Origin: Terriglobia bacterium
GTDB taxonomy: Bacteria; Acidobacteriota; Terriglobia; Terriglobales; Acidobacteriaceae
Assembly (NCBI GenBank): GCA_020073665.1
Contig: JAIQEU010000014.1
Coordinates: forward strand, 1 to 64,000
Direction of reading: 5' to 3'
DNA length: 64,000 nt
Positions within the stretch are counted from its first letter, which is position 1; every line of letters begins with the position of its first letter. Shown here piece after piece: positions 1-64,000 of the stretch. The position numbers were made by a program, and so were the translations under genes. The notes beneath the pieces were generated by a model, which was not told the origin of the DNA, did no database searches, and saw only the letters and a list, made by a program, of their open reading frames with translations.

Positions 1-1018
1 TCAAGAACGACTTCGGCCAAACCGCCCAGATAGTACGTCTAAGCGATATAAAAGTAGGATAATTGCTGGTGATAACCGGTACTCCACAAGCCTGCGCTTC
101 GATCACCACATTACCAAATGTTTCATAAAGTGAAAATAAGATCAATGCATCACTTGAACGAATCGATTCTGCCAATTCCTTTTGCATTACTTCGCCTTTC
201 AATATCACATTTTTTTCAAGTTGCAAAGTTTGAATAAGGTCGTTCAATTCTTTATTTAGCGGCGCATGTACGATTAACTCAGCCCGGTAATTCATTGTCA
301 AAACCTGTTTCAATGCCAGCAAAATTTCTTTGATATTTTTTGCATTGTCAAGTGTGGATATGTGAATAAAGCGGAAAATTTCATGTTTTGGAATTGCTGT
401 TGAAGGTAAAAAAATCGTTTTATCCACTACACTCGGAATAACTTTAAATGGAATTCTCACAACGTTCTTACTGATTATTTCTCCAAGATGATCAGACACA
501 GTAACCAGTAATGTTGCATTCTTTAAAATTTTTTTCGTCATCATCCGGAAGAACCAGCTTTTATCTTTTAACGCCGGCTTTGCTTCCGGAAGAAAAAGAC
601 TCCATCCCTCTACTATGATATACTTCATCCTGCGAAACCATCGCCAAATAAGTGCAATGATGCCGACTTTCATTGATACATTTACCTGAACTCCATGCGG
701 CTTGCCATATTTTTTTTTGAATGTTCTAAGGCCTCTTCTGTGTAAACGAATAAACCAATAGTTACTGTAAATCATATCCAGAAACCGGCTGAACCGGCCT
801 ATAGACGGATAATAATATATCCATGCCCTGAGATTATCATTATAAATTCTTTCTTCCCATTTTACTTTTCCAAACCGAAGTGATGGATTTTTTTTTATGA
901 AAATGACGACAATATTATTATACAACGATGCTGCTTTTGCACGACGCTCGATACCATCCCCACTAAAAGGTTCCAGTTCATTCGGCCACCACTCTGTCAG
1001 CCATAAAATATTTTTCAT
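1..1018 (-). CDS. Glycosyltransferase family 4 (GT-B), 3' end cut by window edge and frameshifted
   Basis: Reading leftward from ATG at 1018-1016, the frame stays open to the window edge. The C-terminal part has the GT4 signature ETFGNVVIEAQACGVPVITS, the nucleotide-sugar binding region of EpsF/WaaG-like retaining glycosyltransferases that act at the cytoplasmic membrane on surface polysaccharides. The expected continuation (GGLAEVV) is present but in another frame: positions 29-57 are an apparent 29-nt insertion flanked by a TATC duplication. Removing it gives SNYLGGLAEVV. The gene follows the flippase by 9 nt, so the two are probably cotranscribed. Base composition is AT-rich like the next two genes and unlike everything beyond 3.3 kb. 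The family is clear; acceptor and linkage cannot be read. Confidence 0.75.
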   Translation of the reverse strand, partial: MKNILWLTEWWPNELEPFSGDGIERRAKAASLYNNIVVIFIKKNPSLRFGKVKWEERIYNDNLRAWIYYYPSIGRFSRFLDMIYSNYWFIRLHRRGLRTFKKKYGKPHGVQVNVSMKVGIIALIWRWFRRMKYIIVEGWSLFLPEAKPALKDKSWFFRMMTKKILKNATLLVTVSDHLGEIISKNVVRIPFKVIPSVVDKTIFLPSTAIPKHEIFRFIHISTLDNAKNIKEILLALKQVLTMNYRAELIVHAPLNKELNDLIQTLQLEKNVILKGEVMQKELAESIRSSDALILFSLYETFGNVVIEAQACGVPVITSNYPTFISLRRTIWAVWPKSFL

Positions 1019-1027
1019 CTGAAACTT

Positions 1028-2260
1028 TTATCCCTTGTGTTTTAAAAGACTCAATAAAAAAATCATGTATGCCATATAACCGGCGCTGTCTGCCAATGCT
1101 GAGCCGTTAATACCCATCAAAGGTATGAGCCAGAAATTAAGCGCCGCTACAACTATCAATGCGATCAGGCTTCCAAAAAAATTATACCGGATCCTGTTGG
1201 TGCCTGCAAAATATGAAGCAACAATCCGAACAATAGTGATCGAAAGAATTGCCGGTACAGAAAACACAAAGCATTTATACATCATTGAAAAGCTCTCCCC
1301 GTAAACAAACACAAACAACCAATTGCCTGCGACGATAATTACAGCACATGCAAGAATATTCAGTAGCAAAACCTGGCGAGCCATTTTTTTGAATGAGCTA
1401 TTGAAACCGGAGTCCTCGCCTGAGGCAGATGCAGATGCCGGGAAAACGATCGTGGCAATGATAGTAGGCGCAAATAAAAATAGCTGCACCAATTTAGACA
1501 CCTGGATATAATTTCCTATTGCACCATCTGTGACGACAGCAGAAGGAAAACTTTTTAAGATCCAGTAATCAATACGATATGCCAGGAACGCAACGATGTT
1601 TGTGATCAATGCAAAAGATGAATATCGAAACAGTTTTTTAAAGGAATGAAAAGGAATCCTCTGAAATAAAAAAAGCAAAGAATATTTGCGATGAAAAAAA
1701 ATGCCCAGTACTATCCCGCTTACAATAAATCCTGCAAAATAAATCCCGACTATGAAGCTAATATTGTTTTGATCTTTTGAAATGGACAATGCGCCACAAA
1801 AAATCAAAATAGTAATATTCACAATCGCAGGGATCAGTTGCGGCAAGAGAAATTCTTTTTTTGCAAAGAACAAACCGGAGAAATAGGTTGTCAATAAATT
1901 TCCGGCTATAAAAAGAAATGAATAGCTTATTGAAGTATAAGCCGAGGAAGGGAAAAAATCATTATAGTAAAAAAAGATAAGTACCGCACTCAAAGCGCCG
2001 GCGATCACTGACCATATCAAAGTAATAGTGACCAGTTCATTCTCCCTGATCTCTTTTTTAGACAAAAAATAAGTCATCCCCGATTCGAGGCTACCACTGG
2101 CGATGAGTGTGATGATCGAAAAATTATTGATAGCATAATAAAATGCGCCGCTGCCGGAAGCGCCTAACAACCGTGAGAAAAAGATATTGAGCAGGAACGT
2201 GGAGCCTAAAAAGCAAACCCGTGCAATGAAATTTCTTACTATATATTTCCGCAACTCCAT
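1028..2260 (-). CDS. Polysaccharide/oligosaccharide flippase (Wzx-like, MOP superfamily)
   Basis: This 410-residue integral membrane protein has about 12 hydrophobic segments spread over its whole length and almost no soluble domain, the architecture of Wzx/RfbX flippases, which move lipid-linked oligosaccharide repeat units across the inner membrane. The N-terminus (LRKYIVRNFIARVCFLGSTF) places positive charges before the first helix, as usual in the family. It lies between an SqdB-like epimerase (82 nt upstream) and a GT4 glycosyltransferase (9 nt downstream) on the same strand, so it is part of a surface-polysaccharide operon. The AT-rich composition indicates a different genomic origin from the GC-rich remainder. 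Substrate unknown. Confidence 0.8.
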   Translation of the reverse strand: MELRKYIVRNFIARVCFLGSTFLLNIFFSRLLGASGSGAFYYAINNFSIITLIASGSLESGMTYFLSKKEIRENELVTITLIWSVIAGALSAVLIFFYYNDFFPSSAYTSISYSFLFIAGNLLTTYFSGLFFAKKEFLLPQLIPAIVNITILIFCGALSISKDQNNISFIVGIYFAGFIVSGIVLGIFFHRKYSLLFLFQRIPFHSFKKLFRYSSFALITNIVAFLAYRIDYWILKSFPSAVVTDGAIGNYIQVSKLVQLFLFAPTIIATIVFPASASASGEDSGFNSSFKKMARQVLLLNILACAVIIVAGNWLFVFVYGESFSMMYKCFVFSVPAILSITIVRIVASYFAGTNRIRYNFFGSLIALIVVAALNFWLIPLMGINGSALADSAGYMAYMIFLLSLLKHKG

Positions 2261-2341
2261 ACCTGAAGAAAAATGCTCTACTGTAAAAATTCAAGATATG
2301 GAATTTCGGATAGATTTACGAATCACAAACAAATCTTCCAA

Positions 2342-3313
2342 TTACCATTGAATGGTTGGATTCAATATAGATCTATATTTCATGATCCGCTTTTGATATG
2401 GCAGCAGCCGCAAGATCATTTTTCTGATCGCTTCATCAAAATCAGCAGAGGGGTGATATCCGAGTTTTTTCAAATTCTCATTATGAGGGTTGTAATAATG
2501 TTTCTCTTTTTCCTTCCTGGGATTTTTTATCGGCGAAACTTTTACATTAATTCCAAGTTCCTTGCACACATCAGCCACTTTCATAGCAAGATTGTTGATA
2601 GAATATACATTAGCATATTGATTCATGACCCGGTACTCGCCGGCTGCAGGAGGGTTTTGAATAACCAGTTGAATACATTTCATCGAATCGGAAAGCGGCA
2701 GGAATGAACGGATCTGTGTGCCTTTTCCATAACTGGTAAGTGGATAACCAATTACTGCCTGGCAACAAAACCGGTTGATGATCGTTCCAAAAGCTTCATC
2801 AAAATCCAGCCGGGTATTCAATTCGTGTACTGAAACATGCGCTTGGGGATGAAATCCAAAAACAATTCCCTGCATGATGTCGGTGCATCGTATGCCATAG
2901 TTCTTGCAAGCAAATTGTAAGTTATTTGAATCATGCACCTTGGATAAATGATACCAGCTATTGGCCTGTCGTGGAAATGGCAAACGGTCTTTTCGTCCAT
3001 GGTATTCAATCTCAAAAAATCCTTCAGGAATATCAATATTCGGAGTGCCATACTCTCCCATCGTGCCCAATTTTACAATATGGGCATTCGGTGCAAATTC
3101 TTTCACTGCATAAACCAGGTTCAAAGTACCGACCAGGTTATTTTGCTGAACCCACACACATTTTTCCTGGTTCATCATAGAATAAGGCGCTGAGGGACAT
3201 TGACCAAAATGAACGATGACATCCGGTCGGATTTTTTTAATAGCCCGGCTCAAAAAATTATAATTCGTAACATCGCCTTTATGAAACTCAATATTCTTTT
3301 TATATTCTTGCAC
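2342..3313 (-). pseudogene. SqdB-like NAD-dependent epimerase/dehydratase, 5' end missing at the contig junction
   Basis: The 323 visible residues match the C-terminal four fifths of an extended SDR of the UDP-sulfoquinovose synthase-like group: GQCPSAPYSMM, a Ser-Tyr pair in SWYHLSK (YxxxK catalytic motif) and the conserved TDIMQGIVFG segment. The N-terminal Rossmann GxxGxxG motif and roughly 70-80 residues are absent. The frame begins with GTG at 3313, exactly where the AT-rich DNA meets the GC-rich nifJ gene. Full-length relatives make modified nucleotide sugars for cell-surface glycans, which fits the flippase and glycosyltransferase downstream. As drawn it could not bind NAD. I read it as truncated by a chimeric join rather than as a functional short enzyme. 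Confidence 0.7.
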
Positions 3314-6300
3314 CCATGGCCACGCTGGCCACGTACACGTGGCCGTAGTTTATGGCCATCAGGCCCAAGTCCTTCTTGGGTCCCGGCTTGCCGCCGGCGG
3401 CGAACTTGGCCACCGCCGCGCGCGGAGTGGACTTTGACGCCTGCCCGCCGGTGTTGGAATAGACTTCGGTGTCGAGCACCAGCAGGTTGACGTTGCGACC
3501 GCTGGCCAGCACGTGGTCAAGCCCGCCGAAGCCGATGTCGTAGGCCCAACCGTCTCCACCCACTATCCAAACGCTCTTCTTCACCAGCATGTCGGCCAGC
3601 GCCAACAACTGCCTGGCGTCGAGGGAATTGAGAGGTTGCAGCTTTTCTTTCAGCAGCGCCACGCGTTGGCGCTGTTCGTAAATATCGGCCTCGTCTTTTT
3701 GTGGAGATGTCAGAAGCGCCTGGGCTAACTCTTCGCCGATAGATCCCACTAGCCGCCGCACCAGTTCGTGGGCGAATTCGGTCTGCTTGTCAATCGACAA
3801 CCGGAAGCCCAGTCCAAATTCGGCGTTGTCTTCAAACAGCGAATTCGACCAGGCAGGGCCGCGTCCGGCAGCGTCCTTGGTCCACGGGGTCGTGGGCAGG
3901 TTGCCTCCATAAATGGAAGAGCACCCGGTCGCGTTGGCGATCACCGCGCGGTCGCCGAACAGTTGTGAGAGCAGCTTGAGATACGGAGTCTCGCCGCATC
4001 CCGAGCAGGCGCCGGAAAATTCGAACAACGGCTCCTGTACCTGCTGCTGGCGAATGTTGCCGGGCTTGATCTTGCGGCGATCCAGTTCCGGTATCTTGAG
4101 GAAGAATTCCCAGTTGTCGCGCTCGGGATAGCGCAGCGGCGGCTGCGGCACCATGTTGATGGCTTTCAGCCGCGTTTCCGTCTTGTTCTTGGCCGGGCAG
4201 ATGTCCACGCACACTCCGCACCCAGTACAGTCTTCCGGTGCAACCTGGATGGTGTACTTCAGCCCCTGCCACTCTTTGTCGCGGGCGTCGGTGGTCTTGA
4301 AGGTCGCGGGCGCGCCGTCCAGACACTTCGAGTCGTACACCTTGATGCGAATCACGGCATGCGGGCAGACCATGGCGCACTTGCCGCACTGGATGCAGGT
4401 CTTGGTGTCCCAGGCGGGGATTTCAAGCGCCAGGTTGCGCTTTTCCCATTTCGCCGTTCCGGTGGGGAAGGTGCCATCCACGGGGAAGGCGCTCACCGGC
4501 AACGTGTCGCCCTTACCGGCGTAGATGGTCCCGAGCACATCGCGTTCGAACGCTGGCGCCGAGGGCGAGAACGGTGGGGGCATCTCGATGGTGCTGGCGG
4601 CCCGCTCAGGGATTTTCACTTCGAACAGGTGAGCCAGGGTCTCATCCACCGCCTTCATGTTCTTCTGGACGATCTCTTCGCCCTTCCGTCCATAGGTGTC
4701 GCGGATGGATTCGCGAATGGCTTCGATGGCCTCGTCACGCGGCAGCACTTTTGAGATGGCGAAAAAGCAGACCTGCAGAATGGTGTTCATGCGGCTGCCC
4801 ATGCCGGTGTCACGCGCCACCTGGTAGGCGTCTATCACGTAAAGTTTGGCTTTCTTGGCAATAATCTGTTGCTGCACCGGGCGGGGCAGATGGTCCCAGG
4901 TTTCCTCAGCGCCGAAAGGACTGTTGAGCAGGAAAGTTCCGCCCGGCACCAGCGCGCTCAGCATGTCGTAGCGCTCCAGAAAAATCCACTGGTGACAAGC
5001 AATGAAGTTGGCTTTCGATACCAGGTAACTGGAACGAATCGGCTGCGGCCCGAAACGCAGGTGAGACACCGTGACCGCACCCGATTTCTTGGAATCGTAG
5101 ACGAAATAGCCTTGGCCGTAGTTGTCGGTGTTTTCGCCGATGATCTTGATGGAGTTCTTGTTCGCGCCCACGGTTCCATCCGCACCCAGGCCGTAGAACA
5201 TGGCCCGCACCACGGCGTCGGGTTCGGTGGAAAATTCTGCGTCGTAGGGCAGGCTGGTGTGGGTGACATCGTCCTGGATGCCCACCGTAAAGTGGGCCTT
5301 CGGCTGCTCCAGTTTCAAGTTGTCATAGACCGATTTGACCATCGCCGGCGTGAATTCTTTCGACGACAGGCCGTAGCGTCCGCCCACCACCAGCGGCATG
5401 GTTTTCAGTTTTCCGTAGCCTTGCCGTATGCCTTCCTGCAGCGCGTTCACCACGTCAAGATACAGCGGTTCGCCCACCGCGCCCGCTTCCTTGGTGCGAT
5501 CGAGCACCGCGATCTGGCGCACGCTCGTGGGCAGAACCTCCAACAGGTGTTTCACCGAGAAAGGACGGTACAGCCTGACCTTCACCAGTCCCAACTTCTC
5601 GCCGCGGGCATTGAGGTGTTCGACAGTTTCGTGGGCCGCCTCCGCGCCTGAGCCCATCATCACCAGTACCCGGTCAGCATCGGGGGCGCCAACGTAGTCG
5701 AACAGGCGATAGGACCGCCCGGTCACTTCCGAGAACTTGTTCATCACGGTCTGGACTTTGTCGGGACAGGCGTCGTAATAAGGATTGATGGTTTCGCGGA
5801 CCTGGAAGAACACGTCGGGGTTCTGCGCGCTGCCGCGCAGTACCGGATGGTCGGGCGACAGCGCCCGCTGGCGGTGCTCGAAGACGCGATCCATGCCGAT
5901 CATTTCGCGCATATCGTCTTCACTGACCATTTCGATCTTGTTGACCTCATGCGAGGTACGGAAACCGTCAAAGAAATGCAGGAAGGGAATGCGGGTTTCG
6001 AGGGTGGCGGCATGAGCGATCAGCGCCAGGTCCATCGCCTCCTGCACCGAATTCGAGCACAGCATGGCCCAGCCGGTGGTCCGGCACAACATGACGTCGC
6101 TGTGGTCGCCAAAAATCGAAAGCGCGTGGGTGGCCACAGTGCGCGCCGACACATGAAACACCGCCGAGGTAAGCTCACCGGCAATCTTGTTCATGTTGGG
6201 AATCATCAGCAGAAGGCCCTGCGAGGCAGTGAACGTGGTCGCCAGCGAACCGGTCTGCAATGCCCCATGCACCGCCCCCGAGGCGCCGCCTTCACTCTGC

Positions 6301-6482
6301 ATTTCTATGACGTGCGGAATGGTGCCCCAGATATTGGGCACCCCCTCGGACGCCCACTGGTCCGCCCACTCGCCCATGGTGGAGGACGGTGTGATGGGAT
6401 AAATGGCGATAACCTCATTCAAGCGATAGGCCACATTGGCCACCGCTTCATTGGCATCCAGAGTCTTGAATTTGCGTTTCAT
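3300..6482 (-). pseudogene. nifJ: Pyruvate:ferredoxin (flavodoxin) oxidoreductase, C-terminus missing
   Basis: Single-chain PFOR, which oxidatively decarboxylates pyruvate to acetyl-CoA, CO2 and reduced ferredoxin in the cytoplasm. Domains in order: pyruvate-binding pyrimidine domain (YPITPSSTMGEW near residue 30), domain II, linker, a 2x[4Fe-4S] ferredoxin domain (CIQCGKCAMVCP and CTGCGVCVDICP), a further CSGCGE cluster motif, and the TPP domain (GGDGWAYDIGFGG, YSNTGGQASKSTP). ATG at 6482 is preferred over ATG 6488 because GAAGGA (6493-6488) lies 5 nt upstream of it. Family members have about 1,170-1,190 residues. Here the frame stops after 1,060 residues at VAMGA followed by four foreign codons, so about 120 residues are lost where the sequence changes to AT-rich DNA. 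A CRP/FNR-like dyad lies about 130 nt upstream. Confidence 0.93.
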
Positions 6483-6608
6483 GATCATCCTTCGGTACTA
6501 CTCACACGGGTAGGGATGGATTTCCACCCCAGCGGGCCTGTGGCCCACCTTCCTATAGAAGGATGCGCGTTCCGGGGAGGGGTCGTCGGGAACGTGGGTC
6601 ACATAAGG

Positions 6609-6626
6609 TTGTGACAAGTATCACAA
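6609..6626. promoter_or_regulatory. Candidate CRP/FNR-family operator
   Basis: TTGTGACAAGTATCACAA is a perfect dyad of the TGTGA-N6-TCACA class bound by Crp/Fnr-family regulators. It lies between the divergent nifJ (start 6482) and DCC-family gene (start 6687), roughly 130 nt from the first and 61 nt from the second. Control of PFOR by such a regulator would be biologically sensible. The regulator itself is not in this window. Confidence 0.55.
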
Positions 6627-6686
6627 TGGGAATTTGGGCCAGGAAAGGGGGATGATCCGTTAGCATGGGGGAGCGACCTGCTACCC

Positions 6687-7106
6687 GTGACCCATCCGAT
6701 CCTCCTTTACGACGGCGTCTGCGGCTTGTGCAACCGCAGCGTGCAGTTCGTCTTAGGACGCGACAGACACGACCGCTTCCGCTTCGCCTCGCTGCAGAGT
6801 GATTTTGCCGCTGCGATCCTTCGCCGGCACGGAATTCACCCGGGAAATCTGGATACGGTTTACCTGGTAACCGATCATGAACTGCCCGGCGAACGGTTGA
6901 GCGCGCGTTCCGAGGCTGCCATTTCCGTGTTAAGGGAACTGGGCGGAATCTGGACAGCGGCCGCGTTGCCTCTGCGGGCGCTGCCCATCGGAGTTCGGGA
7001 TTGGGGTTATAACCTGGTCGCGCGGCATCGGTACCGCATCTTCGGAAAGTTCGACACCTGCCCGCTTCCCGAAGCCAGGCACCAGCACAAGTTTCTGGAC
7101 TCCTGA
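6687..7106 (+). CDS. DCC-family thiol-disulfide protein (DUF393)
   Basis: The 139-residue protein opens with LLYDGVCGLCNRSVQF, the DxxCxxC motif that names the DCC (DUF393) family, a small group related to thiol-disulfide oxidoreductases with no settled substrate. Length is typical. The start is GTG at 6687, chosen because the family motif begins a few residues later. There is no signal peptide, so it is probably cytoplasmic. It stands alone on the plus strand, divergent from nifJ, and shares the intergenic region that carries the CRP/FNR-like dyad. Family assignment is firm; biochemical role is not known. Confidence 0.85.
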   Translation: MTHPILLYDGVCGLCNRSVQFVLGRDRHDRFRFASLQSDFAAAILRRHGIHPGNLDTVYLVTDHELPGERLSARSEAAISVLRELGGIWTAAALPLRALPIGVRDWGYNLVARHRYRIFGKFDTCPLPEARHQHKFLDS

Positions 7107-7228
7107 GGGGTCCTGACTCGCGTTGTTTCCGAGTTCCGCCGCTCTTCGCCCAATTGGTGTAAATTATTGCCCACCGGTTTGCTATCCGCGGTCATTCAGC
7201 GGCGTCAGAATCCCAGTCGAGGAATCTC

Positions 7229-9229
7229 GTGAAAAAACTCGTGCTGTTGCTGTTCGCGCTCTCTGCCGTTCATGCTCAGACTGCCACGCCCGCAGACGCT
7301 GGCGTGACCCGCTACACCCTCATCCTGGCAGGCAACAAGGCTGGCTTTGAGACTTCACAGCGCAATCCTGACGGCAGCCTGCAGCTCTATTACGAGTTTA
7401 ACGACCGCGGCCGCGGCCCCAAGATTACCGAGCATCTGATCCTCGACAGCAACCAGATCCCGGCTAGAATCGACACCACGGGCAATGACTATGACAAGGC
7501 CCCAGTAGAAGAGCATTTCTCGCTCGATCAGGGAAAAGCTGCGTGGAAGAACCGGGCGGAGCAAGGCAGCAAGGCAGTATCCGACAAAGCGTTCTACGTG
7601 AGCATCTCCGGCGTCCCGGAAGAGGGCGGGCTGCTGGCTCAGGCCTTGTTGGCCGCAGGGGGAAAACTTCGCCTGCTTCCCGAGGGCGAAGCTTCCATCC
7701 AGAAGCGTGGAGAATTGAAGATCGAGGCCAACGGGCAATCGCGCACCGTCGTGCAATACGCCGTTAGTGGGCTGGATTTCACTCCCGACCCCATCTGGCT
7801 CGATCAGGATGGCCGATTCTTCGGTTTCATCTCGGGCTGGTTTGTGGTGATCCGGGAGGGGTGGGAATCGACTGCGGATGCGCTTACCAAGGCGCAGGAC
7901 GAGATTGCGAACCATCGCGCTGCCGACCTGGCGAGTACTCTGGCGCACATGCCGGCGGGCCCACTGGCCTTCGTCCACGCCAACCTGTTTGACTCCGACG
8001 CCGCAGCCGTCCGTTCGCACGTCACCGTCGTGATCCGCGGCAACCGGATCGTGGACGTGGGCGAAGACGGCAAAGTGCAGGTACCGCCCGGCGCTGAAAT
8101 CATTGATGCCGGTGGCAAGTTCCTGATGCCGGGTCTCTGGGACATGCACGTTCACCTGGCTCCCAACGATGGTCTTCTGAACATGGCCGCGGGCGTCACC
8201 AGCGTCCGCGATCTGGCTAACGACATCGACCAACTGGCGGCCATGCAGAGTCGGTTCGACCAGGGCACCGAAATTGGTCCGCGGGTGCTGAAAGCCGGAT
8301 TCCTCGACGGCCGCGGCCCCTTCGCCGGGCCCACCAAGGTGTTTGCCGATTCTGAGCAGGAAGCCAAAGACGACATCGATCGCTACGCCAAGCTGGGCTA
8401 TGTACAGATAAAAATCTATAGCTCGATCAAGCCCGAACTCGTCCCCAAAATTGCGGCCATGGCACATGCCCACGGCATGCGAGTCAGCGGACACGTCCCC
8501 GCCTTCATGACCGCGGAACAGTTTGTGCGTGATGGCGCCGATGAAATCCAGCACATGAATTTCATTTTCCTGAATTTCATGTTCGACCAGGTGCAGGATA
8601 CGCGCGGCCCTGCCCGTTTCACCGAGGTCGGGGCACGTGGCGCCGATGTCGATCCAGCCTCTCCCCGAGTGCAGGCTTTCATTCAGCTTTTGAAGGATCA
8701 CCATACGGTGCTCGACCCAACGTTGAATGTCTTCGAAGGCCTGTTCACTGATCGGCCGGGCAAGATGTCAGCGGCCTATGCCACGGTGGCCGACCGTATG
8801 CCCGCCCAGATTCGCCGCGGTTTCCTTTACGGCGGCTTGGAAGTTCCCGCAGGCATGGACCAGCGCTATCAGGATGCGTTTCACCAGATGCTGAAGATGA
8901 CCAAGGCGCTATACGATTCCGGAGTCCCGATCGTCGCCGGAACCGATTCCCTGGGCGGCTTCGCCCTGCACCGCGAACTGGAGCTCTACGTTCAGGCCGG
9001 CATTCCTGCGCCCAAGGTGTTGCAGTTGGCCACGCTGGGCGCTGCCCGAGTGATGAAGCGCGATCAGGAACTGGGTACCATCGCCACCGGAAAATTGGCG
9101 GATGTCATCCTGATTGAGGGTGATCCCGTTACCCACATCAGCGATGTTCGCCGGGTGAAGACCGTGGTGAAGGACGGCGTGGTGTATAACTCGTCCGACT
9201 TGTACCGTGCGATTGGCGTCCTGCCCTAG
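7229..9229 (+). CDS. Secreted metal-dependent amidohydrolase (imidazolonepropionase-like)
   Basis: A 666-residue exported protein with signal peptide KKLVLLLFALSAVHAQ. Residues about 20-230 form an acidobacteria-style N-terminal domain of unknown function. From about residue 250 comes an amidohydrolase-superfamily metallohydrolase: a composite beta-sandwich strand (IRGNRIVDVGEDG), metal ligands HVHLAP, a GHVPAFM histidine, the VAGTDSLGG aspartate, and the C-terminal GKLADVILIEGDP strand typical of imidazolonepropionase/prolidase-like members. Start is GTG 7229 with an AGGA-type ribosome site upstream. It stands alone before the porin operon. Cleavage of a small amide or dipeptide in the periplasm is likely, but the substrate cannot be inferred. 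Confidence 0.85.
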   Translation: MKKLVLLLFALSAVHAQTATPADAGVTRYTLILAGNKAGFETSQRNPDGSLQLYYEFNDRGRGPKITEHLILDSNQIPARIDTTGNDYDKAPVEEHFSLDQGKAAWKNRAEQGSKAVSDKAFYVSISGVPEEGGLLAQALLAAGGKLRLLPEGEASIQKRGELKIEANGQSRTVVQYAVSGLDFTPDPIWLDQDGRFFGFISGWFVVIREGWESTADALTKAQDEIANHRAADLASTLAHMPAGPLAFVHANLFDSDAAAVRSHVTVVIRGNRIVDVGEDGKVQVPPGAEIIDAGGKFLMPGLWDMHVHLAPNDGLLNMAAGVTSVRDLANDIDQLAAMQSRFDQGTEIGPRVLKAGFLDGRGPFAGPTKVFADSEQEAKDDIDRYAKLGYVQIKIYSSIKPELVPKIAAMAHAHGMRVSGHVPAFMTAEQFVRDGADEIQHMNFIFLNFMFDQVQDTRGPARFTEVGARGADVDPASPRVQAFIQLLKDHHTVLDPTLNVFEGLFTDRPGKMSAAYATVADRMPAQIRRGFLYGGLEVPAGMDQRYQDAFHQMLKMTKALYDSGVPIVAGTDSLGGFALHRELELYVQAGIPAPKVLQLATLGAARVMKRDQELGTIATGKLADVILIEGDPVTHISDVRRVKTVVKDGVVYNSSDLYRAIGVLP

Positions 9230-9322
9230 CCAACAACCTTCGTCCGCGCTGTGCGCTTGCGCTTCTGGCACGTCGGCGCAGCTGTGGAAATCCCTTCCAA
9301 GGTGATAACTGGACACCTAACC

Positions 9323-9336
9323 GTGATTGCGGTCAC
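9323..9336. promoter_or_regulatory. Candidate CRP-like half-consensus dyad upstream of the porin-OFA-acs unit
   Basis: GTGATTGCGGTCAC is a GTGA-N6-TCAC dyad with the same spacing as the perfect site at 6609-6626. It lies about 130 nt upstream of the porin start, in the only sizeable intergenic gap before the porin, transporter and acetyl-CoA synthetase genes. E. coli acs is a known CRP target, which makes the position suggestive, but a 4+4 match alone is weak. Confidence 0.35.
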
Positions 9337-9467
9337 TGATCTAACGTTCGGTAGGGCAGAAAATCCCCGCACCGATGCCCACAGTTGCATTCCTGATTTG
9401 GTCCGTAAGTCGGGGATGCTCGGCGTTGGCAGGCCAAAGTCCTAATCCAATAGCGGAGGTTCCTTCC

Positions 9468-11339
9468 GTGGCACGTCATTACTCATTTTGTGCGGTTGTT
9501 CTGGTCCTCATCTCTACTTTCATACTTCTCTCGCAATTTTCGCTGGCGGCAGACGCTGCCCTGGCTGCTGATCCGCTGGTACAGGTACTGATTGAAAAGG
9601 GTGTGCTAACGGCCGAAGAAGGCCAGGCCATCAGCCGGGCCGCACCTGCCCAGCAGCATGAGTGTCTGTTGATGCTGTTACGCGACAAAGGGGTAATCTC
9701 GACCGAGGAGTTCACCAAACTTGCGCCTGCCTCGGCGCAAGTTTCCCCGACCCTGGTAGCATCGACTACCGGGATGGTGCCGGCGGCGGTCGAACCGCAA
9801 AAAGCCGCAGCTGCCAAACCGGAAGCCCCTACGTTCATTCCCGCCATCGCTCCGGTTCGCGCGCTTCAGCTTGAACCCTCGAAACCCAATGGTCTGATAC
9901 CCGACATCAAACTGGGCTCGGGCGCCAAGCTCAAGCTGTACGGCATGTTCAAGTCCAGCGTGATTCACGATTCATCGTCGCCGCTGGGGACTGATATGCC
10001 ACTGCCCGGGTTCTACAGCGACACCGGGCCTGGTACCGGCGCGGAATTTCGCGCCAAAGCCCGCTCCTTGCGGGTGGGCGCCAATTTCGAATGGCCTGAC
10101 CTCTCGCCCAAGATGGCCCTTACGGGCCGCATTGAAGCCGATTTCGAAGGCGACTACACCCGGGTGTTGAACCGCAATATTTCCAGCATCCGTTCCAGCA
10201 TGCCCTCGATTCGTTTGGGATGGGTGCGCCTGGATCGCATCCTCTCTGACAAGTCCAGCGCCTTCGCCCTGTTCGGTCAGGACTGGACGCCATTTGGCTC
10301 CTCGACCTTGCCCAACCTGTTCGAAACCACGGGCCTTGGTCTCGGTTTCGGAACCCTCTACGAACGCGCTCCTCAGGCCCGCTTCGGCTATGGGTACAAC
10401 TTTGGCGGCTCGTACCAGGTGCGGGTGCAGCCGGAGTTTGCCCTGGTGCTGCCGGCCTATGGCAACACGCCCACCGACCTGGGCGGGCAATTGGGGATGG
10501 GCGAGCGGCAGGGAACCGACTCCGGGAGGCCGGAGGTGCAAGGGCGCGTCGTTACCCAGTGGCAACTTGATCCTGCCAAGGGAGTCTCGCCGGCCCAGTT
10601 CATCGTGAGCTTTGTGCAGGGCGAACGCAAGGCCATGGTGAAGGCCTCCGACGTACCGACGGCTTTCAAGTCAGCGTTCCCTCAGGGGACTAATCTGACC
10701 AGCAATCGCTGGGGAGTGAGCACCGAAATCCAACTTCCCACACGTTGGTTTACCTTGACGGCGAAGGCCTATAGCGGCGCCGACTTGCGGTTCTTCTTTG
10801 TGGGAGAGTTGTATTCCAATTTCAACGACATCTCACATCTCACGTGCACGGTAGCTGCGCCTTGTGCTACTGCCAGTTCGCTCGACGGCTCCTCGGTCGT
10901 GGCTTTCGGGTACGACGCCAACGGCAATCCCATCGTGGCCCCGCAGCGGCCCATTCGCACCAAGGGCGGGTTCATCAACCTGGGGATCCCACTCTCACGC
11001 ATCGCCAAGGCGGAACCCGCTGGACGCAACGCGGGCTGGACCTTCTACCTGCACTACTCCTTCGATGAAGCCCTGACCCGCGACGTCCGCAGCCTCTATG
11101 CCGCTGCCAAGTTGCAGGGACAGACCGGCAGTACCCTGGCCGGCAACACTCGCAACAAGAGTGACCTGGCGGCTGCAACGCTTTATTACAAGCTCAACAA
11201 CCTAGTCAGCTTTGGCTTTGAGGAGTCGTACTACCGCACCCGCGCCACCGGCGGTCTGCCTGCGCCCCTGTGGATGGGCAAAGATGCTGCGTCGTGGCAC
11301 GACCTGCGCTTCGAATCCGGGCCCATTTTTACGTTCTGA
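9468..11339 (+). CDS. Outer-membrane porin (DcaP-like) with N-terminal SHOCT-like segment
   Basis: A 623-residue exported protein. GTG 9468 is chosen as start because GCGGAGGT lies 7 nt upstream and the protein then begins with a signal peptide (ARHYSFCAVVLVLISTFILL...SLAAD). Residues about 35-90 contain two short SHOCT/SHOCT-like helices (VLIEKGVLTAEEGQAI, LRDKGVISTEEF), followed by a Pro/Ala linker. From about 150 to the end runs a beta-rich barrel with alternating hydrophobic strands, conserved LFGQDWTPFG and a terminal aromatic residue (FTF). This resembles the DcaP/trimeric porin group that takes up small carboxylates. The OFA transporter and Acs follow closely on the same strand, so outer-membrane passage of the same acid is a reasonable inference. 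Confidence 0.75.
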   Translation: MARHYSFCAVVLVLISTFILLSQFSLAADAALAADPLVQVLIEKGVLTAEEGQAISRAAPAQQHECLLMLLRDKGVISTEEFTKLAPASAQVSPTLVASTTGMVPAAVEPQKAAAAKPEAPTFIPAIAPVRALQLEPSKPNGLIPDIKLGSGAKLKLYGMFKSSVIHDSSSPLGTDMPLPGFYSDTGPGTGAEFRAKARSLRVGANFEWPDLSPKMALTGRIEADFEGDYTRVLNRNISSIRSSMPSIRLGWVRLDRILSDKSSAFALFGQDWTPFGSSTLPNLFETTGLGLGFGTLYERAPQARFGYGYNFGGSYQVRVQPEFALVLPAYGNTPTDLGGQLGMGERQGTDSGRPEVQGRVVTQWQLDPAKGVSPAQFIVSFVQGERKAMVKASDVPTAFKSAFPQGTNLTSNRWGVSTEIQLPTRWFTLTAKAYSGADLRFFFVGELYSNFNDISHLTCTVAAPCATASSLDGSSVVAFGYDANGNPIVAPQRPIRTKGGFINLGIPLSRIAKAEPAGRNAGWTFYLHYSFDEALTRDVRSLYAAAKLQGQTGSTLAGNTRNKSDLAAATLYYKLNNLVSFGFEESYYRTRATGGLPAPLWMGKDAASWHDLRFESGPIFTF

Positions 11340-11415
11340 TTGCGAGGCACTACCCGCGCTTCGCCGCGCCTGAGGCCGGCGAAAGGCGGTGTAGGCATTG
11401 ACAAGGAGATTCTTT

Positions 11416-12723
11416 ATGGCAACTACGCTTGAGGTCCCGAAGATCGACAGAGTTGAAAGTTCTCCGGCCGTGCCACACTACGTGAATCGCTGGTGGCGAG
11501 TGGTCGGCGGACTCTCGATGAACATGGCCCTGGGCACGCTGTACGCCTGGAGCGTGTTTGTGGCGCCGCTGGAAAAGGAATTCCAGTGGACCCGCTCCCA
11601 AACCTCCGCCGCATTTACCATCGCGGTGGCAGTATTTGCTCTCACCTTTATCGCTGCTGGACGCCTGCAGGACAAGTTCGGGCCTTTCTGGGTTTCGGTC
11701 ACCGGCGGAGTTCTGGTCAGCCTCGGCTTCTTTCTATGCGCTTATACACAGAGCTTGACCTGGCTATACGTTTGCTTCGGCGTCATCGGCGGCCTAGGGA
11801 ATGGCTTCGGATATGCCACCCCGATCCCCGTGATGGCCAAATGGTTTCCTGATAAGCGCGGCTTGGCCGTGGGCCTCGCGGTCGGCGGCTATGGCGGTGG
11901 TTCCGCCATCTTCGGTCCGCTGGCCAGCAAGGTTCTCATTCCCAGCTACGGCTGGCGAGCCACCTTCATGATTCTGGGTGGCCTGTTCTTTGTCATGACC
12001 CTGGTCGGGTCTTACCTCCTGAAGAATCCTCCAACCGGGTACCGTCCGGCTGGCTGGACCCCAGCTCCGGCAACCGCCAAGGCTGCAGCCACAACTTATG
12101 AATTCACGCCAGGACAAGTGCTCCGTACTCCGACCTTCTACTTCATGTGGGTGGCCTACGCCCTGGGCGCTTCGGCGGGGTTGATGGTGATTAGCCAGCT
12201 GGTGCCATTTGCCAAGAGCCAGGGAATTGCCAGCGACTTGCTGGCCACCATGACCTTGGTGGTCGCTGCCGTCGGCAATGCCGGCGGACGGATCCTCTCC
12301 GGATGGCTCTCCGACGCCTTGGGCCGGCTGAATGTGCTGCGCCTGATGATTGCCATCTCCATCTTTGCCATGCCTTTGCTCTACCTCGCCGGAACCAACG
12401 TGACCCTGCTCTACGCCATGGTGTTCGTCGTCTACTGGTGCTACGGCACGCAGCTGTCGGTGAATGCTTCCACGACCTCCGACTTCTGGGGAACCAGAAA
12501 CGCCGGCATCAACTACGGGCTGCTGTTCACCGCATGGGGAGTGGCTGGAATCATCGGCCCGCGCATCGCCGGACAGCTGTTCGACAAATTCAACAACTAC
12601 CAGGCGGCGTTCTATACCGCAGCGGTGCTTTCGGCAGTAGCTTTCTTTCTCGAACTGCTGGCGAGGCGTCCGGCGACGCCGTCGACGGCCAGCGCGGGAA
12701 AGAATTATTCCGCGGCGGCTTAA
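11416..12723 (+). CDS. MFS transporter, OFA (oxalate/formate antiporter) family
   Basis: A 435-residue inner-membrane carrier with 12 predicted helices. Family markers are the N-terminal NMALGTLYAWSVFVAPLEKEF motif region typical of OFA members, GRLQDKFGP between helices 2 and 3, and the FGYATPIPVMAKWFPDKRGLA loop. ATG 11416 is chosen because AAGGAG (11403-11408) precedes it by 7 nt; an upstream TTG reading is unnecessary. OFA proteins move small monocarboxylates or dicarboxylates such as oxalate, formate, lactate or pyruvate. Its position between a porin and acetyl-CoA synthetase (40 nt to acs) points to acetate, propionate or a similar acid as substrate, but that is inference from context. 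Confidence 0.85.
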   Translation: MATTLEVPKIDRVESSPAVPHYVNRWWRVVGGLSMNMALGTLYAWSVFVAPLEKEFQWTRSQTSAAFTIAVAVFALTFIAAGRLQDKFGPFWVSVTGGVLVSLGFFLCAYTQSLTWLYVCFGVIGGLGNGFGYATPIPVMAKWFPDKRGLAVGLAVGGYGGGSAIFGPLASKVLIPSYGWRATFMILGGLFFVMTLVGSYLLKNPPTGYRPAGWTPAPATAKAAATTYEFTPGQVLRTPTFYFMWVAYALGASAGLMVISQLVPFAKSQGIASDLLATMTLVVAAVGNAGGRILSGWLSDALGRLNVLRLMIAISIFAMPLLYLAGTNVTLLYAMVFVVYWCYGTQLSVNASTTSDFWGTRNAGINYGLLFTAWGVAGIIGPRIAGQLFDKFNNYQAAFYTAAVLSAVAFFLELLARRPATPSTASAGKNYSAAA

Positions 12724-12762
12724 TTGTGAAATCTTCATAACCTAACGAGGCTGAGGTAAGCT

Positions 12763-14739
<1,977 letters not shown>

Positions 14740-15561
14740 CCAGGTAACGCCGGTGTCTCGCCGGCGGTCGGGTGGGCCCCCGCCCCCCGGTCTTGCCACG
14801 GTGTCGGGTGCGGCGAACATCGCACAGTACGCTGCCAAGATTCGAGGCCGGGCGCACGGCGCCTGGCCTTTTTGCGTTCGAACATCTCAGTGTTAATCCC
14901 CATCACTGCACTCGGGTTGCCGTGAGCCGGGGATGTGTCGACGATGGAAGGGTAGCGCCGGCACATTTGCCGCGATGTCGGGTCGTAGAGAACCCACTCG
15001 GCCCATGTTCCTTGGGAGAATTCCTGGGAAGCTGCGGTTGGGAAGGGAAGAATGCTGGGTACAAATTAAAAAGGCCGTGACATTGGTTATGCTCTAGCCG
15101 CCAGCTCCTGCGAGGGAGCCAACAGCGTGGATGCATGCACCGTCACAGCCCTTTGATGCGACCACTGCTTTCGCAGTCCCAAACCCCAACTGCCCCTCGC
15201 AGAGCCGTCGGTTTTTTCAGGTCTGGTTGCTCACCGGGTTGCCCCGCCGAGCTGATCACTCAGCCTACTTCAGTCTGGCAAATTTTATTTGTGCCAAACC
15301 TTTCAGCCGTCGACGGAAGCTACCCTAACACCGGATTGAAATATGTCAACGACATTTATTGGTGCAACTGTATAACGCAAAGCTGTGCATCGTGAAAGTT
15401 GCAACCCATTCCATCCTCGCCTATTACCAGAATGCAACCTTAATTCATCCGTGTTTTCCACAGAAACTTGCACAGTGACCAAAGATCGAGAAAAAGTGCA
15501 AAACGAACCAAAGATTGATCTTGACGTCAGAAACCTCTCAGCGCATGTTGTAGGAAGACAA
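14740..15561. other. Long intergenic region without a supported gene
   Basis: About 820 nt between acs and the RNase HI-like gene. The first 90 nt hold a REP-like repeat unit (14743-14830). A short hairpin GCTCC-N6-GGAGC lies near 15101-15116. The remaining short open frames lack coding character, ribosome sites or recognisable motifs. The composition becomes more AT-rich from about 15270, probably the promoter region of the RNase HI-like gene. No tRNA or known riboswitch was recognised. Confidence 0.5.
14743..14830. repeat. REP-like intergenic palindromic repeat
   Basis: Starts with GTAACGCCGGTGTCTCGCCG, nearly the same as the reverse complement of 57365-57386 (GTAGCGCCGGCGTCTCGCCG). The core is a GCCGGC palindrome around GTCTC. 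Related GTAGCGCCGGC starts appear at about 14946 and 52937. It sits just after a stop codon, as REP elements do. Confidence 0.5.
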
Positions 15562-15966
15562 ATGCCGATGTCGAATCTGGTGGCCTACGTAGACGGTGGT
15601 TCTCTGGGAAATCCCGGGCCCTCGGGCATTGGAGTGGTCATCAGCGGTTCTGAGGACGGAAAAATTCGCATCGCCAAGTGGATCGGCCACCAGGACAATA
15701 ACGTTGCGGAGTACGTCGCGCTGCTGGAAGCCCTGCAATATGCGTTGGCTTTGAAGGCCAAAACGCTGCACGTTTATTCCGATTCCCAGGTGGTGGTCAA
15801 GCAAATGAGCGGCGAGTACAACTGCCGCAGCCCCCGCCTCTACTCGCTGAACTTTGTCTGCCGCAAGTTAGCCCGTTCCCTTGATTTCTCCATCTCTCAC
15901 GTACCGCGTGAGCGCAACGCGGAAGCCAATCGCCTGGCCAACTTCGCAGTCCGCGGACGTTCTTGA
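15562..15966 (+). CDS. RNase HI-like protein
   Basis: A 134-residue RNase H-fold protein. Catalytic positions visible: Asp in AYVDGGSLGNPG, Glu in NNVAEYVALLEAL and Asp in VYSDSQVVVKQM. The fourth acidic position, normally Asp in the C-terminal EADRLAN motif, is Asn here (AEANRLAN), which could lower or abolish activity. ATG 15562 is chosen because AGGAAG lies just upstream at 15552-15557; ATG 15568 is an equally good alternative, while the longer upstream reading frame lacks conserved sequence. The family degrades RNA in RNA-DNA hybrids in the cytoplasm. The gene converges on cysH, 18 nt apart. Confidence 0.8.
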   Translation: MPMSNLVAYVDGGSLGNPGPSGIGVVISGSEDGKIRIAKWIGHQDNNVAEYVALLEALQYALALKAKTLHVYSDSQVVVKQMSGEYNCRSPRLYSLNFVCRKLARSLDFSISHVPRERNAEANRLANFAVRGRS

Positions 15967-15984
15967 GTAGACTGGCGGCCCGCA

Positions 15985-16719
15985 TCATTCTTCCAATCGT
16001 GCAGCCTTGATTTCGGTCACCACGTGGTTGACCTGCGCCGGCCCGTGTAAGCCGCACTCCGTCTTGTTGAAGCCTGACCATCGTCCGGCCCGTGGGTCTT
16101 CTCCGGGCAGAACCCGCCGGGTGCAGTGCGTGCAGCCAATGCTGGGGTAGTCCTGATCGTGCAGGGGATTGTAGAGAACGTTGTGCTCGCGGACGTAGCG
16201 CCAGATCCTCTCCGAGGTCCAGTCAGCCAGGGGATTGATCTTCACCAGGTGGAATCTCTCATCCCACTCCACCTTGCGCGCAGCCGCCCGGAACGAGGTC
16301 TGATCACGGCGGATACTGGTGATCCAGGCGCTCAGTTGCGACAGTTTGTTCCGCAGCGGCTCCACCTTCCTGAGGTTGCAGCAAACGTCCGGGGATCGAC
16401 TCCAAAGTGCTGCCCCGTACTGCTGTTCCTGTTCCTCGGGCGTGAGTGCCGATCGCAGCCGTTCCACCGTGATGCCATAGCGTTTTTCAATCCCTTCCAT
16501 GAGGGCATAGGTTTCGGGAAACAGGAAGTCGGTGTCGAGGGTGAACACGCGCAGGCCCGGCTGCAAACGCGCGGCGATGTCAATCAGCACCACGCCTTCG
16601 ACCCCGAACCCCGAAGCGATTTCGACGTGCTGCTGGAACGTGGCAAATGCCCAACGCAAGACGTCCTCGGCAGTCCACCGCTCGGCCAACTGATGGATCT
16701 TCTCTACTTCTGCGTTCAT
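15985..16719 (-). CDS. cysH: Assimilatory adenylyl-sulfate (APS) reductase, [4Fe-4S] type
   Basis: A 244-residue PAPS/APS reductase-family protein that reduces activated sulfate to sulfite using a thiol donor. The cluster cysteines are visible as CCNLRKVEPL plus CTHC (IGCTHCTRRVLPGEDPRAGR), the pattern of the iron-sulfur APS-using enzymes rather than E. coli PAPS reductase. The catalytic C-terminal cysteine is in ECGLH. The substrate loop is present in LDTDFLFPETY. Its start codon overlaps the stop of the SUMT gene (ATGA, 16716-16719), so it is the last gene of the nirA operon. No ATP sulfurylase (sat or cysDN) is nearby, so sulfate activation must be encoded elsewhere. Confidence 0.92.
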   Translation of the reverse strand: MNAEVEKIHQLAERWTAEDVLRWAFATFQQHVEIASGFGVEGVVLIDIAARLQPGLRVFTLDTDFLFPETYALMEGIEKRYGITVERLRSALTPEEQEQQYGAALWSRSPDVCCNLRKVEPLRNKLSQLSAWITSIRRDQTSFRAAARKVEWDERFHLVKINPLADWTSERIWRYVREHNVLYNPLHDQDYPSIGCTHCTRRVLPGEDPRAGRWSGFNKTECGLHGPAQVNHVVTEIKAARLEE

Positions 16720-17507
16720 GCTCTCTGCTCCTCATCCACGACTGAATGGATCGAATTCAAGCTCTGCCCTAAGAGGTCCCCCTGCAGGGTTACGTGACAG
16801 CCCGCCTGCCGCGACACCTCACCGATCACAAGCAAGATTGGCGCCGGAAGTTGCGGGGCATTCTGCAGATCCTCCAGGCTGGTTGAAAACACCTGTTCTT
16901 CGCTGGTTGTTGCCCGCGAAATCACGGCACAAGGGGTATCGCCAGCTAGCCCGGCGGCTTGCAGCTTGCCGGAAATCTCTCCGTACCGGTAGCCGGGCAT
17001 GTAGATCACGACGGTGGCTCCCAGCGAAACCAGCGCCTGCCAGTTGGTCGGGTTTGGTTCGGCGGCATGTTGGCCGGCCAGAAACACCACAGCGTGAGCG
17101 GCACGACGGTCGGTCAGCGGAATTTGCGCAGTAGCGGCTGCCCCGAGGGCGGCGGTAATGCCAGGGACAATTTCAAACTCGATGTCGGCTTCTCGGAGCG
17201 CAGTAATCTCCTCGGCGACACGCCCAAACACCAGCGGGTCTCCGCCCTTGAGGCGCACCACCCGAAGCCCCGACGCAGCCAGGTTCACCATCAGAAAGTT
17301 GATTTCTTTTTGTCGGATGTTCTTTTTCCCGCAGCGCTTTCCGACGCTATGCAGTTGCGCATGAGGAGCAGCCAGTTGGAGTATCCCAGCACCGACCAGG
17401 TCATCGTGAAGCACCGCGTCTGCACTCTTCAGCAGGCGTGCCGCCTTCAACGTGAGCAACTCGGGATCGCCCGGCCCGGCGCCCACCAGGAACACTTTGC
17501 CTTTCAT
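16716..17507 (-). CDS. cobA: Uroporphyrinogen-III C-methyltransferase (SUMT)
   Basis: A 263-residue tetrapyrrole methylase beginning with KGKVFLVGAGPGDPELLTL, followed by VRLKGGDPLVFGRVAEE, the SAM-binding and substrate loops of SUMT. It makes precorrin-2 from uroporphyrinogen III. The next enzyme, precorrin-2 dehydrogenase, is immediately upstream with a 4-nt overlap, and the product siroheme is the cofactor of the nirA-type reductase that opens the operon. Translational coupling is likely on both sides (ATGA overlaps). In E. coli these activities are fused in CysG; here they are separate genes. Confidence 0.93.
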   Translation of the reverse strand: MKGKVFLVGAGPGDPELLTLKAARLLKSADAVLHDDLVGAGILQLAAPHAQLHSVGKRCGKKNIRQKEINFLMVNLAASGLRVVRLKGGDPLVFGRVAEEITALREADIEFEIVPGITAALGAAATAQIPLTDRRAAHAVVFLAGQHAAEPNPTNWQALVSLGATVVIYMPGYRYGEISGKLQAAGLAGDTPCAVISRATTSEEQVFSTSLEDLQNAPQLPAPILLVIGEVSRQAGCHVTLQGDLLGQSLNSIHSVVDEEQRA

Positions 17508-18124
17508 GAAACTCCAACTCCTTTCGTAGTTCTTTCCTCGGTCGCAACGGCAGACTCGAAGGCCTCCGTACTTGCCAACGACTGCAGGAGTTCGCGTTTG
17601 CGTCCCGGAGCAAGGTTGCTTGCCAGGATCCGGCGCCGAGTCTTGCCCAGTTCTTTGACCCAGAGTGCGTAATCCGGCCCAAACTGCCGTTCCAACTGCT
17701 GGCGGATGCGCTGGGCCAGAAACGGGCTCTGTCCTCCGGTTGAAACCGCAATCTGCAAGTCGCCGCGTCGCACCACCGCCGGATAGAAGAAGTCACACTG
17801 CTCCGGAAAGTCGACCACGTTGCAGAGCACTCCGCGGCGGCGCGCTTCGCCAAACACGCACTGGTTCAGTTCCCGCGACCCGCTCGCGACCACCACCAGG
17901 AACACGCCATCCAGATCCGCGGGGACAAATGCCCGCTGGTGGAGCACGATGCTGCCGGATGCGGCCCATTCCAGCGTGGTCGGGCTCGCTTCGAGTGCCA
18001 CCACGCATATCCGTGCCCCGGTGCCAAGCAAACCCGCGATCTTGGGCTCACCCACCCGGCCCGCGCCCACCACCAGCACCACGCGCCCTTCGAGTTTTAG
18101 AAACGCCGGAAACAGCTCTGGCAC
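17504..18124 (-). CDS. Precorrin-2 dehydrogenase / sirohydrochlorin ferrochelatase
   Basis: A 206-residue protein equivalent to the N-terminal half of CysG (Met8p/SirC-like). The Rossmann motif GRVVLVVGAGRVGEPKIAGLL binds NAD; the conserved NVVDFPEQCDFFYPAVVRRG segment carries the catalytic Asp, and STGGQSPFLAQRIRQQLE is also typical. It oxidises precorrin-2 to sirohydrochlorin and may insert iron to give siroheme. It lies 18 nt after the reductase gene and overlaps the SUMT gene by 4 nt. Whether it has chelatase activity cannot be told from sequence. Confidence 0.88.
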   Translation of the reverse strand: MPELFPAFLKLEGRVVLVVGAGRVGEPKIAGLLGTGARICVVALEASPTTLEWAASGSIVLHQRAFVPADLDGVFLVVVASGSRELNQCVFGEARRRGVLCNVVDFPEQCDFFYPAVVRRGDLQIAVSTGGQSPFLAQRIRQQLERQFGPDYALWVKELGKTRRRILASNLAPGRKRELLQSLASTEAFESAVATEERTTKGVGVS

Positions 18125-18142
18125 TGCAATTTCTCCTTGTCC

Positions 18143-19846
18143 TCAACCTTCAATCCCGTGCGGCATCAGTCCAGTGGGGACGTCTCGCGCAGTCGCTTCC
18201 ACGGCTCCTCCTGCCAGGAAGGCTCGCAACTCCGTATCGCTGTAGCGGACAAAGAACTGGCGCAGGTTTTCACCCGGCAAACTCAGATCCAGATACCGTC
18301 GCAGCAGCCGCTCAATCGCGTCCGGCACTTCACTGGCCAGGCAGCGATACCCCACCGGGCGCGCCAGGGACTGGTGCAATCCCACACCGCCTCCCAGACA
18401 AAAGTAGTAGGCGTCGAGCATCTGGTCGCCGACCTTGATCTTCTTGCCTTCGATTCCTACGTCGGCGATCCAGTGCTGGCCGCAACTATTCGGGCAGCCG
18501 GTCACGTGCAGCCGTAGGTGTTGTGCAAACCCGGGCAACCGCTCGTCGAGTTCCTCCACCAGCCAGCGCGAGAAGCTCTTGGTTTCGGTGATGGCGAGTT
18601 TGCAGAACTCGGACCCACTGCAAGCGACCACACCCCGTGCGAAGGGAGACCCACCTACGCGAAGGCCGATCGCTTCTAGTTCCTGGGCCAACTCCTGACC
18701 GCTTGCCTGGGGCACGTTCACGATCAGCAGGTTCTGCATGTTGGTGGTTCGCAACTCGCCTTGGGCGAAGCGGTCGGCCAGATCTGCAGCTGCGTGCATC
18801 TGGTCGGCGGTTATCCGGCCGCGCAGCACCGAAGCCCCTACGTAGCAGTACCCATCCTGTTTTTGCGCGTGGATGCCAACGTGGTCGCGGAAGACATCGT
18901 CCGGGATGGGCTCCTCGACCCCCGGTTCGAACTTGAACCCGACGCGGCGCTCGAGTTCTTTCTGGAAATCTTCGGCAGTCCAGCCATGTCGCAGGAAAAG
19001 GAATTTCAGACGTGCCCGCTCGCGATGCTGTCGCAGCACATGGGATTCGCGGAACAATTCCGCCACGCCCTTCAGCACGGGCAGAACCTGGTGCCAGCGC
19101 ACGAAGGCATTCAGACGAGTGGCGAAATGCGGTTCGGTAGAGAGGCCGCCACCCACGCGCAAGGAGAAGCCAGCCTCCGGATGTCCATTGAGTGTTCGGT
19201 GGACCGCCGTCAGCCCGACATCGTTAATCTCCGGATAGGCGCACCACACCCGGCAGCCGCTAATCGCGATCTTGAACTTGCGGGGCAGGTTGTAGAACTC
19301 TGCATTGCCCACGAACAGGTTGCTGGCCTCAAGCGCCAGCGCAGAGGCATCGCAAATCTCGTCTGCGTCCACCCCGGCTACGGGGCATCCCGTGATGTTG
19401 CGGGTGACGTCGCCGCAGGCGCCCAGGGTATTCAGGCCGCATCGCCAGAGCGCTTCCAGGATTTCGGGCAGCGCGTCGATCGTTACCCAGTGCAGCTGGA
19501 TGTTCTGCCGTACGGTGATGTCGGCGATTCCGCGTGCGTAGCGCCGCGTCAGGTCAGCGATCGTTCGCAGCTGATAGGAGGTAAGCAGGCCGTTCGCAAT
19601 CCGGATGCGAACCATGAAGCAGGGCAGAGCCTTGCCTTCGCCGCCTTTCCCGCCCACCACGCCCGCTCCATCTCCTTGTGTGTAAACACCCCACCAGCGG
19701 AAATACGTGCCCAGCCAATCCGGTGGTATGGAGTCGAAGCCCTGGCGCGCGAAACGCCTGATTTCTTCGAGCCCCGCAAACGGATTCTTTTCCCGCTTCA
19801 GGCGCTCAACTCGTTCGGCTTTGGTCTCGTTGTCAGTTTTCGCCAT
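18143..19846 (-). CDS. Ferredoxin-dependent sulfite (or nitrite) reductase, siroheme type
   Basis: A 567-residue member of the NirA/CysI family with two ferrodoxin-like repeats and the siroheme-[4Fe-4S] ligands CSGSEFCKLA and TGCPNSCGQHW. It carries out six-electron reduction of sulfite to sulfide or nitrite to ammonia. Sequence alone does not separate the two, but its operon with cysH and siroheme genes, and a cysteine-codon leader upstream, argue for sulfite. The ATG (19846) directly follows the U-tract of a terminator hairpin. The only Shine-Dalgarno-like bases, GGTGGG at 19863-19858, lie inside the 3' arm of that hairpin, so formation of the hairpin would also hide the ribosome site. Confidence 0.88.
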   Translation of the reverse strand: MAKTDNETKAERVERLKREKNPFAGLEEIRRFARQGFDSIPPDWLGTYFRWWGVYTQGDGAGVVGGKGGEGKALPCFMVRIRIANGLLTSYQLRTIADLTRRYARGIADITVRQNIQLHWVTIDALPEILEALWRCGLNTLGACGDVTRNITGCPVAGVDADEICDASALALEASNLFVGNAEFYNLPRKFKIAISGCRVWCAYPEINDVGLTAVHRTLNGHPEAGFSLRVGGGLSTEPHFATRLNAFVRWHQVLPVLKGVAELFRESHVLRQHRERARLKFLFLRHGWTAEDFQKELERRVGFKFEPGVEEPIPDDVFRDHVGIHAQKQDGYCYVGASVLRGRITADQMHAAADLADRFAQGELRTTNMQNLLIVNVPQASGQELAQELEAIGLRVGGSPFARGVVACSGSEFCKLAITETKSFSRWLVEELDERLPGFAQHLRLHVTGCPNSCGQHWIADVGIEGKKIKVGDQMLDAYYFCLGGGVGLHQSLARPVGYRCLASEVPDAIERLLRRYLDLSLPGENLRQFFVRYSDTELRAFLAGGAVEATARDVPTGLMPHGIEG

Positions 19847-19888
19847 AAAAAGAAAAACCCACCGCCAGCTTGATCTGGCGGTGGGTTT
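19847..19888 (-). terminator. Intrinsic terminator (attenuator) before the sulfite-reductase operon
   Basis: On the minus strand AAACCCACCGCCAG (19888-19875) and CTGGCGGTGGGTTT (19868-19855) form a perfect 14-bp stem with loop ATCAAG, overlapping the U-tract TTTTTCTTTTT that ends at 19847. It lies between the leader ORF and the nirA-like start, not after a gene, so it is placed to attenuate the operon. An upstream segment at 19937-19925 can pair with the 5' arm instead. Confidence 0.9.
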
Positions 19889-19914
19889 GAAAATATGCCG
19901 ATACTAAGAAAGTT

Positions 19915-20010
19915 TTAGGTCAGCAACCTCACGCCAGAAGACACGGCCGCGCAGCCGCAACAACACAGGCAGCAACACGGACAGCTCTTCTGGTTCAGAC
20001 CCCACATCAT
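19915..20010 (-). CDS. Cysteine-rich leader peptide (31 aa)
   Basis: Begins with ATGATG at 20010-20005 and ends with TAA at 19917-19915. Eight of 31 residues are Cys, at positions 10, 12-14, 16-18 and 20 (SCPCCCLCCCGC). The start lies about 7 nt after a TACTAT -10 box, so the transcript should be leaderless or nearly so, and there is no room for a Shine-Dalgarno sequence. Segment CCAGAAGA (19993-19986), just before the Cys run, is complementary to TCTTCTGG (19941-19934), just after it. This is the arrangement of amino-acid leader peptides in attenuated biosynthetic operons; here the sensed amino acid would be cysteine, end product of the operon's pathway. Confidence 0.8.
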   Translation of the reverse strand: MMWGLNQKSCPCCCLCCCGCAAVSSGVRLLT

Positions 20011-20016
20011 TCGCTG

Positions 20017-20046
20017 ATAGTAAACATGCCGAATCGGGATTGTCAA
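20017..20046 (-). promoter_or_regulatory. Sigma-70-type promoter of the cysteine leader and sulfite-reductase operon
   Basis: Minus strand: TTGACA (20046-20041), 18-nt spacer, TACTAT (20022-20017). The -35 is a perfect consensus and the -10 has 5 of 6. The expected start of transcription is at about 20011-20010, coinciding with the first ATG of the leader ORF. It lies 22 nt after the merR-like stop codon. Confidence 0.75.
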
Positions 20047-20068
20047 ATTCAGTGCGGAACGAAAGTTC

Positions 20069-20515
20069 CTACCCACATCTCCCTTTGGCGGTGTTGCAGG
20101 CAGACTTAATCCCGGCATTCTCGCAGTCACTGCGAAATATCCCCCTGCCGCATTGATCGAAAGTCTCACAGTGGCACCGCCGCATCATCTTCCGGAGCAA
20201 TCGCTGCATGGTCCGGATCGCATCCGCCAGACGGTCAAGTTCTGTGAGTTTCTTCGCAGAGAGCGTGCGCCAGCGTTCCGACGCCCGGGTGGGATTGCGA
20301 AATCCGAAGAACAATTGTCGAACTTCGTCCAGCGTGAAACCCAGCTGTCGCGCCCGCTGGATGATGGCCAACCGGTAGAGGACGGTGGTGTCATAGCGTC
20401 TCTGCCCGCTCATTCGCTGGGCGGGAGGCAGCAGTCCGATCTGCTCGTAGTACCGGATCGCAGACGGTTGCAGCCCAATCTGGCGTGCTACGCCGGAAAT
20501 GGTCAATGTGGACAT
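20069..20515 (-). CDS. MerR-family transcriptional regulator
   Basis: A 148-residue protein with the MerR winged helix-turn-helix at the N-terminus (TISGVARQIGLQPSAIRYYEQIGLLPP, then GQRRYD) and a dimerisation helix (about residues 75-115). The C-terminal end is Cys-rich (RCHCETFDQCGRGIF, then further Cys), resembling metal- or redox-responsive members, though no known metal signature is exact. It is divergent from the DinB-like gene; the shared region contains a dyad inside a 19-bp promoter spacer, the usual MerR operator arrangement. It precedes the cysteine leader on the same strand but that operon has its own promoter. Effector unknown. Confidence 0.85.
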   Translation of the reverse strand: MSTLTISGVARQIGLQPSAIRYYEQIGLLPPAQRMSGQRRYDTTVLYRLAIIQRARQLGFTLDEVRQLFFGFRNPTRASERWRTLSAKKLTELDRLADAIRTMQRLLRKMMRRCHCETFDQCGRGIFRSDCENAGIKSACNTAKGRCG

Positions 20516-20582
20516 AGGCGCATTTTAGAGCACCCCATCTTGGTTCGCACCCCCGCTTGACAAAAGTTTTACAAACAAGACC

Positions 20583-20613
20583 TTGCCTTAAAGTCAGCTT
20601 TAAGTCGTACGGT
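20583..20613 (+). promoter_or_regulatory. Candidate MerR-type promoter-operator for the DinB-like gene
   Basis: TTGCCT (20583-20588) and TACGGT (20608-20613) are separated by 19 nt, the overlong spacer that MerR regulators correct by twisting DNA. The spacer region holds the perfect dyad CTTAAAGTCAGCTTTAAG (20587-20604). It lies between the merR-like gene and the DinB-like gene, so it is the natural target of that regulator. Confidence 0.45.
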
Positions 20614-20620
20614 CTTTGAA

Positions 20621-20643
20621 GAGCGCTGGGTACCACCCAGCGC
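20621..20643. other. Strong hairpin in the 5' untranslated region of the DinB-like gene
   Basis: AGCGCTGGGT and ACCCAGCGCT form a perfect 10-bp inverted repeat around a 3-nt centre, ending 3 nt before the AAAGGAG ribosome site. No U-run follows, so it is not a terminator; it may stabilise the mRNA, affect translation or be an operator. Confidence 0.5.
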
Positions 20644-20657
20644 TTGAAAGGAGATCT

Positions 20658-21248
20658 ATGAACACCTTGAAATGGATACTCGCACCACTACTTCTGATGT
20701 TGTTTAGCTGCACAGCGGGGGCGCAACCGCCCGCTGATTCCAAGGTCGCGCCCCTTGATTCCCTGCGGGAAAAGCACGCGCTACAGATTTTTCTGCAGCA
20801 AGTTGAGAACCCCATCGTGTCAGCCGCGGACGCGATGCCTGCCGACAAATACGGCTTTGCACCCAGCGATGGCGAATTCAAGGGAGTACGTACTTTTGGT
20901 CAACAGGTGAAGCATCTGGCCGCGACCAATTACATCCTGGCGGCCGCTGCCCTGGGTGAGGAGCCGCCGGCGGATGCCGGGGACGAGGTTGGACCAGAGA
21001 CGGTGCGGACGAAGGCAGAGATTCTGGATTACCTGAGAGGGTCATTCGTACATCTCAGCAAGGCCATCGATGCCATTGGGAAGCAGAGCGCCATGGTGAA
21101 ATCTTCACCGATATCACCTTTGCAGGGCACCACGCCGACTCGCTTGACACTCACCGTCGAGGCCTTGATTCACGCTTTTGACCACTACGGGCAGATGGTT
21201 GAGTACCTGCGCATGAATGGGGTGGTACCGCCAGCCAGCCGTCCATGA
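20658..21248 (+). CDS. Exported DinB-like four-helix protein
   Basis: A 196-residue protein with signal peptide NTLKWILAPLLLMLFSCTAGAQ followed by a DinB/YfiT-like four-helix bundle: TFGQQVKHLAATNYIL carries the first conserved His, and EALIHAFDHYGQMVEYLRMNGVVPP is the typical final helix with two metal-binding histidines. ATG 20658 is chosen because AAAGGAG (20647-20653) lies upstream. DinB-like proteins bind a divalent metal, but most have no known reaction. It is divergent from the MerR-type regulator and probably its target. A strong hairpin occupies the leader. Confidence 0.8.
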   Translation: MNTLKWILAPLLLMLFSCTAGAQPPADSKVAPLDSLREKHALQIFLQQVENPIVSAADAMPADKYGFAPSDGEFKGVRTFGQQVKHLAATNYILAAAALGEEPPADAGDEVGPETVRTKAEILDYLRGSFVHLSKAIDAIGKQSAMVKSSPISPLQGTTPTRLTLTVEALIHAFDHYGQMVEYLRMNGVVPPASRP

Positions 21249-21281
21249 GTTCCGTGCCGCCCGAGAATACCCGGGCGCGTC

Positions 21282-22283
21282 TCACTGGCTGCGTGTGGCC
21301 AGCTGTTTCTCGTCGGGTGTCATCTGTCGCCACAGGACTTCCAGGTCGCGCTGGATGCGGTCGTTGCTCGGATCCTGATGGAGCGCCTTGGCAAACCAGC
21401 GATATGCCATGGGCAGATCACGGTCCACGCAATGACCGGTGGCGTACATCGTCCCCAGGATGCTTTGCGCTTTAGGATTGGCGTGCTGTGCCGCCGCTCG
21501 CAGGTTCTTCTGCGCCAGCACACAGTTCTCGGTAACACCGGTCCCGTAAAGATACTTCTCGCCATCCGCGACCAACCTGTCTTCCGCCGAAGTTGCCGCG
21601 GCCGGTGGTGTCGCGGAGGCAGTGGAAGGCTGAGCGGCCGGCTTGGCGGGTACTGTTTTCGGCGCAGATGCCGGTTTGGTCACGAGCGCGGGCGCCGCTT
21701 TGGGCTCTTCCGCTGCTGGCTGCGGTTCCAGGCTCTGTGCCGAATCCGTCTCCTTAGCCTGAACGGTCTCGGGCCCCGTCGATGGCGTGACCACCGGCGC
21801 TGACTTTTCAGGAACTGGAGACTGCGCGCCTTCCTGCGCCGTCGTTCTTGCGGGTTCCGATGGTGCTGCCGCGACCTGCGATCCCGATGACTCACCGCTG
21901 GCTGCGGTGCCGCGCGCTGGTGTCGTGGCAGAACTCGCTGAGGCTCCGCTCGGCGTGGCCGTCGCTGCGGTTGGCTGCGGCCGCGAATATCCCCCTCGAT
22001 ACCATTGCCAGGCCAGCACCACGCCGGCAATCAGCAGCAACGCCAGGGCCAGGTACATGCGACCGTGATGGCCATGCTCCTCGGGCTCGTCTTCCAGCAA
22101 GTAGTCGAGATTCCGGGGCGGTGGTTGCGGAGGCTTCGCAGCAGGCGGATTGCTGGGCGCTGGCGCCTGCGTGGGGCCGGAAGCCGGTTCCGCCTCCGGA
22201 AGGCGCAGCAGGGCGCCGCACATCCCGCAAAAGCGATAGTGCTCATTGTTCTGGTAGCCACAATGGGTGCAGCGAATTAGCAT
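21282..22283 (-). CDS. Zinc-ribbon membrane protein with Sel1-like repeats
   Basis: A 333-residue protein. Residues 1-27 are a zinc ribbon (CTHCGYQNNEHYRFCGMCGALL), then a Pro-rich stretch, one transmembrane helix at about 75-95 (MYLALALLLIAGVVLAWQWY), a long low-complexity Ala/Pro/Ser/Glu linker, and a C-terminal Sel1-like region with YLYGTGVTENCVLAQKNLRAAAQ, AQSILGTMYATGHCVDRDLP and MAYRWFAKALHQDP. The fold suggests a scaffold displayed outside the membrane with the ribbon in the cytoplasm. Specific function unknown. It converges on the DinB-like gene with a 33-nt gap. Confidence 0.75.
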   Translation of the reverse strand: MLIRCTHCGYQNNEHYRFCGMCGALLRLPEAEPASGPTQAPAPSNPPAAKPPQPPPRNLDYLLEDEPEEHGHHGRMYLALALLLIAGVVLAWQWYRGGYSRPQPTAATATPSGASASSATTPARGTAASGESSGSQVAAAPSEPARTTAQEGAQSPVPEKSAPVVTPSTGPETVQAKETDSAQSLEPQPAAEEPKAAPALVTKPASAPKTVPAKPAAQPSTASATPPAAATSAEDRLVADGEKYLYGTGVTENCVLAQKNLRAAAQHANPKAQSILGTMYATGHCVDRDLPMAYRWFAKALHQDPSNDRIQRDLEVLWRQMTPDEKQLATRSQ

Positions 22284-22443
22284 GAGTTTCTTTAACCAAT
22301 ATACGATTTCGATGGCGGTATTACACTATCGTTGGTGATACTACCCCGCTCCCCGCGGCTTTACACCTTGCTCTCCAACGTGTTAACCTGAACCACGTTA
22401 CAAAGAAAAAATTGAAACTAGAAGACAGGAGTGCATCAGGTTA

Positions 22444-22710
22444 GTGCTAGCCAGAGAGCAAAAAAAGTCCCTCATTGACCAGTACGGTACGCATGCCACC
22501 GATACCGGCAGTCCAGAAGTTCAGATCGCGCTGTTAAGCGAGCGCATTGGTCAGCTGACGGAGCACTTCAAGACGCACCAGAAAGACCACGGTTCACGCC
22601 GCGGCCTTCTCATGCTGGTCAGCAAGCGGCGTCGCTTGCTCGACTACCTCAAGAAATACGATTCCGAACGTTATAAGGGCGTGGTACAGAAACTCGGCCT
22701 CCGCAAGTAA
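22444..22710 (+). CDS. rpsO: 30S ribosomal protein S15
   Basis: An 88-residue protein with all S15 landmarks: [26 protein letters not shown] and [21 protein letters not shown]. It binds the 16S rRNA central domain and organises the platform of the small subunit. The start is GTG 22444, giving [14 protein letters not shown]. It precedes pnp, the conserved rpsO-pnp operon. The 160-nt upstream region is the place for the usual S15 autoregulatory leader, but I could not identify a specific structure. Confidence 0.96.
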
Positions 22711-22916
22711 TTGCAGGGAGCCGGGTTACTGTTTACCTGGGGTTTTGCCGCAAGGTTTCGGAATTGGCCTGCCGTGGTGGGGAAGGCAGCCCATTTCAAG
22801 AGGAAGCTGCAATCGATGCGTTTCCGACCGTTCCCAGAATCGCTACTGGCATCCGCTCATCCGTGTGCAGTCTTCCGAAACGGCATACGTGCCCTCCTGC
22901 CCAGAAGGAAAAATCA

Positions 22917-25313
22917 ATGAAGCACGAAGTAACTGTCGCACTCTCCGGCGGTAAACAAATCACCTTTGAAACTGGAAAACTGGCCAAGCAAGCGCACGGT
23001 TCCACCGTGGTGCGCATGGGCGACAACGTCGTTCTGGCCACTGCGGTGGCCAACGCCGATCCCCGCGAGGGAATCGATTTCTTTCCCTTGACCGTCGATT
23101 ACCGCGAATACACCTACGCCGGCGGACGCATTCCCGGCGGCTTCATCAAACGCGAAGGACGTCCCAGCGAGCGCGAGATTCTTACCAGCCGCCAGATTGA
23201 CCGGCCCGTCCGCCCGCTGTTCCCGGATGGCTTCCGCTGTGAAACCCAGGTCATCGCCTTTGTGCTTTCGGCCGACACCGAAAACGATCCCGACGTCCTC
23301 GGCATCAATGGCGCGTCCTGCTCGCTCACCATTTCCGACATTCCGTTCAACGGTCCCATCGGCGCGGTGCGCGTGGGCCTGGTCAACGGCCAGTTCATCA
23401 TTAACCCCACCTACACCGAGATGCGCGACAGCCTGGTGAACATCATGGTGGTGGGAACTTCCGAAGGCATCGTGATGATCGAATCCGGCGCCAAGGAAGT
23501 GAAGGAAGAGACGGTGGTCGATGCCATCGAGTTCGGGCACACCGAGATCAAGAAGATTTGTGCCGGCATCAACGAACTGCGTGCCAAGGTAGGCAAGCCC
23601 AAACGCGAAGTTGTCCCGCCAGAGTTTGACGAGGCCTACTACAACGCGCTCAGGTCCCGCATCGGCGCCGACCTCTCCGACCGGCTGAATACTGAGAAGC
23701 ATCCCAAGGCCGAGAGTTACACCCTGGTGAAAGAGCTCAAAAAGCAACTCCTGGCCGAGATTCCGGAAGAGGACGAAGACGCCCAGGCCAAGCTGAAGCA
23801 CTACTACGAACTGCTGCGGGAGCGCATTTTCCGCGAGGAAGTTACCGAGAAGAAGCGCCGTCCCGACGGCCGCTCCTTTGACCAGATTCGCGACATCTGG
23901 ATCGAGGTCGGCGTCCTGCCGCGCACCCACGGTTCCGCCATCTTTACCCGGGGCGAAACCCAGGCTCTGGTCACCACTACCCTGGGCACCAGCGACGACA
24001 TGCAGCGCCTCGAGGTCTTCGAAGGTGAAGCCAAGAAACGCTTCATGCTTCACTATAACTTCCCTCCGTTTTCGGTTGGAGAAGTTGCATTTCTGCGTGG
24101 CGCAGGACGTCGAGAAATCGGCCATGGTGCGCTGGCGGAGCGTGCGATTTCGTTTGTCCTCCCGACGGAGGATGACTGGCCGTACGCCATGCGCGTGGTC
24201 TCCGACATTCTGGAGTCCAATGGTTCTTCTTCGATGGCGACAGTTTGCGGGGCTTCGCTGGCTTTGATGGATGCCGGCGTTCCTCTCAAGTCTCCAGTGG
24301 CAGGTGTGGCCATGGGGTTGGTCAAGGAGGGCGACACCTACGCGATCCTGACTGACATCGCGGGCGCGGAAGACCACTACGGCGATATGGACTTTAAGGT
24401 CGCCGGCACCAAGGACGGCATCACCGCTCTACAAATGGACATCAAGGTAGGCGGCATCACCGCGCAGATCATGCGCGAGGCGCTGGCCCAGGCGCAACGT
24501 GGGCGCATGCACATCCTCGGCAAGATGGATGAGGTCCTCTCCGGTCCGCGCGAGAAGGTCTCGGCCTACGCGCCTCGCATCTACACCCTGCAAATTCCGG
24601 TGGACAAGATTCGTGACGTGATTGGGCCCGGCGGCAAGATGATCCGCAGCATCATCGAGCAGACCGGTGTGAAGATCGACGTGGAAGACTCCGGCAAGGT
24701 CAACGTGGCTTCCAACGACGAAGCTTCCGCCAACAAGGCGTTGCAGATTATCCGCGACCTGACGGCCACGGCCGAAGTGGGCCGCACTTATCTCGGCACC
24801 GTAACCCGGCTGGCCGATTTCGGCGCATTCGTCGAAATCATCCCCGGCACCGACGGCCTGCTGCACATCAGCGAAGTCGCGGAGCATCGCATTAAAGACG
24901 TCCGTGACGAACTGAAAGAAGGCGACCAGGTGCTGGTGAAAGTGCTCGCAGTTGAAGGCAATCGCATTCGGCTGTCGCGCAAGGCCATCCTCAAAGAACA
25001 ACGCGCCAAGATGGGTGGCGGCGAAGGCGGAGTGGAAGGGGGCGGGGAAGCCGCTCCGACTCACGCGCCGGCGCTGACCATCGAGGGTGGAGGAGACTTT
25101 GCCGACGAACCTGAACCCAACTTCAACCGCGATGCCCCGGTGGCCGGCGGCGGTGTGGGCGATCGCGGGCCTGATCGTGGTGGTGATCGCGGCGGACGTG
25201 GTGGTCGTCCCGGCGGTGGTGGCGGCGGCCGAGGTCGTCGGCGCCCCGGTGGCGGTGGCGGACGCGGCCCGGGCGGTGGTGGACGCGGCGGGCACGGCGG
25301 GCCGCGGCACTAG
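22917..25313 (+). CDS. pnp: Polyribonucleotide nucleotidyltransferase (PNPase) with Gly/Arg-rich tail
   Basis: A 798-residue phosphorolytic 3'-5' exoribonuclease and degradosome component. Two RNase PH domains (GGRIPGGFIKREGRPSERE; later GSAIFTRGETQALVT), an alpha-helical linker, KH domain (IRDVIGPGGKMIRSIIEQTG) and S1 domain (GTVTRLADFGAFVEIIPGTDG). The start is ATG 22917, after AGAAGGAA, giving KHEVTVALSGGKQ; the longer upstream reading has no conserved residues. After the S1 domain the protein continues for about 95 residues, ending in a Gly/Arg repeat (RGGDRGGRGGRPGGGG...) that resembles eukaryotic RGG RNA-binding boxes and is much longer than in E. coli PNPase. Terminator at 25359-25390. 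Confidence 0.96.
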   Translation: MKHEVTVALSGGKQITFETGKLAKQAHGSTVVRMGDNVVLATAVANADPREGIDFFPLTVDYREYTYAGGRIPGGFIKREGRPSEREILTSRQIDRPVRPLFPDGFRCETQVIAFVLSADTENDPDVLGINGASCSLTISDIPFNGPIGAVRVGLVNGQFIINPTYTEMRDSLVNIMVVGTSEGIVMIESGAKEVKEETVVDAIEFGHTEIKKICAGINELRAKVGKPKREVVPPEFDEAYYNALRSRIGADLSDRLNTEKHPKAESYTLVKELKKQLLAEIPEEDEDAQAKLKHYYELLRERIFREEVTEKKRRPDGRSFDQIRDIWIEVGVLPRTHGSAIFTRGETQALVTTTLGTSDDMQRLEVFEGEAKKRFMLHYNFPPFSVGEVAFLRGAGRREIGHGALAERAISFVLPTEDDWPYAMRVVSDILESNGSSSMATVCGASLALMDAGVPLKSPVAGVAMGLVKEGDTYAILTDIAGAEDHYGDMDFKVAGTKDGITALQMDIKVGGITAQIMREALAQAQRGRMHILGKMDEVLSGPREKVSAYAPRIYTLQIPVDKIRDVIGPGGKMIRSIIEQTGVKIDVEDSGKVNVASNDEASANKALQIIRDLTATAEVGRTYLGTVTRLADFGAFVEIIPGTDGLLHISEVAEHRIKDVRDELKEGDQVLVKVLAVEGNRIRLSRKAILKEQRAKMGGGEGGVEGGGEAAPTHAPALTIEGGGDFADEPEPNFNRDAPVAGGGVGDRGPDRGGDRGGRGGRPGGGGGGRGRRRPGGGGGRGPGGGGRGGHGGPRH

Positions 25314-25358
25314 AGTCAACTTCTAGCCGCGGATTTACAGGGACAAGAAAGCAATAAG

Positions 25359-25390
25359 AGGCTGCGACTTAGGTCGCAGCCTTGTCTTTT
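25359..25390 (+). terminator. Intrinsic terminator after rpsO-pnp
   Basis: AGGCTGCGAC (25359-25368), loop TTAG, GTCGCAGCCT (25373-25382), followed by TGTCTTTTT. Perfect 10-bp stem. Confidence 0.9.
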
Positions 25391-25652
25391 TCCGGGCAGG
25401 AGTCTTAGGCCCGATGCGTCCCACAATTGTGCAAGAAATTGCGACTTTGACCCGATTACGACCTGCAAGCCCTGAGAGCAGGGAAGCTGAGTTTGGTAAG
25501 GCACTTGCTCCCTTAGGAGATGGAGCCAGCACCCAGGCACTCCCAGGAGGTTCTCCTTCTGGCCCGTACGCGTACCGGGACCTAGCGGTCTAAGTGTGTC
25601 TCGAACGTCAGGCAGGCGGGGAAGTGCTGGTCTTCGAGGGGAGAGCCAAGTT
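25391..25652 (+). other. Non-coding leader with several possible hairpins before a small secreted protein
   Basis: About 260 nt between the pnp terminator and the next start codon contain GC-rich complementary blocks such as GCCCTGAGAGCAGGG near 25474 and CCCGTACGCGTACCGGG near 25562, and no convincing open frame. It looks like a structured 5' untranslated region. I could not match it with confidence to a known riboswitch class; the end (TCTCGAACGTCAGG, then GCGGGGAAGTGC) only loosely recalls the ydaO/c-di-AMP motif. Confidence 0.3.
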
Positions 25653-25970
25653 ATGAAGACTGCTTTATTCATCCTTTGCATTCTGTGTAGTACCGCGGCG
25701 CTCGCGCAACAGAGCGTCGCCGCCTCGGCGTTAAATTCCCAGCCCACTGTGACCCAGTTTCAAAGCCACGCGCAGCGCGCCTCTCAGCGGCCCCTGGCGC
25801 AGGCACAGGAACTGCGGGAGAAGTCGGACTATGTTTACGCCCAAGGGGAAAGACCCCTATGGGAGGTACACCTACCAGTGCCGAGCGTGATGCCTCTTGG
25901 AGATGTGGCCCGCATGTGTAGGAAAGAGCACGCTGTTGCCAAGAAAGCGGATGTGGTCTGGACAGACTAG
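25653..25970 (+). CDS. Small secreted protein with acidobacterial PLGDVAR tail
   Basis: A 105-residue protein with signal peptide KTALFILCILCSTAALAQ, a mature part with no recognised domain, and the C-terminal block MPLGDVARMCRKEHAVAKKADVVWTD, a tail type I associate with many short exported acidobacterial proteins. ATG 25653 is chosen because the signal peptide begins there and GGGGAGAG precedes it. It is monocistronic: a long leader upstream and a terminator at 25994-26025 downstream. Function unknown. Confidence 0.6.
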   Translation: MKTALFILCILCSTAALAQQSVAASALNSQPTVTQFQSHAQRASQRPLAQAQELREKSDYVYAQGERPLWEVHLPVPSVMPLGDVARMCRKEHAVAKKADVVWTD

Positions 25971-25993
25971 CGCGCAAAAATATCAGAGTAGCC

Positions 25994-26025
25994 AAGGCCG
26001 CGGCCCAAGTCGCGGCCTTTTTTTG
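25994..26025 (+). terminator. Intrinsic terminator after the small secreted protein
   Basis: AAGGCCGCG (25994-26002), 8-nt loop, CGCGGCCTT (26011-26019), followed by a T-run to 26024. Confidence 0.9.
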
Positions 26026-26169
26026 TAGCGTCGCTGTCCCTCGCCCGCCGCAGTGCCATGGGCCGTTCGGTTCTTGACTCGGCGGTTATGATTTTCATCT
26101 CCGTGCGCGACGCGGTGGTGAGGTTCTGGCCATCCCGTGCTGCCAGACTAAGGCCTCGAGGAGGTCTTC

Positions 26170-26359
26170 ATGAAGCTCTCCAGAATTGCCGGTTTCGTGA
26201 TGTGTTTGACGGCTAGTCATCGACACCCAGAATTTCACGATCAAGAGTCACACTCCGGTGGGAAACTTTCCGTTGGGGATCGATTTGAATCCGGTTACGA
26301 AATTAGCTTACGTGGTGAACTCCAGCGACAATACGGTGTCGGTGGTGGCATTACTGTAG
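26170..26359 (+). pseudogene. Remnant of a YVTN beta-propeller gene
   Basis: ATG 26170 (with GAGGAGG upstream) starts a signal-peptide-like stretch, KLSRIAGFVMCLTA, but the frame then becomes meaningless. In another frame, from about 26219 to the TAG at 26357-26359, the DNA encodes a typical YVTN propeller blade: PVGNFPLGIDLNPVTKLAYV followed by VNSSDNTVSVVALL. The simplest reading is a secreted propeller protein of several hundred residues from which the whole middle was deleted, leaving the signal peptide and last blade out of frame. Confidence 0.6.
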
Positions 26360-26390
26360 AGAGCGAACCCGACGGCTTCGTCGGAAGCGG

Positions 26391-27677
26391 CTACGCCCGT
26401 TTCTTCGGCAGCATCTCCCCGATCCGCCGAATTTGCGCCCCCACACCCCGGAGCTTTTCTTCGATGTTCTCGTAGCCGCGGTCAATGTGGTACACGCGGT
26501 CAATGATGGTCTCGCCGTCGGCGACCAGCGCCGCCAGCACTAGCGACGCCGAAGCGCGCAGGTCCGAGGCCAGCACCGCGGCTGCGCTCAGCGGAGTCTT
26601 GCCGCGCACCACGGCGCGGCTACCTTCGATCTTGATGTTGGCCCCCATGCGCACCAGTTCCTGGGCGTGCATGAAGCGATTCTCGAAAATATTCTCCGAA
26701 ATGATGGACGTGCCTTCGGCTTGCGTGGCCAGCGCCATGTATTGTGCCTGCACATCGGTAGGGAATCCGGGGAATTCTTCGGTCACCATGTCGGCGGCGC
26801 GAAACGGGTTGTCGCCCATCACGCGGACGGAATCGGCGGTGTGGGTGGTCTTCACCCCGGCTTCGTTGAGCTTCTGCAGCACCGCGCCCAAGTGACGGGG
26901 ATCGCAGCCAGCAATGTTGATGTCTCCGCCGGTAAGTGCCCCGGCGATGATGAACGTGGCAGCCTCAATACGGTCGGGAATAATGCGGTGCTTCGCGCCA
27001 TGCAGCCTGGCCACACCCTTCACGCGGATGGTAGCCGTGCCTGCGCCCTCGATGCGCGCACCCATCCGATTCAGCAGGTCGGCGAGATCGGCGACTTCGG
27101 GTTCACGAGCGCAGTTCTGCATAACGGTCTCGCCCTCGGCCAGAGTCGCAGCCATGAGCAGGTCCTCGGTGCCGGTCACGGTGATCTTGTCGAAAACGAT
27201 TTCGGCGCCGCGAAGGCGCTCAGCGCTGGCTTCGACGTAACCGTGGTCCTGGACGATTTTCGCGCCCAGGCGCTCCAGCCCCTTGATGTGCAGATCAATC
27301 GGGCGAGCGCCAATGGCACAGCCTCCCGGAAGAGACACCCGGGCGCGTCCGCAGCGCGCTACCAGCGGCCCCAGCACCAGGGTCGAAGCCCGCATGGTCT
27401 TCACCAGTTCGTAGGAAGCCTCGGGAGTGGCCAGATTGCGGCAGCAAATGGTCGTGCGATGCTGGGCGCGGCCGTAGCCGAGTTCAACCTCGGCACCCAT
27501 GGCGGCGAGCAGCTTGCGCGTGGTTTCAATGTCCCGAACCTGCGGAATGCTTTCCAGGATGACCGGTTCGGCAGTGAGCAAGGCCGCAGCCATGCACGGC
27601 AGCGCCGCGTTCTTGGCCCCGCTGACCCGGATTGTGCCCAGCAGCGGATTGCCGCCGCGAATTACAAATTTGTCCAT
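26391..27677 (-). CDS. murA: UDP-N-acetylglucosamine 1-carboxyvinyltransferase
   Basis: A 428-residue EPSP-synthase-fold enzyme catalysing the first committed step of peptidoglycan synthesis in the cytoplasm. The N-terminus [26 protein letters not shown] is diagnostic, and the catalytic, fosfomycin-reactive cysteine is present in [13 protein letters not shown]. Further conserved blocks are [15 protein letters not shown] and [19 protein letters not shown] 27677 is chosen rather than the more upstream 27704 because homology starts with DKFVIRGG. It is followed by the broken propeller gene and preceded on the same strand by murQ, so wall synthesis and recycling genes are adjacent. Confidence 0.96.
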
Positions 27678-27738
27678 ATCGAAACAATTCCCCGGATCAT
27701 ACACGGACGCTGCGCCCGATCCGCGGCGCGTTCCTATT

Positions 27739-28662
27739 CTACTTACGCGCCGCGGCGACGGCTTTGCGCACGTGCCCGGCAGTGACTTTAATTGCGCGCT
27801 GGGCCCGGGGTCGGCTGACGCCTGCCTTCAACATGACGATGGCTACTGGGACGCTCTGGCCTGCCTGCGCCAGGGCCTCCTGCGCGACTTCTCGATCTAC
27901 TCCCGTGGCCCGCTGAAGGATGGTCAATGCCCGTTCGATCAGTTTCGTGTTCTTCTGATGAACGTTGACCATCAGGTTGCCGTACACGTATCCCAGGCGA
28001 GTCATGGCGCCGCTCGAAAGAATGTTCAGCACCATCTTCTCGGCCGTGCCTGCTTTCATGCGAGTCGATCCGGATATGACTTCCGGACCCACCTCCACCA
28101 CGATGGCCAGGTGAGCGGCTCTCTCCAGTTGCGAATCGTGATTGGAAGTGACGGCAATCGTTCTTGCGCCTTGACGGCGCGCGTAGGCAATGGCGGCAAC
28201 AGTGAAGGGAGTCCGGCCACTGGCGGCGATCCCGACCACCACATCCTTCCGCCCCGGCTTCCGTCTGGCGATTTCCCGCGCGCCCAGTTCGGCAGAGTCT
28301 TCGTCGGCCTCAACTGCGCCCGCCAGGGCTTTCAGGCCGCCGGCAATCACGAACTGCACGGTGGTGGGATCGGTATTGAACGTAGGTGGACACTCGGCGG
28401 CATCGAGCGCTGCAATTCGGCCACTGGTGCCCGTTCCCACATAGATCAACCGTCCACCGCGCTTCAGGGCGTCGGCAATCAGGTCGATGCCGCGCGCGAT
28501 TTGGGGAAGAGCGCGTTTGACCGCGGCCGCAACCTTGGAATCTTCGCGGTTGATGATGCGCGCGACTTCCAGCGACGACTTCAGATCCAGGTCAGCTGAA
28601 GCGCGGTTGGCCTGCTCGGTAGTCAGGTGGGCGAGATCGATTTGGCGCCTTCGTGGGGTCAT
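27739..28662 (-). CDS. murQ: N-acetylmuramic acid 6-phosphate etherase
   Basis: A 307-residue SIS-domain lyase that cleaves the lactyl ether of MurNAc-6-phosphate, giving GlcNAc-6-phosphate and D-lactate. Family blocks: GGRLIYVGTGTSGRIAALDAAECPPTF, ARKPGRKDVVVGIAASGRTPF and GSTRMKAGTAEKMVLNILSSGAM. Its start overlaps the stop of the upstream serine hydrolase (28659-28662), so the two are translationally coupled. Together with the AmiE-NamZ fusion nearby it defines a muropeptide recycling route. No MurP transporter or MurNAc kinase is visible here. Confidence 0.95.
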   Translation of the reverse strand: MTPRRRQIDLAHLTTEQANRASADLDLKSSLEVARIINREDSKVAAAVKRALPQIARGIDLIADALKRGGRLIYVGTGTSGRIAALDAAECPPTFNTDPTTVQFVIAGGLKALAGAVEADEDSAELGAREIARRKPGRKDVVVGIAASGRTPFTVAAIAYARRQGARTIAVTSNHDSQLERAAHLAIVVEVGPEVISGSTRMKAGTAEKMVLNILSSGAMTRLGYVYGNLMVNVHQKNTKLIERALTILQRATGVDREVAQEALAQAGQSVPVAIVMLKAGVSRPRAQRAIKVTAGHVRKAVAAARK

Positions 28663-29843
28663 CGAGTGAAAGCTTCGATCACTGCGTCGTGAAACTTGGG
28701 CCGCACTTCTTTGATCTTCTGCGAGCCGCGGTCCGGCCAGGTGCGGTTGGTGAGCAGGGTAATTGAAAGCCTGCGCTCAGGATCAATCCACACCGAAGTT
28801 CCGGTGTAGCCTAGATGTCCGAAAGCATTTGCCGAGAAGTGTTTGCCAGATTGGGAAGGCGATGAGGGCGTATCCCAGCCCAAGGCTCGTGAGGTGCCCG
28901 CAGGCGCAGGTTCACGCCTCGTGAAGAATGCCAGGGTTTCGGGCCGAACCATAGGACGCCCACCGTTCAGCATGGCCTCGGCGAAGACGGCGATATCCTG
29001 AGCGGTCGCGAACAGGCCGGCGTGTCCTGCAACACCGCCCAGCACGCTGCAATTTTCGTCCTGAACTTCGCCTTGGATGACTCGTCCGCGGAAATCGCGG
29101 TCATCGGCCGTGGGAGGAATCAGAGTCCTCCAACCGGGCGAGGGGTTGAAGGCAGTGTGGGCCATTCCCAAGGGCCCAAAAACTTCCCGTTGGCAGAAGC
29201 GGTCGAGCGATTCGTCGGCGATGCGCTCCAGCGCCGCGCCCAGGATGATAAAGCCGATGTCGCTATATGCGGATTTCACGCCGGGCTCTGCCACCAGCGG
29301 AGTGGCAAAGGCCGCGCGCATAAGATCCTCCCGCGTTTTCGCTCGCAGAAAGAGCTTCTCATATGCCGGCAGTCCCGACGAGTGGGCCAGCAGCAGGTGC
29401 ACGGTCACGTCCCGCCTGCGAGGATCGTCGCCGGCAAATTCTGGCAGGATGGCCGCTACCTGCATCTCCAGGTCCAGCAACCCGCGCTCGTAGAGGATCA
29501 TGGCCATGGTGGTCGTGGCGATGACCTTGGAAACCGATGCGATATCAAAGATGCTGGCGACTGTCGCTTCGGGAGACTCGGGCTCGTAAGTGAAACGGCC
29601 CTGTGCCTTCAGTCCAACCAGACTCCCGTTGTGCGTGACTGCGACCGACGCGCAGGGAAAAGCGTGATCGGCAATGGCCTGCTCGAGCACCTCAAAGGCG
29701 GCGTGGACTACGCTGTCCTGCTGCTGGTAGGCAGGAGCGGGAAAGTGCGCCGGAGTGGCCTTGGTGTTCAGTGAGGAAGAGCCTCCCGAAAAAATAGTCT
29801 CCTGCCCGTTTATAACATTTCCTTCTGCCCTGTAAAGCCGCAC
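28659..29843 (-). CDS. Beta-lactamase-fold serine hydrolase, AmiE-like
   Basis: A 394-residue class C beta-lactamase-like hydrolase with SxxK (SVSK in IASVSKVIATTT), the YxN-equivalent YSD (KSAYSDIGF) and the KTG-equivalent HLGYTGTS. The GGVAGHAGLFATAQD segment is characteristic of the AmiE/YbbE group, N-acetylmuramyl-L-alanine amidases in Bacillus peptidoglycan recycling. Unlike the fusion protein next door it has no clear signal peptide. Start GTG 29843 is the only in-frame candidate near the N-terminus and is uncertain. It overlaps murQ by 4 nt and is divergent from the AmiE-NamZ gene. Muropeptide amidase is the favoured role; a peptidase or esterase is possible. Confidence 0.8.
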   Translation of the reverse strand: MRLYRAEGNVINGQETIFSGGSSSLNTKATPAHFPAPAYQQQDSVVHAAFEVLEQAIADHAFPCASVAVTHNGSLVGLKAQGRFTYEPESPEATVASIFDIASVSKVIATTTMAMILYERGLLDLEMQVAAILPEFAGDDPRRRDVTVHLLLAHSSGLPAYEKLFLRAKTREDLMRAAFATPLVAEPGVKSAYSDIGFIILGAALERIADESLDRFCQREVFGPLGMAHTAFNPSPGWRTLIPPTADDRDFRGRVIQGEVQDENCSVLGGVAGHAGLFATAQDIAVFAEAMLNGGRPMVRPETLAFFTRREPAPAGTSRALGWDTPSSPSQSGKHFSANAFGHLGYTGTSVWIDPERRLSITLLTNRTWPDRGSQKIKEVRPKFHDAVIEAFTR

Positions 29844-29985
29844 CTCATGTTACAAACGGTACCTTCGGGCATGGAGTTTCTTGAGCATTCCTGCGCGGGT
29901 TGTGTAAAGTCAGAGTATTCGGACAATTGACACAATCGGTAGGAGATCACGTTGGCAGAACTGTGCACGCTGCTTTCTGGCAGTC

Positions 29986-32331
29986 GTGTTCTTGCTGGTT
30001 CTCGCCTCATCGCCGCTAGAAGCAACTACTAAGGCCCCCGGCGCAAATCGGTTCCGCATTCTCGATTCGATCGTCGAAGACGCCATCCACGATGGCCAGG
30101 TCCCCGGGGCCGTGGTGCTGGTGTGGCACGACGGGCAGGTGGTATACCGCAAAGCGATTGGCAATCGCGCGCTCGAACCGCGGCGTGAGCCCATGACCGT
30201 GGATACGGTCTTCGACGTGGCCTCGCTTACCAAAGTGGTCGCAACCACGATCGCGGTCATGCAACTGGTCGAACGCGGCGAGTTGCGACTCAACGATCCG
30301 GTCGCCAAGTATCTGCCTGAATTTGCCCAGAACGGCAAGGATGAGATCACCGTCCGCCAGTTGCTCACCCACTACTCCGGACTGGAGGAAGATCTGGACT
30401 TGGGCCAGCCCTGGCAAGGGGAGCAGACTGCCTTTCGCATGGCCTTCGCGGAGAAGCCAGTCTTCCCGCCAGGCTCGCGTTTCCTCTACAGCGATGTCAA
30501 CTTCATTGTCCTCGGTGCGCTGGTGGAGCGAATATCCGGCGTGCCGCTGGAACAATACACAACCAAACACATCTTCGCTCCGCTGAAGATGACCCACACG
30601 CGGTATCTGCCGCCCGCGGTCTGGAAGACGAAAATCGCGCCGACTCAATTCGACGAACAAAACAAGATGCTGCGCGGCGTGGTCCACGATCCCACCGCGC
30701 GCCGCATGGGCGGCGTTGCCGGACACTCAGGTCTGTTCTCCACGGCCGACGATCTCTCACTCTTCGCCCAAGCCTTGCTCAATGGCAGCACGGTGCTGTC
30801 GGCGGCGATGGTGGAGAAGATGACCACGCCCCAGCAACCGGCCACCGCGCAAACCCTGCGCGGGCTGGGGTGGGACATCGATTCGCCGTTCTCCAGCAAT
30901 CGCGGCGAATTGCTTCCTGTAGGGTCGTTCGGTCACACCGGGTATACGGGGACTTCGCTGTGGATCGATCCCACCACACGCACGTTTGTCATCGTGCTCA
31001 GCAACGCCGTGCATCCGCGAGGGAAGGGAAGTGCAATTGCGCTGCGCTCCAAAATTGCGACGGCGGTGGCTGCGGAACTCTCCCTGACGACTCCCGAGCA
31101 GGAAAAGCTGCGTTGGCAGAGCCTCACCGGTTACAACGAAACCCAGACCGCGGCTCGACGCATGGCTACGCGCAACGGGACGGTGAAGGCGGGGATCGAT
31201 GTTCTCGAAGCCCACAACTTCGATCTGATCCACGGCAGCACAGCGAAGAAGAAAATTGGCCTGCTTACCAATCAAACTGGCGTGGACTCGCAGGGAATGC
31301 GCACCATCGATGTGCTGGCCCACGCGCCGGACGTTTCGCTGGACGCGATCTTCAGCCCGGAACACGGGGTGACGGGAACTCTCGACACCACCAAGGTCGG
31401 CGACTCGCACGACGCCGCCACCGGCGTTCCGGTTTACAGTGTCTACGGCAGCACCGACGCGGAGCGGCGCCCGTCAGTTGACCTTTTCAAGCAACTGGAT
31501 GCAGTGGTAGTCGACATGCAGGACGCGGGCGTGCGCTTCTACACCTACGAAACTACCCTGGGATATTTTCTCGAGGCCGCGGCAAAGGCGGGCACAGACA
31601 TCATCGTGCTCGACCGGCCCAATCCCATCACCGGATCGTTTGTGCAAGGGCCGCTGTCTGATCCTGGGCGCGAGAACTTTACCAATTACACAACCGTCCC
31701 GGTGCGTCACGGCATGACCATGGGTGAGTTGGCGCAAATGTTTAATACCGAGCGCCATATCAACGCGCATCTTCAAGTCGTCCCCATGGAAGGCTGGGTA
31801 CGTGGTGATTGGTTTGATTCCACCGGACTGACATGGATCAATCCCTCGCCAAATCTTCGCAGTCTAACCCAGGCCACGTTGTACCCCGGGGTGGGGCTGA
31901 TCGAAGGCGCCAACGTCTCGGTGGGAAGAGGGACTGACACTCCGTTTGAGTTATTGGGTGCTCCGTGGATGAACGGACACCAGTTGGCGGACTACCTGAA
32001 TGCCAGGAGTATTTCCGGGGTGCGCTTCGTCCCTGTGAGTTTTACGCCCACGGAGAGCCGATACGCCGGCCAGATCTGCAACGGGGTGAATATAGTATTG
32101 ATCGATCGAAACGCTTTTGATGGGCCTGAGTTGGGAATCGAGTTGGCCTCGACACTCGAGAAGCTCTATCCGGAAAAGTTTCAGGTGGAGAAGATCCAGG
32201 ACCTACTGTTGAACCAGTCGGTATATGACGCGATTACCCGCGGCGACGATCCGCGGCGCATTGCCGAGGACTGGCGCGTGGCACTGGAAAGCTTCCAGGC
32301 TCTTCGGCAGAAGTATCTTATCTACAAGTAG
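29986..32331 (+). CDS. Fusion of AmiE-like serine hydrolase and NamZ (DUF1343) exo-N-acetylmuramidase
   Basis: A 781-residue two-domain exported protein. Residues about 20-370 form a serine hydrolase with SLTK, YSDVN, MGGVAGHSGLF and GHTGYTGTS. Residues about 395-781 are a complete DUF1343/NamZ domain: GLLTNQTGVDSQGMRTIDVL, FSPEHGVTGTLD, VVVDMQDAGVRFYTYETTL, LDRPNPITG and the C-terminal GRGTDTPFELLGAPW block. In Bacillus subtilis AmiE removes the peptide and NamZ releases terminal MurNAc; here both are on one chain. GTG 29986 gives a short, uncharged signal peptide (FLLVLASSPLEA). In-frame codons from 29953 (WQNCARCFLAVV) would complete it, with AGGAG at 29941-29945, so a non-standard start or a 1-nt error upstream is possible. 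Confidence 0.88.
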   Translation: MFLLVLASSPLEATTKAPGANRFRILDSIVEDAIHDGQVPGAVVLVWHDGQVVYRKAIGNRALEPRREPMTVDTVFDVASLTKVVATTIAVMQLVERGELRLNDPVAKYLPEFAQNGKDEITVRQLLTHYSGLEEDLDLGQPWQGEQTAFRMAFAEKPVFPPGSRFLYSDVNFIVLGALVERISGVPLEQYTTKHIFAPLKMTHTRYLPPAVWKTKIAPTQFDEQNKMLRGVVHDPTARRMGGVAGHSGLFSTADDLSLFAQALLNGSTVLSAAMVEKMTTPQQPATAQTLRGLGWDIDSPFSSNRGELLPVGSFGHTGYTGTSLWIDPTTRTFVIVLSNAVHPRGKGSAIALRSKIATAVAAELSLTTPEQEKLRWQSLTGYNETQTAARRMATRNGTVKAGIDVLEAHNFDLIHGSTAKKKIGLLTNQTGVDSQGMRTIDVLAHAPDVSLDAIFSPEHGVTGTLDTTKVGDSHDAATGVPVYSVYGSTDAERRPSVDLFKQLDAVVVDMQDAGVRFYTYETTLGYFLEAAAKAGTDIIVLDRPNPITGSFVQGPLSDPGRENFTNYTTVPVRHGMTMGELAQMFNTERHINAHLQVVPMEGWVRGDWFDSTGLTWINPSPNLRSLTQATLYPGVGLIEGANVSVGRGTDTPFELLGAPWMNGHQLADYLNARSISGVRFVPVSFTPTESRYAGQICNGVNIVLIDRNAFDGPELGIELASTLEKLYPEKFQVEKIQDLLLNQSVYDAITRGDDPRRIAEDWRVALESFQALRQKYLIYK

Positions 32332-32473
32332 CGACTTGCGTTCTTTCCAGCAAGGAAACGTTCTCGTCACCTCAACCTGCCCGAGGGGAGTCCGGTCCGG
32401 CGGTGCGTACGCTTAGCGTATTGGTTAGAATGGTGGACCCAGACAATTGTGAGCAGTCAGGAGTGAAGAGCGA

Positions 32474-32752
32474 ATGAAAGCTGGTACCCCCAATCCCCCG
32501 GCACCGATCCCGTTCTACCGCTGTGCTGGCCCCAATTGCGGAGTGCTCAAGGCATCGAGTGACCGTTGGTGGCTGATGTGGACTTCGTTCGGCGAATTCA
32601 ACCGCCCGGTTTTGTACCTGTGCTCGTGGGATGAGGGCATCGCCCAGAATGAGGGCACGCTGCACGTCTGCGGCGAGTTGTGCGCCCAGCGCCTGCAGTC
32701 GCAGTTCATGGGCAATGTGCGGGAAAACCAGCCTAAGCGTAGCGGCTCGTAA
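32474..32752 (+). CDS. Small cysteine-containing protein of unknown function
   Basis: A 92-residue protein with an N-terminal CAGPNCGVLK and a C-terminal CGELCAQRLQSQF, two CxxxxC/CxxxC pairs that could hold one zinc ion, around a hydrophobic aromatic centre (DRWWLMWTSFGEF). ATG 32474 follows GAAGAGCGA. No signal peptide and no membrane helix. I do not recognise a named family. It stands between the AmiE-NamZ gene and a secreted protein on the same strand, with about 140-nt gaps, so probably its own transcript. Confidence 0.6.
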   Translation: MKAGTPNPPAPIPFYRCAGPNCGVLKASSDRWWLMWTSFGEFNRPVLYLCSWDEGIAQNEGTLHVCGELCAQRLQSQFMGNVRENQPKRSGS

Positions 32753-32901
32753 GCAGCATCGCGTACTGAATTGAGAATGCAAATAACCTTCCCCGCTGTA
32801 GCCGCATCCTAGCTTGCATATCCAGCTTCGCGTTGCCGCCTTTATACTGATGCCAGTCACCGGCGGCCAGCCGGAGGCTTGGTCTTTCTTGGGAGGTTTT
32901 T

Positions 32902-33585
32902 GTGCGGATGACGCTCACCCTGCTCCTGCTCTCAGCTTTGGCTGCGGCTCAAGGCGCTCCGGCTGCGCCAGCGAATGCTGCCGCGGCGTCAACAGCGACG
33001 GCTTCGCTCGAGATTCCGGCTGGTACCAAGGTGCCAGTGGCTCTCAAGCAGGCCATCTCTACCAAGAGCGCACGCGAAGGGGACGCGGTGTACGCCGAAA
33101 CTACCTTCCCCGTAGTGCTCAACGACCGCATCCTGATTCCCGCCGGCACCTACGTACAAGGTACGATCAGCCACGTGGAGCGAGCGGGGAGAATCAAGGG
33201 ACGGGCCGAAGTCCTGATGCACTTCACCACCCTCATTTATCCCAGCGGTTATACCGTGATGTTGCCAGGCTCCATTGAAAATGCGCCTGGAGTGGACAAG
33301 ACTTCGATGAAGGGGGACGAAGGTACCATTCGCGCCGACAGCCAGGCGGGACAGAAGGCAGGCACCATCGCCAGCACGGCTGCTACCGGCACGGTTGTGG
33401 GTGCCATTGCGAACGGAGGCAAGGGAGCCTTGATCGGCGCGGCTGCGGGAGGCGCGGTCGGAACCGTGATCGCCGTGCTGACGCGCAACAACGAAGTCAA
33501 GCTGGATACAGGCACTACCCTGGAGATGGTGATCCAGCGTCCCGTCCCGCTGGATGCCAGCCGCATACCACCTCCGGTGAAGTAA
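32902..33585 (+). CDS. Secreted protein with TrbI/VirB10-like beta domain and glycine zipper (paralogue 1)
   Basis: A 227-residue protein with GTG start 32902 after GGGAGG and a signal peptide (RMTLTLLLLSALAAAQGAPA). Residues about 40-130 form a beta-rich domain: EIPAGTKVPVALKQAISTKS, LNDRILIPAGTYVQGTISHV, GRAEVLMHFTTLIYPSG. It is followed by a glycine/alanine zipper (AIANGGKGALIGAAAGGAVG) and a closing beta element (LDTGTTLEMVIQRPV). The beta part resembles the C-terminal domain of VirB10/TrbI. Two paralogues lie at 34570-35211 and 57442-58071. Location is probably periplasm or outer membrane; function unknown. Confidence 0.65.
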   Translation: MRMTLTLLLLSALAAAQGAPAAPANAAAASTATASLEIPAGTKVPVALKQAISTKSAREGDAVYAETTFPVVLNDRILIPAGTYVQGTISHVERAGRIKGRAEVLMHFTTLIYPSGYTVMLPGSIENAPGVDKTSMKGDEGTIRADSQAGQKAGTIASTAATGTVVGAIANGGKGALIGAAAGGAVGTVIAVLTRNNEVKLDTGTTLEMVIQRPVPLDASRIPPPVK

Positions 33586-33638
33586 GCCCTCGCGAGTCCG
33601 GGTTGTTGACGGGGCGTCGGCGCCACCGCCACCTCAAG

Positions 33639-34367
33639 CTACTTCAAAGCGAACATGGCGTTCACGTGGGCGGTGACCTGGATACTCTGTGGGCTGAACT
33701 CCTCGGTCGGCGCCGGTGTCGCCACTCCCGCATTCATCCTCATCATGGAAGTCGCCTGCATGGGCGCCACAATCCGCACATTTTCAAACGTATCGACGGA
33801 GGCATACGACAGTTCGCCTAGCGTGCGTCCGCCGGCCCGCGCCACCGCACTTGCCGATTCTCGCGCGCGCCGGTAGGCATCTTCCACAGCTTTGGTTTTC
33901 GCGGCGTCCATGTCTTCCAGGGTGTAATTGATGGTCTGATTTTCGGTCACGTCGGCGTCTGCAAGCTGCTGCAGGATGGGAGCGATCTTGGAGAAATCCT
34001 TCAGCTTAAGGGAGACGCTGGCATTCACTCGATAGCCCACCAGCTTGCGCTTTGGGTTCTTCCAGTCGTACACCGGCTGGATGGAAAAGAAGCCGATCTC
34101 CGCGGTTTTGGGCTCGATCCCGTTGGAGCGCAGAATCTGCCGGATCTGTTCGGCTGACTTGGAGGCGCGGTCGTACGCGGCGCGCGAGGTCTCCTCCTGT
34201 GCGGCAATGTTGAATTGCACCATGGCGGTGTCCGGATTAGCTTCGAACTTCCCGTCAGCGCCGACGAAGACTGTGTTGGCCTGGGCGGTAATCGTGGGAC
34301 GGTCCTGGGAAGCGGCTGATACCCACGCGGCAAGGATAAGAAGCAGGAATGCGAAAGCAGTTCTCAT
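33639..34367 (-). CDS. SIMPL-domain (DUF541) exported protein
   Basis: A 242-residue protein with signal peptide RTAFAFLLLILAAWVSAASQ and a SIMPL/DUF541 domain: ITAQANTVFVGADGKFEANPDTAMVQF, SNGIEPKTAEIGFFSIQPVY, YRVNASVSLKLKDF and YTLEDMDAAKTKAVEDAYRRARESA. ATG 34367 is chosen because the signal peptide begins there; the 41 upstream codons are not conserved in style. SIMPL proteins are periplasmic or outer-membrane proteins linked in some bacteria to oxidative stress, without a known reaction. It lies downstream of a terminator and ends 54 nt from the convergent secreted protein. Confidence 0.85.
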   Translation of the reverse strand: MRTAFAFLLLILAAWVSAASQDRPTITAQANTVFVGADGKFEANPDTAMVQFNIAAQEETSRAAYDRASKSAEQIRQILRSNGIEPKTAEIGFFSIQPVYDWKNPKRKLVGYRVNASVSLKLKDFSKIAPILQQLADADVTENQTINYTLEDMDAAKTKAVEDAYRRARESASAVARAGGRTLGELSYASVDTFENVRIVAPMQATSMMRMNAGVATPAPTEEFSPQSIQVTAHVNAMFALK

Positions 34368-34485
34368 GGCTGTTCCTCTCGGGGGGATGGCAAGGAGAAT
34401 TTTACACGTCTCCATGCCCCCACAATAAAGAACGCCGCCCATGACGTAGCTTGCGCCCCCGGATCGACGAAAAGGCAAATCGAGC

Positions 34486-34522
34486 AACAAAAAGAGGCAC
34501 GGATTCTGATATCCGTGCCTCT
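34486..34522 (-). terminator. Intrinsic terminator for the secreted protein gene 34570-35211
   Basis: Minus strand: AGAGGCACGGA (34522-34512), 8-nt loop, TCCGTGCCTCT (34503-34493) and a TTTTTG run. Perfect 11-bp stem, 48 nt after the stop codon. Confidence 0.9.
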
Positions 34523-34569
34523 CTCTCGTCGAAATCGGTTCCGCGACGACGGGACCGACTATGAAACTC

Positions 34570-35211
34570 TCAATGCGTCGGTATCTGCAGTGGATGATCG
34601 AGCCGCACTTCCATGATGGTGCCCTTGTCCAGCTTCAGGTTGCGGTCGGTCAAAATTCCGGCGAGCGCGCCCGCACCGGCTCCCGCGCCGGCGCCGATTC
34701 CCGCGCCTTTTCCGCCGCCGGCCGCCGAGCCGGCGATGGCTCCCAGTCCAGCGCCGACTGCCACGGCTTCGATCTCGTGGCGTTTGCTCATGCCCTTGCG
34801 CTCGATCTCGCCTTCGTCGTCAGGCGCCTTCACGCCATGCTCTCCAGGCACCCCGGTCACGGTGGCGATCAAGGGCATCCACCCGTGATTGGTTTCGATC
34901 TCGTCGAAGCTGAGCAGCATGCGGGCGTGCAGCCCCTGTTCCACGGAACTCACATGACCCTTGACCTTCTTGCCGCGGGGAATGGTGCTGCCGTCAGGCG
35001 CCACCAGGTCCTCGGCCAGCTTGGCCTTGAAATGCTTGCCTTGTTCCGGCTTGCTGGTGTCGAGCTTGTCGTCCAGGCGGATCAGAAAAGTGGTTCCGTC
35101 AGGAATGGTGTGGGGCGGAGCCGGCGAGTTGCCTGGTTCCTGTGCCAACAGCGGCAGGCTTGCAAGCGCCACTGCGATACACAAAAACGAACGTAACCGA
35201 AAGCGGGTCAT
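34570..35211 (-). CDS. Secreted protein with TrbI/VirB10-like beta domain and glycine zipper (paralogue 2)
   Basis: A 213-residue protein with signal peptide TRFRLRSFLCIAVALASLPLLAQ. Same plan as the protein at 32902: IPDGTTFLIRLDDKLDTSKP, APDGSTIPRGKKVKGHVSSV, MLLSFDEIETNHGWMPLIATV, then a glycine-rich zipper (AGSAAGGGKGAGIGAGAGAG) and a final LDKGTIMEVRLDHPLQIPTH strand pair. The middle carries a charged insert (DDEGEIERKGMSKR). It is monocistronic, with its own terminator. Paralogy to the two other proteins in this window is clear; function is not known. Confidence 0.65.
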   Translation of the reverse strand: MTRFRLRSFLCIAVALASLPLLAQEPGNSPAPPHTIPDGTTFLIRLDDKLDTSKPEQGKHFKAKLAEDLVAPDGSTIPRGKKVKGHVSSVEQGLHARMLLSFDEIETNHGWMPLIATVTGVPGEHGVKAPDDEGEIERKGMSKRHEIEAVAVGAGLGAIAGSAAGGGKGAGIGAGAGAGAGALAGILTDRNLKLDKGTIMEVRLDHPLQIPTH

Positions 35212-35323
35212 AGGCGCACCTCAAGAGGTTGAGACTGCGAGCTTGCTAGTTGGATGTAGGCCCCAGGGAAAATGCTGCCTGCGGTTTGGGTATGTTTTTT
35301 TACAATACGGCAGGATGAACGGA

Positions 35324-36421
35324 TTAATTCGAACTCTTGGCGCTGGTCGAGTAGGCGATCCGGTTTATCTGCTGGTTGATATCTTTCCGCAGGTCGTCCC
35401 AGATATTTTCCGGCATCGAGAGAAAGACCTTGACCACCTCGGGATCGAATTGGCGTCCCGACCAGAGTTCAATTTCCTTACGGGCTGCGTCCAGGGTCTG
35501 CTTCGGGCGGTATGGACGGTCCGAGGTAATCGCGTCCAGAGTGTCGGCCACCGAGAACATGCGTGCCCCCAGGGGAATTTCGTTTCCCTTCAATCCGCGC
35601 GGATAGCCAGTGCCGTCCCACCGCTCCTGGTGTGCGTAGACGATTTCCGCAGCCTCGCCCAGGAAGGGAATCTTTTTCAACATCTGGTAGCCAAGGTAGC
35701 AATGCTCCCGCATGATAGCGACCTCATCGGGGCTCAAGGCTCCAGGCTTGCGTAGGATGACGTCGGGAATGGCCATTTTCCCGATATCGTGGAGAAAAGC
35801 CCCGCGGGCAATAACTCGAACCTGTTCATGGGACAACCCCATGGCCTTGGCAATGGCGATGGTGAAGGCGGTTACCCGCTTGGAATGGCCCTCGGTCTCG
35901 GCGTCCTTAAGATCAAGGGCGTCACCCAGCGCTTCCAGCGTGATGTCATAGGAGCGCTCCAGGCCCGCCATCGTCTGCCGTAGTTGCTCGGTGCGGGCGG
36001 CAACTAGGGCCTCCAGATCGCTCTGGTAGGCGCGGTTCTCCATCTTGAGGCGTCGGTTCTCCAGTGCCCGGGCGACGGCGGCCAGTAGCTGTTCCCGCTC
36101 AAATGGCTTCAGCAGGTAATCGTAGGCGCCGTTGCGCAACGCCTGCAGAGCCACGGAGATGTCGTGCACCGCCGTAACCATGACGACGGGCATGTCAGGG
36201 AATTTCTCCTTGGTGCGTTCCAGCAGGCCAATGCCATCCAGGTCGGCCATCATCAGGTCGGAGAGCATCAATTCGAACTCTTCTCCCGACTCCAGTAAAG
36301 CCAGGGCCTCCAGCCCGGAAGAAGCCTGCCGGCACTGGTAGTTAGCCGTGTTTAGCATGGCGCTTACAATCTCGCGGATTGATTCCTCGTCGTCGACTAC
36401 CAGGATGCGGTCAGATGGCAT
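35324..36421 (-). CDS. Response regulator with HD-GYP domain (probable c-di-GMP phosphodiesterase)
   Basis: A 365-residue protein: receiver domain (DRILVVDDEESIREIV, phosphoacceptor Asp in LMLSDLMMADLDG, Lys in YLLKPF), a coiled-coil linker, and an HD-GYP domain with the HD pair in GAFLHDIGKMAIPD and the GYP motif in HQERWDGTGYPRGLKGNEI. All HD-GYP metal ligands I can check are present, so hydrolysis of cyclic di-GMP is likely. ATG 36421 is chosen because receiver homology begins immediately after it; 31 further upstream codons are not convincing. It is divergent from the hybrid histidine kinase 130 nt away, a natural partner. Confidence 0.9.
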   Translation of the reverse strand: MPSDRILVVDDEESIREIVSAMLNTANYQCRQASSGLEALALLESGEEFELMLSDLMMADLDGIGLLERTKEKFPDMPVVMVTAVHDISVALQALRNGAYDYLLKPFEREQLLAAVARALENRRLKMENRAYQSDLEALVAARTEQLRQTMAGLERSYDITLEALGDALDLKDAETEGHSKRVTAFTIAIAKAMGLSHEQVRVIARGAFLHDIGKMAIPDVILRKPGALSPDEVAIMREHCYLGYQMLKKIPFLGEAAEIVYAHQERWDGTGYPRGLKGNEIPLGARMFSVADTLDAITSDRPYRPKQTLDAARKEIELWSGRQFDPEVVKVFLSMPENIWDDLRKDINQQINRIAYSTSAKSSN

Positions 36422-36550
36422 GGGTTCAGTAGAGTCTACTGCCAATTCTATCCCAGTTCGGAAGTTCCGAAAGTAACCAATAGATAGGGGAAAACCCATT
36501 AGTAACCGGTACAAGCGTGCTATTTAAGAGACTAGCGACCGAAGTCTACG

Positions 36551-39500
36551 GTGATGAATATTACTGCCCTCTATACCTGGTATTCAGCTGGGGATCTGGC
36601 TATCCCTCGCTTAGTAGCACAGGAGTCTGCTGCCCTCATCATCCTGGCCGCTAGCCTGCTGGTGTTCCGCACCTTTCGCGAGCGCTATTTGCTGGTCTGG
36701 ATCGTGGGGTGGCTGGCGTACTTTCTTTCCTGCAGTACCATCCACAGCGCCCGGGGCGGTCCCACCCGTTATCTGGTAGCCCTTTCGCATGCCGAATTCG
36801 TTCTGGCGGTATGCCTGTTCGCGGGTGCGGTGTTTGTTTACACCAACGCGCGCAAATTCCTGTTGCCGCTGCTGCTGATTTCGCTGGCGGTAATCGGCTA
36901 CGCGGTGGCGCAAGCGCTGCTGTGGCCGGATTCGGTCACCCTGCGGGTTGCGCTCGAAGCGGCCTATCGGGTTATCACTTTCGTCGCTGCGGTGCAACTC
37001 ATCCGCTTCCGTTGGGCGCGTTGGGAAATCGGACCTTGGTTGTTGAGCATCAGCTTGCTGCTGCTGCACCTGGATTGGGCACCGATCACAACTTACCTGC
37101 CACCTGGGTTCACCCTGGTGGCCGATATGCTGTTCGGTCTCAGCATGCTGCTGGTGGTCTTCGACGATTACCGCATGCGTACCCGCCGGCTGGCGGTGAT
37201 CAATGCCTTGACCACCACCATTGCCCGGGCCCAGCAGCACGGACCAATGATGGTGACCGCGCTGGAGGAACTGAAGGGCCTGATGCGCGCCAAGGCGGCA
37301 TGGTTCCGCATGCTGGACGGGGACAACCTGGCCATTACCCAGCAGATCGGGCTGTCGCAAGACTTCCTGCGGGAGCAGACGGCAATCGCCATGGATGCGA
37401 CCCTGCAGAACGTCTTGCGGAGCGGAGTGGCCACTGTAGTCAAGACCAAGACCGCTGACGACAACACCCGGGCATATCTGAAGCGCGAGCGGTTTCACCA
37501 TGTGGTAATCCTCCCCATCCTTGGAAGGAAGTCGGTTATTGGCACCTTGACCCTGGGGAGCCGCCGGCGTTTTCAGTACACGCCCGACGACATGGAATTT
37601 CTTACCACCACCTCGCAGCAACTCGGTCTGGCAGTGGAGAACCTGCGACTGGTGGAGCAGATCCTGCGCTCGCACCGGCAGTGGAGTAACACCTTCGATT
37701 CCATCCAGGATCTGGTTTTGCTCCACGACGCGGACTTCCGGGTGATGAAGGCCAACCACGCGCTGCTGCAGCGCCTGGGCCAGGCGCCAGCCGACGTGGT
37801 CGGCAATACTTGTGAATCGGCCCTGCCAAAGACCCACGGCGAATGGACCGGGTGCCCCTACTGCGATGGAACTGCCGAAGGCTTCCACGAGGGGCCAGAC
37901 CCGTGTTTCGGCGGCTTCGTCATGGTCTCAACGTCTTCCTACACCGACCAGACCAGCAAACAAAAGGGCACGATCCACGTAGTCCGCGACACCACCGACC
38001 GCCGCGTGGCCGAGGAAAAGTATCGCCTGCTGTTCGAGCAGATGCAGGAAGGCGTCTTCCTGGCGACGACCGAGGGTAAGTTGCTCGACTGCAACGACGC
38101 TTTCGTGCGCATGCTCGGCTACAACAACCACGAGGAAGTGACGGCGTTGAACGTCGACACCGAGATCTACGCTTCTTCAGAACAGCGTGACGTTTTTCGT
38201 CGCGAGGTGGAACAGCACAACTACGTACGCAATTTTGAAGTCACGCTGCGGCGTAAGGACGGCACTCAGCTGACTGCGATGGAGAGCAGTTTCGCCACCC
38301 GCGGCGCCACCGGCAAAATCGAGCGCTACCAGGGCTTCCTGCTCGACATGACCGAGAAGAAGCGCGCCGAGGACGAAATTCGCCGCCGCAATCGGGAACT
38401 GAACGCCTTGAACGCCATGGCGGTAATTGCGACCCAGTCATTCGATCTGGATGAAATTCTGAACCTGACCTTGCGTCAGGTGATCTCGCTGCTGGGTGCG
38501 GAGACGGGATCAATCTACCTTTCCGACGCTGACGAGACCACCTACCGCCGGCGTGCCGGCTGGGGGCTGCGCAGCGCCGATCGCGCCCGGTTCTCGGAAG
38601 TCAGTTTTCCCGATGGCTTCGGCGAACTGGTCACCCGCTCGCGTACGGAAGTGATTACTCCCGAATACATGCCCCATCTGCCCTCGCTGGTAGCGGATTT
38701 CATCCGCGCTGACGGCTTGAGTTCCTGGATTTGGGTGCTGTTGTGGAGCAAAGACAAGCCGGTCGGGGTCATGGGTATCAGCAGCCGTGAGTCGCGCGAG
38801 TACACCAGCAACGACGAAAACCTCCTGGTCGCCATCGGCCGCCAGCTGGCCACTACCATCGAGAAGGTTCGGCTGTACGAAGAAACGTGCCGTGCCTATG
38901 AGGATCTGCGCCGTACCCAGGAACAACTGCTGCAGAGCGAAAAGATGTCGGCTGTGGGGCAATTAATCGCGGGCGTAGCCCATGAACTCAACAACCCGTT
39001 GACCGCCATTCTGGGGTACGCGCAACTGCTGGAGAGCGAAGGACTGCAGGACCGGGCGGCGGACTTTGTGCGCAAACTGTTCAAGCAGGCGCAGCGCACC
39101 CACCGCGTGGTGCAGAACCTGCTGTCGTTCGCGCGCCAGCGCAAGCCGCAAAAACAGCAAATCGACATTGCCAAGGTGCTGGACGAAACCCTGGCGCTCC
39201 GCGACTACGATCTGAAGGTGAACGACATCACCCTGGACCGGCAGTTTGAAACCAGTGTCCCCGCCGTGACTGCTGACCCGCACCAACTGGAGCAGGTGTT
39301 CCTGAACATCATCAACAATGCGGTGGATGCCATGCTGGAAGCCGGACAGGGCGGCACCTTGCAAGTCAAGGTGTACGGAGCCAATGGCCACGTGCACGCT
39401 GAATTCCACGATTCCGGGCCCGGCATCAAGGAGCCCAGCCGGATTTTCGATCCGTTCTACACCACCAAAACCGTCGGTAAGGGCACTGGCCTCGGGCTCA

Positions 39501-40045
39501 GCATCTGTTACGGCATTGTCAAAGAGCATGGTGGAGACATTACCGCACGCAATCGCTCCGAAGGGGGCGCGACCATCAGTGTTCGTCTGCCCGCGGCGGC
39601 AACCATTGCGCCTCCGCAAACCGCCTCCAGCGGGACCCAGCGTGAACTCGCGATTGAAGGTCGAATATTGCTGGTGGAGACGGAGGAAGCGGTCTTAGAG
39701 TTCGAGCGGGACGTGCTGGCGGGAGCCGGAGCCCAGGTGGTTACCCTGACCAGTGCGGAAGACCTCAAGGCCCGGCTGGCCACCGAATCGTTCGATGCCC
39801 TGATCCTCGACGGCAGAATGCCGGGCGGCTGGAGCGCTCCCGACGCCTACCGCTGGCTCCTGGCGACCTACCCGGGCCTGGAAAAGCACCTGCTGTTCAC
39901 CTTCTCAAGCGTCGCCGAACCCGAGATCCGTGCTTTCCTCCACGAGAACAACGTGCCTTGCCTGGTGAAACCGTTCGAAGTGGCAGACCTGATCGCCCAA
40001 GCCCGACGCCTGCTGCAGAAAACCAAAGCCGCTTCCGCCGGGTAG
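36551..40045 (+). CDS. Hybrid sensor histidine kinase (membrane, GAF-PAS-PAS-GAF-HK-REC)
   Basis: A 1,164-residue sensor. Residues 1-215 hold about seven hydrophobic helices. Then GAF (about 225-370), PAS1 (375-485), PAS2 (490-600), GAF (615-780), HisKA (about 795-865, phospho-His in GVAHELNNPLTAILGYAQLL), HATPase (N-box INNAVDAM, G-boxes DSGPGI and GTGLGLSI) and a C-terminal receiver (Asp in LILDGRMPGG, Lys in CLVKPF). The receiver has lost part of the acidic cluster (ILLVETEEAV). PAS1 has an unusual Cys-rich insertion, GCPYCDGTAEGFHEGPDPCF, which may bind metal or sense redox. Start is GTG 36551 or ATG 36554. Likely signals to the HD-GYP regulator encoded divergently. Confidence 0.9.
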   Translation: MMNITALYTWYSAGDLAIPRLVAQESAALIILAASLLVFRTFRERYLLVWIVGWLAYFLSCSTIHSARGGPTRYLVALSHAEFVLAVCLFAGAVFVYTNARKFLLPLLLISLAVIGYAVAQALLWPDSVTLRVALEAAYRVITFVAAVQLIRFRWARWEIGPWLLSISLLLLHLDWAPITTYLPPGFTLVADMLFGLSMLLVVFDDYRMRTRRLAVINALTTTIARAQQHGPMMVTALEELKGLMRAKAAWFRMLDGDNLAITQQIGLSQDFLREQTAIAMDATLQNVLRSGVATVVKTKTADDNTRAYLKRERFHHVVILPILGRKSVIGTLTLGSRRRFQYTPDDMEFLTTTSQQLGLAVENLRLVEQILRSHRQWSNTFDSIQDLVLLHDADFRVMKANHALLQRLGQAPADVVGNTCESALPKTHGEWTGCPYCDGTAEGFHEGPDPCFGGFVMVSTSSYTDQTSKQKGTIHVVRDTTDRRVAEEKYRLLFEQMQEGVFLATTEGKLLDCNDAFVRMLGYNNHEEVTALNVDTEIYASSEQRDVFRREVEQHNYVRNFEVTLRRKDGTQLTAMESSFATRGATGKIERYQGFLLDMTEKKRAEDEIRRRNRELNALNAMAVIATQSFDLDEILNLTLRQVISLLGAETGSIYLSDADETTYRRRAGWGLRSADRARFSEVSFPDGFGELVTRSRTEVITPEYMPHLPSLVADFIRADGLSSWIWVLLWSKDKPVGVMGISSRESREYTSNDENLLVAIGRQLATTIEKVRLYEETCRAYEDLRRTQEQLLQSEKMSAVGQLIAGVAHELNNPLTAILGYAQLLESEGLQDRAADFVRKLFKQAQRTHRVVQNLLSFARQRKPQKQQIDIAKVLDETLALRDYDLKVNDITLDRQFETSVPAVTADPHQLEQVFLNIINNAVDAMLEAGQGGTLQVKVYGANGHVHAEFHDSGPGIKEPSRIFDPFYTTKTVGKGTGLGLSICYGIVKEHGGDITARNRSEGGATISVRLPAAATIAPPQTASSGTQRELAIEGRILLVETEEAVLEFERDVLAGAGAQVVTLTSAEDLKARLATESFDALILDGRMPGGWSAPDAYRWLLATYPGLEKHLLFTFSSVAEPEIRAFLHENNVPCLVKPFEVADLIAQARRLLQKTKAASAG

Positions 40046-40051
40046 AGGTCT

Positions 40052-41134
40052 TTAGCGGGTCCTGGTTACCAGATATTCCGTGAAGGCAGGCGTGCTCTCC
40101 AGAATAAACAGCAGCGGTTTTCGCAGTGCCCGCGGCAGCCGCAGCATGCGGCGGATCTTCGAGGATGCCCCAAAGATAGGGACAAAGCGCCGCTGGTACG
40201 CCGCCTGATAATTTGCTTCGGCGTCCGCCAGTGAAACATTCTTGCGGAAGAATCCCAGCAGACACTCGGCGGCCAGGGCCCCACTGCGCAGAGCAAGCGA
40301 AATGCCGTCGCCCACGAAGGGATCGACGAACCCGGCGGCGTCGCCGGCCAGCAGAATTCCGTCGCGCACTGGCTGCGGCACGCGAAACATGAGCGGGGAA
40401 GTGGTGACCGGATCGCTCAGTGGCTGCCAATGACGGCTGCGCACCAGCAGTGCGGGATGTTTGGAGAAGACCTCCGCCAGTGTGCTGGCAACATCGGCCC
40501 GAACCATGGCAGCGGCGTTGACTCGGCCGCTCCCGTTGCCGGAGCAGTCCACCGGCTGCACCCCGCAGTAACCACCATCGAAGAAGTACAGATCTACCGA
40601 ATCCGGGGGTGAAGCTTCGGCGAAGTGCGCCTTTACCCCTAGCCATTTCACTGCGGCGGCTTCGCTGGCGCGGTTCAGATTCGACCACCGGCCTGAGGCG
40701 TTGATCACGGCCCTGGCTTCGAATTCGCCATCCGAAGTAACGACGCGAAACGGGCCAGCGCCGCTGATGCTTTGGACGGCCTGTTGCTGGCGGGTCTCTG
40801 CGCCGGCGCTGGTGGCCGACTGCCATAAAGCGGCATCGAGATCCAGGCGGGCAATACTTGCGGACGGGGGGCGGATCCGAGCTTGGAGCACGCGGCCGTC
40901 GAGGAAAACGCGGGAACGGGGAATACGAACCGCATCCCGCAAAAGAGAAACATGAGGTGACGCCAGCAGCGCCCCCAGCAACTCTAGCGATTCAGCGGAG
41001 ACGAACTCGCCGCAGACCTTGTGACGCGGAAAGCGTCCGCGCTCCAGCAGCAGCACATGTGCGCCGCCACGGCTGGCCGTGATAGCCGCAGCCGTTCCCG
41101 CCGGGCCTCCGCCGATGATAATCAGGTCGTACAT
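40052..41134 (-). CDS. FAD-dependent oxidoreductase (geranylgeranyl reductase-like)
   Basis: A 360-residue flavoprotein of the p-hydroxybenzoate hydroxylase/GGR superfamily: DLIIIGGGPAGTAAAITASRGG (ADP binding), the RFPRHKVCGEFVSAESLELL motif and GILLAGDAAGFVDPFVGDGI (flavin ribityl contact). Such enzymes reduce isoprenoid double bonds or hydroxylate aromatic or polyketide substrates. It follows the methyltransferase by 19 nt on the same strand, and both lie downstream of the broken ABC exporter. In other genomes this oxidoreductase-methyltransferase pair often accompanies a type III polyketide synthase, but none is in this window. Substrate unknown. Confidence 0.82.
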   Translation of the reverse strand: MYDLIIIGGGPAGTAAAITASRGGAHVLLLERGRFPRHKVCGEFVSAESLELLGALLASPHVSLLRDAVRIPRSRVFLDGRVLQARIRPPSASIARLDLDAALWQSATSAGAETRQQQAVQSISGAGPFRVVTSDGEFEARAVINASGRWSNLNRASEAAAVKWLGVKAHFAEASPPDSVDLYFFDGGYCGVQPVDCSGNGSGRVNAAAMVRADVASTLAEVFSKHPALLVRSRHWQPLSDPVTTSPLMFRVPQPVRDGILLAGDAAGFVDPFVGDGISLALRSGALAAECLLGFFRKNVSLADAEANYQAAYQRRFVPIFGASSKIRRMLRLPRALRKPLLFILESTPAFTEYLVTRTR

Positions 41135-41153
41135 TCGATCTTCCGCGCGCAGA

Positions 41154-41837
41154 TCAAACTCCAGGTAGCCGCCGCGGCTTCCACGCGGTTACACCCATGC
41201 GAAACAGGTAGTGGCGGTGAATCTCTACCTCGTCCGCAGTCGTTTGCCGCAGCAGCTCGCGCATTTCCTCAAGCGTGTATGCCTGCCGCACCGAAGCCGG
41301 CGCGTCATGGCGGGTCAAGCGGCTGCGGTAGAGCGGATATCCCGCATAAACCAACCCGAGGTGCAAGGGATGCCGGATCAGATCGTTAATCAGCACCGCC
41401 TGCCGGGAGACCCGCAAGGCCTCGTTGGCGAACTGCACCAGTTCCTCAGGCGACAAGTGATGGGTAAACAGTCCGCAGGAAATGACGTCGAAGCTGGAGT
41501 CGGCAAAAGGCAGACTAAGCGCATCCCCAACCACCGCCCGCGGGTGTCCGTTGAGGTGCGAGGCCACGCGATCCAGCAACGTGAACTCTAGTTGCACTCC
41601 CCGTTGCTCGAGGTGGCGGCGCACCGTCTCAGGCACGTCGCCCGATCCCGCGCCCACTTCGAGCAACGACAGCGTTCGGGCATTGAGCCTGCGCACTACC
41701 CGCTCGACCATCCACTCGGTAGTAGCCGCCCCGCCAAACCAGCGATTGACTAAGCGCAAGTCGGCCAGCGAATCGCGGACTTCTACCGGAGTGCCGGCGT
41801 CGGTGTCGAGCAGTTCGGGGATGACCATTCGCTTCAT
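41154..41837 (-). CDS. Class I SAM-dependent methyltransferase
   Basis: A 227-residue Rossmann-fold methyltransferase: motif I LLEVGAGSGDVPETV, motif II acidic residue in LDRVASHL, and DALSLPFADSSFDVISCGLFTHHL (motifs III-IV). The C-terminal half (VLINDLIRHPLHLGLVYAGY) is like small-molecule methyltransferases paired with flavin oxidoreductases. Start ATG 41837. Cotranscribed with the flavoprotein 19 nt downstream; the upstream 143 nt to the ABC transporter could hold a separate promoter. Acceptor unknown. Confidence 0.85.
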   Translation of the reverse strand: MKRMVIPELLDTDAGTPVEVRDSLADLRLVNRWFGGAATTEWMVERVVRRLNARTLSLLEVGAGSGDVPETVRRHLEQRGVQLEFTLLDRVASHLNGHPRAVVGDALSLPFADSSFDVISCGLFTHHLSPEELVQFANEALRVSRQAVLINDLIRHPLHLGLVYAGYPLYRSRLTRHDAPASVRQAYTLEEMRELLRQTTADEVEIHRHYLFRMGVTAWKPRRLPGV

Positions 41838-41980
41838 GACGGGAAATGAAAACCGCGGGAGACTCCGGGGACGCTAAGGAACCGAATGTCTATGAACCGT
41901 TGCCGGGCCAAATCAGCGGTGATTGCTCTGCCGCTCTTTACGAAGAGATTCCGCTGTGTCCTCGGCGTCCCCTGCGGTTT

Positions 41981-43614
41981 TCATTGCACCTCTGCCAGTT
42001 CTTCTTCCAACAGTTGCTTGTTGTAGAGATCGGTATAGTAGCCGTTCTGGGCGATAAGTTCATCGTGGGTGCCAAGTTCTACGATGCGCCCGCTATGCAG
42101 CACGGCAATCATGTCGGCGTTACGCACCGTGGAAACGCGGTGCGAGATGAAGACGGTGGTGCGGCCCCGCATGACTTCCCGCAGGTGGTTGAGGATCTTG
42201 TCTTCGGTATGGGTGTCAACGCTGGAGAGCGCGTCATCAAGTATCAGGATGCGCGGGTTGCGAATGACCGCACGCGCAATCGCCGTACGCTGTTTCTGTC
42301 CGCCGGAAAGCGTGATGCCGCGCTCACCCACCATAGTCTTGTATTGCTCGGGAAAATCCTCGATGTCGCCGGCAATGTTGGCGGCCTCGGCTGCCGCGCG
42401 CACGGCTTCGTCGTCCGCCTTTTCGATTCCGAAAGCGATGTTTTCGCGCACGCTCTCGCTGAACAGGAATGTCTCCTGGGGAACGAAACCGATATTTTTC
42501 CGCAAGAACGCCAGGGGATATTCGCGGATGGGGCGGCCGTCGATCAGGACGCTGCCCGGCGCCGCATCGTAGATCCGCGGGATGAGGCTTACCAGCGAAG
42601 TTTTTCCCGAGCCGGTGGGACCGACGATGGCCAGACTCGTGCCTGCGGGCACGCGTAAGCTGTCTCGGTCAGGATTTCGTTAATGCGCGCCATGGATGCG
42701 GTACCACGCTGGAAGATGTTGATGACCCATCCCAGGGCAATCACGGGCCAGGTCAGCTGCACCATGTAGGTGTTGAAAGCGACGAACTGGCCAACCGAAA
42801 TGTGGCCCTGCAGAACTTCGCGCCCGCCCAGCCACAGCACGATCACGATAGCGATGCCAAGCATGATCTCCAGCGTGGGCCATAACATTCCCATCAGGCG
42901 GACCAGCTTCAGGCTGCGGGCAATGTACTCCTGGTTGGAAGTCTCAAATGCCGAAATCTCGGCTTCTTCCTGCACGTAGGCGCGGATCACCCGGGCCCCG
43001 GAAAAATTCTCCTGCGCCCGCGCCGAGATGTCCGAAAACATCGCCTGGATGCGCTCGAAGCGCTCGTGAATCCTTCGCCCGAAGTATTGCACGGTGATGC
43101 TGACCACTGGCAGAGGCAGGAATGCGTACACCGTCAATTTCGGGCTGATCGACAGCATGAACGCCAGCGCGCCAGCAGTGAACACGATGGTGTTGGCCGA
43201 ATACATGATGGCCGGGCCCAGCAGCATGCGTACCGCATTGAGGTCGTTGGTGGCCCGGGCCATGATGTCGCCCGTGCGGGTGCGCTGGTAGTAGGAATAG
43301 GAAAGGCTTTCGAGATGCCGGAAGAGATCATTGCGCAAGTCAAATTCGATTTCACGCGAGACCCCGATCACGATCCAGCGCGTCAGAAACTGGAAAATCG
43401 CCTTGGTCCCCGCCACGGCCAGCAGCAGCAATGAGTAGGTCAACAGCTTCTGGTGTGTGACCCCCGTGTTCAAGGCGTCGACCGCGCGGCGGATGATCTG
43501 GGGAAACAGGATCCAGATCCCGTTGTTCAGGAAAACGCAGACTGTCCCCACCACGTAACTGCCGCGGTATTTCTTGAAGTAGGGAAGTAGTGGGCGCAGA
43601 CTCTTGGGCAGCAT
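41981..43614 (-). pseudogene. ABC exporter (fused permease-ATPase) with internal frameshifting deletion
   Basis: The first part (43614 to about 42660) encodes a complete six-helix exporter membrane domain (LPKSLRPLLPYFKKYRGSYV to [17 protein letters not shown]). The second part (42652-41981, another frame) encodes an ATPase domain from just before Walker A ([19 protein letters not shown]) through Q-loop (GFVPQETF), signature (TLSGGQKQR), Walker B ([12 protein letters not shown]) and H-loop (FISHRVST). The linker and first ATPase strands, roughly 50-70 residues that include the A-loop, are missing at about 42653-42660, and the frame changes there. An intact MsbA/LmrA-like protein would have about 580-600 residues. 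Either a recent pseudogene or an assembly deletion; both halves look otherwise undamaged. Confidence 0.8.
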
Positions 43615-43892
43615 GCTGTTCCAGCTAAGCTAGATGAGATTCTAGCAAGCTGCGGTGCAGGAAATCCGGAGGAACCCAGGGAGAGTGCTCCGGGAGCCAC
43701 TGTCCCTCAGACGGCTCGGAATTCCTTGCGAATGAGATGCAAGATGGAACAAAGCTAACTGTAGCGTTTTCAGTCACGTAATCGAAAGAAGGTAAGTTAG
43801 ACATTAACTTCAATCGTCTGAACTTCAGGTTCCGAGGAGGGATTCAGATCCCTCCCCGGGTCATTCTCCCACCGTCTTCGTTGATTTGGCGG

Positions 43893-44342
43893 CTACTGTT
43901 CCGCGTGCTTCATGAACCGGTGTTCGTGCTGGGCCTCGTGCTTCAGCATCTTGGCCTTCTGGTCAGGCGTCAGTATCTGAAACAGCTGCGAGTCAATGCG
44001 GGCCTTCTGCACGATCATTTCCTGCATGGCCTGAGACTGTTGGGCTGCGAGCGAGCGTACCTTGGCCTCGTCGAAGCTACCGCTGTGAACCACCTGCGCG
44101 ATGTCAGAATGCGTCTGACCCATCTGCTGAAACAGGGGTTCCATCGAAGCTTTGCCTTTGTCGAGAATGTCCTTGGCCTGCGTCTGTTGTGCGTCGGTCA
44201 GGTCAAGGTAGTCGGTCATGAATCTCAGCATGTGGTCGCCGGGCATGCCGCCGCCGTGCATATGGCCTTGGGCCACGGCAACCGCTCCGAGCAAGGTGAG
44301 CGTCAAAGCCGCGATCAGGATTTTGGTGCGTGTCAACTTCAT
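43893..44342 (-). CDS. Spy/CpxP-like periplasmic protein
   Basis: A 149-residue exported helical protein with signal peptide KLTRTKILIAALTLTLLGAVAVAQ, a His/Met/Gly-rich start to the mature part (GHMHGGGMPGDHM) and two LTxxQ motifs (LDLTDAQQTQAKDIL and LTPDQKAKML), the hallmark of the CpxP/Spy family of periplasmic chaperones and stress sensors. ATG 44342 is chosen because the signal peptide begins there. It is divergent from a CpxR/CpxA-like pair and the shared region contains an exact GTAAA-N5-GTAAA box, so it is the likely target and feedback partner of that system. The His/Met-rich start hints at metal binding. Confidence 0.85.
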   Translation of the reverse strand: MKLTRTKILIAALTLTLLGAVAVAQGHMHGGGMPGDHMLRFMTDYLDLTDAQQTQAKDILDKGKASMEPLFQQMGQTHSDIAQVVHSGSFDEAKVRSLAAQQSQAMQEMIVQKARIDSQLFQILTPDQKAKMLKHEAQHEHRFMKHAEQ

Positions 44343-44425
44343 CGTTTGCCTCCATGGGGCCGCTCTCGTCTGCTGGAATGGCCCTTTGTCCTGAGCTATA
44401 AGACCATCTTTCCGCCGCCAGCGCG

Positions 44426-44461
44426 GTAAAGAGTCAGTCAACCGGAGTAAAGTTTTGTAAA
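44426..44461. promoter_or_regulatory. CpxR-type box with three phased GTAAA repeats
   Basis: GTAAAGTTTTGTAAA (44447-44461) is an exact match to the CpxR consensus GTAAA-N5-GTAAA. A third GTAAA lies at 44426-44430, 21 nt before the second, and a fourth at 44513-44517. The spacings of 10 and 21 nt put the repeats on one face of the helix. The site lies between the divergent Spy/CpxP-like gene and the cpxRA-like genes, where CpxR sites lie in enterobacteria. Confidence 0.6.
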
Positions 44462-44530
44462 CCCCGCTGCTGCGGCGGTCACAATTCATTACGATTATGG
44501 GTCAAGTTGTGTGTAAAACTTAAAGCTGAA

Positions 44531-45132
44531 GTGGACCGCATTCTGGTTATTGACGACGACGTAGAACTCTGCAGCCTGGTCAGCGAGTATCTTAAGGGCG
44601 AGGGCTTCCAGGTGGATGCCGCCCACGATGGAAACCGCGGACTGGAGCGCGCCCTCAAAGCCGAGCACCTGCTGGTGGTGCTGGATGTGATGCTGCCCGG
44701 CATGAACGGTTTCGAGGTGCTTCGCCGCCTGCGCAGTACCTCCCGGATTCCGGTGCTGTTGCTTACCGCCCGAGGCGAGGACGTGGATCGGATTGTCGGC
44801 CTGGAACTGGGAGCCGACGATTATCTTCCCAAGCCGTTCAATCCCCGCGAACTGGTGGCACGAATCCGGGCAATTCTGCGGCGAACCCGCACGACCGCCC
44901 GGCCCGGCGAGGCAGCCACGGTGCTGCGCGTCGGCGATATTGAACTGGACTAACTGAGGCGGTGTTAAGCCGGAAGTTCTCGCCGTTTGACCGCAGCATC
45001 GATATGCATGTCAGCAAGGTACGCAAGAAGCTCGGCGACTCTGACGGCGGTACGGACTACATAAAAACCGTGCGGGGAGTGGGCTACATCTTCGCCCGTC
45101 CTCGTGAGCCAGAGCGAAGCGGCAAGCGATGA
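44531..45132 (+). pseudogene. CpxR/OmpR-type response regulator with internal deletion
   Basis: The receiver domain is intact (DRILVIDDDVELCSLVSEYL, Asp in VVLDVMLPGMNG, Lys in YLPKPFNPREL), but the frame ends at TAA 44953 within the linker (GDIELD). From about 44952 another frame continues with the second half of the winged helix (LTEAVLSRKFSPFDRSIDMH, then VRGVGYIF) to a stop at 45130-45132 that overlaps the kinase start (ATGA). About 40-50 residues, including the transactivation loop region, are missing, so the protein as written cannot bind DNA. The intact operon overlap shows the damage is very recent or artefactual. Start GTG 44531; TTG 44507 is an alternative. Confidence 0.8.
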
Positions 45133-46544
45133 GAAGCCTTTTCGTCAAAATTTTTCTTTCCTACTGGGCGGCCCAGGCGCTGGTGGTGGTGGCGGCCATC
45201 CTGGTGACACTGGCTACGCGCCCGCCCCGCCAAATCTCGAGCGTGGAAGCGCAACAGGCCACGTTTCTCAGCGAAGCGGTAAAGGCCTACCAGGGCGGCG
45301 GGACGGAAGTGCTGCACCACTACCTGAGAAGTATCCACGAGTCTCAGCACGTCCGGCTTTTTCTGTTTGACGGAAAGGGACAGGATCTTACCGGCCACAA
45401 GCCGCCGGAATGGATTGAGCGGGTGGAGCGCGGCGAAACCCGGACAGCCGACAGCTTCTGGGGACGCATGGGGGCGGAGCGGTTTCTGCGCCAGGCCATG
45501 ACCACAGAGGACGGGCAACGTTACATCCTGGTAATCGAATTGCCCCCGGAGGAGCATCCGTTTTTGGGCCCGCATGGAGTTCCAGGGCTGGGCATTGCCA
45601 TCGCCGTCCTTTCTTCCGGGCTGGTGTGTTTCTTTCTGGCCCGATATCTGACTCGGCCAGTGGTGCGCTTGCGCGACGCCACCCAGAAGTTGGCTGCCGG
45701 AGACCTGAGCGCCCGCGCTGGTGTTCCCAAGAGCCGGCGTCACGACGAGATCGCCGAACTGGTGCGAGACTTCGACACCATGGCAGAACGTCTGGAGAAC
45801 CTGGTCAACGCCCAGAACCGGCTGTTGCACGATATTTCCCACGAACTGCGGTCTCCGCTGGCGCGTCTGAGCGTGGCGCTCGGCTTGCTGCAGCAGCGCA
45901 GCGGACCGGAAGCCCAGGGCGCGCTCGACCGGATTGACCTGGAGGCCAATCGCTTGAACGAGTTGATTGGCCGGTTGCTTACCATTGCCCGCCTGGAACA
46001 GGGAGGCAACGGTGCGCAGAAGGTACTGGTCGAACTCGAAGACCTCGTCCGTCAAGTCGCCAGCGACGCCGATTTCGAGGCGCAGAGCCGGAACTGCCGC
46101 GTGGCTGTCAGCATCGGCGGTCAGTGCTCCATCGTGGGCGTTCCTGACCTTCTGCACAGCGCCATTGAGAATGTTGTACGCAACGCCGTGCGCTACACCC
46201 GGGAGGGCACGAACGTCGAGATTCGCCTGGAGAAAGCCTGGGGAACCGACGGTTCCGTGGCCGCGCTGCGGGTGAGTGATTTCGGCCCAGGCGTGCCCGA
46301 CGAATCACTGGACAAGTTGTTTGTGCCGTTCTATCGCATCGACGACGCCCGGGGCCGCCAAACCGGGGGCGTTGGCCTGGGACTGGCGATCACAGAGCGA
46401 GCGGTGCGCCTGCATGGCGGAAGCGTGAAGGCGTACAACCGGACGGGAGGCGGATTGACCGTCGAGATTCGGCTGCCGCTAGCGGCGGCGGACACCGCAG
46501 CCGCGAGGGAACCCCAAACCGAGGTACCCTCCGACCACGCCTGA
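45129..46544 (+). CDS. CpxA-like sensor histidine kinase
   Basis: A 471-residue membrane kinase: helix 1 at about residues 7-27, a periplasmic domain of about 125 residues, helix 2 at about 155-175, HAMP (RYLTRPVVRLRDATQKLAAGDL), HisKA with phospho-His in HDISHELRSPLARLSVALG, and HATPase with N-box (ENVVRNAVRYT) and G-boxes (DFGPGVPD, GGVGLGLAI). The organisation matches CpxA/EnvZ-type kinases. Its ATG overlaps the stop of the broken regulator, and the CpxP-like gene and CpxR-type box are adjacent, so envelope-stress sensing is the likely role. The kinase itself is intact. Confidence 0.9.
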   Translation: MRSLFVKIFLSYWAAQALVVVAAILVTLATRPPRQISSVEAQQATFLSEAVKAYQGGGTEVLHHYLRSIHESQHVRLFLFDGKGQDLTGHKPPEWIERVERGETRTADSFWGRMGAERFLRQAMTTEDGQRYILVIELPPEEHPFLGPHGVPGLGIAIAVLSSGLVCFFLARYLTRPVVRLRDATQKLAAGDLSARAGVPKSRRHDEIAELVRDFDTMAERLENLVNAQNRLLHDISHELRSPLARLSVALGLLQQRSGPEAQGALDRIDLEANRLNELIGRLLTIARLEQGGNGAQKVLVELEDLVRQVASDADFEAQSRNCRVAVSIGGQCSIVGVPDLLHSAIENVVRNAVRYTREGTNVEIRLEKAWGTDGSVAALRVSDFGPGVPDESLDKLFVPFYRIDDARGRQTGGVGLGLAITERAVRLHGGSVKAYNRTGGGLTVEIRLPLAAADTAAAREPQTEVPSDHA

Positions 46545-46734
46545 TTCCCGTTTGCACGTCTGTTGTTCCACTCAGGCAACTTTCCTGCTTTGTGTGGGTT
46601 CCAACCCAGCTGAGTTTGCTCTTCCGGTGCATTCCTGATACACAAATGGGTACCCCAAAATGCCTCAGTTCCGGCCCGGCAGGGTTTAGCCGGGGTATGC
46701 GGAGAGTGAGGAAGCACACGGAGAAGGAATACCG

Positions 46735-47862
46735 ATGAAGTTTCGCTCGTGGGTAGGTCTGCTGGTTCTGCTTTCACCACTCGTTCTGACCAGCTGCTCG
46801 AACAATAGCTCCACCTCCGGCTCCAGTTCCACCGGCGCTCTCTACGTCACCACCCAGGGAGACCAAATGGTGTCTTCCTTCAGCGCAAACCTGGGCAACG
46901 GCACTCTCTCCGCGGTTGGGACGAGCCAAGGCACGGGCGTAATGCCTGCTGCGATGGTGCTTTCGCCGTCCGGCAATGCGCTGTTCGTAGCCAATAGCGC
47001 CTCTGGGGACATCTCGGCTTTCACCGTCAACAGTGACGGCACTCTGACCGCCGTCAGCGGCAGCACTTTGGCGGGTACCAGCCCCGTGAGCATGGCTTTC
47101 GATCCGGGCGGAAAGTTGCTGTTTGTGGCCGATGCAGGTATTCCGGGCTCGACGACGCAAGTGGGCAGCGTTTTGGTCTATTCCGTCTCCGGCACGACCT
47201 TGACGCCGGTGGGATCGATCGTCACCACGTCTTCGGGAGCGGTTAACGCCATGCCCGTGGCGGTTGCGGTGTCGGTTCAGGCGAGCGCGAGTTTTCTTTA
47301 CGTCGCCAATCAGAACGACGGCACCGTTTGCGCCTACCAGTACGATGCCACTGGCGCGGCAACTTCTCTGGCTCCGCCCTACGCCGTGGGTACGGCTCCT
47401 TCTGCTCTGGCCGTGACTCCCACCGCTACCGTAATCCCGAATGGAACGTTTCTTTACGTGGCCAATTCCGGCTCGAATAACGTCAGCGGGTTCACCATTG
47501 ACCCGACGCTGGGGACGCTGACATCGGTGGGCACTCCGTTTTCGGCGGGCCTGGATCCGGTCTCCATGGCAGTGTCGCCAAAGGGAAAGTATCTCTACGT
47601 TGCCGACAAACAGTCGAATCAGATCTCCTCTTACGTTATCAGCCCGGTCAGCGGGGTGCTCACACCGGCAGCTCCCGCCACCACCTCGACCGCAATAAAC
47701 CCGGTTTGGGTCGCGGTGCATCCTGCCGGGACGTGGGTCTATGTCGCGAACATCGGGTCGGCCTCGATCTCGATTTTGGAGATCAAGAGCACCGGCGCGC
47801 TGGGGACTCCCACGGGGCCGCTGACCACGGGCGGACAGCCTTCGGCCATTGCCCTGAAATAG
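46735..47862 (+). CDS. Beta-propeller lipoprotein (lactonase/YVTN type)
   Basis: A 375-residue protein with a lipoprotein signal peptide (KFRSWVGLLVLLSPLVLTSC; lipobox LTSC), a Ser/Thr/Gly linker and about seven repeated blades of the form LYVTTQGDQMVSSFS, LFVANSASGDISAF, LYVANQNDGTVCAY, LYVANSGSNNVSGF, LYVADKQSNQISSY and VYVANIGSASISIL. This is the 6-phosphogluconolactonase-like seven-bladed propeller common in acidobacterial secretomes. ATG 46735 with GAGAAGGA upstream. Catalytic lactonase residues could not be confirmed; binding or cell-surface roles are equally possible. A decayed relative lies at 26170-26359. Confidence 0.8.
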   Translation: MKFRSWVGLLVLLSPLVLTSCSNNSSTSGSSSTGALYVTTQGDQMVSSFSANLGNGTLSAVGTSQGTGVMPAAMVLSPSGNALFVANSASGDISAFTVNSDGTLTAVSGSTLAGTSPVSMAFDPGGKLLFVADAGIPGSTTQVGSVLVYSVSGTTLTPVGSIVTTSSGAVNAMPVAVAVSVQASASFLYVANQNDGTVCAYQYDATGAATSLAPPYAVGTAPSALAVTPTATVIPNGTFLYVANSGSNNVSGFTIDPTLGTLTSVGTPFSAGLDPVSMAVSPKGKYLYVADKQSNQISSYVISPVSGVLTPAAPATTSTAINPVWVAVHPAGTWVYVANIGSASISILEIKSTGALGTPTGPLTTGGQPSAIALK

Positions 47863-47896
47863 TTTCCGTCTTTGAGGTTGGCTCTGGAAACAATCT

Positions 47897-50230
47897 CTAG
47901 GTGGGTACCTTCAGAATCAAATACCCGCCCAGCAAAGCGAAGATCAGGTCGGGCGACCAGGCCGCCAGCACAGGTGGCAACTGGCTGACGTTTCCCATGG
48001 CCTCGAACAGGCCCGACACCGTCCAATACACCACGGCGATGCCCACCGCTACAGCTACTCCGGCGATGGCTCCGCGCCGTCCAGCTGACAGGGAGAAGGG
48101 GACGGCCAGCACCGCCATGACCAGGGTGATGATCGGGTAAGAAAATTTCTTCTGCAATTGCACCCGCAGCCGCACCACGTCGAATCCGCTCTGCTGCAGG
48201 TCGTTGATGTAGCGTCGCAACTCCTGGTAATCCATTTCGGACGACTGCCTCACCTCTTTCTTGAAGTAGGGAGGCGGCTCGTTGATGGCGGCGAAAGTGG
48301 AGACGTCAAACTTGCGATAGCCCTCGATGGCGGGGCCGCGCAAGCTCCGCTCCCACCCCTGGGCGCAGATCCAGCGGTTCAAGGTGCTCTCCCAATGGGC
48401 GCGTTCCGCGTACACCCGGTGAGTGAGCTGGAAGCTGGCCGGGTCGAACTGGAACACGGTGAGCTTGCCGAACTGGTCGCGGTCGGAATCGAAAAACTGG
48501 TAGTAGTAAATGTTGGAATGCTCGCCGAAAATCCACTTGCGATCAGGGTTGAGATAGGTCTGCGGTGGCTTGCCTTTGATCTGGTTGCGCAGCGCGTCTT
48601 GGCGCTTGTTGGCATGCGGCAAGTAGAACTGGTCAAAGAAAAACAGGCCGGCGGCAAGCAGGGTAGAAGCCACCAGGACCGGCAAGATGATGCGGTAGAT
48701 ACTGATGCCGGTGGCTTTGACCGCGGTAATTTCGTTGGAGCGCTGCATCAGCCCAAAGGTGACCAGCACGGCCAGCAGGATGCCCAGCGGAATGATGTTG
48801 TAGAGGAAGTATGGGGTAACGTTAGCCAGGTATTCCGACACCACCAATGGCGAGATCTGGTTGCGCAGAATGTCCCCCAGCAGCTCAAACAGGGTGAATA
48901 CCAGAAACAGCACCAGGAACGTGCTCACGATCATCGCCAGGTAGACGAAGAACTCACGCAGCACATAGTCGTCGAGGATCATCGGGAAGCGGGCGCTGAA
49001 CACTCGGCGGCGCCCGGCAGCCTTTTCGAACACGCCTTCGGCAGGGCTGAGCCGCGATCCGTTTCCTGCGCCTTCGGCCGTTGCGGGCTTCAGCGGATTC
49101 CAGCGGAAGCGCAGCGCTGCGACTTCAATCGGTTTGCGCTCCGCCCGCCACAGCAGGAATGAACCCCCAGCAAAGAACAGGATATTGGCCAGCCACACTC
49201 CGAACCAGGGCGCGACTTTACCCTGGCGTGCCAGAGACACTCCCACCAGGGAAAAGGAATAGTAGACAAAGACCAGCAGGATGGTGAGCACGAACCCCGT
49301 CGACTTTCCTCCCTTCTTGGACGACAGGCCGAGTGGAATGCCGACCAGGGCCAACACCACGCAAGCGGTGGGCAGAGCCAGCCGACGATGGAACTCGATC
49401 AGGTACCAGACAGCAATAAACCTTCTCGACTTGTGCGCGTGCTGCAGCAGTTCCCCGGTGCCTAACTCTGAGACCGGGGCTGGTTCCTGGTCCGGTTTGT
49501 CCTCTGTCTGAGGAATCTGAATGGGAATATCGGTCTGCTGGAACGTCGATACTTGATACGTGTCGGGAGTTTGCGGATCGGTTTCGTGGGTGGAGCCTTG
49601 GGTCAAGTGCAGGCGCAGCGTGTCGGGTCCCTCGTTGATCAGGATTCCTTGCCGGGCCAGCGTGATTCGCGGCGCCGAAGGCGTGCTGATATCGGCAATG
49701 AAAACGTTCTTCCAGATCGCCGCACCCTGCGCGCTGCTTATGTCCTGCACGTACAACACGATCTTGGGGAAGCCTTCATAGAAAACCCGCGGCTGGATTT
49801 CGAACGAAGCCTGCGAAGTCCTCAGCCGGTCCTGCAGGCGGCCCAGCGCGGCCTCGGATTGTGGCGCCAGATAAACCGCATTGGCGAAAGCCAGCGCCCA
49901 AGTCAGGAGCACAAAAATCGAAAGTATCCGGAGAAATCCCCAGACACCGATCCCGCTGGCCCGCATGGCGGTAATTTCGCTGTCGGCCGCCAGCCGGCTG
50001 AGCCCGATCAGAATCCCCACCAGCACTCCCATCGGCAGTGTGTAGGTGAGGGCGACAGGAACGGTGAAGAAGAAGATCTGGGCCACGCTCGGCAAAGGCG
50101 CGCTATTGCGGACCACCAACTCCAGGATGCGTCCCAGGTCGCGGGTGAACAGGACAAAAGTGAACACCGCCGCCCCGATCAGGGCATTCGCCGTAACTTC
50201 GCGCAGAATGTAGCGGGTCAGAATCCGCAT
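47897..50230 (-). CDS. LptF-LptG fusion, LPS export permease
   Basis: A 777-residue protein made of two YjgP/YjgQ permeases in series. The first (about residues 1-375) begins RILTRYILREVTANALIGAA and has the SEITAMRASGIG loop; the second (about 410-777) begins ILDDYVLREFFVYLAMIVST and has SNEITAVKATGIS. Each has a periplasmic beta-jellyroll between helix pairs. In E. coli LptF and LptG are separate and form the membrane part of the LptB2FG ABC transporter that extracts LPS from the inner membrane; here one chain supplies both, so it would pair with an LptB dimer encoded elsewhere. ATG 50230. No neighbour is functionally related. Confidence 0.9.
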   Translation of the reverse strand: MRILTRYILREVTANALIGAAVFTFVLFTRDLGRILELVVRNSAPLPSVAQIFFFTVPVALTYTLPMGVLVGILIGLSRLAADSEITAMRASGIGVWGFLRILSIFVLLTWALAFANAVYLAPQSEAALGRLQDRLRTSQASFEIQPRVFYEGFPKIVLYVQDISSAQGAAIWKNVFIADISTPSAPRITLARQGILINEGPDTLRLHLTQGSTHETDPQTPDTYQVSTFQQTDIPIQIPQTEDKPDQEPAPVSELGTGELLQHAHKSRRFIAVWYLIEFHRRLALPTACVVLALVGIPLGLSSKKGGKSTGFVLTILLVFVYYSFSLVGVSLARQGKVAPWFGVWLANILFFAGGSFLLWRAERKPIEVAALRFRWNPLKPATAEGAGNGSRLSPAEGVFEKAAGRRRVFSARFPMILDDYVLREFFVYLAMIVSTFLVLFLVFTLFELLGDILRNQISPLVVSEYLANVTPYFLYNIIPLGILLAVLVTFGLMQRSNEITAVKATGISIYRIILPVLVASTLLAAGLFFFDQFYLPHANKRQDALRNQIKGKPPQTYLNPDRKWIFGEHSNIYYYQFFDSDRDQFGKLTVFQFDPASFQLTHRVYAERAHWESTLNRWICAQGWERSLRGPAIEGYRKFDVSTFAAINEPPPYFKKEVRQSSEMDYQELRRYINDLQQSGFDVVRLRVQLQKKFSYPIITLVMAVLAVPFSLSAGRRGAIAGVAVAVGIAVVYWTVSGLFEAMGNVSQLPPVLAAWSPDLIFALLGGYLILKVPT

Positions 50231-50359
50231 GGGCGACGCTTATCAAGCGAGTCTATCATTTGGTGGAATGTAAACCTTGAAACCTGCGGACAGTCCGGAA
50301 AAAGGCAGCCAAACTGTCACAAAGCCGGTTGGGGTCCGTCCAATCAGAGTAGGGGTGCT

Positions 50360-50883
50360 ATGGACTATTTGCGAGAGGATGACGCCTTGGACCGCGACCT
50401 GGTGCGGAAAGCCCAGGGCGGGGACCAGAAGGCGCTGGAAGAGCTGATCCGGCGCCACCAGCCATGGGTGCTGCATATTGCGCACCGTATGTTGTGGGGC
50501 CCGCCGACGCCGAAGATGCAACCCAGGAGATCTTTCTGAAGGCGATAACCCATCTCGGCGGCTTCCGGCAGGAAAGCGGATTTCGGACTTGGCTGTACAG
50601 AATCGCGGCCAATCATTTGCTTGACCGGTGCCGCACCACTAAATCGTTTGACCAGGTGGCCCGCATGCTTGCCGGTACGGACGACACGGTGCCCGCTCTC
50701 CGCGCATACGAGCATGAGCGGTACAAGAGAGTTTCAGGCCTCGTCAAGCGCTCTCGCTTGCAGGGATGGATAGGGCAACAAAAGAGTGCCTTCGCTTGTG
50801 GGATTCGCAACCTCATGATGCAATGGACTCCTGCCGTGATCATGCAGCGGGCCTACGAAATGAACGTGGACTTTGAGCTTTGA
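50360..50883 (+). pseudogene. ECF-type sigma factor, frameshifted and lacking a recognisable region 4
   Basis: ATG 50360 after AGGGG starts DYLREDDALDRDLVRKAQGG and the beginning of region 2 (HQPWVLHIAHRMLW), then the frame breaks at the G4C3 run near 50497-50503. One missing base would restore GPADAEDATQEIFLKAITHL and FRTWLYRIAANHLLDRCR, the rest of region 2. After about YEHER (near 50720) the sequence no longer resembles a sigma factor, and the -35-binding region 4 helix-turn-helix is not found in any frame. So there is a one-base frameshift plus loss or replacement of the 3' part. Without region 4 the product would not be an active sigma factor. Confidence 0.7.
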
Positions 50884-51006
50884 ACCAGGGCATGGCTGCC
50901 CACCCGTCACCCCTTCACTTGCGCATGCGCACCCTTTCGTAGCACAATCTCCCGCCCGGCACTCGTGACCTGGTTCGCGTCTCAACGATCTTCCAACGGT
51001 GGTGAA

Positions 51007-52464
51007 ATGAACTCTCGGCGTGCCCTTGCAACTGCTCTCGTCATTTTTCTGGTGCTCACCTGTGCGGCTCAGCCAGCCGACGATCTCCAGCAAACCACTG
51101 ACCGCTTGGCGAGCTCGGTCCTGCTTGGTCCATCGATGACCACGCTGCGGGAGCTGACCGACGGCTTCGGCGGACGCCTTACCGGCTCTCCCGCTTACCA
51201 GGCGGCTGCCGAATGGGCGGCGGCAAAGTTCGGCAGCTTCGGCATCCATAGCGTGCGGCTGGAGTCCTTCGAAATTCCTAACGGCTGGCAGCGGAGATGG
51301 GCCCATGGTGAGATGGTGGCTCCCCTGGTGCGTCCTTTGCACCTGGAGTCGGTCGGGTGGACGCCATCGACTCCCGAAGGTGGAATCCAGGGCGAGGTCG
51401 TGGTGATAGATGACTTCTCCGCCGACCACATCAAAGCGCAAGCGGCACAGATCAACGGCCATGTCGTGTTGTTGGATACCTCAAAGCTTTTCGCCCAGGG
51501 CGTCTGGAAGGCGCTCCCTGTTCTCTCGGCTTCGTATGCCTACTTGAAGGATGCCGGTGCCCTGGGTATCCTCCAACCCGATCGCGAGAAAGACAACGTG
51601 CTAAACGCGCACGATGCACTGTGGGGCGCAAAGATGAGCCCGTTGCCCGCGTTCCAACTCGGCCTGGAAGATTCCAAGCTGATCCGTCGCCTGCTCGATG
51701 CCAGGCAATCCGTAAGCGTTAAGCTGGAGGCGCAGAACAAAACTTCGGGCGCCACCGCGGTGAACAACGTGATTGCAGAAATCCGCGGTACCGAGCATCC
51801 CGAGGAATGGATCCTGATCGGAGCGCACCTGGATTCCTGGGACTTCGGCACCGGAGCACAGGATAACGGCGCGGGCGCCGCCATGGTGCTGGAAGCGGCG
51901 CGCGCCATCGCCGCGCTGGGCCAGCCTCCGCGCCGATCGATCCGCTTCGCGCTCTGGGGTGGAGAGGAGCAGGGTCTTCTGGGCTCGTTTGCGTACACGC
52001 AGGCGCATGCGACCGAGTTGGAGAAATGCGTGGCGGTGCTGAACACCGACAACGGCGCCGGGCATCCCAAGGGCTGGAAAGTGGAAGGGCGCAAAGACCT
52101 TATGGAGGCGATGGCGCCCATCAGCAACACTCTCTTGAAAGCCTTGAGTGGTGACGATTTGTCGATGGAGGTGACTTACGACACCGACCATGGACCTTTC
52201 CTTCTGAAAGGCGTTCCTGCCTTCGACCTCGAAGTCGACATGTCGCACTACATGGAGATCCATCACAAATCGAGCGACACGTTCGACAAGGTAGACGCGC
52301 TGAACTTCAAAGCGGACGCGGCTGTGGTAGCGGTCACAGCTTATGCCATCGCCGAGGATGCCCGGCCGATTGCTCCTCACCTCGATCACGCAGCGGTCGG
52401 CGAAATTCTAAAAAAAGCTGGACTCGACGAGTTTCTCAAGAGCGTGGGTGTCTGGAATCCATAA
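51007..52464 (+). CDS. Secreted M28-family zinc aminopeptidase/carboxypeptidase
   Basis: A 485-residue exported peptidase with signal peptide NSRRALATALVIFLVLTCAAQ. A PA-like insert lies at about 130-220. The catalytic M28 domain shows all co-catalytic zinc ligands: His in IGAHLDSWDFG, bridging Asp in AQDNGAGAAMVLE, the Glu pair in LWGGEEQGLLGS, Asp in LNTDNGAG and the late His in MSHYMEIHHKSSDT. ATG 51007 with GGTGGTGA upstream. It is similar to plasma glutamate carboxypeptidase-like enzymes, which remove residues from peptides outside the cytoplasm. Substrate range unknown. Confidence 0.9.
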   Translation: MNSRRALATALVIFLVLTCAAQPADDLQQTTDRLASSVLLGPSMTTLRELTDGFGGRLTGSPAYQAAAEWAAAKFGSFGIHSVRLESFEIPNGWQRRWAHGEMVAPLVRPLHLESVGWTPSTPEGGIQGEVVVIDDFSADHIKAQAAQINGHVVLLDTSKLFAQGVWKALPVLSASYAYLKDAGALGILQPDREKDNVLNAHDALWGAKMSPLPAFQLGLEDSKLIRRLLDARQSVSVKLEAQNKTSGATAVNNVIAEIRGTEHPEEWILIGAHLDSWDFGTGAQDNGAGAAMVLEAARAIAALGQPPRRSIRFALWGGEEQGLLGSFAYTQAHATELEKCVAVLNTDNGAGHPKGWKVEGRKDLMEAMAPISNTLLKALSGDDLSMEVTYDTDHGPFLLKGVPAFDLEVDMSHYMEIHHKSSDTFDKVDALNFKADAAVVAVTAYAIAEDARPIAPHLDHAAVGEILKKAGLDEFLKSVGVWNP

Positions 52465-52561
52465 CCTGTCGCCACATCCCCAAGGAGTAGAGATTTCCCA
52501 CGCCGGGTAGAACCTACCTCCCATCTGGCCGCAAACGTGCCACGATGGAATCGGATTCGAA

Positions 52562-52936
52562 GTGGTAGTCGCTGGCAACGCGCCCCAGGGCCTGAAAGTG
52601 TTCCACTCGGACGCGGGCGAAATTGATGCCGTCATCGCCGACTACGATATGCCTGGGATGAACGGCGCCGAACTGGCCGCCGAACTGAAGCGCCGCAACC
52701 CTGGCCTGCCGGTGATCATGGTGTCAGGATGCCAGGCGGTGCTGGAAGAGGCGCCCCATTTTGTGGATGCCTCCATGCCCAAGGGCGCGCCTATCGACAC
52801 GATCGTGGAACAGGTTGAACTCCTGCTAACCGGCCAACGGCATCCTGCAGTGCCGCTCTCGCGGTACTTGCCACTTGGCTCCGCGCTGGCAGGCGTGGCC
52901 GCGGCAGGATTTCTGATTCCCAAGATCTGGAAGTAG
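52562..52936 (+). pseudogene. Receiver-domain fragment with C-terminal membrane helix
   Basis: A 124-residue reading from GTG 52562. It contains the middle and end of a CheY-like receiver: GEIDAVIADYDMPGMNGAELAAEL (phosphoacceptor Asp), PVIMVSG (Thr/Ser position), then a poorly conserved Lys region and a final helix (LPLGSALAGVAAAGFLIPKIW) that looks membrane-inserting. The first strand and acidic pocket are missing, and the open frame reaches only to TAG 52508 upstream with no ATG, so the 5' end appears lost. With only the GTG start it would lack the acidic residues needed for phosphorylation. It may be a remnant of a membrane-tethered receiver. It converges on glgB. Confidence 0.55.
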
Positions 52937-52948
52937 CGGTAGCGCCGG

Positions 52949-54886
52949 CTATTCTGCTTTCAGGAACAATGCGCCCAGCGGCGGCAGAACCAGGTTGAGC
53001 GAGCAAGGCCGTCCGTGCGCGGGTACGTCCTCCGCCGTGCATCCGCCCAGATTGCCAAGCCCACCGCCGCCATATTCCTTGCCATCGCTGTTCAGAAGTT
53101 CCCGCCAGAAGCCGCCCGAAGGAACTCCCACCCGGTAGGTCGCGCGCGGCACCGGCGTGAAATTGCACACTATTAGCACCGTGTCCTTGGGCGATTTTCC
53201 CTTGCGCAGCAGCGACACCACGCTGGCGGCTGCGTCGTTGCAATCCACCCACTCGAAACCTGCCGGATCGGTATCCAACTGGTGCATGCCTGGTTCATTG
53301 CGATACAAGCGGTTTAGCTGCTCCACCCAGCTCTGTACTCCACGGTGGACCGGGTATTGCAATACGTGCCACTCCAGGCTGGTATCGTGGGCCCACTCGC
53401 ACACCTGTCCAAATTCGTCGCCCATGAACAGCAGCTTCTTGCCGGGCTGCGCGTACATGTAGGCGAACAGCAAGCGCAGGTTGGCAAACCTCTGCCATTC
53501 GTCGCCGGGCATCTTCCCGATGAGCGAGCCCTTGCCATGCACTACTTCGTCATGAGACAGCGGCAGCACAAAGTTCTCCGTGAACCCGTACAGCATCCGA
53601 AACGTGAGTTGGTTGTGGTGATACTTGCGGTGGATCGGGTCCTCCGCAAAGTACTTCAGCGTGTCGTGCATCCAGCCCATGTCCCACTTCATGCCGAAGC
53701 CCAGCCCGCCAATGTAAGTGGGGCGTGACACCATCGGCCAGGCCGTGGATTCCTCCGCAAAGTTCTGGATTCCGGGGTGCTCCTTGTAGGTCTCCTGGTT
53801 GAACTGGCGCAGGAAATCGATGGCTTCCAGATTTTCGCGTCCGCCGAACTGGTTGGGAATCCACTCGCCGTGCTTGCGGGAGTAGTCTAGGTACAACATA
53901 GACGCGACTGCATCCACCCGCAGGCCGTCGGCGTGATATTTGTCGAGCCAGAACATCGCGCTGGAGAGCAGGAAGCTGCGCACCTCGTTGCGTCCGTAGT
54001 TGAAGATGTGGGTCTTCCAGTCGGGATGAAAGCCCTTGCGGGAATCGGAATGCTCGAACAGGTGGGTGCCGTCGAAGTAGGCCAGCCCGTGGGAGTCGGA
54101 AGGGAAATGGGAAGGCACCCAGTCGAGGATCACGCCAATCCCGTGCTGGTGCAGGTAATCCACAAGGTACATGAAATCCTGTGGCGTGCCGTAGCGTGCG
54201 GTCGGCGCGAAATATCCCGTGGTCTGGTATCCCCACGACCCGTAAAAGGGATGCTCCATTACCGGCAGCAGTTCGACGTGAGTAAAATACATTCGCTTGG
54301 CGTAATCGGCGAGCCGGGGCGCGAGTTCGCGATAGGTGAGCGGGCGGTTGTGCTCTTCCGGTACGCGCATCCAGGAGCCGAGGTGAATCTCGTAAATCGA
54401 AATCGGCGCCTGCAAAGAAGCCTTCTGCTTGCGGGTCTCCATCCACTCTAGGTCATTCCAGTCGTAGGCCAGGTCCCAGACCACAGACGCGGTGCGGGGC
54501 GGCTTCTCATGAAACACCCCGAAGGGATCGGCTTTATCGCCGACGTGCCCGTGGTGATGCGAACTGATGTGGAACTTGTAAAGCGCGCCTTGCCCGACCC
54601 CGGGCACGAAGCCCTCCCAAATCCCAGAGCTGCCACGGGCCCGCAAGGGATGAGAATGCGGGTCCCATCCGTTAAAGCTGCCCATTAACGACACTTCACG
54701 CGCATTCGGCGCCCACACGCTGAAGCATGCGCCTTGCTGGTCTTCCTCACTCAACAGGTGAGCTCCCATCTTCTCGTGAATGCGATAGTGGTTGCCTTCG
54801 TTGAAAAGATACATGTCCTGTTCGGTTAAAAGGCTGACGTCGTAGCGGGGACGAGGTGCGGGCGCGAAGGTAGCGGTCTTCGTCAT
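52949..54886 (-). CDS. glgB: 1,4-alpha-glucan branching enzyme (GH13)
   Basis: A 645-residue enzyme that introduces alpha-1,6 branches in glycogen. CBM48 domain at about residues 50-140 ([20 protein letters not shown]), then a GH13 barrel with [20 protein letters not shown], nucleophile Asp in [19 protein letters not shown], acid Glu in [14 protein letters not shown] and the third Asp in [16 protein letters not shown]-terminal beta domain to the end. ATG 54886 is preferred over the longer reading because conserved sequence starts after it. It is divergent from a GH57 enzyme 144 nt away, indicating a glycogen or alpha-glucan locus. Confidence 0.96.
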
Positions 54887-55030
54887 CGGTTGTCCACTAG
54901 TGTACCGGAGGAGCCCGAAGTTTTCCCGGCAGGATCGTAGCGGGGCGGCACGGCCTGTGGTTCCCACAAATTCACTCCCCGCGTGCTAGACTGGCTACTC
55001 GCCCCTGTCTCGGCCCTCTTAGGGGGCACC

Positions 55031-57301
55031 ATGCCGATGCCAGTTCTGCGCGTTATTGTCCTGTGGCACCAGCATCAGCCGTTCTACAAGGATCTGGTCA
55101 CCGGCGAGTACCGCCTGCCCTGGGTCCGTCTGCATGCTCTCAAGGATTATTACGGCATGGTGAAGCTGTTGGACGAGTTTCCCAACGTCCACCAGACCTT
55201 CAATCTGGTGCCTTCGCTGATCACCCAGATCCAGGATTACGTTGCCGGAACCGCTCAGGACCCATTTCTGCAGGTGGCGACCAAGCCTGCGAGAGACCTC
55301 ACTCCTGACGAACGTCGCTTCGCTCTGCAATATCTTTTCCAGGCGAATCCGGTCAACATGATCGGCCGCTACCCGCGCTACCAGCAACTGTGGGAACGCT
55401 TTCGTGCTACCGGAGACTCGCCCGAGCGGGCCGACAAGTACTTTCAGCCCCAGGATTTCACCGATCTGCAGGTGCTCTCGCAGATTGCCTGGTTCGACGA
55501 ATTCTTTCTGGACGATCCCGAAGTCGCAGCCTTGATCAAGAAAGGCCACGGCTACTCGCTCGACGATCAGGAATTCGTGATCGCACGCGAGCGCGAGCTG
55601 CTCGGCAAGGTGCTGCCGACCCACGCCCAGGCGTCCCAGCGGGGTGGCATCGAGATTTCAACGTCGCCCTTCTACCATCCCATCCTGCCGTTGCTTTGCG
55701 ACACCAACCAGGGAGGCGTTTCCACTCCAGGGCTGCTTCTGCCGCAGAACCGCTTCCGCCATCCTGAGGATGCGCGCGAACAACTGCAGCGGGGCCTCGA
55801 CCTTCATCAGAAAGTCTTTGGGGTCCGTCCTACAGGAGTCTGGCCTTCGGAAGGCAGCGTCTCGGAAGACGTTCTGGGCTTGGCGCATAGCCTGGGCGTG
55901 AAGTGGATGGCGACCGACGAAGGCGTGCTTGGCCGCAGCCTGGGGGTCTTCTTTTCCCGGGGTGCGGAGGGCCGCATGGATTCATCCCTGGCGGAAAAGC
56001 TTTACACCATCCATCGTTACGAGGGCAACAAGAGCACCATGCACATGGTCTTCCGCGACCATACCATCTCGGACCTGGTCGGATTCGTCTACTCCAGCAT
56101 GCCCGCACACGATGCGGCCACGCATTTAATTAACAACATCCGTAATGCCGCTCAACCGGTACTCGACAAGGGCCGTGACGCGGTGGTCCCGGTCATTCTG
56201 GACGGCGAGAATGCCTGGGAATACTATCCGCAGTCTGGTAGGGAATTCCTGCGGCGCTTCTATGATGCCCTGCAGCGAGAGCCCGGCATGGAGGCGGTGA
56301 CCGTCGCTGAAGCAATCGCGCGGCACAAGGATAAAGATTTTGGCCAGCTGACCACCTTAGTCCCCGGCTCCTGGATCAACGCCAACTTCAACGTCTGGAT
56401 CGGCGCGCCCGAAGACAACCGCGCCTGGGACTATCTCTACCACGCCCGCAACTTCTATACCCAGGCTGCTCCTGCTGCCAGCGAGGCCCAACGAACGCTG
56501 GCCTTTGAAGAACTGCTGATCGCCGAAGGCAGTGACTGGAACTGGTGGTATGGCCCCGAGCACCACTCGGCCAACGACCGCGAGTTCGACGAACTCTATC
56601 GCAAGCATCTCTCCAACGTGTATCAGGCGTTGGGGGCCAGCCCGCCCGACTATCTGGCCCAGCCGATCATCGGCGGCGCCGCGCGGCCATCGTTTACACC
56701 GCAGACGGCGTACATTCGTCCGAAAGTTACGGGCGACATGATTCGCTACTTCGAGTGGATGGGAGCGGCAGTTTACACCGCCGATCGCCGCTCGGGTTCA
56801 ATGCACGGCAAACGCTTCCTGCTGGATTCGGTTTACGCCGGGATCGACGAGGACCATGTCTATGGCCGGCTCGACTTCGCCGGCAAAGTTCCCGAGATGG
56901 ATTTTGAGCTGGTGATCAACCTGGAATCCTGGGCCGCGGAAGCCGTCCGCCCGCGTCGCGCCCTGCGCCTGGAAGTGGATGTGCGCGAACGCCGCGTGCA
57001 ACGTTGGAAGGTGGGAGCGCCAGAAGAATCCGATCCTATTGCCGATCTGAATAATTCCGCCGGGGAAGTGAAGATCGCACTATCCCGGAACTTCGAATTC
57101 CGCTTGCCCCTCGACTGGCTCCTGGCCAAGCCCGTGCTATCTACCAACCCGTCGGGCAAGACCGCCGTGCCAGTCGCGACCCGCCTGCGGCTGCGCTTCA
57201 GCCTGTGGCACAACCATCTGCCGGTCGACGCCCTGCCGCTGGAAGGTTGGATTGAACTGCCGCTGCTGAGCGAGGAGAACCTGGCGGCACTGGCGTTCTG
57301 A
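55031..57301 (+). CDS. Glycoside hydrolase family 57 (alpha-amylase/glucanotransferase-like)
   Basis: A 756-residue cytoplasmic enzyme of family GH57. Conserved regions visible: WHQHQPFYKDL near the N-terminus, GVWPSEGSVSEDVL (nucleophile Glu), WMATDEGVL, and DGENAWEYY (acid region). The C-terminal 250 residues form an additional beta-rich domain. ATG 55031 is chosen because AGGGGG precedes it closely and WHQHQP homology follows. Members are alpha-amylases, 4-alpha-glucanotransferases or branching enzymes; size and the divergent glgB suggest a role in glycogen turnover, but specificity is not readable. Confidence 0.88.
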   Translation: MPMPVLRVIVLWHQHQPFYKDLVTGEYRLPWVRLHALKDYYGMVKLLDEFPNVHQTFNLVPSLITQIQDYVAGTAQDPFLQVATKPARDLTPDERRFALQYLFQANPVNMIGRYPRYQQLWERFRATGDSPERADKYFQPQDFTDLQVLSQIAWFDEFFLDDPEVAALIKKGHGYSLDDQEFVIARERELLGKVLPTHAQASQRGGIEISTSPFYHPILPLLCDTNQGGVSTPGLLLPQNRFRHPEDAREQLQRGLDLHQKVFGVRPTGVWPSEGSVSEDVLGLAHSLGVKWMATDEGVLGRSLGVFFSRGAEGRMDSSLAEKLYTIHRYEGNKSTMHMVFRDHTISDLVGFVYSSMPAHDAATHLINNIRNAAQPVLDKGRDAVVPVILDGENAWEYYPQSGREFLRRFYDALQREPGMEAVTVAEAIARHKDKDFGQLTTLVPGSWINANFNVWIGAPEDNRAWDYLYHARNFYTQAAPAASEAQRTLAFEELLIAEGSDWNWWYGPEHHSANDREFDELYRKHLSNVYQALGASPPDYLAQPIIGGAARPSFTPQTAYIRPKVTGDMIRYFEWMGAAVYTADRRSGSMHGKRFLLDSVYAGIDEDHVYGRLDFAGKVPEMDFELVINLESWAAEAVRPRRALRLEVDVRERRVQRWKVGAPEESDPIADLNNSAGEVKIALSRNFEFRLPLDWLLAKPVLSTNPSGKTAVPVATRLRLRFSLWHNHLPVDALPLEGWIELPLLSEENLAALAF

Positions 57302-57306
57302 CGTAG

Positions 57307-57386
57307 CGCAGCCTGCCCTGAGCGAAGCCGAAGGGTCCCGCCGGCAAACCACAACGCGTCGTGGCCGGCGAGACGCCGGCGCTACA
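57307..57386. repeat. REP-like intergenic palindromic repeat
   Basis: Contains CCTGAGCGAAGCCGAAGG and, at 57363-57380, the palindromic core GGCCGGCGAGACGCCGGC. Read on the minus strand, its start is almost identical to 14743-14762. It lies between the GH57 stop codon and the terminator of the convergent gene. Confidence 0.5.
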
Positions 57387-57387
57387 A

Positions 57388-57415
57388 CAAAAAACCGGAG
57401 GCAGAGCCTCCGGTT
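57388..57415 (-). terminator. Intrinsic terminator for the redoxin/secreted protein operon
   Basis: Minus strand: AACCGGAGGC (57415-57406), loop TCT, GCCTCCGGTT (57402-57393) followed by a T-run. Perfect 10-bp stem 27 nt after the stop of the 57442-58071 gene. Confidence 0.9.
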
Positions 57416-57441
57416 CAATCCGCAACAAACTGTGGCAATTC

Positions 57442-58071
57442 CTACTGCCCGCTGTTCTCCGCGGTCATCACCATGGGACGGCTTAGTTCCATCACCAGTT
57501 CGGTTCCGGAAGGCAACATCGCCGACCGGTGTTTGCCCAGCCAGTGAGCCACGGTCGCGGTGGCGCCAATACTGCCGCCGATCAGCACACCCTCGCCTCC
57601 GCCAATCAGGCCACCGACCAGCATTCCGCCGCCGGTCCCCATTCCGATCTCAGTCAGGTCTTTACCGTCGTGCCCCGCGCCTTTGAATTGGCCTTCCGTG
57701 TTGACGTCGGTTCCTCGGCGCACGCTGGTGTCAACCAGCGTAGCGTTGAGTATGTAGCGCTCGCCGTTCGGTAACACGACCGTCTCCGGGAATATTCCAA
57801 TGGTGGGCTTTCCCGCGATGCGCCGCGGTTCGGTCACCTTGGTCACCCGCCCCTGCACGGTCGCACCGACTGGAATTACGGTTTTGCCATCGAGCACCAC
57901 TGCTTCCGTGACTCGTCCGGAAAAAGGGTCGCCACTCTTGCTGGAGAACGTCGACAATGTGTTTTCTAGTTTGACTTTGACCGCAGTGCCGGCGGGCAAT
58001 GACATGTTGGTTTGTGCCATGGCTCCGGCGGCCAGCAGAACCACTGAGAGCAAGCTAACGACCTTCTTCAT
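57442..58071 (-). CDS. Secreted protein with TrbI/VirB10-like beta domain and glycine zipper (paralogue 3)
   Basis: A 209-residue protein with signal peptide KKVVSLLSVVLLAAGAMAQ. Beta domain: SLPAGTAVKVKLENTLSTFS, LDGKTVIPVGATVQGRVTKV, TVVLPNGERYILNATLVDTS; then a glycine zipper (GGGMLVGGLIGGGEGVLIGG) and LPSGTELVMELSRPMV. It is a paralogue of the proteins at 32902 and 34570. Its ATG overlaps the stop of the redoxin gene (58068-58071), so it is translated from the redoxin transcript. Envelope location is likely; function unknown. Confidence 0.68.
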   Translation of the reverse strand: MKKVVSLLSVVLLAAGAMAQTNMSLPAGTAVKVKLENTLSTFSSKSGDPFSGRVTEAVVLDGKTVIPVGATVQGRVTKVTEPRRIAGKPTIGIFPETVVLPNGERYILNATLVDTSVRRGTDVNTEGQFKGAGHDGKDLTEIGMGTGGGMLVGGLIGGGEGVLIGGSIGATATVAHWLGKHRSAMLPSGTELVMELSRPMVMTAENSGQ

Positions 58072-58598
58072 TTTTCCTCCTGAGATTGGTTCAGAGATCC
58101 ATTCGATAATTTCTTGACCGCTGCCAGCACCTGTTCCACGGGCGCGCGATCGGTTTGGCCGTCGCCGCGATAGATGTACTGAACTACGCCGCGGCGGTCG
58201 ATCACCAGGGTTGCCGGATGCGCGATGTTGAACGCGTCTTTTCCAATGCGGTGATACAAGCCGTACGCCTTGGTTACCGCGCGATCCTCATCCAACAGAA
58301 AAGGGACGGAGAACGGGTGCGTCTCCAGAAACTTGGCCGGCTTAAACATGCCATCCCGCTTTTCTGCCGCGATGTAAATCACCTGCGCCCCGCTTTGACT
58401 GAACTCGTCCTGTAGTGGCTCCAACTGGGCCATGCGCTTCACGCAGTTGGGTCACCAGGTGCCGCGCAGGAATTCCAGAACCACCGGCCCACCGGCAAGC
58501 AGCCCGGAGAGAGAAAATGTGCCCTCCCGGTTGGCCGCCGGCAGCGAAAAATCCGGGGCGTGCGAGCCAACCTGCAGCGTCTCAGTGTGATCCTGCAT
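58068..58598 (-). CDS. AhpC/TSA-type redoxin, probable selenoprotein (Sec at residue 49)
   Basis: From ATG 58598 the frame reads QDHTETLQVGSHAPDFSLPA and on to LEFLRGTW, then UGA at 58454-58452, then PNCVKRMAQLEPLQDEF to the stop at 58068. Homologous redoxins have WCPNC, so the UGA replaces exactly the first, reactive Cys of CxxC. Upstream and downstream parts are in the same frame and both well conserved. Directly after UGA, CCAACTG and CAGTTGG can pair around a loop containing CGTGAAGCG, a plausible bacterial SECIS. Total 176 residues if read through. Thioredoxin-fold thiol reductase or peroxidase, cytoplasmic. No Sec machinery gene is in the window; a sequencing error or nonsense mutation is the alternative. 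A GTG at 58619 is a possible start. Confidence 0.65.
58414..58454 (-). promoter_or_regulatory. Candidate bacterial SECIS hairpin at the in-frame UGA
   Basis: After UGA (58454-58452), CCAACTG at 58450-58444 is fully complementary to CAGTTGG at 58427-58421. Inside, TGCG and CGCA can pair around TGAAG. Position directly 3' of the UGA and a G in the apical loop fit bacterial SECIS rules loosely; the distance from UGA to the apical loop (about 10 nt) is shorter than typical. Confidence 0.4.
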
Positions 58599-58743
58599 CC
58601 TTTGCCGACTGTAAAGCACTCAGTGGACAGGAACAATAGACGATGGGGCGAGTGAACCAGCGGAGGTACGGCTAAATTCCGAGTGGGACTACGCCGGCAA
58701 AGCATCGAGGTCACCCGTCACCAGCCGGAGCGCGGCGGTGGTT

Positions 58744-60185
<1,442 letters not shown>

Positions 60186-60192
60186 TCCGGGC

Positions 60193-60708
60193 TTAGAGTT
60201 TGCCCAGGTAGTCCGTAATCTCCGGTGAAGTCCAATCTACCGCGCCGATAAATTTGCGGCGCAGGATTCCGTTGCGATCGATGATGTAGGTTTCCGGATA
60301 CTTGAAGGTCCCGTAGAGGTTACTGGTTTTTAACTCGGGATCGCGGACGGTCAGCAAATCAACTTTGTAGTCTTTCAGAAACTTGTGGTAAGCACCCTCG
60401 TCGACGTCCAGGCTGATCGCCAGCACTTCCACGCCTTTGTCCTTCATCCGCTGCTGCATCTGCACCAGGGAGGGCGTTTCTTCCACGCAAGGTGGGCACC
60501 AGGTGGCCCAGAAGTTAAGTACCACGACCTTGTCACGATGTTCGCTAAGCGTGACTTTGCGCTCGTCATCCTGCACTGTGAAGTCGGGAGCCGGGTTCCC
60601 AATGCGCGGTGGCCGCGAGCCGCTGTAACAGCCACCCAGGGCCAGAGTCAGGAAAGCAAGCAGAACGGAAGCGCGTCGCACACAGATATAATACCTAATT
60701 CGGCCCAT
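60193..60708 (-). CDS. TlpA-like thioredoxin-fold lipoprotein
   Basis: A periplasmic disulfide reductase-type protein. N-terminal lipoprotein signal with lipobox LGGC (ASVLLAFLTLALGGC), then a TlpA/ResA thioredoxin fold with FWATWCPPCVEETPSL active site and the cis-Pro segment KYPETYIIDRNG. Both active-site residues are Cys, unlike the redoxin at 58068. ATG 60708 gives 171 residues; GTG 60681 gives 162 and a cleaner signal peptide (VRRASVLLAFL), and avoids overlapping the divergent gene's start codon. Likely reduces apocytochromes or other periplasmic thiols. Confidence 0.85.
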   Translation of the reverse strand: MGRIRYYICVRRASVLLAFLTLALGGCYSGSRPPRIGNPAPDFTVQDDERKVTLSEHRDKVVVLNFWATWCPPCVEETPSLVQMQQRMKDKGVEVLAISLDVDEGAYHKFLKDYKVDLLTVRDPELKTSNLYGTFKYPETYIIDRNGILRRKFIGAVDWTSPEITDYLGKL

Positions 60709-61786
60709 GACGGAAGCAACCCTAGCTTCGGGGCGGCCTGCGGTCTCGGTGATTGTGCCGGCACGCAATGAAGAGGCTTGTCTGGGCGCCTGCCTGCAGT
60801 CCCTGGTCGCGCAGACGGGGGTAAGCTATGAAATTTTCGTGATAGATGATGGTTCTACCGATCGTACCCGGGAGATTGCGCAGTCATTTCCGGGGGTGCA
60901 AGTCGTCGATGCCCAGCCTTTGCCCGCAGGCTGGACTGGCAAGAACAACGCTATGGTATGTGGCGCCAGGCAGGCAGCCGGCGAGTGGCTGCTCTTTACC
61001 GATGCTGACACCGTCCACCTTCCGGGTTCGCTGGCCCGCAGCCTGACCGAAGCCATACAACGGCGTGCTTCTCTGCTGTCCTATTCTCCACGACAGGACG
61101 TCGATAGCTTGTCGGAGAAGGCGGTCATGCCGGTGATTTTCGCCGAACTGGCGGCGACCTACCGCCCTTCGCAGGTAAGTGACCCGGCGTCTCGAGCCGC
61201 AGCTGCGAACGGGCAGTACCTGTTGATTTCGCGTGAGGCCTACCGGGCTGTCGGCGGCCACGCCTCAGTGGCAGCAAGTTTACTGGAAGATGTGGCGTTG
61301 GCCAGCGCCGTCAAGCGCTCGGGGCGCAGGATATTTTTCCGCTACGGGGGAGACGCAGTGCGTACCCGCATGTATCGCAGCTTTGGCGAACTGCGCGATG
61401 GCTGGACCAAGAACCTGGCGCTGTTGTTTCCGTCCCCGGTGCGCCTTGCGGTTCTGCGGATAACAGAGTTTGTGCTGATCTCGGGAAGCGCGATTCTGGC
61501 GGCCATTGCAGCTGCCGGTAACAGGCCGCGGGTCGCGGCAGTGATGGCGCTTGCGGCCATGGTGTTCTACGCCCTGCTCCTTAAGCGAATCCGCCGGGCG
61601 CACTTTTCGTGGGATGCAAACCTGTTGTCACTGCTGGGACTGCCCCTATTCTCGTATCTTTTATTGCGATCGAAACTCGCGCACCGGGAGGGCACTGTCA
61701 CCTGGAAGGGCAGGACGTACGGCGCCGGTCAAACTCACGCTGCACCGATTGATTCGTATCAGGGGATGCATTCAGGCATGCCGTAA
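60707..61786 (+). CDS. Membrane-bound family 2 glycosyltransferase (CrtQ/HpnB-like)
   Basis: A 359-residue protein with a GT-A domain (VSVIVPARNEEACLGACLQSL, the DDGS motif in IFVIDDGSTDRT, DAD in LLFTDADTVHLPGS, and EDVALASAVKRSGRR) followed by three or four C-terminal membrane helices. KNLALLFPSPVRL before the helices is common in carotenoid/hopanoid-associated glycosyltransferases. ATG 60707 shares the bases CATG with the ATG of the divergent TlpA-like gene. A TATAAT at 60687-60692 could give a very short leader. The acceptor lipid is unknown, and no carotenoid or hopanoid genes are nearby. Confidence 0.8.
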   Translation: MTEATLASGRPAVSVIVPARNEEACLGACLQSLVAQTGVSYEIFVIDDGSTDRTREIAQSFPGVQVVDAQPLPAGWTGKNNAMVCGARQAAGEWLLFTDADTVHLPGSLARSLTEAIQRRASLLSYSPRQDVDSLSEKAVMPVIFAELAATYRPSQVSDPASRAAAANGQYLLISREAYRAVGGHASVAASLLEDVALASAVKRSGRRIFFRYGGDAVRTRMYRSFGELRDGWTKNLALLFPSPVRLAVLRITEFVLISGSAILAAIAAAGNRPRVAAVMALAAMVFYALLLKRIRRAHFSWDANLLSLLGLPLFSYLLLRSKLAHREGTVTWKGRTYGAGQTHAAPIDSYQGMHSGMP

Positions 61787-61822
61787 GCGTTCCACCACGG
61801 ACCCCCGGCCGCTGAGGTGTAA

Positions 61823-62233
61823 ATGGTTTATTTGACGCGTAAAGCTGAATTCGCCGCCTCGCACTATTATCACAACCCTGCGTTCACGGCGGAGGAGAAC
61901 CAGCGCATTTTCGGCAAATGCAACAACCCTAACGGTCACGGGCACAACTATGTGCTGGAAGTCACGGTGAAGGGCGAGGTCGATCCGCGTTCGGGATTTG
62001 TCGTCGACCTGAAGCAACTAAAGGCCATTCTGCAGCGCGAAGTGCTGGATGCCATGGACCACCGCTTTCTGAACAAAGAGGTGCCGGAATTCTTGCATCG
62101 CATTCCTACCACCGAGAACCTGGCCATTGCCATCTGGGAGCGCCTGGCGACCAAACTGAGTACCGCGCGCCTGCATCGCGTACGGGTTTACGAGACGCCC
62201 GACCTGTTCGTGGATTTTTACGGAGAAGAATGA
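61823..62233 (+). CDS. 6-pyruvoyl-tetrahydropterin synthase / QueD-like protein, paralogue 1
   Basis: A 136-residue PTPS-fold enzyme with the zinc and catalytic motif FGKCNNPNGHGHNYVLEV (catalytic Cys plus two His), a further zinc His near the N-terminus (AASHYYHNP), the Asp-His dyad in AMDHRFLNKEVPEF and the pterin-binding Glu in RVRVYETPDL. It would act on 7,8-dihydroneopterin triphosphate, the product of FolE, making 6-carboxy- or 6-pyruvoyl-tetrahydropterin. All catalytic residues are present. Its stop overlaps the start of the second paralogue by 4 nt. Confidence 0.88.
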   Translation: MVYLTRKAEFAASHYYHNPAFTAEENQRIFGKCNNPNGHGHNYVLEVTVKGEVDPRSGFVVDLKQLKAILQREVLDAMDHRFLNKEVPEFLHRIPTTENLAIAIWERLATKLSTARLHRVRVYETPDLFVDFYGEE

Positions 62234-62652
62234 AGGCCCACCTCACCCGGCGATACATGTTTTCCGCGTCGCACCGGCTGCATAGCGAAGCGATGTCAGC
62301 CCAGGAGAACGTCTCGACTTACGGCAAATGCAACAACCCGCACGGACACGGGCACAACTATGCTCTCGAGGTCACGGTCAGCGGACCCGTGGACCAAAGC
62401 ACCGGCATGGTCTGCAACCTGGTGGACCTGGACGGCTTTGTGGAGCGGGAAATCCTGGAACGCTTCGATCTCCAGAACCTGAACCAGCTCGACGAATTTG
62501 CGGAACCCGTGCCCACCACCGAGAACCTCTGTACGGTGATTTACGATATTTTGCAGCGCGGGTTCTCCCACGCACATCTGGATAAGGTACGCCTGGAAGA
62601 GACCATGATGAATTCGTTCGAGTACGCTGGAGGGAAGGAAGCAATTTGGTAA
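62230..62652 (+). CDS. 6-pyruvoyl-tetrahydropterin synthase / QueD-like protein, paralogue 2
   Basis: A 140-residue tandem paralogue with YGKCNNPHGHGHNYALEV and FSASHRLHS (zinc ligands and Cys present) and the C-terminal RLEETMMNSFEY Glu. The Asp-His dyad is altered: FDLQNLNQLDEF has Asp followed by Leu instead of His. That suggests a changed activity or a different reaction (PTPS families differ in exactly these positions). Translationally coupled to paralogue 1 and followed by folE after about 100 nt containing inverted GGGTAATT repeats. Confidence 0.85.
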   Translation: MKAHLTRRYMFSASHRLHSEAMSAQENVSTYGKCNNPHGHGHNYALEVTVSGPVDQSTGMVCNLVDLDGFVEREILERFDLQNLNQLDEFAEPVPTTENLCTVIYDILQRGFSHAHLDKVRLEETMMNSFEYAGGKEAIW

Positions 62653-62746
62653 TTGAGCAATCGGGTAATTGTGTGATTTGAAGACCTTCGCAGGGGCCGA
62701 GTTTTCAATTACAAAATTACCCGGTTACAAGATCACCTAATTCACA
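62645..62746. repeat. Inverted GGGTAATT repeats between the PTPS genes and folE
   Basis: GGTAATTG, GGGTAATTG and TGTGATTTG units on the left face AATTACAAAATTACCCGG on the right, so the region can form a long imperfect hairpin. Sequence of this style recurs between genes in some acidobacterial genomes, from memory; only one copy is seen here. Confidence 0.4.
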
Positions 62747-62753
62747 CAAAACC

Positions 62754-63353
62754 ATGAGCCCATCAGTCGAGCCCGCAACCCTGACCAGCGCTAGCTTCGA
62801 GGAACTGGTGCGCGAAGTGATTGTTCGCCTGGGCGAAGATCCCGCGCGCGAAGGCTTAACCCGCACGCCGGACCGCGTGCATCGCGCCTACGAATATCTG
62901 ACGAAGGGATATCGTGAAGATCCCGACGCGCTGCTCAAGAACGCGCTGTTTACGGTCACCTACGACGAAATGGTGATCGTCAAAGACATTGAAATGTTCA
63001 GCCTATGCGAACACCACATGCTGCCGTTTTTCGGCAAGGTGCACGTGGCCTATATCCCCAATGGCAAGGTTGTGGGTCTGAGCAAGATTCCACGCTTGAT
63101 CGAAATTTTCTCGCGCCGCCTGCAAATCCAGGAACGCCTGACTACGCAGATTGCGGAGACCATCCAGAAGGCCATTGCTCCGCAGGGCGTGGGCGTAGTG
63201 ATCGAAGCGCGTCACCTGTGCATGATGATGCGCGGAGTGGAGAAACAGCATTCCGCGGCGGTGACCTCTTCCATGCTGGGTTGCTTCCGCGACGAACAGG
63301 AAACGCGGACGGAGTTTTTGTCGCTGATCCGTAACCGGGCGAACGGAGTCTAG
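62754..63353 (+). CDS. folE: GTP cyclohydrolase I
   Basis: A 199-residue enzyme converting GTP to 7,8-dihydroneopterin triphosphate. Zinc ligands Cys and His are visible in [20 protein letters not shown] and Cys in [17 protein letters not shown]; the [16 protein letters not shown] helix and the [16 protein letters not shown] segment are also typical. ATG 62754. It lies between two PTPS/QueD paralogues and a short-chain dehydrogenase. The product feeds folate, queuosine or tetrahydrobiopterin-type pathways. Confidence 0.96.
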
Positions 63354-63354
63354 G

Positions 63355-64000
63355 TTGGCGCGTGCGAGCGGTGCCGGCCAGTCTCGTAAACCGCAGCGCC
63401 TGCGGGGGAAAGTGGCTCTCATCACCGGCGCCAGCCGCGGTATTGGCCTGGCGATTGCACATGCGCTGGCGGCGGAAGGCTGCCACCTCGCCATCACGGG
63501 CCGCAGCCAGGCTCCCCTCAAGAAGGCACTCCGGAAGTTGGAGAAAACCGGAGTCAGAGTGCTCGCGCGCCCTTGCGACGTACGCGATCCCGGGTCCGTC
63601 GCATCTCTGCTCAGAGCAGTCCAGGAAGAATTTAACCGTCTCGACATCCTGGTCAACAATGCTGGCGTTGCTCATCCCAACCTGCACGTCGACAAATTGC
63701 GGTTCGAGTATTGGTCGGAGGCGATTGACACTAACCTGACCGGCACCTTCCTGGTGACCCACTATGCCCTGGCTCGGATGACACGCGGTGGGGCAATCGT
63801 CAACAATCTTTCGACCGCCTCCCGCAAGGCCTTTGCTGGGTCCTCGGCGTACGTAGCGTCCAAGCACGGCGCTCTGGGCCTTACTGACACTCTGCGCGAG
63901 GAACTTCGCCCCAGAGGGATTCGGGTAATTGCGCTGATGCCAGGGGCCACCGATACTGAGCTTTGGAACACGCTCTGGCCACAGGCCCCGCGGCGCAAGA
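63355..64000 (+). CDS. Short-chain dehydrogenase/reductase, truncated by window end
   Basis: Starts at TTG 63355, two nt after the folE stop, with GGAG at 63345-63348. The visible 215 residues show a classical SDR: GKVALITGASRGIGLAIAHA (cofactor motif), CDVRDPGS, LVNNAGVAHP, catalytic Ser in NLSTAS, YVASK (YxxxK) and MPGATDTELW. Arg in TGASRG and TGRSQ favours NADP(H). Directly downstream of folE and the PTPS genes, a sepiapterin reductase-like role is conceivable, but SDR specificity cannot be read from these motifs. The 3' end lies outside the window. Confidence 0.88.
   Translation, partial: MARASGAGQSRKPQRLRGKVALITGASRGIGLAIAHALAAEGCHLAITGRSQAPLKKALRKLEKTGVRVLARPCDVRDPGSVASLLRAVQEEFNRLDILVNNAGVAHPNLHVDKLRFEYWSEAIDTNLTGTFLVTHYALARMTRGGAIVNNLSTASRKAFAGSSAYVASKHGALGLTDTLREELRPRGIRVIALMPGATDTELWNTLWPQAPRRK

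Follow-up and report, generated by a model that had tools for sequence, protein, structure and literature searches.

Can a ribosome that reads a run of cysteine codons decide whether an acidobacterial operon of sulfur assimilation is transcribed? The question is raised by the minus strand of the window, i.e. the whole stretch of 64,000 nucleotides that was analysed, where a short Cys-rich reading frame and a series of complementary segments lie directly before a reductase gene. In our judgement the element is very probably a trp-type ribosome-mediated transcription attenuator that would sense charged tRNA-Cys by means of a near-leaderless ORF. Its parts, their spacing and conservation, the alternative folds, the gene context and the codon specificity can be read from the sequences; the start of the transcript, translation, stalling, termination and the response to cysteine are inferred, and there are no transcript, ribosome or reporter data.

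The leader region and its operon

The genes downstream of the leader are in the order nirA-like, cysG-N, cobA, cysH:

18143 to 19846, minus strand: nirA-like ferredoxin-dependent sulfite/nitrite reductase, the first gene regulated under the attenuator reading
17504 to 18124, minus strand: siroheme synthase N-terminal domain (cysG-N), TIGR01470 above cut-off
16716 to 17507, minus strand: uroporphyrinogen-III C-methyltransferase (cobA/cysG-C), TIGR01469 above cut-off
15985 to 16719, minus strand: phospho/adenylyl-sulfate reductase (cysH), NF002537 and TIGR00434 above cut-off

The reductase stays under the NCBIfam cut-offs of the NirA models (ferredoxin-nitrite reductase, 368.7 vs 594), and its closest solved protein is NirA of M. 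tuberculosis (1zj8). Because of the cysG/cysH context, sulfite is inferred to be the likely substrate. A MerR-family gene (20069-20515, minus strand), CueR/MerR-like and below the cut-offs, is found directly upstream of the leader in the same direction.

The following parts were located in the leader region:

20017 to 20046, minus strand: predicted sigma-70-type promoter, TTGACA-18-TACTAT (sequence and promoter score)
19915 to 20010, minus strand: near-leaderless leader ORF of 31 codons with 8 Cys codons at positions 10-20
19986 to 19993, minus strand: segment 1, CCAGAAGA, partner of 19941-19934
19925 to 19941, minus strand: segment 2, TCTTCTGGCGTGAGGTT, putative 5' strand of the antiterminator and partner of segment 1
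19896 to 19925, minus strand: predicted conserved hairpin around the leader stop codon (folds and pairing in alignment A1)
19875 to 19888, minus strand: segment 3, 5' arm of the predicted terminator and alternative partner of segment 2
19855 to 19868, minus strand: segment 4, 3' arm of the predicted terminator (14-bp stem)
19847 to 19854, minus strand: U tract of the predicted intrinsic terminator, TTCTTTTT (sequence)

The -35 box (TTGACA, 20046-20041) and the -10 box (TACTAT, 20022-20017) are separated by an 18-nt spacer, and the ATG of the leader (20010-20008) stands six bases past the -10 box. The ORF sequence is MMWGLNQKSCPCCCLCCCGCAAVSSGVRLLT, with the stop codon at 19917-19915. Three pairings can be drawn, i.e. 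1:2 between CCAGAAGA (19993-19986) and TCTTCTGG (19941-19934), 2:3 between CTGGCGTGAGGTT (19937-19925) and AACCCACCGCCAG (19887-19875), and the 14-bp terminator stem 3:4 between AAACCCACCGCCAG (19888-19875) and CTGGCGGTGGGTTT (19868-19855). The ATG of the reductase, at 19846, follows directly after TTCTTTTT. A first-pass annotation of this region had listed the promoter, the 31-codon ORF with its 8 Cys codons, segments 1-4, the terminator and the reductase start, and all of these were verified base by base. The stop-codon hairpin, the arms of which are TGCTGA (19925-19920) and TCGGCA (19901-19896), was absent from it.

The probability of finding at least 8 Cys among 31 codons by chance is 3.8e-6 if 1/32 is taken per codon, and in the six frames of the 64 kb more than 5 Cys in 11 codons occur only at this leader. 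The covariance models of Rfam 15 (riboswitches, T-box and other families) gave no match in the window at the gathering score, and a riboswitch or T-box was set aside for lack of such a match. ARAGORN returned nothing in the window.

Conservation of the leader before nirA

With distant paralogues counted, a threshold of E <= 0.001 gives a NirA match in 81 of 100 relatives; at E <= 1e-100 a match is present in 312 of the 398 genomes of the family. Upstream DNA was taken for 114 loci (L001-L114), i.e. for the closest ones and a spread of distant ones, not for all; L043, which is without upstream sequence, was dropped before the counts, leaving 113 usable loci. Under a strict definition the element has a short ORF with at least 4 Cys per 12 codons and a hairpin with a T tail, at least as stable as -12 kcal/mol and not more than 75 nt from the ORF stop. 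This definition is met by 89 of the 113 nirA loci; 5 have only the ORF and 19 have neither part. It is not met by any of 339 dinucleotide shuffles (ORF only in 10) or by any of the 113 reverse strands (ORF only in 2). Likewise, at least 5 Cys in 12 codons are seen at 66 of 95 loci vs 2 of 95 reverse strands and 15 of 1900 shuffles. Eighteen loci were placed by coordinates, without an N-terminal match.

The strict definition fails at 24 of the 113 loci, 16 of which have only 3 clustered Cys. The failures include L030, where the Cys leader precedes a different first gene (L253), as well as L112 and L113, in which nirA is apparently internal to a cysN-cysH-nirA operon as judged by eye. The latter two were kept in the strict-definition and partition-function counts and excluded from the structure, spacing and codon counts, and loci without a terminator or without CTGGC were omitted from the duplex, spacing and partition-function counts. 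In the scan of named loci, from which L144, L162 and L176 are left out for lack of upstream sequence, 51 of 59 usable acidobacterial loci meet the definition, most of them from Acidobacteriaceae, Terriglobia and Candidatus Sulfotelmatobacter MAGs. The named and unnamed sets are not independent, since many named loci (L115-L194) are from the same genomes; the loci are moreover related, i.e. the conservation counts are not independent of each other.

The leader is not one isolated case, as many acidobacterial genera have it. The first-pass annotation had suggested looking before homologous operons for Cys runs and alternative pairings, and this comparison, once run, was positive. It also bears on the objection that a chance Cys-rich ORF merely happens to lie next to an unremarkable terminator belonging to the MerR gene upstream. 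Terminators and short ORFs are indeed common, but the combination of Cys ORF and terminator is far above what shuffles and reverse strands give, a near-consensus promoter stands between the MerR gene and the terminator, and the arrangement is conserved across genera. We regard a coincidence of this kind as barely conceivable.

No leader was detected at any of 18 NirA homologues from other phyla (14 Rokubacteria, 3 Methylomirabilota and 1 Actinomycetota MAG), the NirA proteins of which are 65-72% identical to that of the window. Some of these controls may be operon-internal, because 2 of the 18 have an open stretch of 470-700 codons that ends 29-43 nt before nirA; an operon-internal gene is not expected to have a leader.

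As a separate observation, MAGs of Rokubacteria and Methylomirabilota (L166, L169, L171, L173, L174 and others of L148-L194) have an acidobacterial-like NirA without the leader. Either interphylum gene transfer or mislabelled contigs would account for this.

Promoter distance, cysteine codons and spacing

A promoter scoring 8.5 or more was found in 100 of the 105 loci counted. These promoters come close to the consensus, and 91 of the 100 loci have the start codon 5-13 nt after the -10 box (median distance 9 nt, 10-90% range 6-13). Given this distance, the predicted 5' UTR is a few nucleotides long at most and leaves no room for a Shine-Dalgarno site. The leaders have a median length of 28 codons.

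The Cys clusters of the 105 loci contain 634 Cys codons, 432 TGT and 202 TGC, and not a single TGG, i.e. silent change is free and coding change is unseen. TGT makes up 68% of the Cys codons in the leaders vs 13 of 53 in eight ORFs of the window (TGC 40); slower wobble decoding might make the stall sharper. At 87 of the 105 loci there is a run of at least 3 Cys codons. In 57 of 78 loci the final codon of the run starts exactly 16 nt ahead of CTGGC, and in 65 of 78 CTGGC stands 23 nt ahead of the leader stop codon. The edge of a stalled ribosome is usually placed some 12-13 nt past the first A-site base. With these ribosome dimensions the two spacings fit an arrangement in which segment 2 would be free during a stall and covered when the ribosome is at the stop codon.

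The variability along the leader was examined in alignment A1; of the 84 loci selected for it 70 were kept, and 14, near-duplicates and outgroups, were removed by hand. It is conspicuous that columns 109 and 112, which are 4-fold degenerate positions of segment 2, hold T and C, respectively, in 65 of 70 sequences each. In 64 of the 70 sequences column 109 is the third position of a codon; columns 106 and 115, the third positions on either side, are variable. Judging from this pattern, segment 2 is kept as RNA. At the N-terminus the non-Cys residues vary, and so do the number and the spacing of the Cys codons.

These data can be held against the idea that the product is a functional Cys-rich peptide, either metal- or redox-binding or arresting its own nascent chain, and that the hairpin is independent of it. 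Small Cys-rich peptides can bind metals, and the presence of a MerR-type gene just upstream would suit such a role. Nevertheless, the N-terminal non-Cys residues and the number and spacing of the cysteines are all variable, and the conserved C-terminal stretch is, to judge by its 4-fold sites, kept as RNA. This stretch lies behind the stop codon in L012 and is read partly in another frame in L066 and L013; these are single genomes in which errors are possible. A functional peptide is in our view very improbable.

Alternative structures

Under the attenuator reading the segments should form two mutually exclusive states, and the first-pass annotation had proposed that the energies of 1:2 with 3:4 be compared with that of 2:3. 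Both states form in silico in the window. The naked leader folds into 1:2 plus 3:4 (MFE -69.6 kcal/mol, z -5.5, none of 200 shuffles as good), and the terminator region folded alone gives -27.5 kcal/mol. RNA 19941-19875, which approximates the portion left free by a run-stalled ribosome as long as segment 4 has not been made, adopts the 2:3 fold at -20.3 (z -3.4, 1 of 200 shuffles as good). In the partition function the probability of 2:3 is 1.00 with a stalled ribosome and 0.02 in the naked RNA. In the same calculation 75 of 80 loci exceed a probability of 0.5 when a stalled ribosome is assumed, vs 30 of 80 as naked RNA; this is a matter of consistency and not of proof, because removing the competing upstream RNA can only raise the probability of 2:3.

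Covariation was evaluated in A1 and in a second alignment, A2, in which 51 loci remained after the 72 that passed limits of CTGGC distance and length were thinned of sequences more than 90% alike. For the terminator and the stop-codon hairpin together, 89.5% of the cells in A1 are paired and 11 pairs show double changes vs 4.7 in shuffled alignments (0 of 500 as high); no slid version of the structure matches any of the five measures. In A2 there are 10 such pairs vs 4.0 (0 of 500 as high), with the caveat that one slid control equals the count of doubly changed pairs and exceeds the further pair types (2 of 5 measures). The shuffles ignore relatedness in both alignments. Taken separately in A1, the 3:4 stem has changes on both sides in 8 of its 14 pairs, and the stop-codon hairpin, with 83.1% of its cells paired, in 3 of 6. 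RNAalifold applied to A1 returned the terminator only and not the stop-codon hairpin. All 105 loci have at least 5 T among the 12 nt that surround the end of the hairpin, T-rich tails having been required by the detector; the terminator called in L041 has a poor T tract.

The core of 2:3, CTGGCG/CGCCAG, is paired in 92.6% of the A1 cells with zero double changes, and column covariation is lacking in the main clade because the core is invariant there. In 72 of 104 loci the 2:3 duplex outperforms 95% of its shuffled versions, and together with the folds this makes the antiterminator mutually exclusive with the terminator in silico. Among the 33 loci with a non-consensus segment 3, 2:3 beats 95% of the shuffles in 14, and in 9 it surpasses at least 90% of the duplexes made by swaps within this group. 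Clear lineage-specific 2:3 pairs are those of L064, L019, L021, L041 and L047, of which L021, L041 and L047 have strong duplexes yet are outside the strict definition. Several loci, e.g. L006, L025, L026, L037, L063 and L091, pair better with the consensus than with their own segment 3, and in outgroup loci, e.g. L023, L025, L026, L028 and L036, no 2:3 duplex beyond shuffles was found with the segment boundaries chosen. The support for 2:3 lies in the conservation at 4-fold positions and in other matching pairs of some divergent lineages.

The 1:2 stem is the weakest and least conserved part. It is clear in the window and better than 95% of shuffles in only 37 of 104 loci. The pairs that flank its CTGGC/GCCAG core exceed permutation over 72 related loci (0 of 2000) and also if only unique combinations are considered (23 of 5000), the latter in a test that is biased towards the observed pairs. 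The four-segment architecture of the first-pass annotation is upheld by covariation for 3:4, by conservation at 4-fold positions and by matching pairs of some divergent lineages for 2:3, and only in part for 1:2.

The distance between hairpin and nirA bears on a further possibility, in which the Cys uORF tunes the exposure of a nirA ribosome site within the 3' arm of the hairpin, i.e. the control would be translational, as is reported for mycobacteria, and would not involve termination. In the window, where the first-pass annotation had placed the reductase ribosome site inside the terminator arm, the gap is 8 nt and GGTGG lies within the 3' arm, and the hairpin ends not more than 12 nt from nirA in 24 of 105 loci. 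This placement is local: in 57 of the 105 the distance is at least 25 nt, up to 189 nt, and the T-rich tract, albeit demanded by the detector, follows the hairpin in every locus. We therefore hold purely translational control to be improbable; in the window both transcription and translation may be affected.

The element at other genes

A covariance model of the element, R1, in which part of the Cys run is encoded as sequence, has matches in 38 of 100 relatives. Forty matches are neither at nirA orthologues nor antisense; 39 of them correspond to regions L232-L270 and the fortieth lies within L241. Sulfur-linked genes, identified by protein families or by eye, follow 19 of the 39 regions. They include NirA-like reductases, siroheme synthase, CysD, cysteine synthase and rhodanese, the transport proteins are sulfate and sulfonate binding proteins and TauE- and YeiH-type transporters, and there are also MoaD-like carriers and a carbonic-anhydrase-like protein, for which the sulfur link is presumed. 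At least 5 Cys in 12 codons are present at 14 of the 19. The Cys leaders of L241, L242, L248, L253, L260 and L265, which precede genes for MoaD-like carriers, an SsuA-type sulfonate binding protein, YeiH- and TauE-type exporters and the carbonic-anhydrase-like protein, suggest a wide cysteine regulon. One genome, G018, has two successive attenuators, one before a MoaD-like gene (L241, by eye) and one before a CysD-like gene, the latter being an R1 match directly before that gene (G018:C12:694) with a 3-Cys reading frame.

By eye, another 17 of the 39 regions precede genes of aspartokinase (12; L232, L233, L234, L236, L238, L239, L243, L246, L249, L252, L257 and L262), homoserine dehydrogenase (2; L250 and L264), ilvC (2; L240 and L251) and ilvB (1; L258). 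None of these 17 has more than 2 Cys. Thr/Met-rich leaders could be placed behind a scored promoter at 7 of the 14 aspartokinase and homoserine dehydrogenase loci, an example being MLSVSQKPVTSKRMTTTTSTGTGTSMCFWRKGK in the aspartokinase leader L234, and the ilvC leader L240 is Ile/Val-rich. As Cys is found at sulfur genes and Thr/Met at aspartokinase genes, the sensor codons seem to follow the pathway on one RNA chassis. The leaders of the aspartate-family and branched-chain genes may form a second attenuator regulon in the Acidobacteriota relatives. The Thr/Met-rich peptides on the same chassis are, moreover, a further point against a functional Cys-rich peptide.

On balance we lean towards a modular chassis in Acidobacteriota, which would consist of a near-leaderless ORF, a 16-nt ruler, a stop-codon hairpin and a CCCACCGCCAG-type terminator, with sensor codons swapped according to the pathway, i.e. 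Cys at genes for the uptake and reduction of sulfur and for the synthesis of siroheme and cysteine, and Thr/Met at aspartokinase and homoserine dehydrogenase genes. If this is true, a ribosome that reads Cys-tRNA runs sulfur assimilation in much of the phylum, and a dedicated regulator protein is not needed.

The remaining 3 of the 39 regions (L245, L254 and L255) precede other or unidentified genes. Two of them, L254 and L255, have 5 Cys in 12 codons before a FadL-type outer membrane protein and a TonB-receptor-like protein, with no sulfur link seen.

In the window's own genome the nirA copy is the only full-length R1 match of weight. The next match, L197 (19.5 bits), is behind a gene that by eye looks like clpB/clpC-type and was taken as chance. 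Neither the cysK/M-family genes (L271-L273) nor the aspartokinase gene (L275) has a Cys leader in this genome, L271-L275 are without an R1 match, and CysD was not found there.

Proposed mechanism

Transcription would begin at the ATG of the 31-codon Cys-rich ORF, or a few bases before it, and the ORF would be translated without a Shine-Dalgarno site. When cysteine is scarce the ribosome would stall on the Cys run with its leading edge just short of segment 2, which would then be free to pair with segment 3, the stop-codon hairpin being stacked inside. With 2:3 paired the terminator cannot form, and it is proposed that nirA-cysG-cobA-cysH would therefore be transcribed. With ample cysteine the ribosome would reach the stop codon and cover segment 2, and a terminating ribosome would melt the stop-codon hairpin. 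After release, or if the leader is not translated, segment 2 could pair with segment 1. Both with ample cysteine and without translation 3:4 would form, and transcription would halt before nirA.

The trp-type logic with cysteine as the signal, as put forward in the first-pass annotation, is supported by the conserved Cys runs, the alternative pairings and the spacing, the response to cysteine being inferred. As far as sequence comparison can tell, the evidence supports that interpretation in all but details, and the element is wider than had been noted.

Comparison with known systems

The trp, his, thr and leu attenuators of enterobacteria have four segments, codons for the product of the pathway, and a ribosome at the stop codon that covers segment 2. 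The element described here resembles them in its proposed four-segment logic, in its product codons and in the inferred position of the ribosome over segment 2 at the stop. It differs from them in that the signal is cysteine, there is no room for a Shine-Dalgarno site, and a stop-codon hairpin is placed inside the antiterminator.

Polycysteine leaderless sORF attenuators of mycobacteria were reportedly described by Canestrari and colleagues in 2020. In line with the first-pass annotation, which had mentioned Cys-rich leader ORFs at sulfur genes of mycobacteria, the accessible parts of the literature report that mycobacterial leaderless sORFs with Cys runs respond to cysteine (PMC9031893, PMC9094748, PMC13236596) and that translation of the downstream gene is controlled (PMC9031893, PMC13236596). 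So far as these partial texts allow a comparison, the two systems share a short ORF, leaderless there and predicted to be near-leaderless here, contiguous Cys codons and, by inference in the present case, a ribosome the speed of which reads cysteine; they differ in that the control is described as translational there, and the phylum is another one here. Transcription is the likely target in the present case because of the strong intrinsic terminator and the mutually exclusive antiterminator.

For Acidobacteria, a survey of 2010, as far as its text was available, contained almost no predicted attenuator with an associated function (PMC2965389), and leader genes have been counted by phylum with Acidobacteria included (PMC4833913, seen in part). 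Searches of the open literature turned up no acidobacterial cysteine attenuator, which agrees with the earlier statement that no acidobacterial case is known; Lopatovskaya et al. 2010 might contain acidobacterial amino-acid attenuators, and the accessible portion of PMC8079986 has nothing on one of this type. The element would be a cysteine-reading attenuator of sulfur assimilation that terminates transcription, uses a near-leaderless ORF and belongs to a soil phylum of wide distribution. It yields a searchable signature, i.e. model R1, and a candidate regulon. Moreover, the leaders are a natural series in which the identity of the codons changes on a constant RNA chassis, so that the stall-site ruler is directly testable.

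A predicted counterpart with transcription as its target is uORFC-8-2, a ribosome-mediated transcription attenuator predicted before cysS in Rhodobacterales (PMC8632094, in the part available). The two have Cys codons and a terminal U run in common. According to the same partial source, uORFC-8-2 has two tandem Cys codons and is found only at cysS and in Alphaproteobacteria (PMC8632094). The present locus does not meet its criteria, i.e. two tandem Cys codons before cysS, as the downstream gene is nirA-like. The leaders described here are set apart from it by Cys runs of at least 3 codons, by sulfur-assimilation genes downstream, by the near-leaderless ORF and by the stop-codon hairpin.
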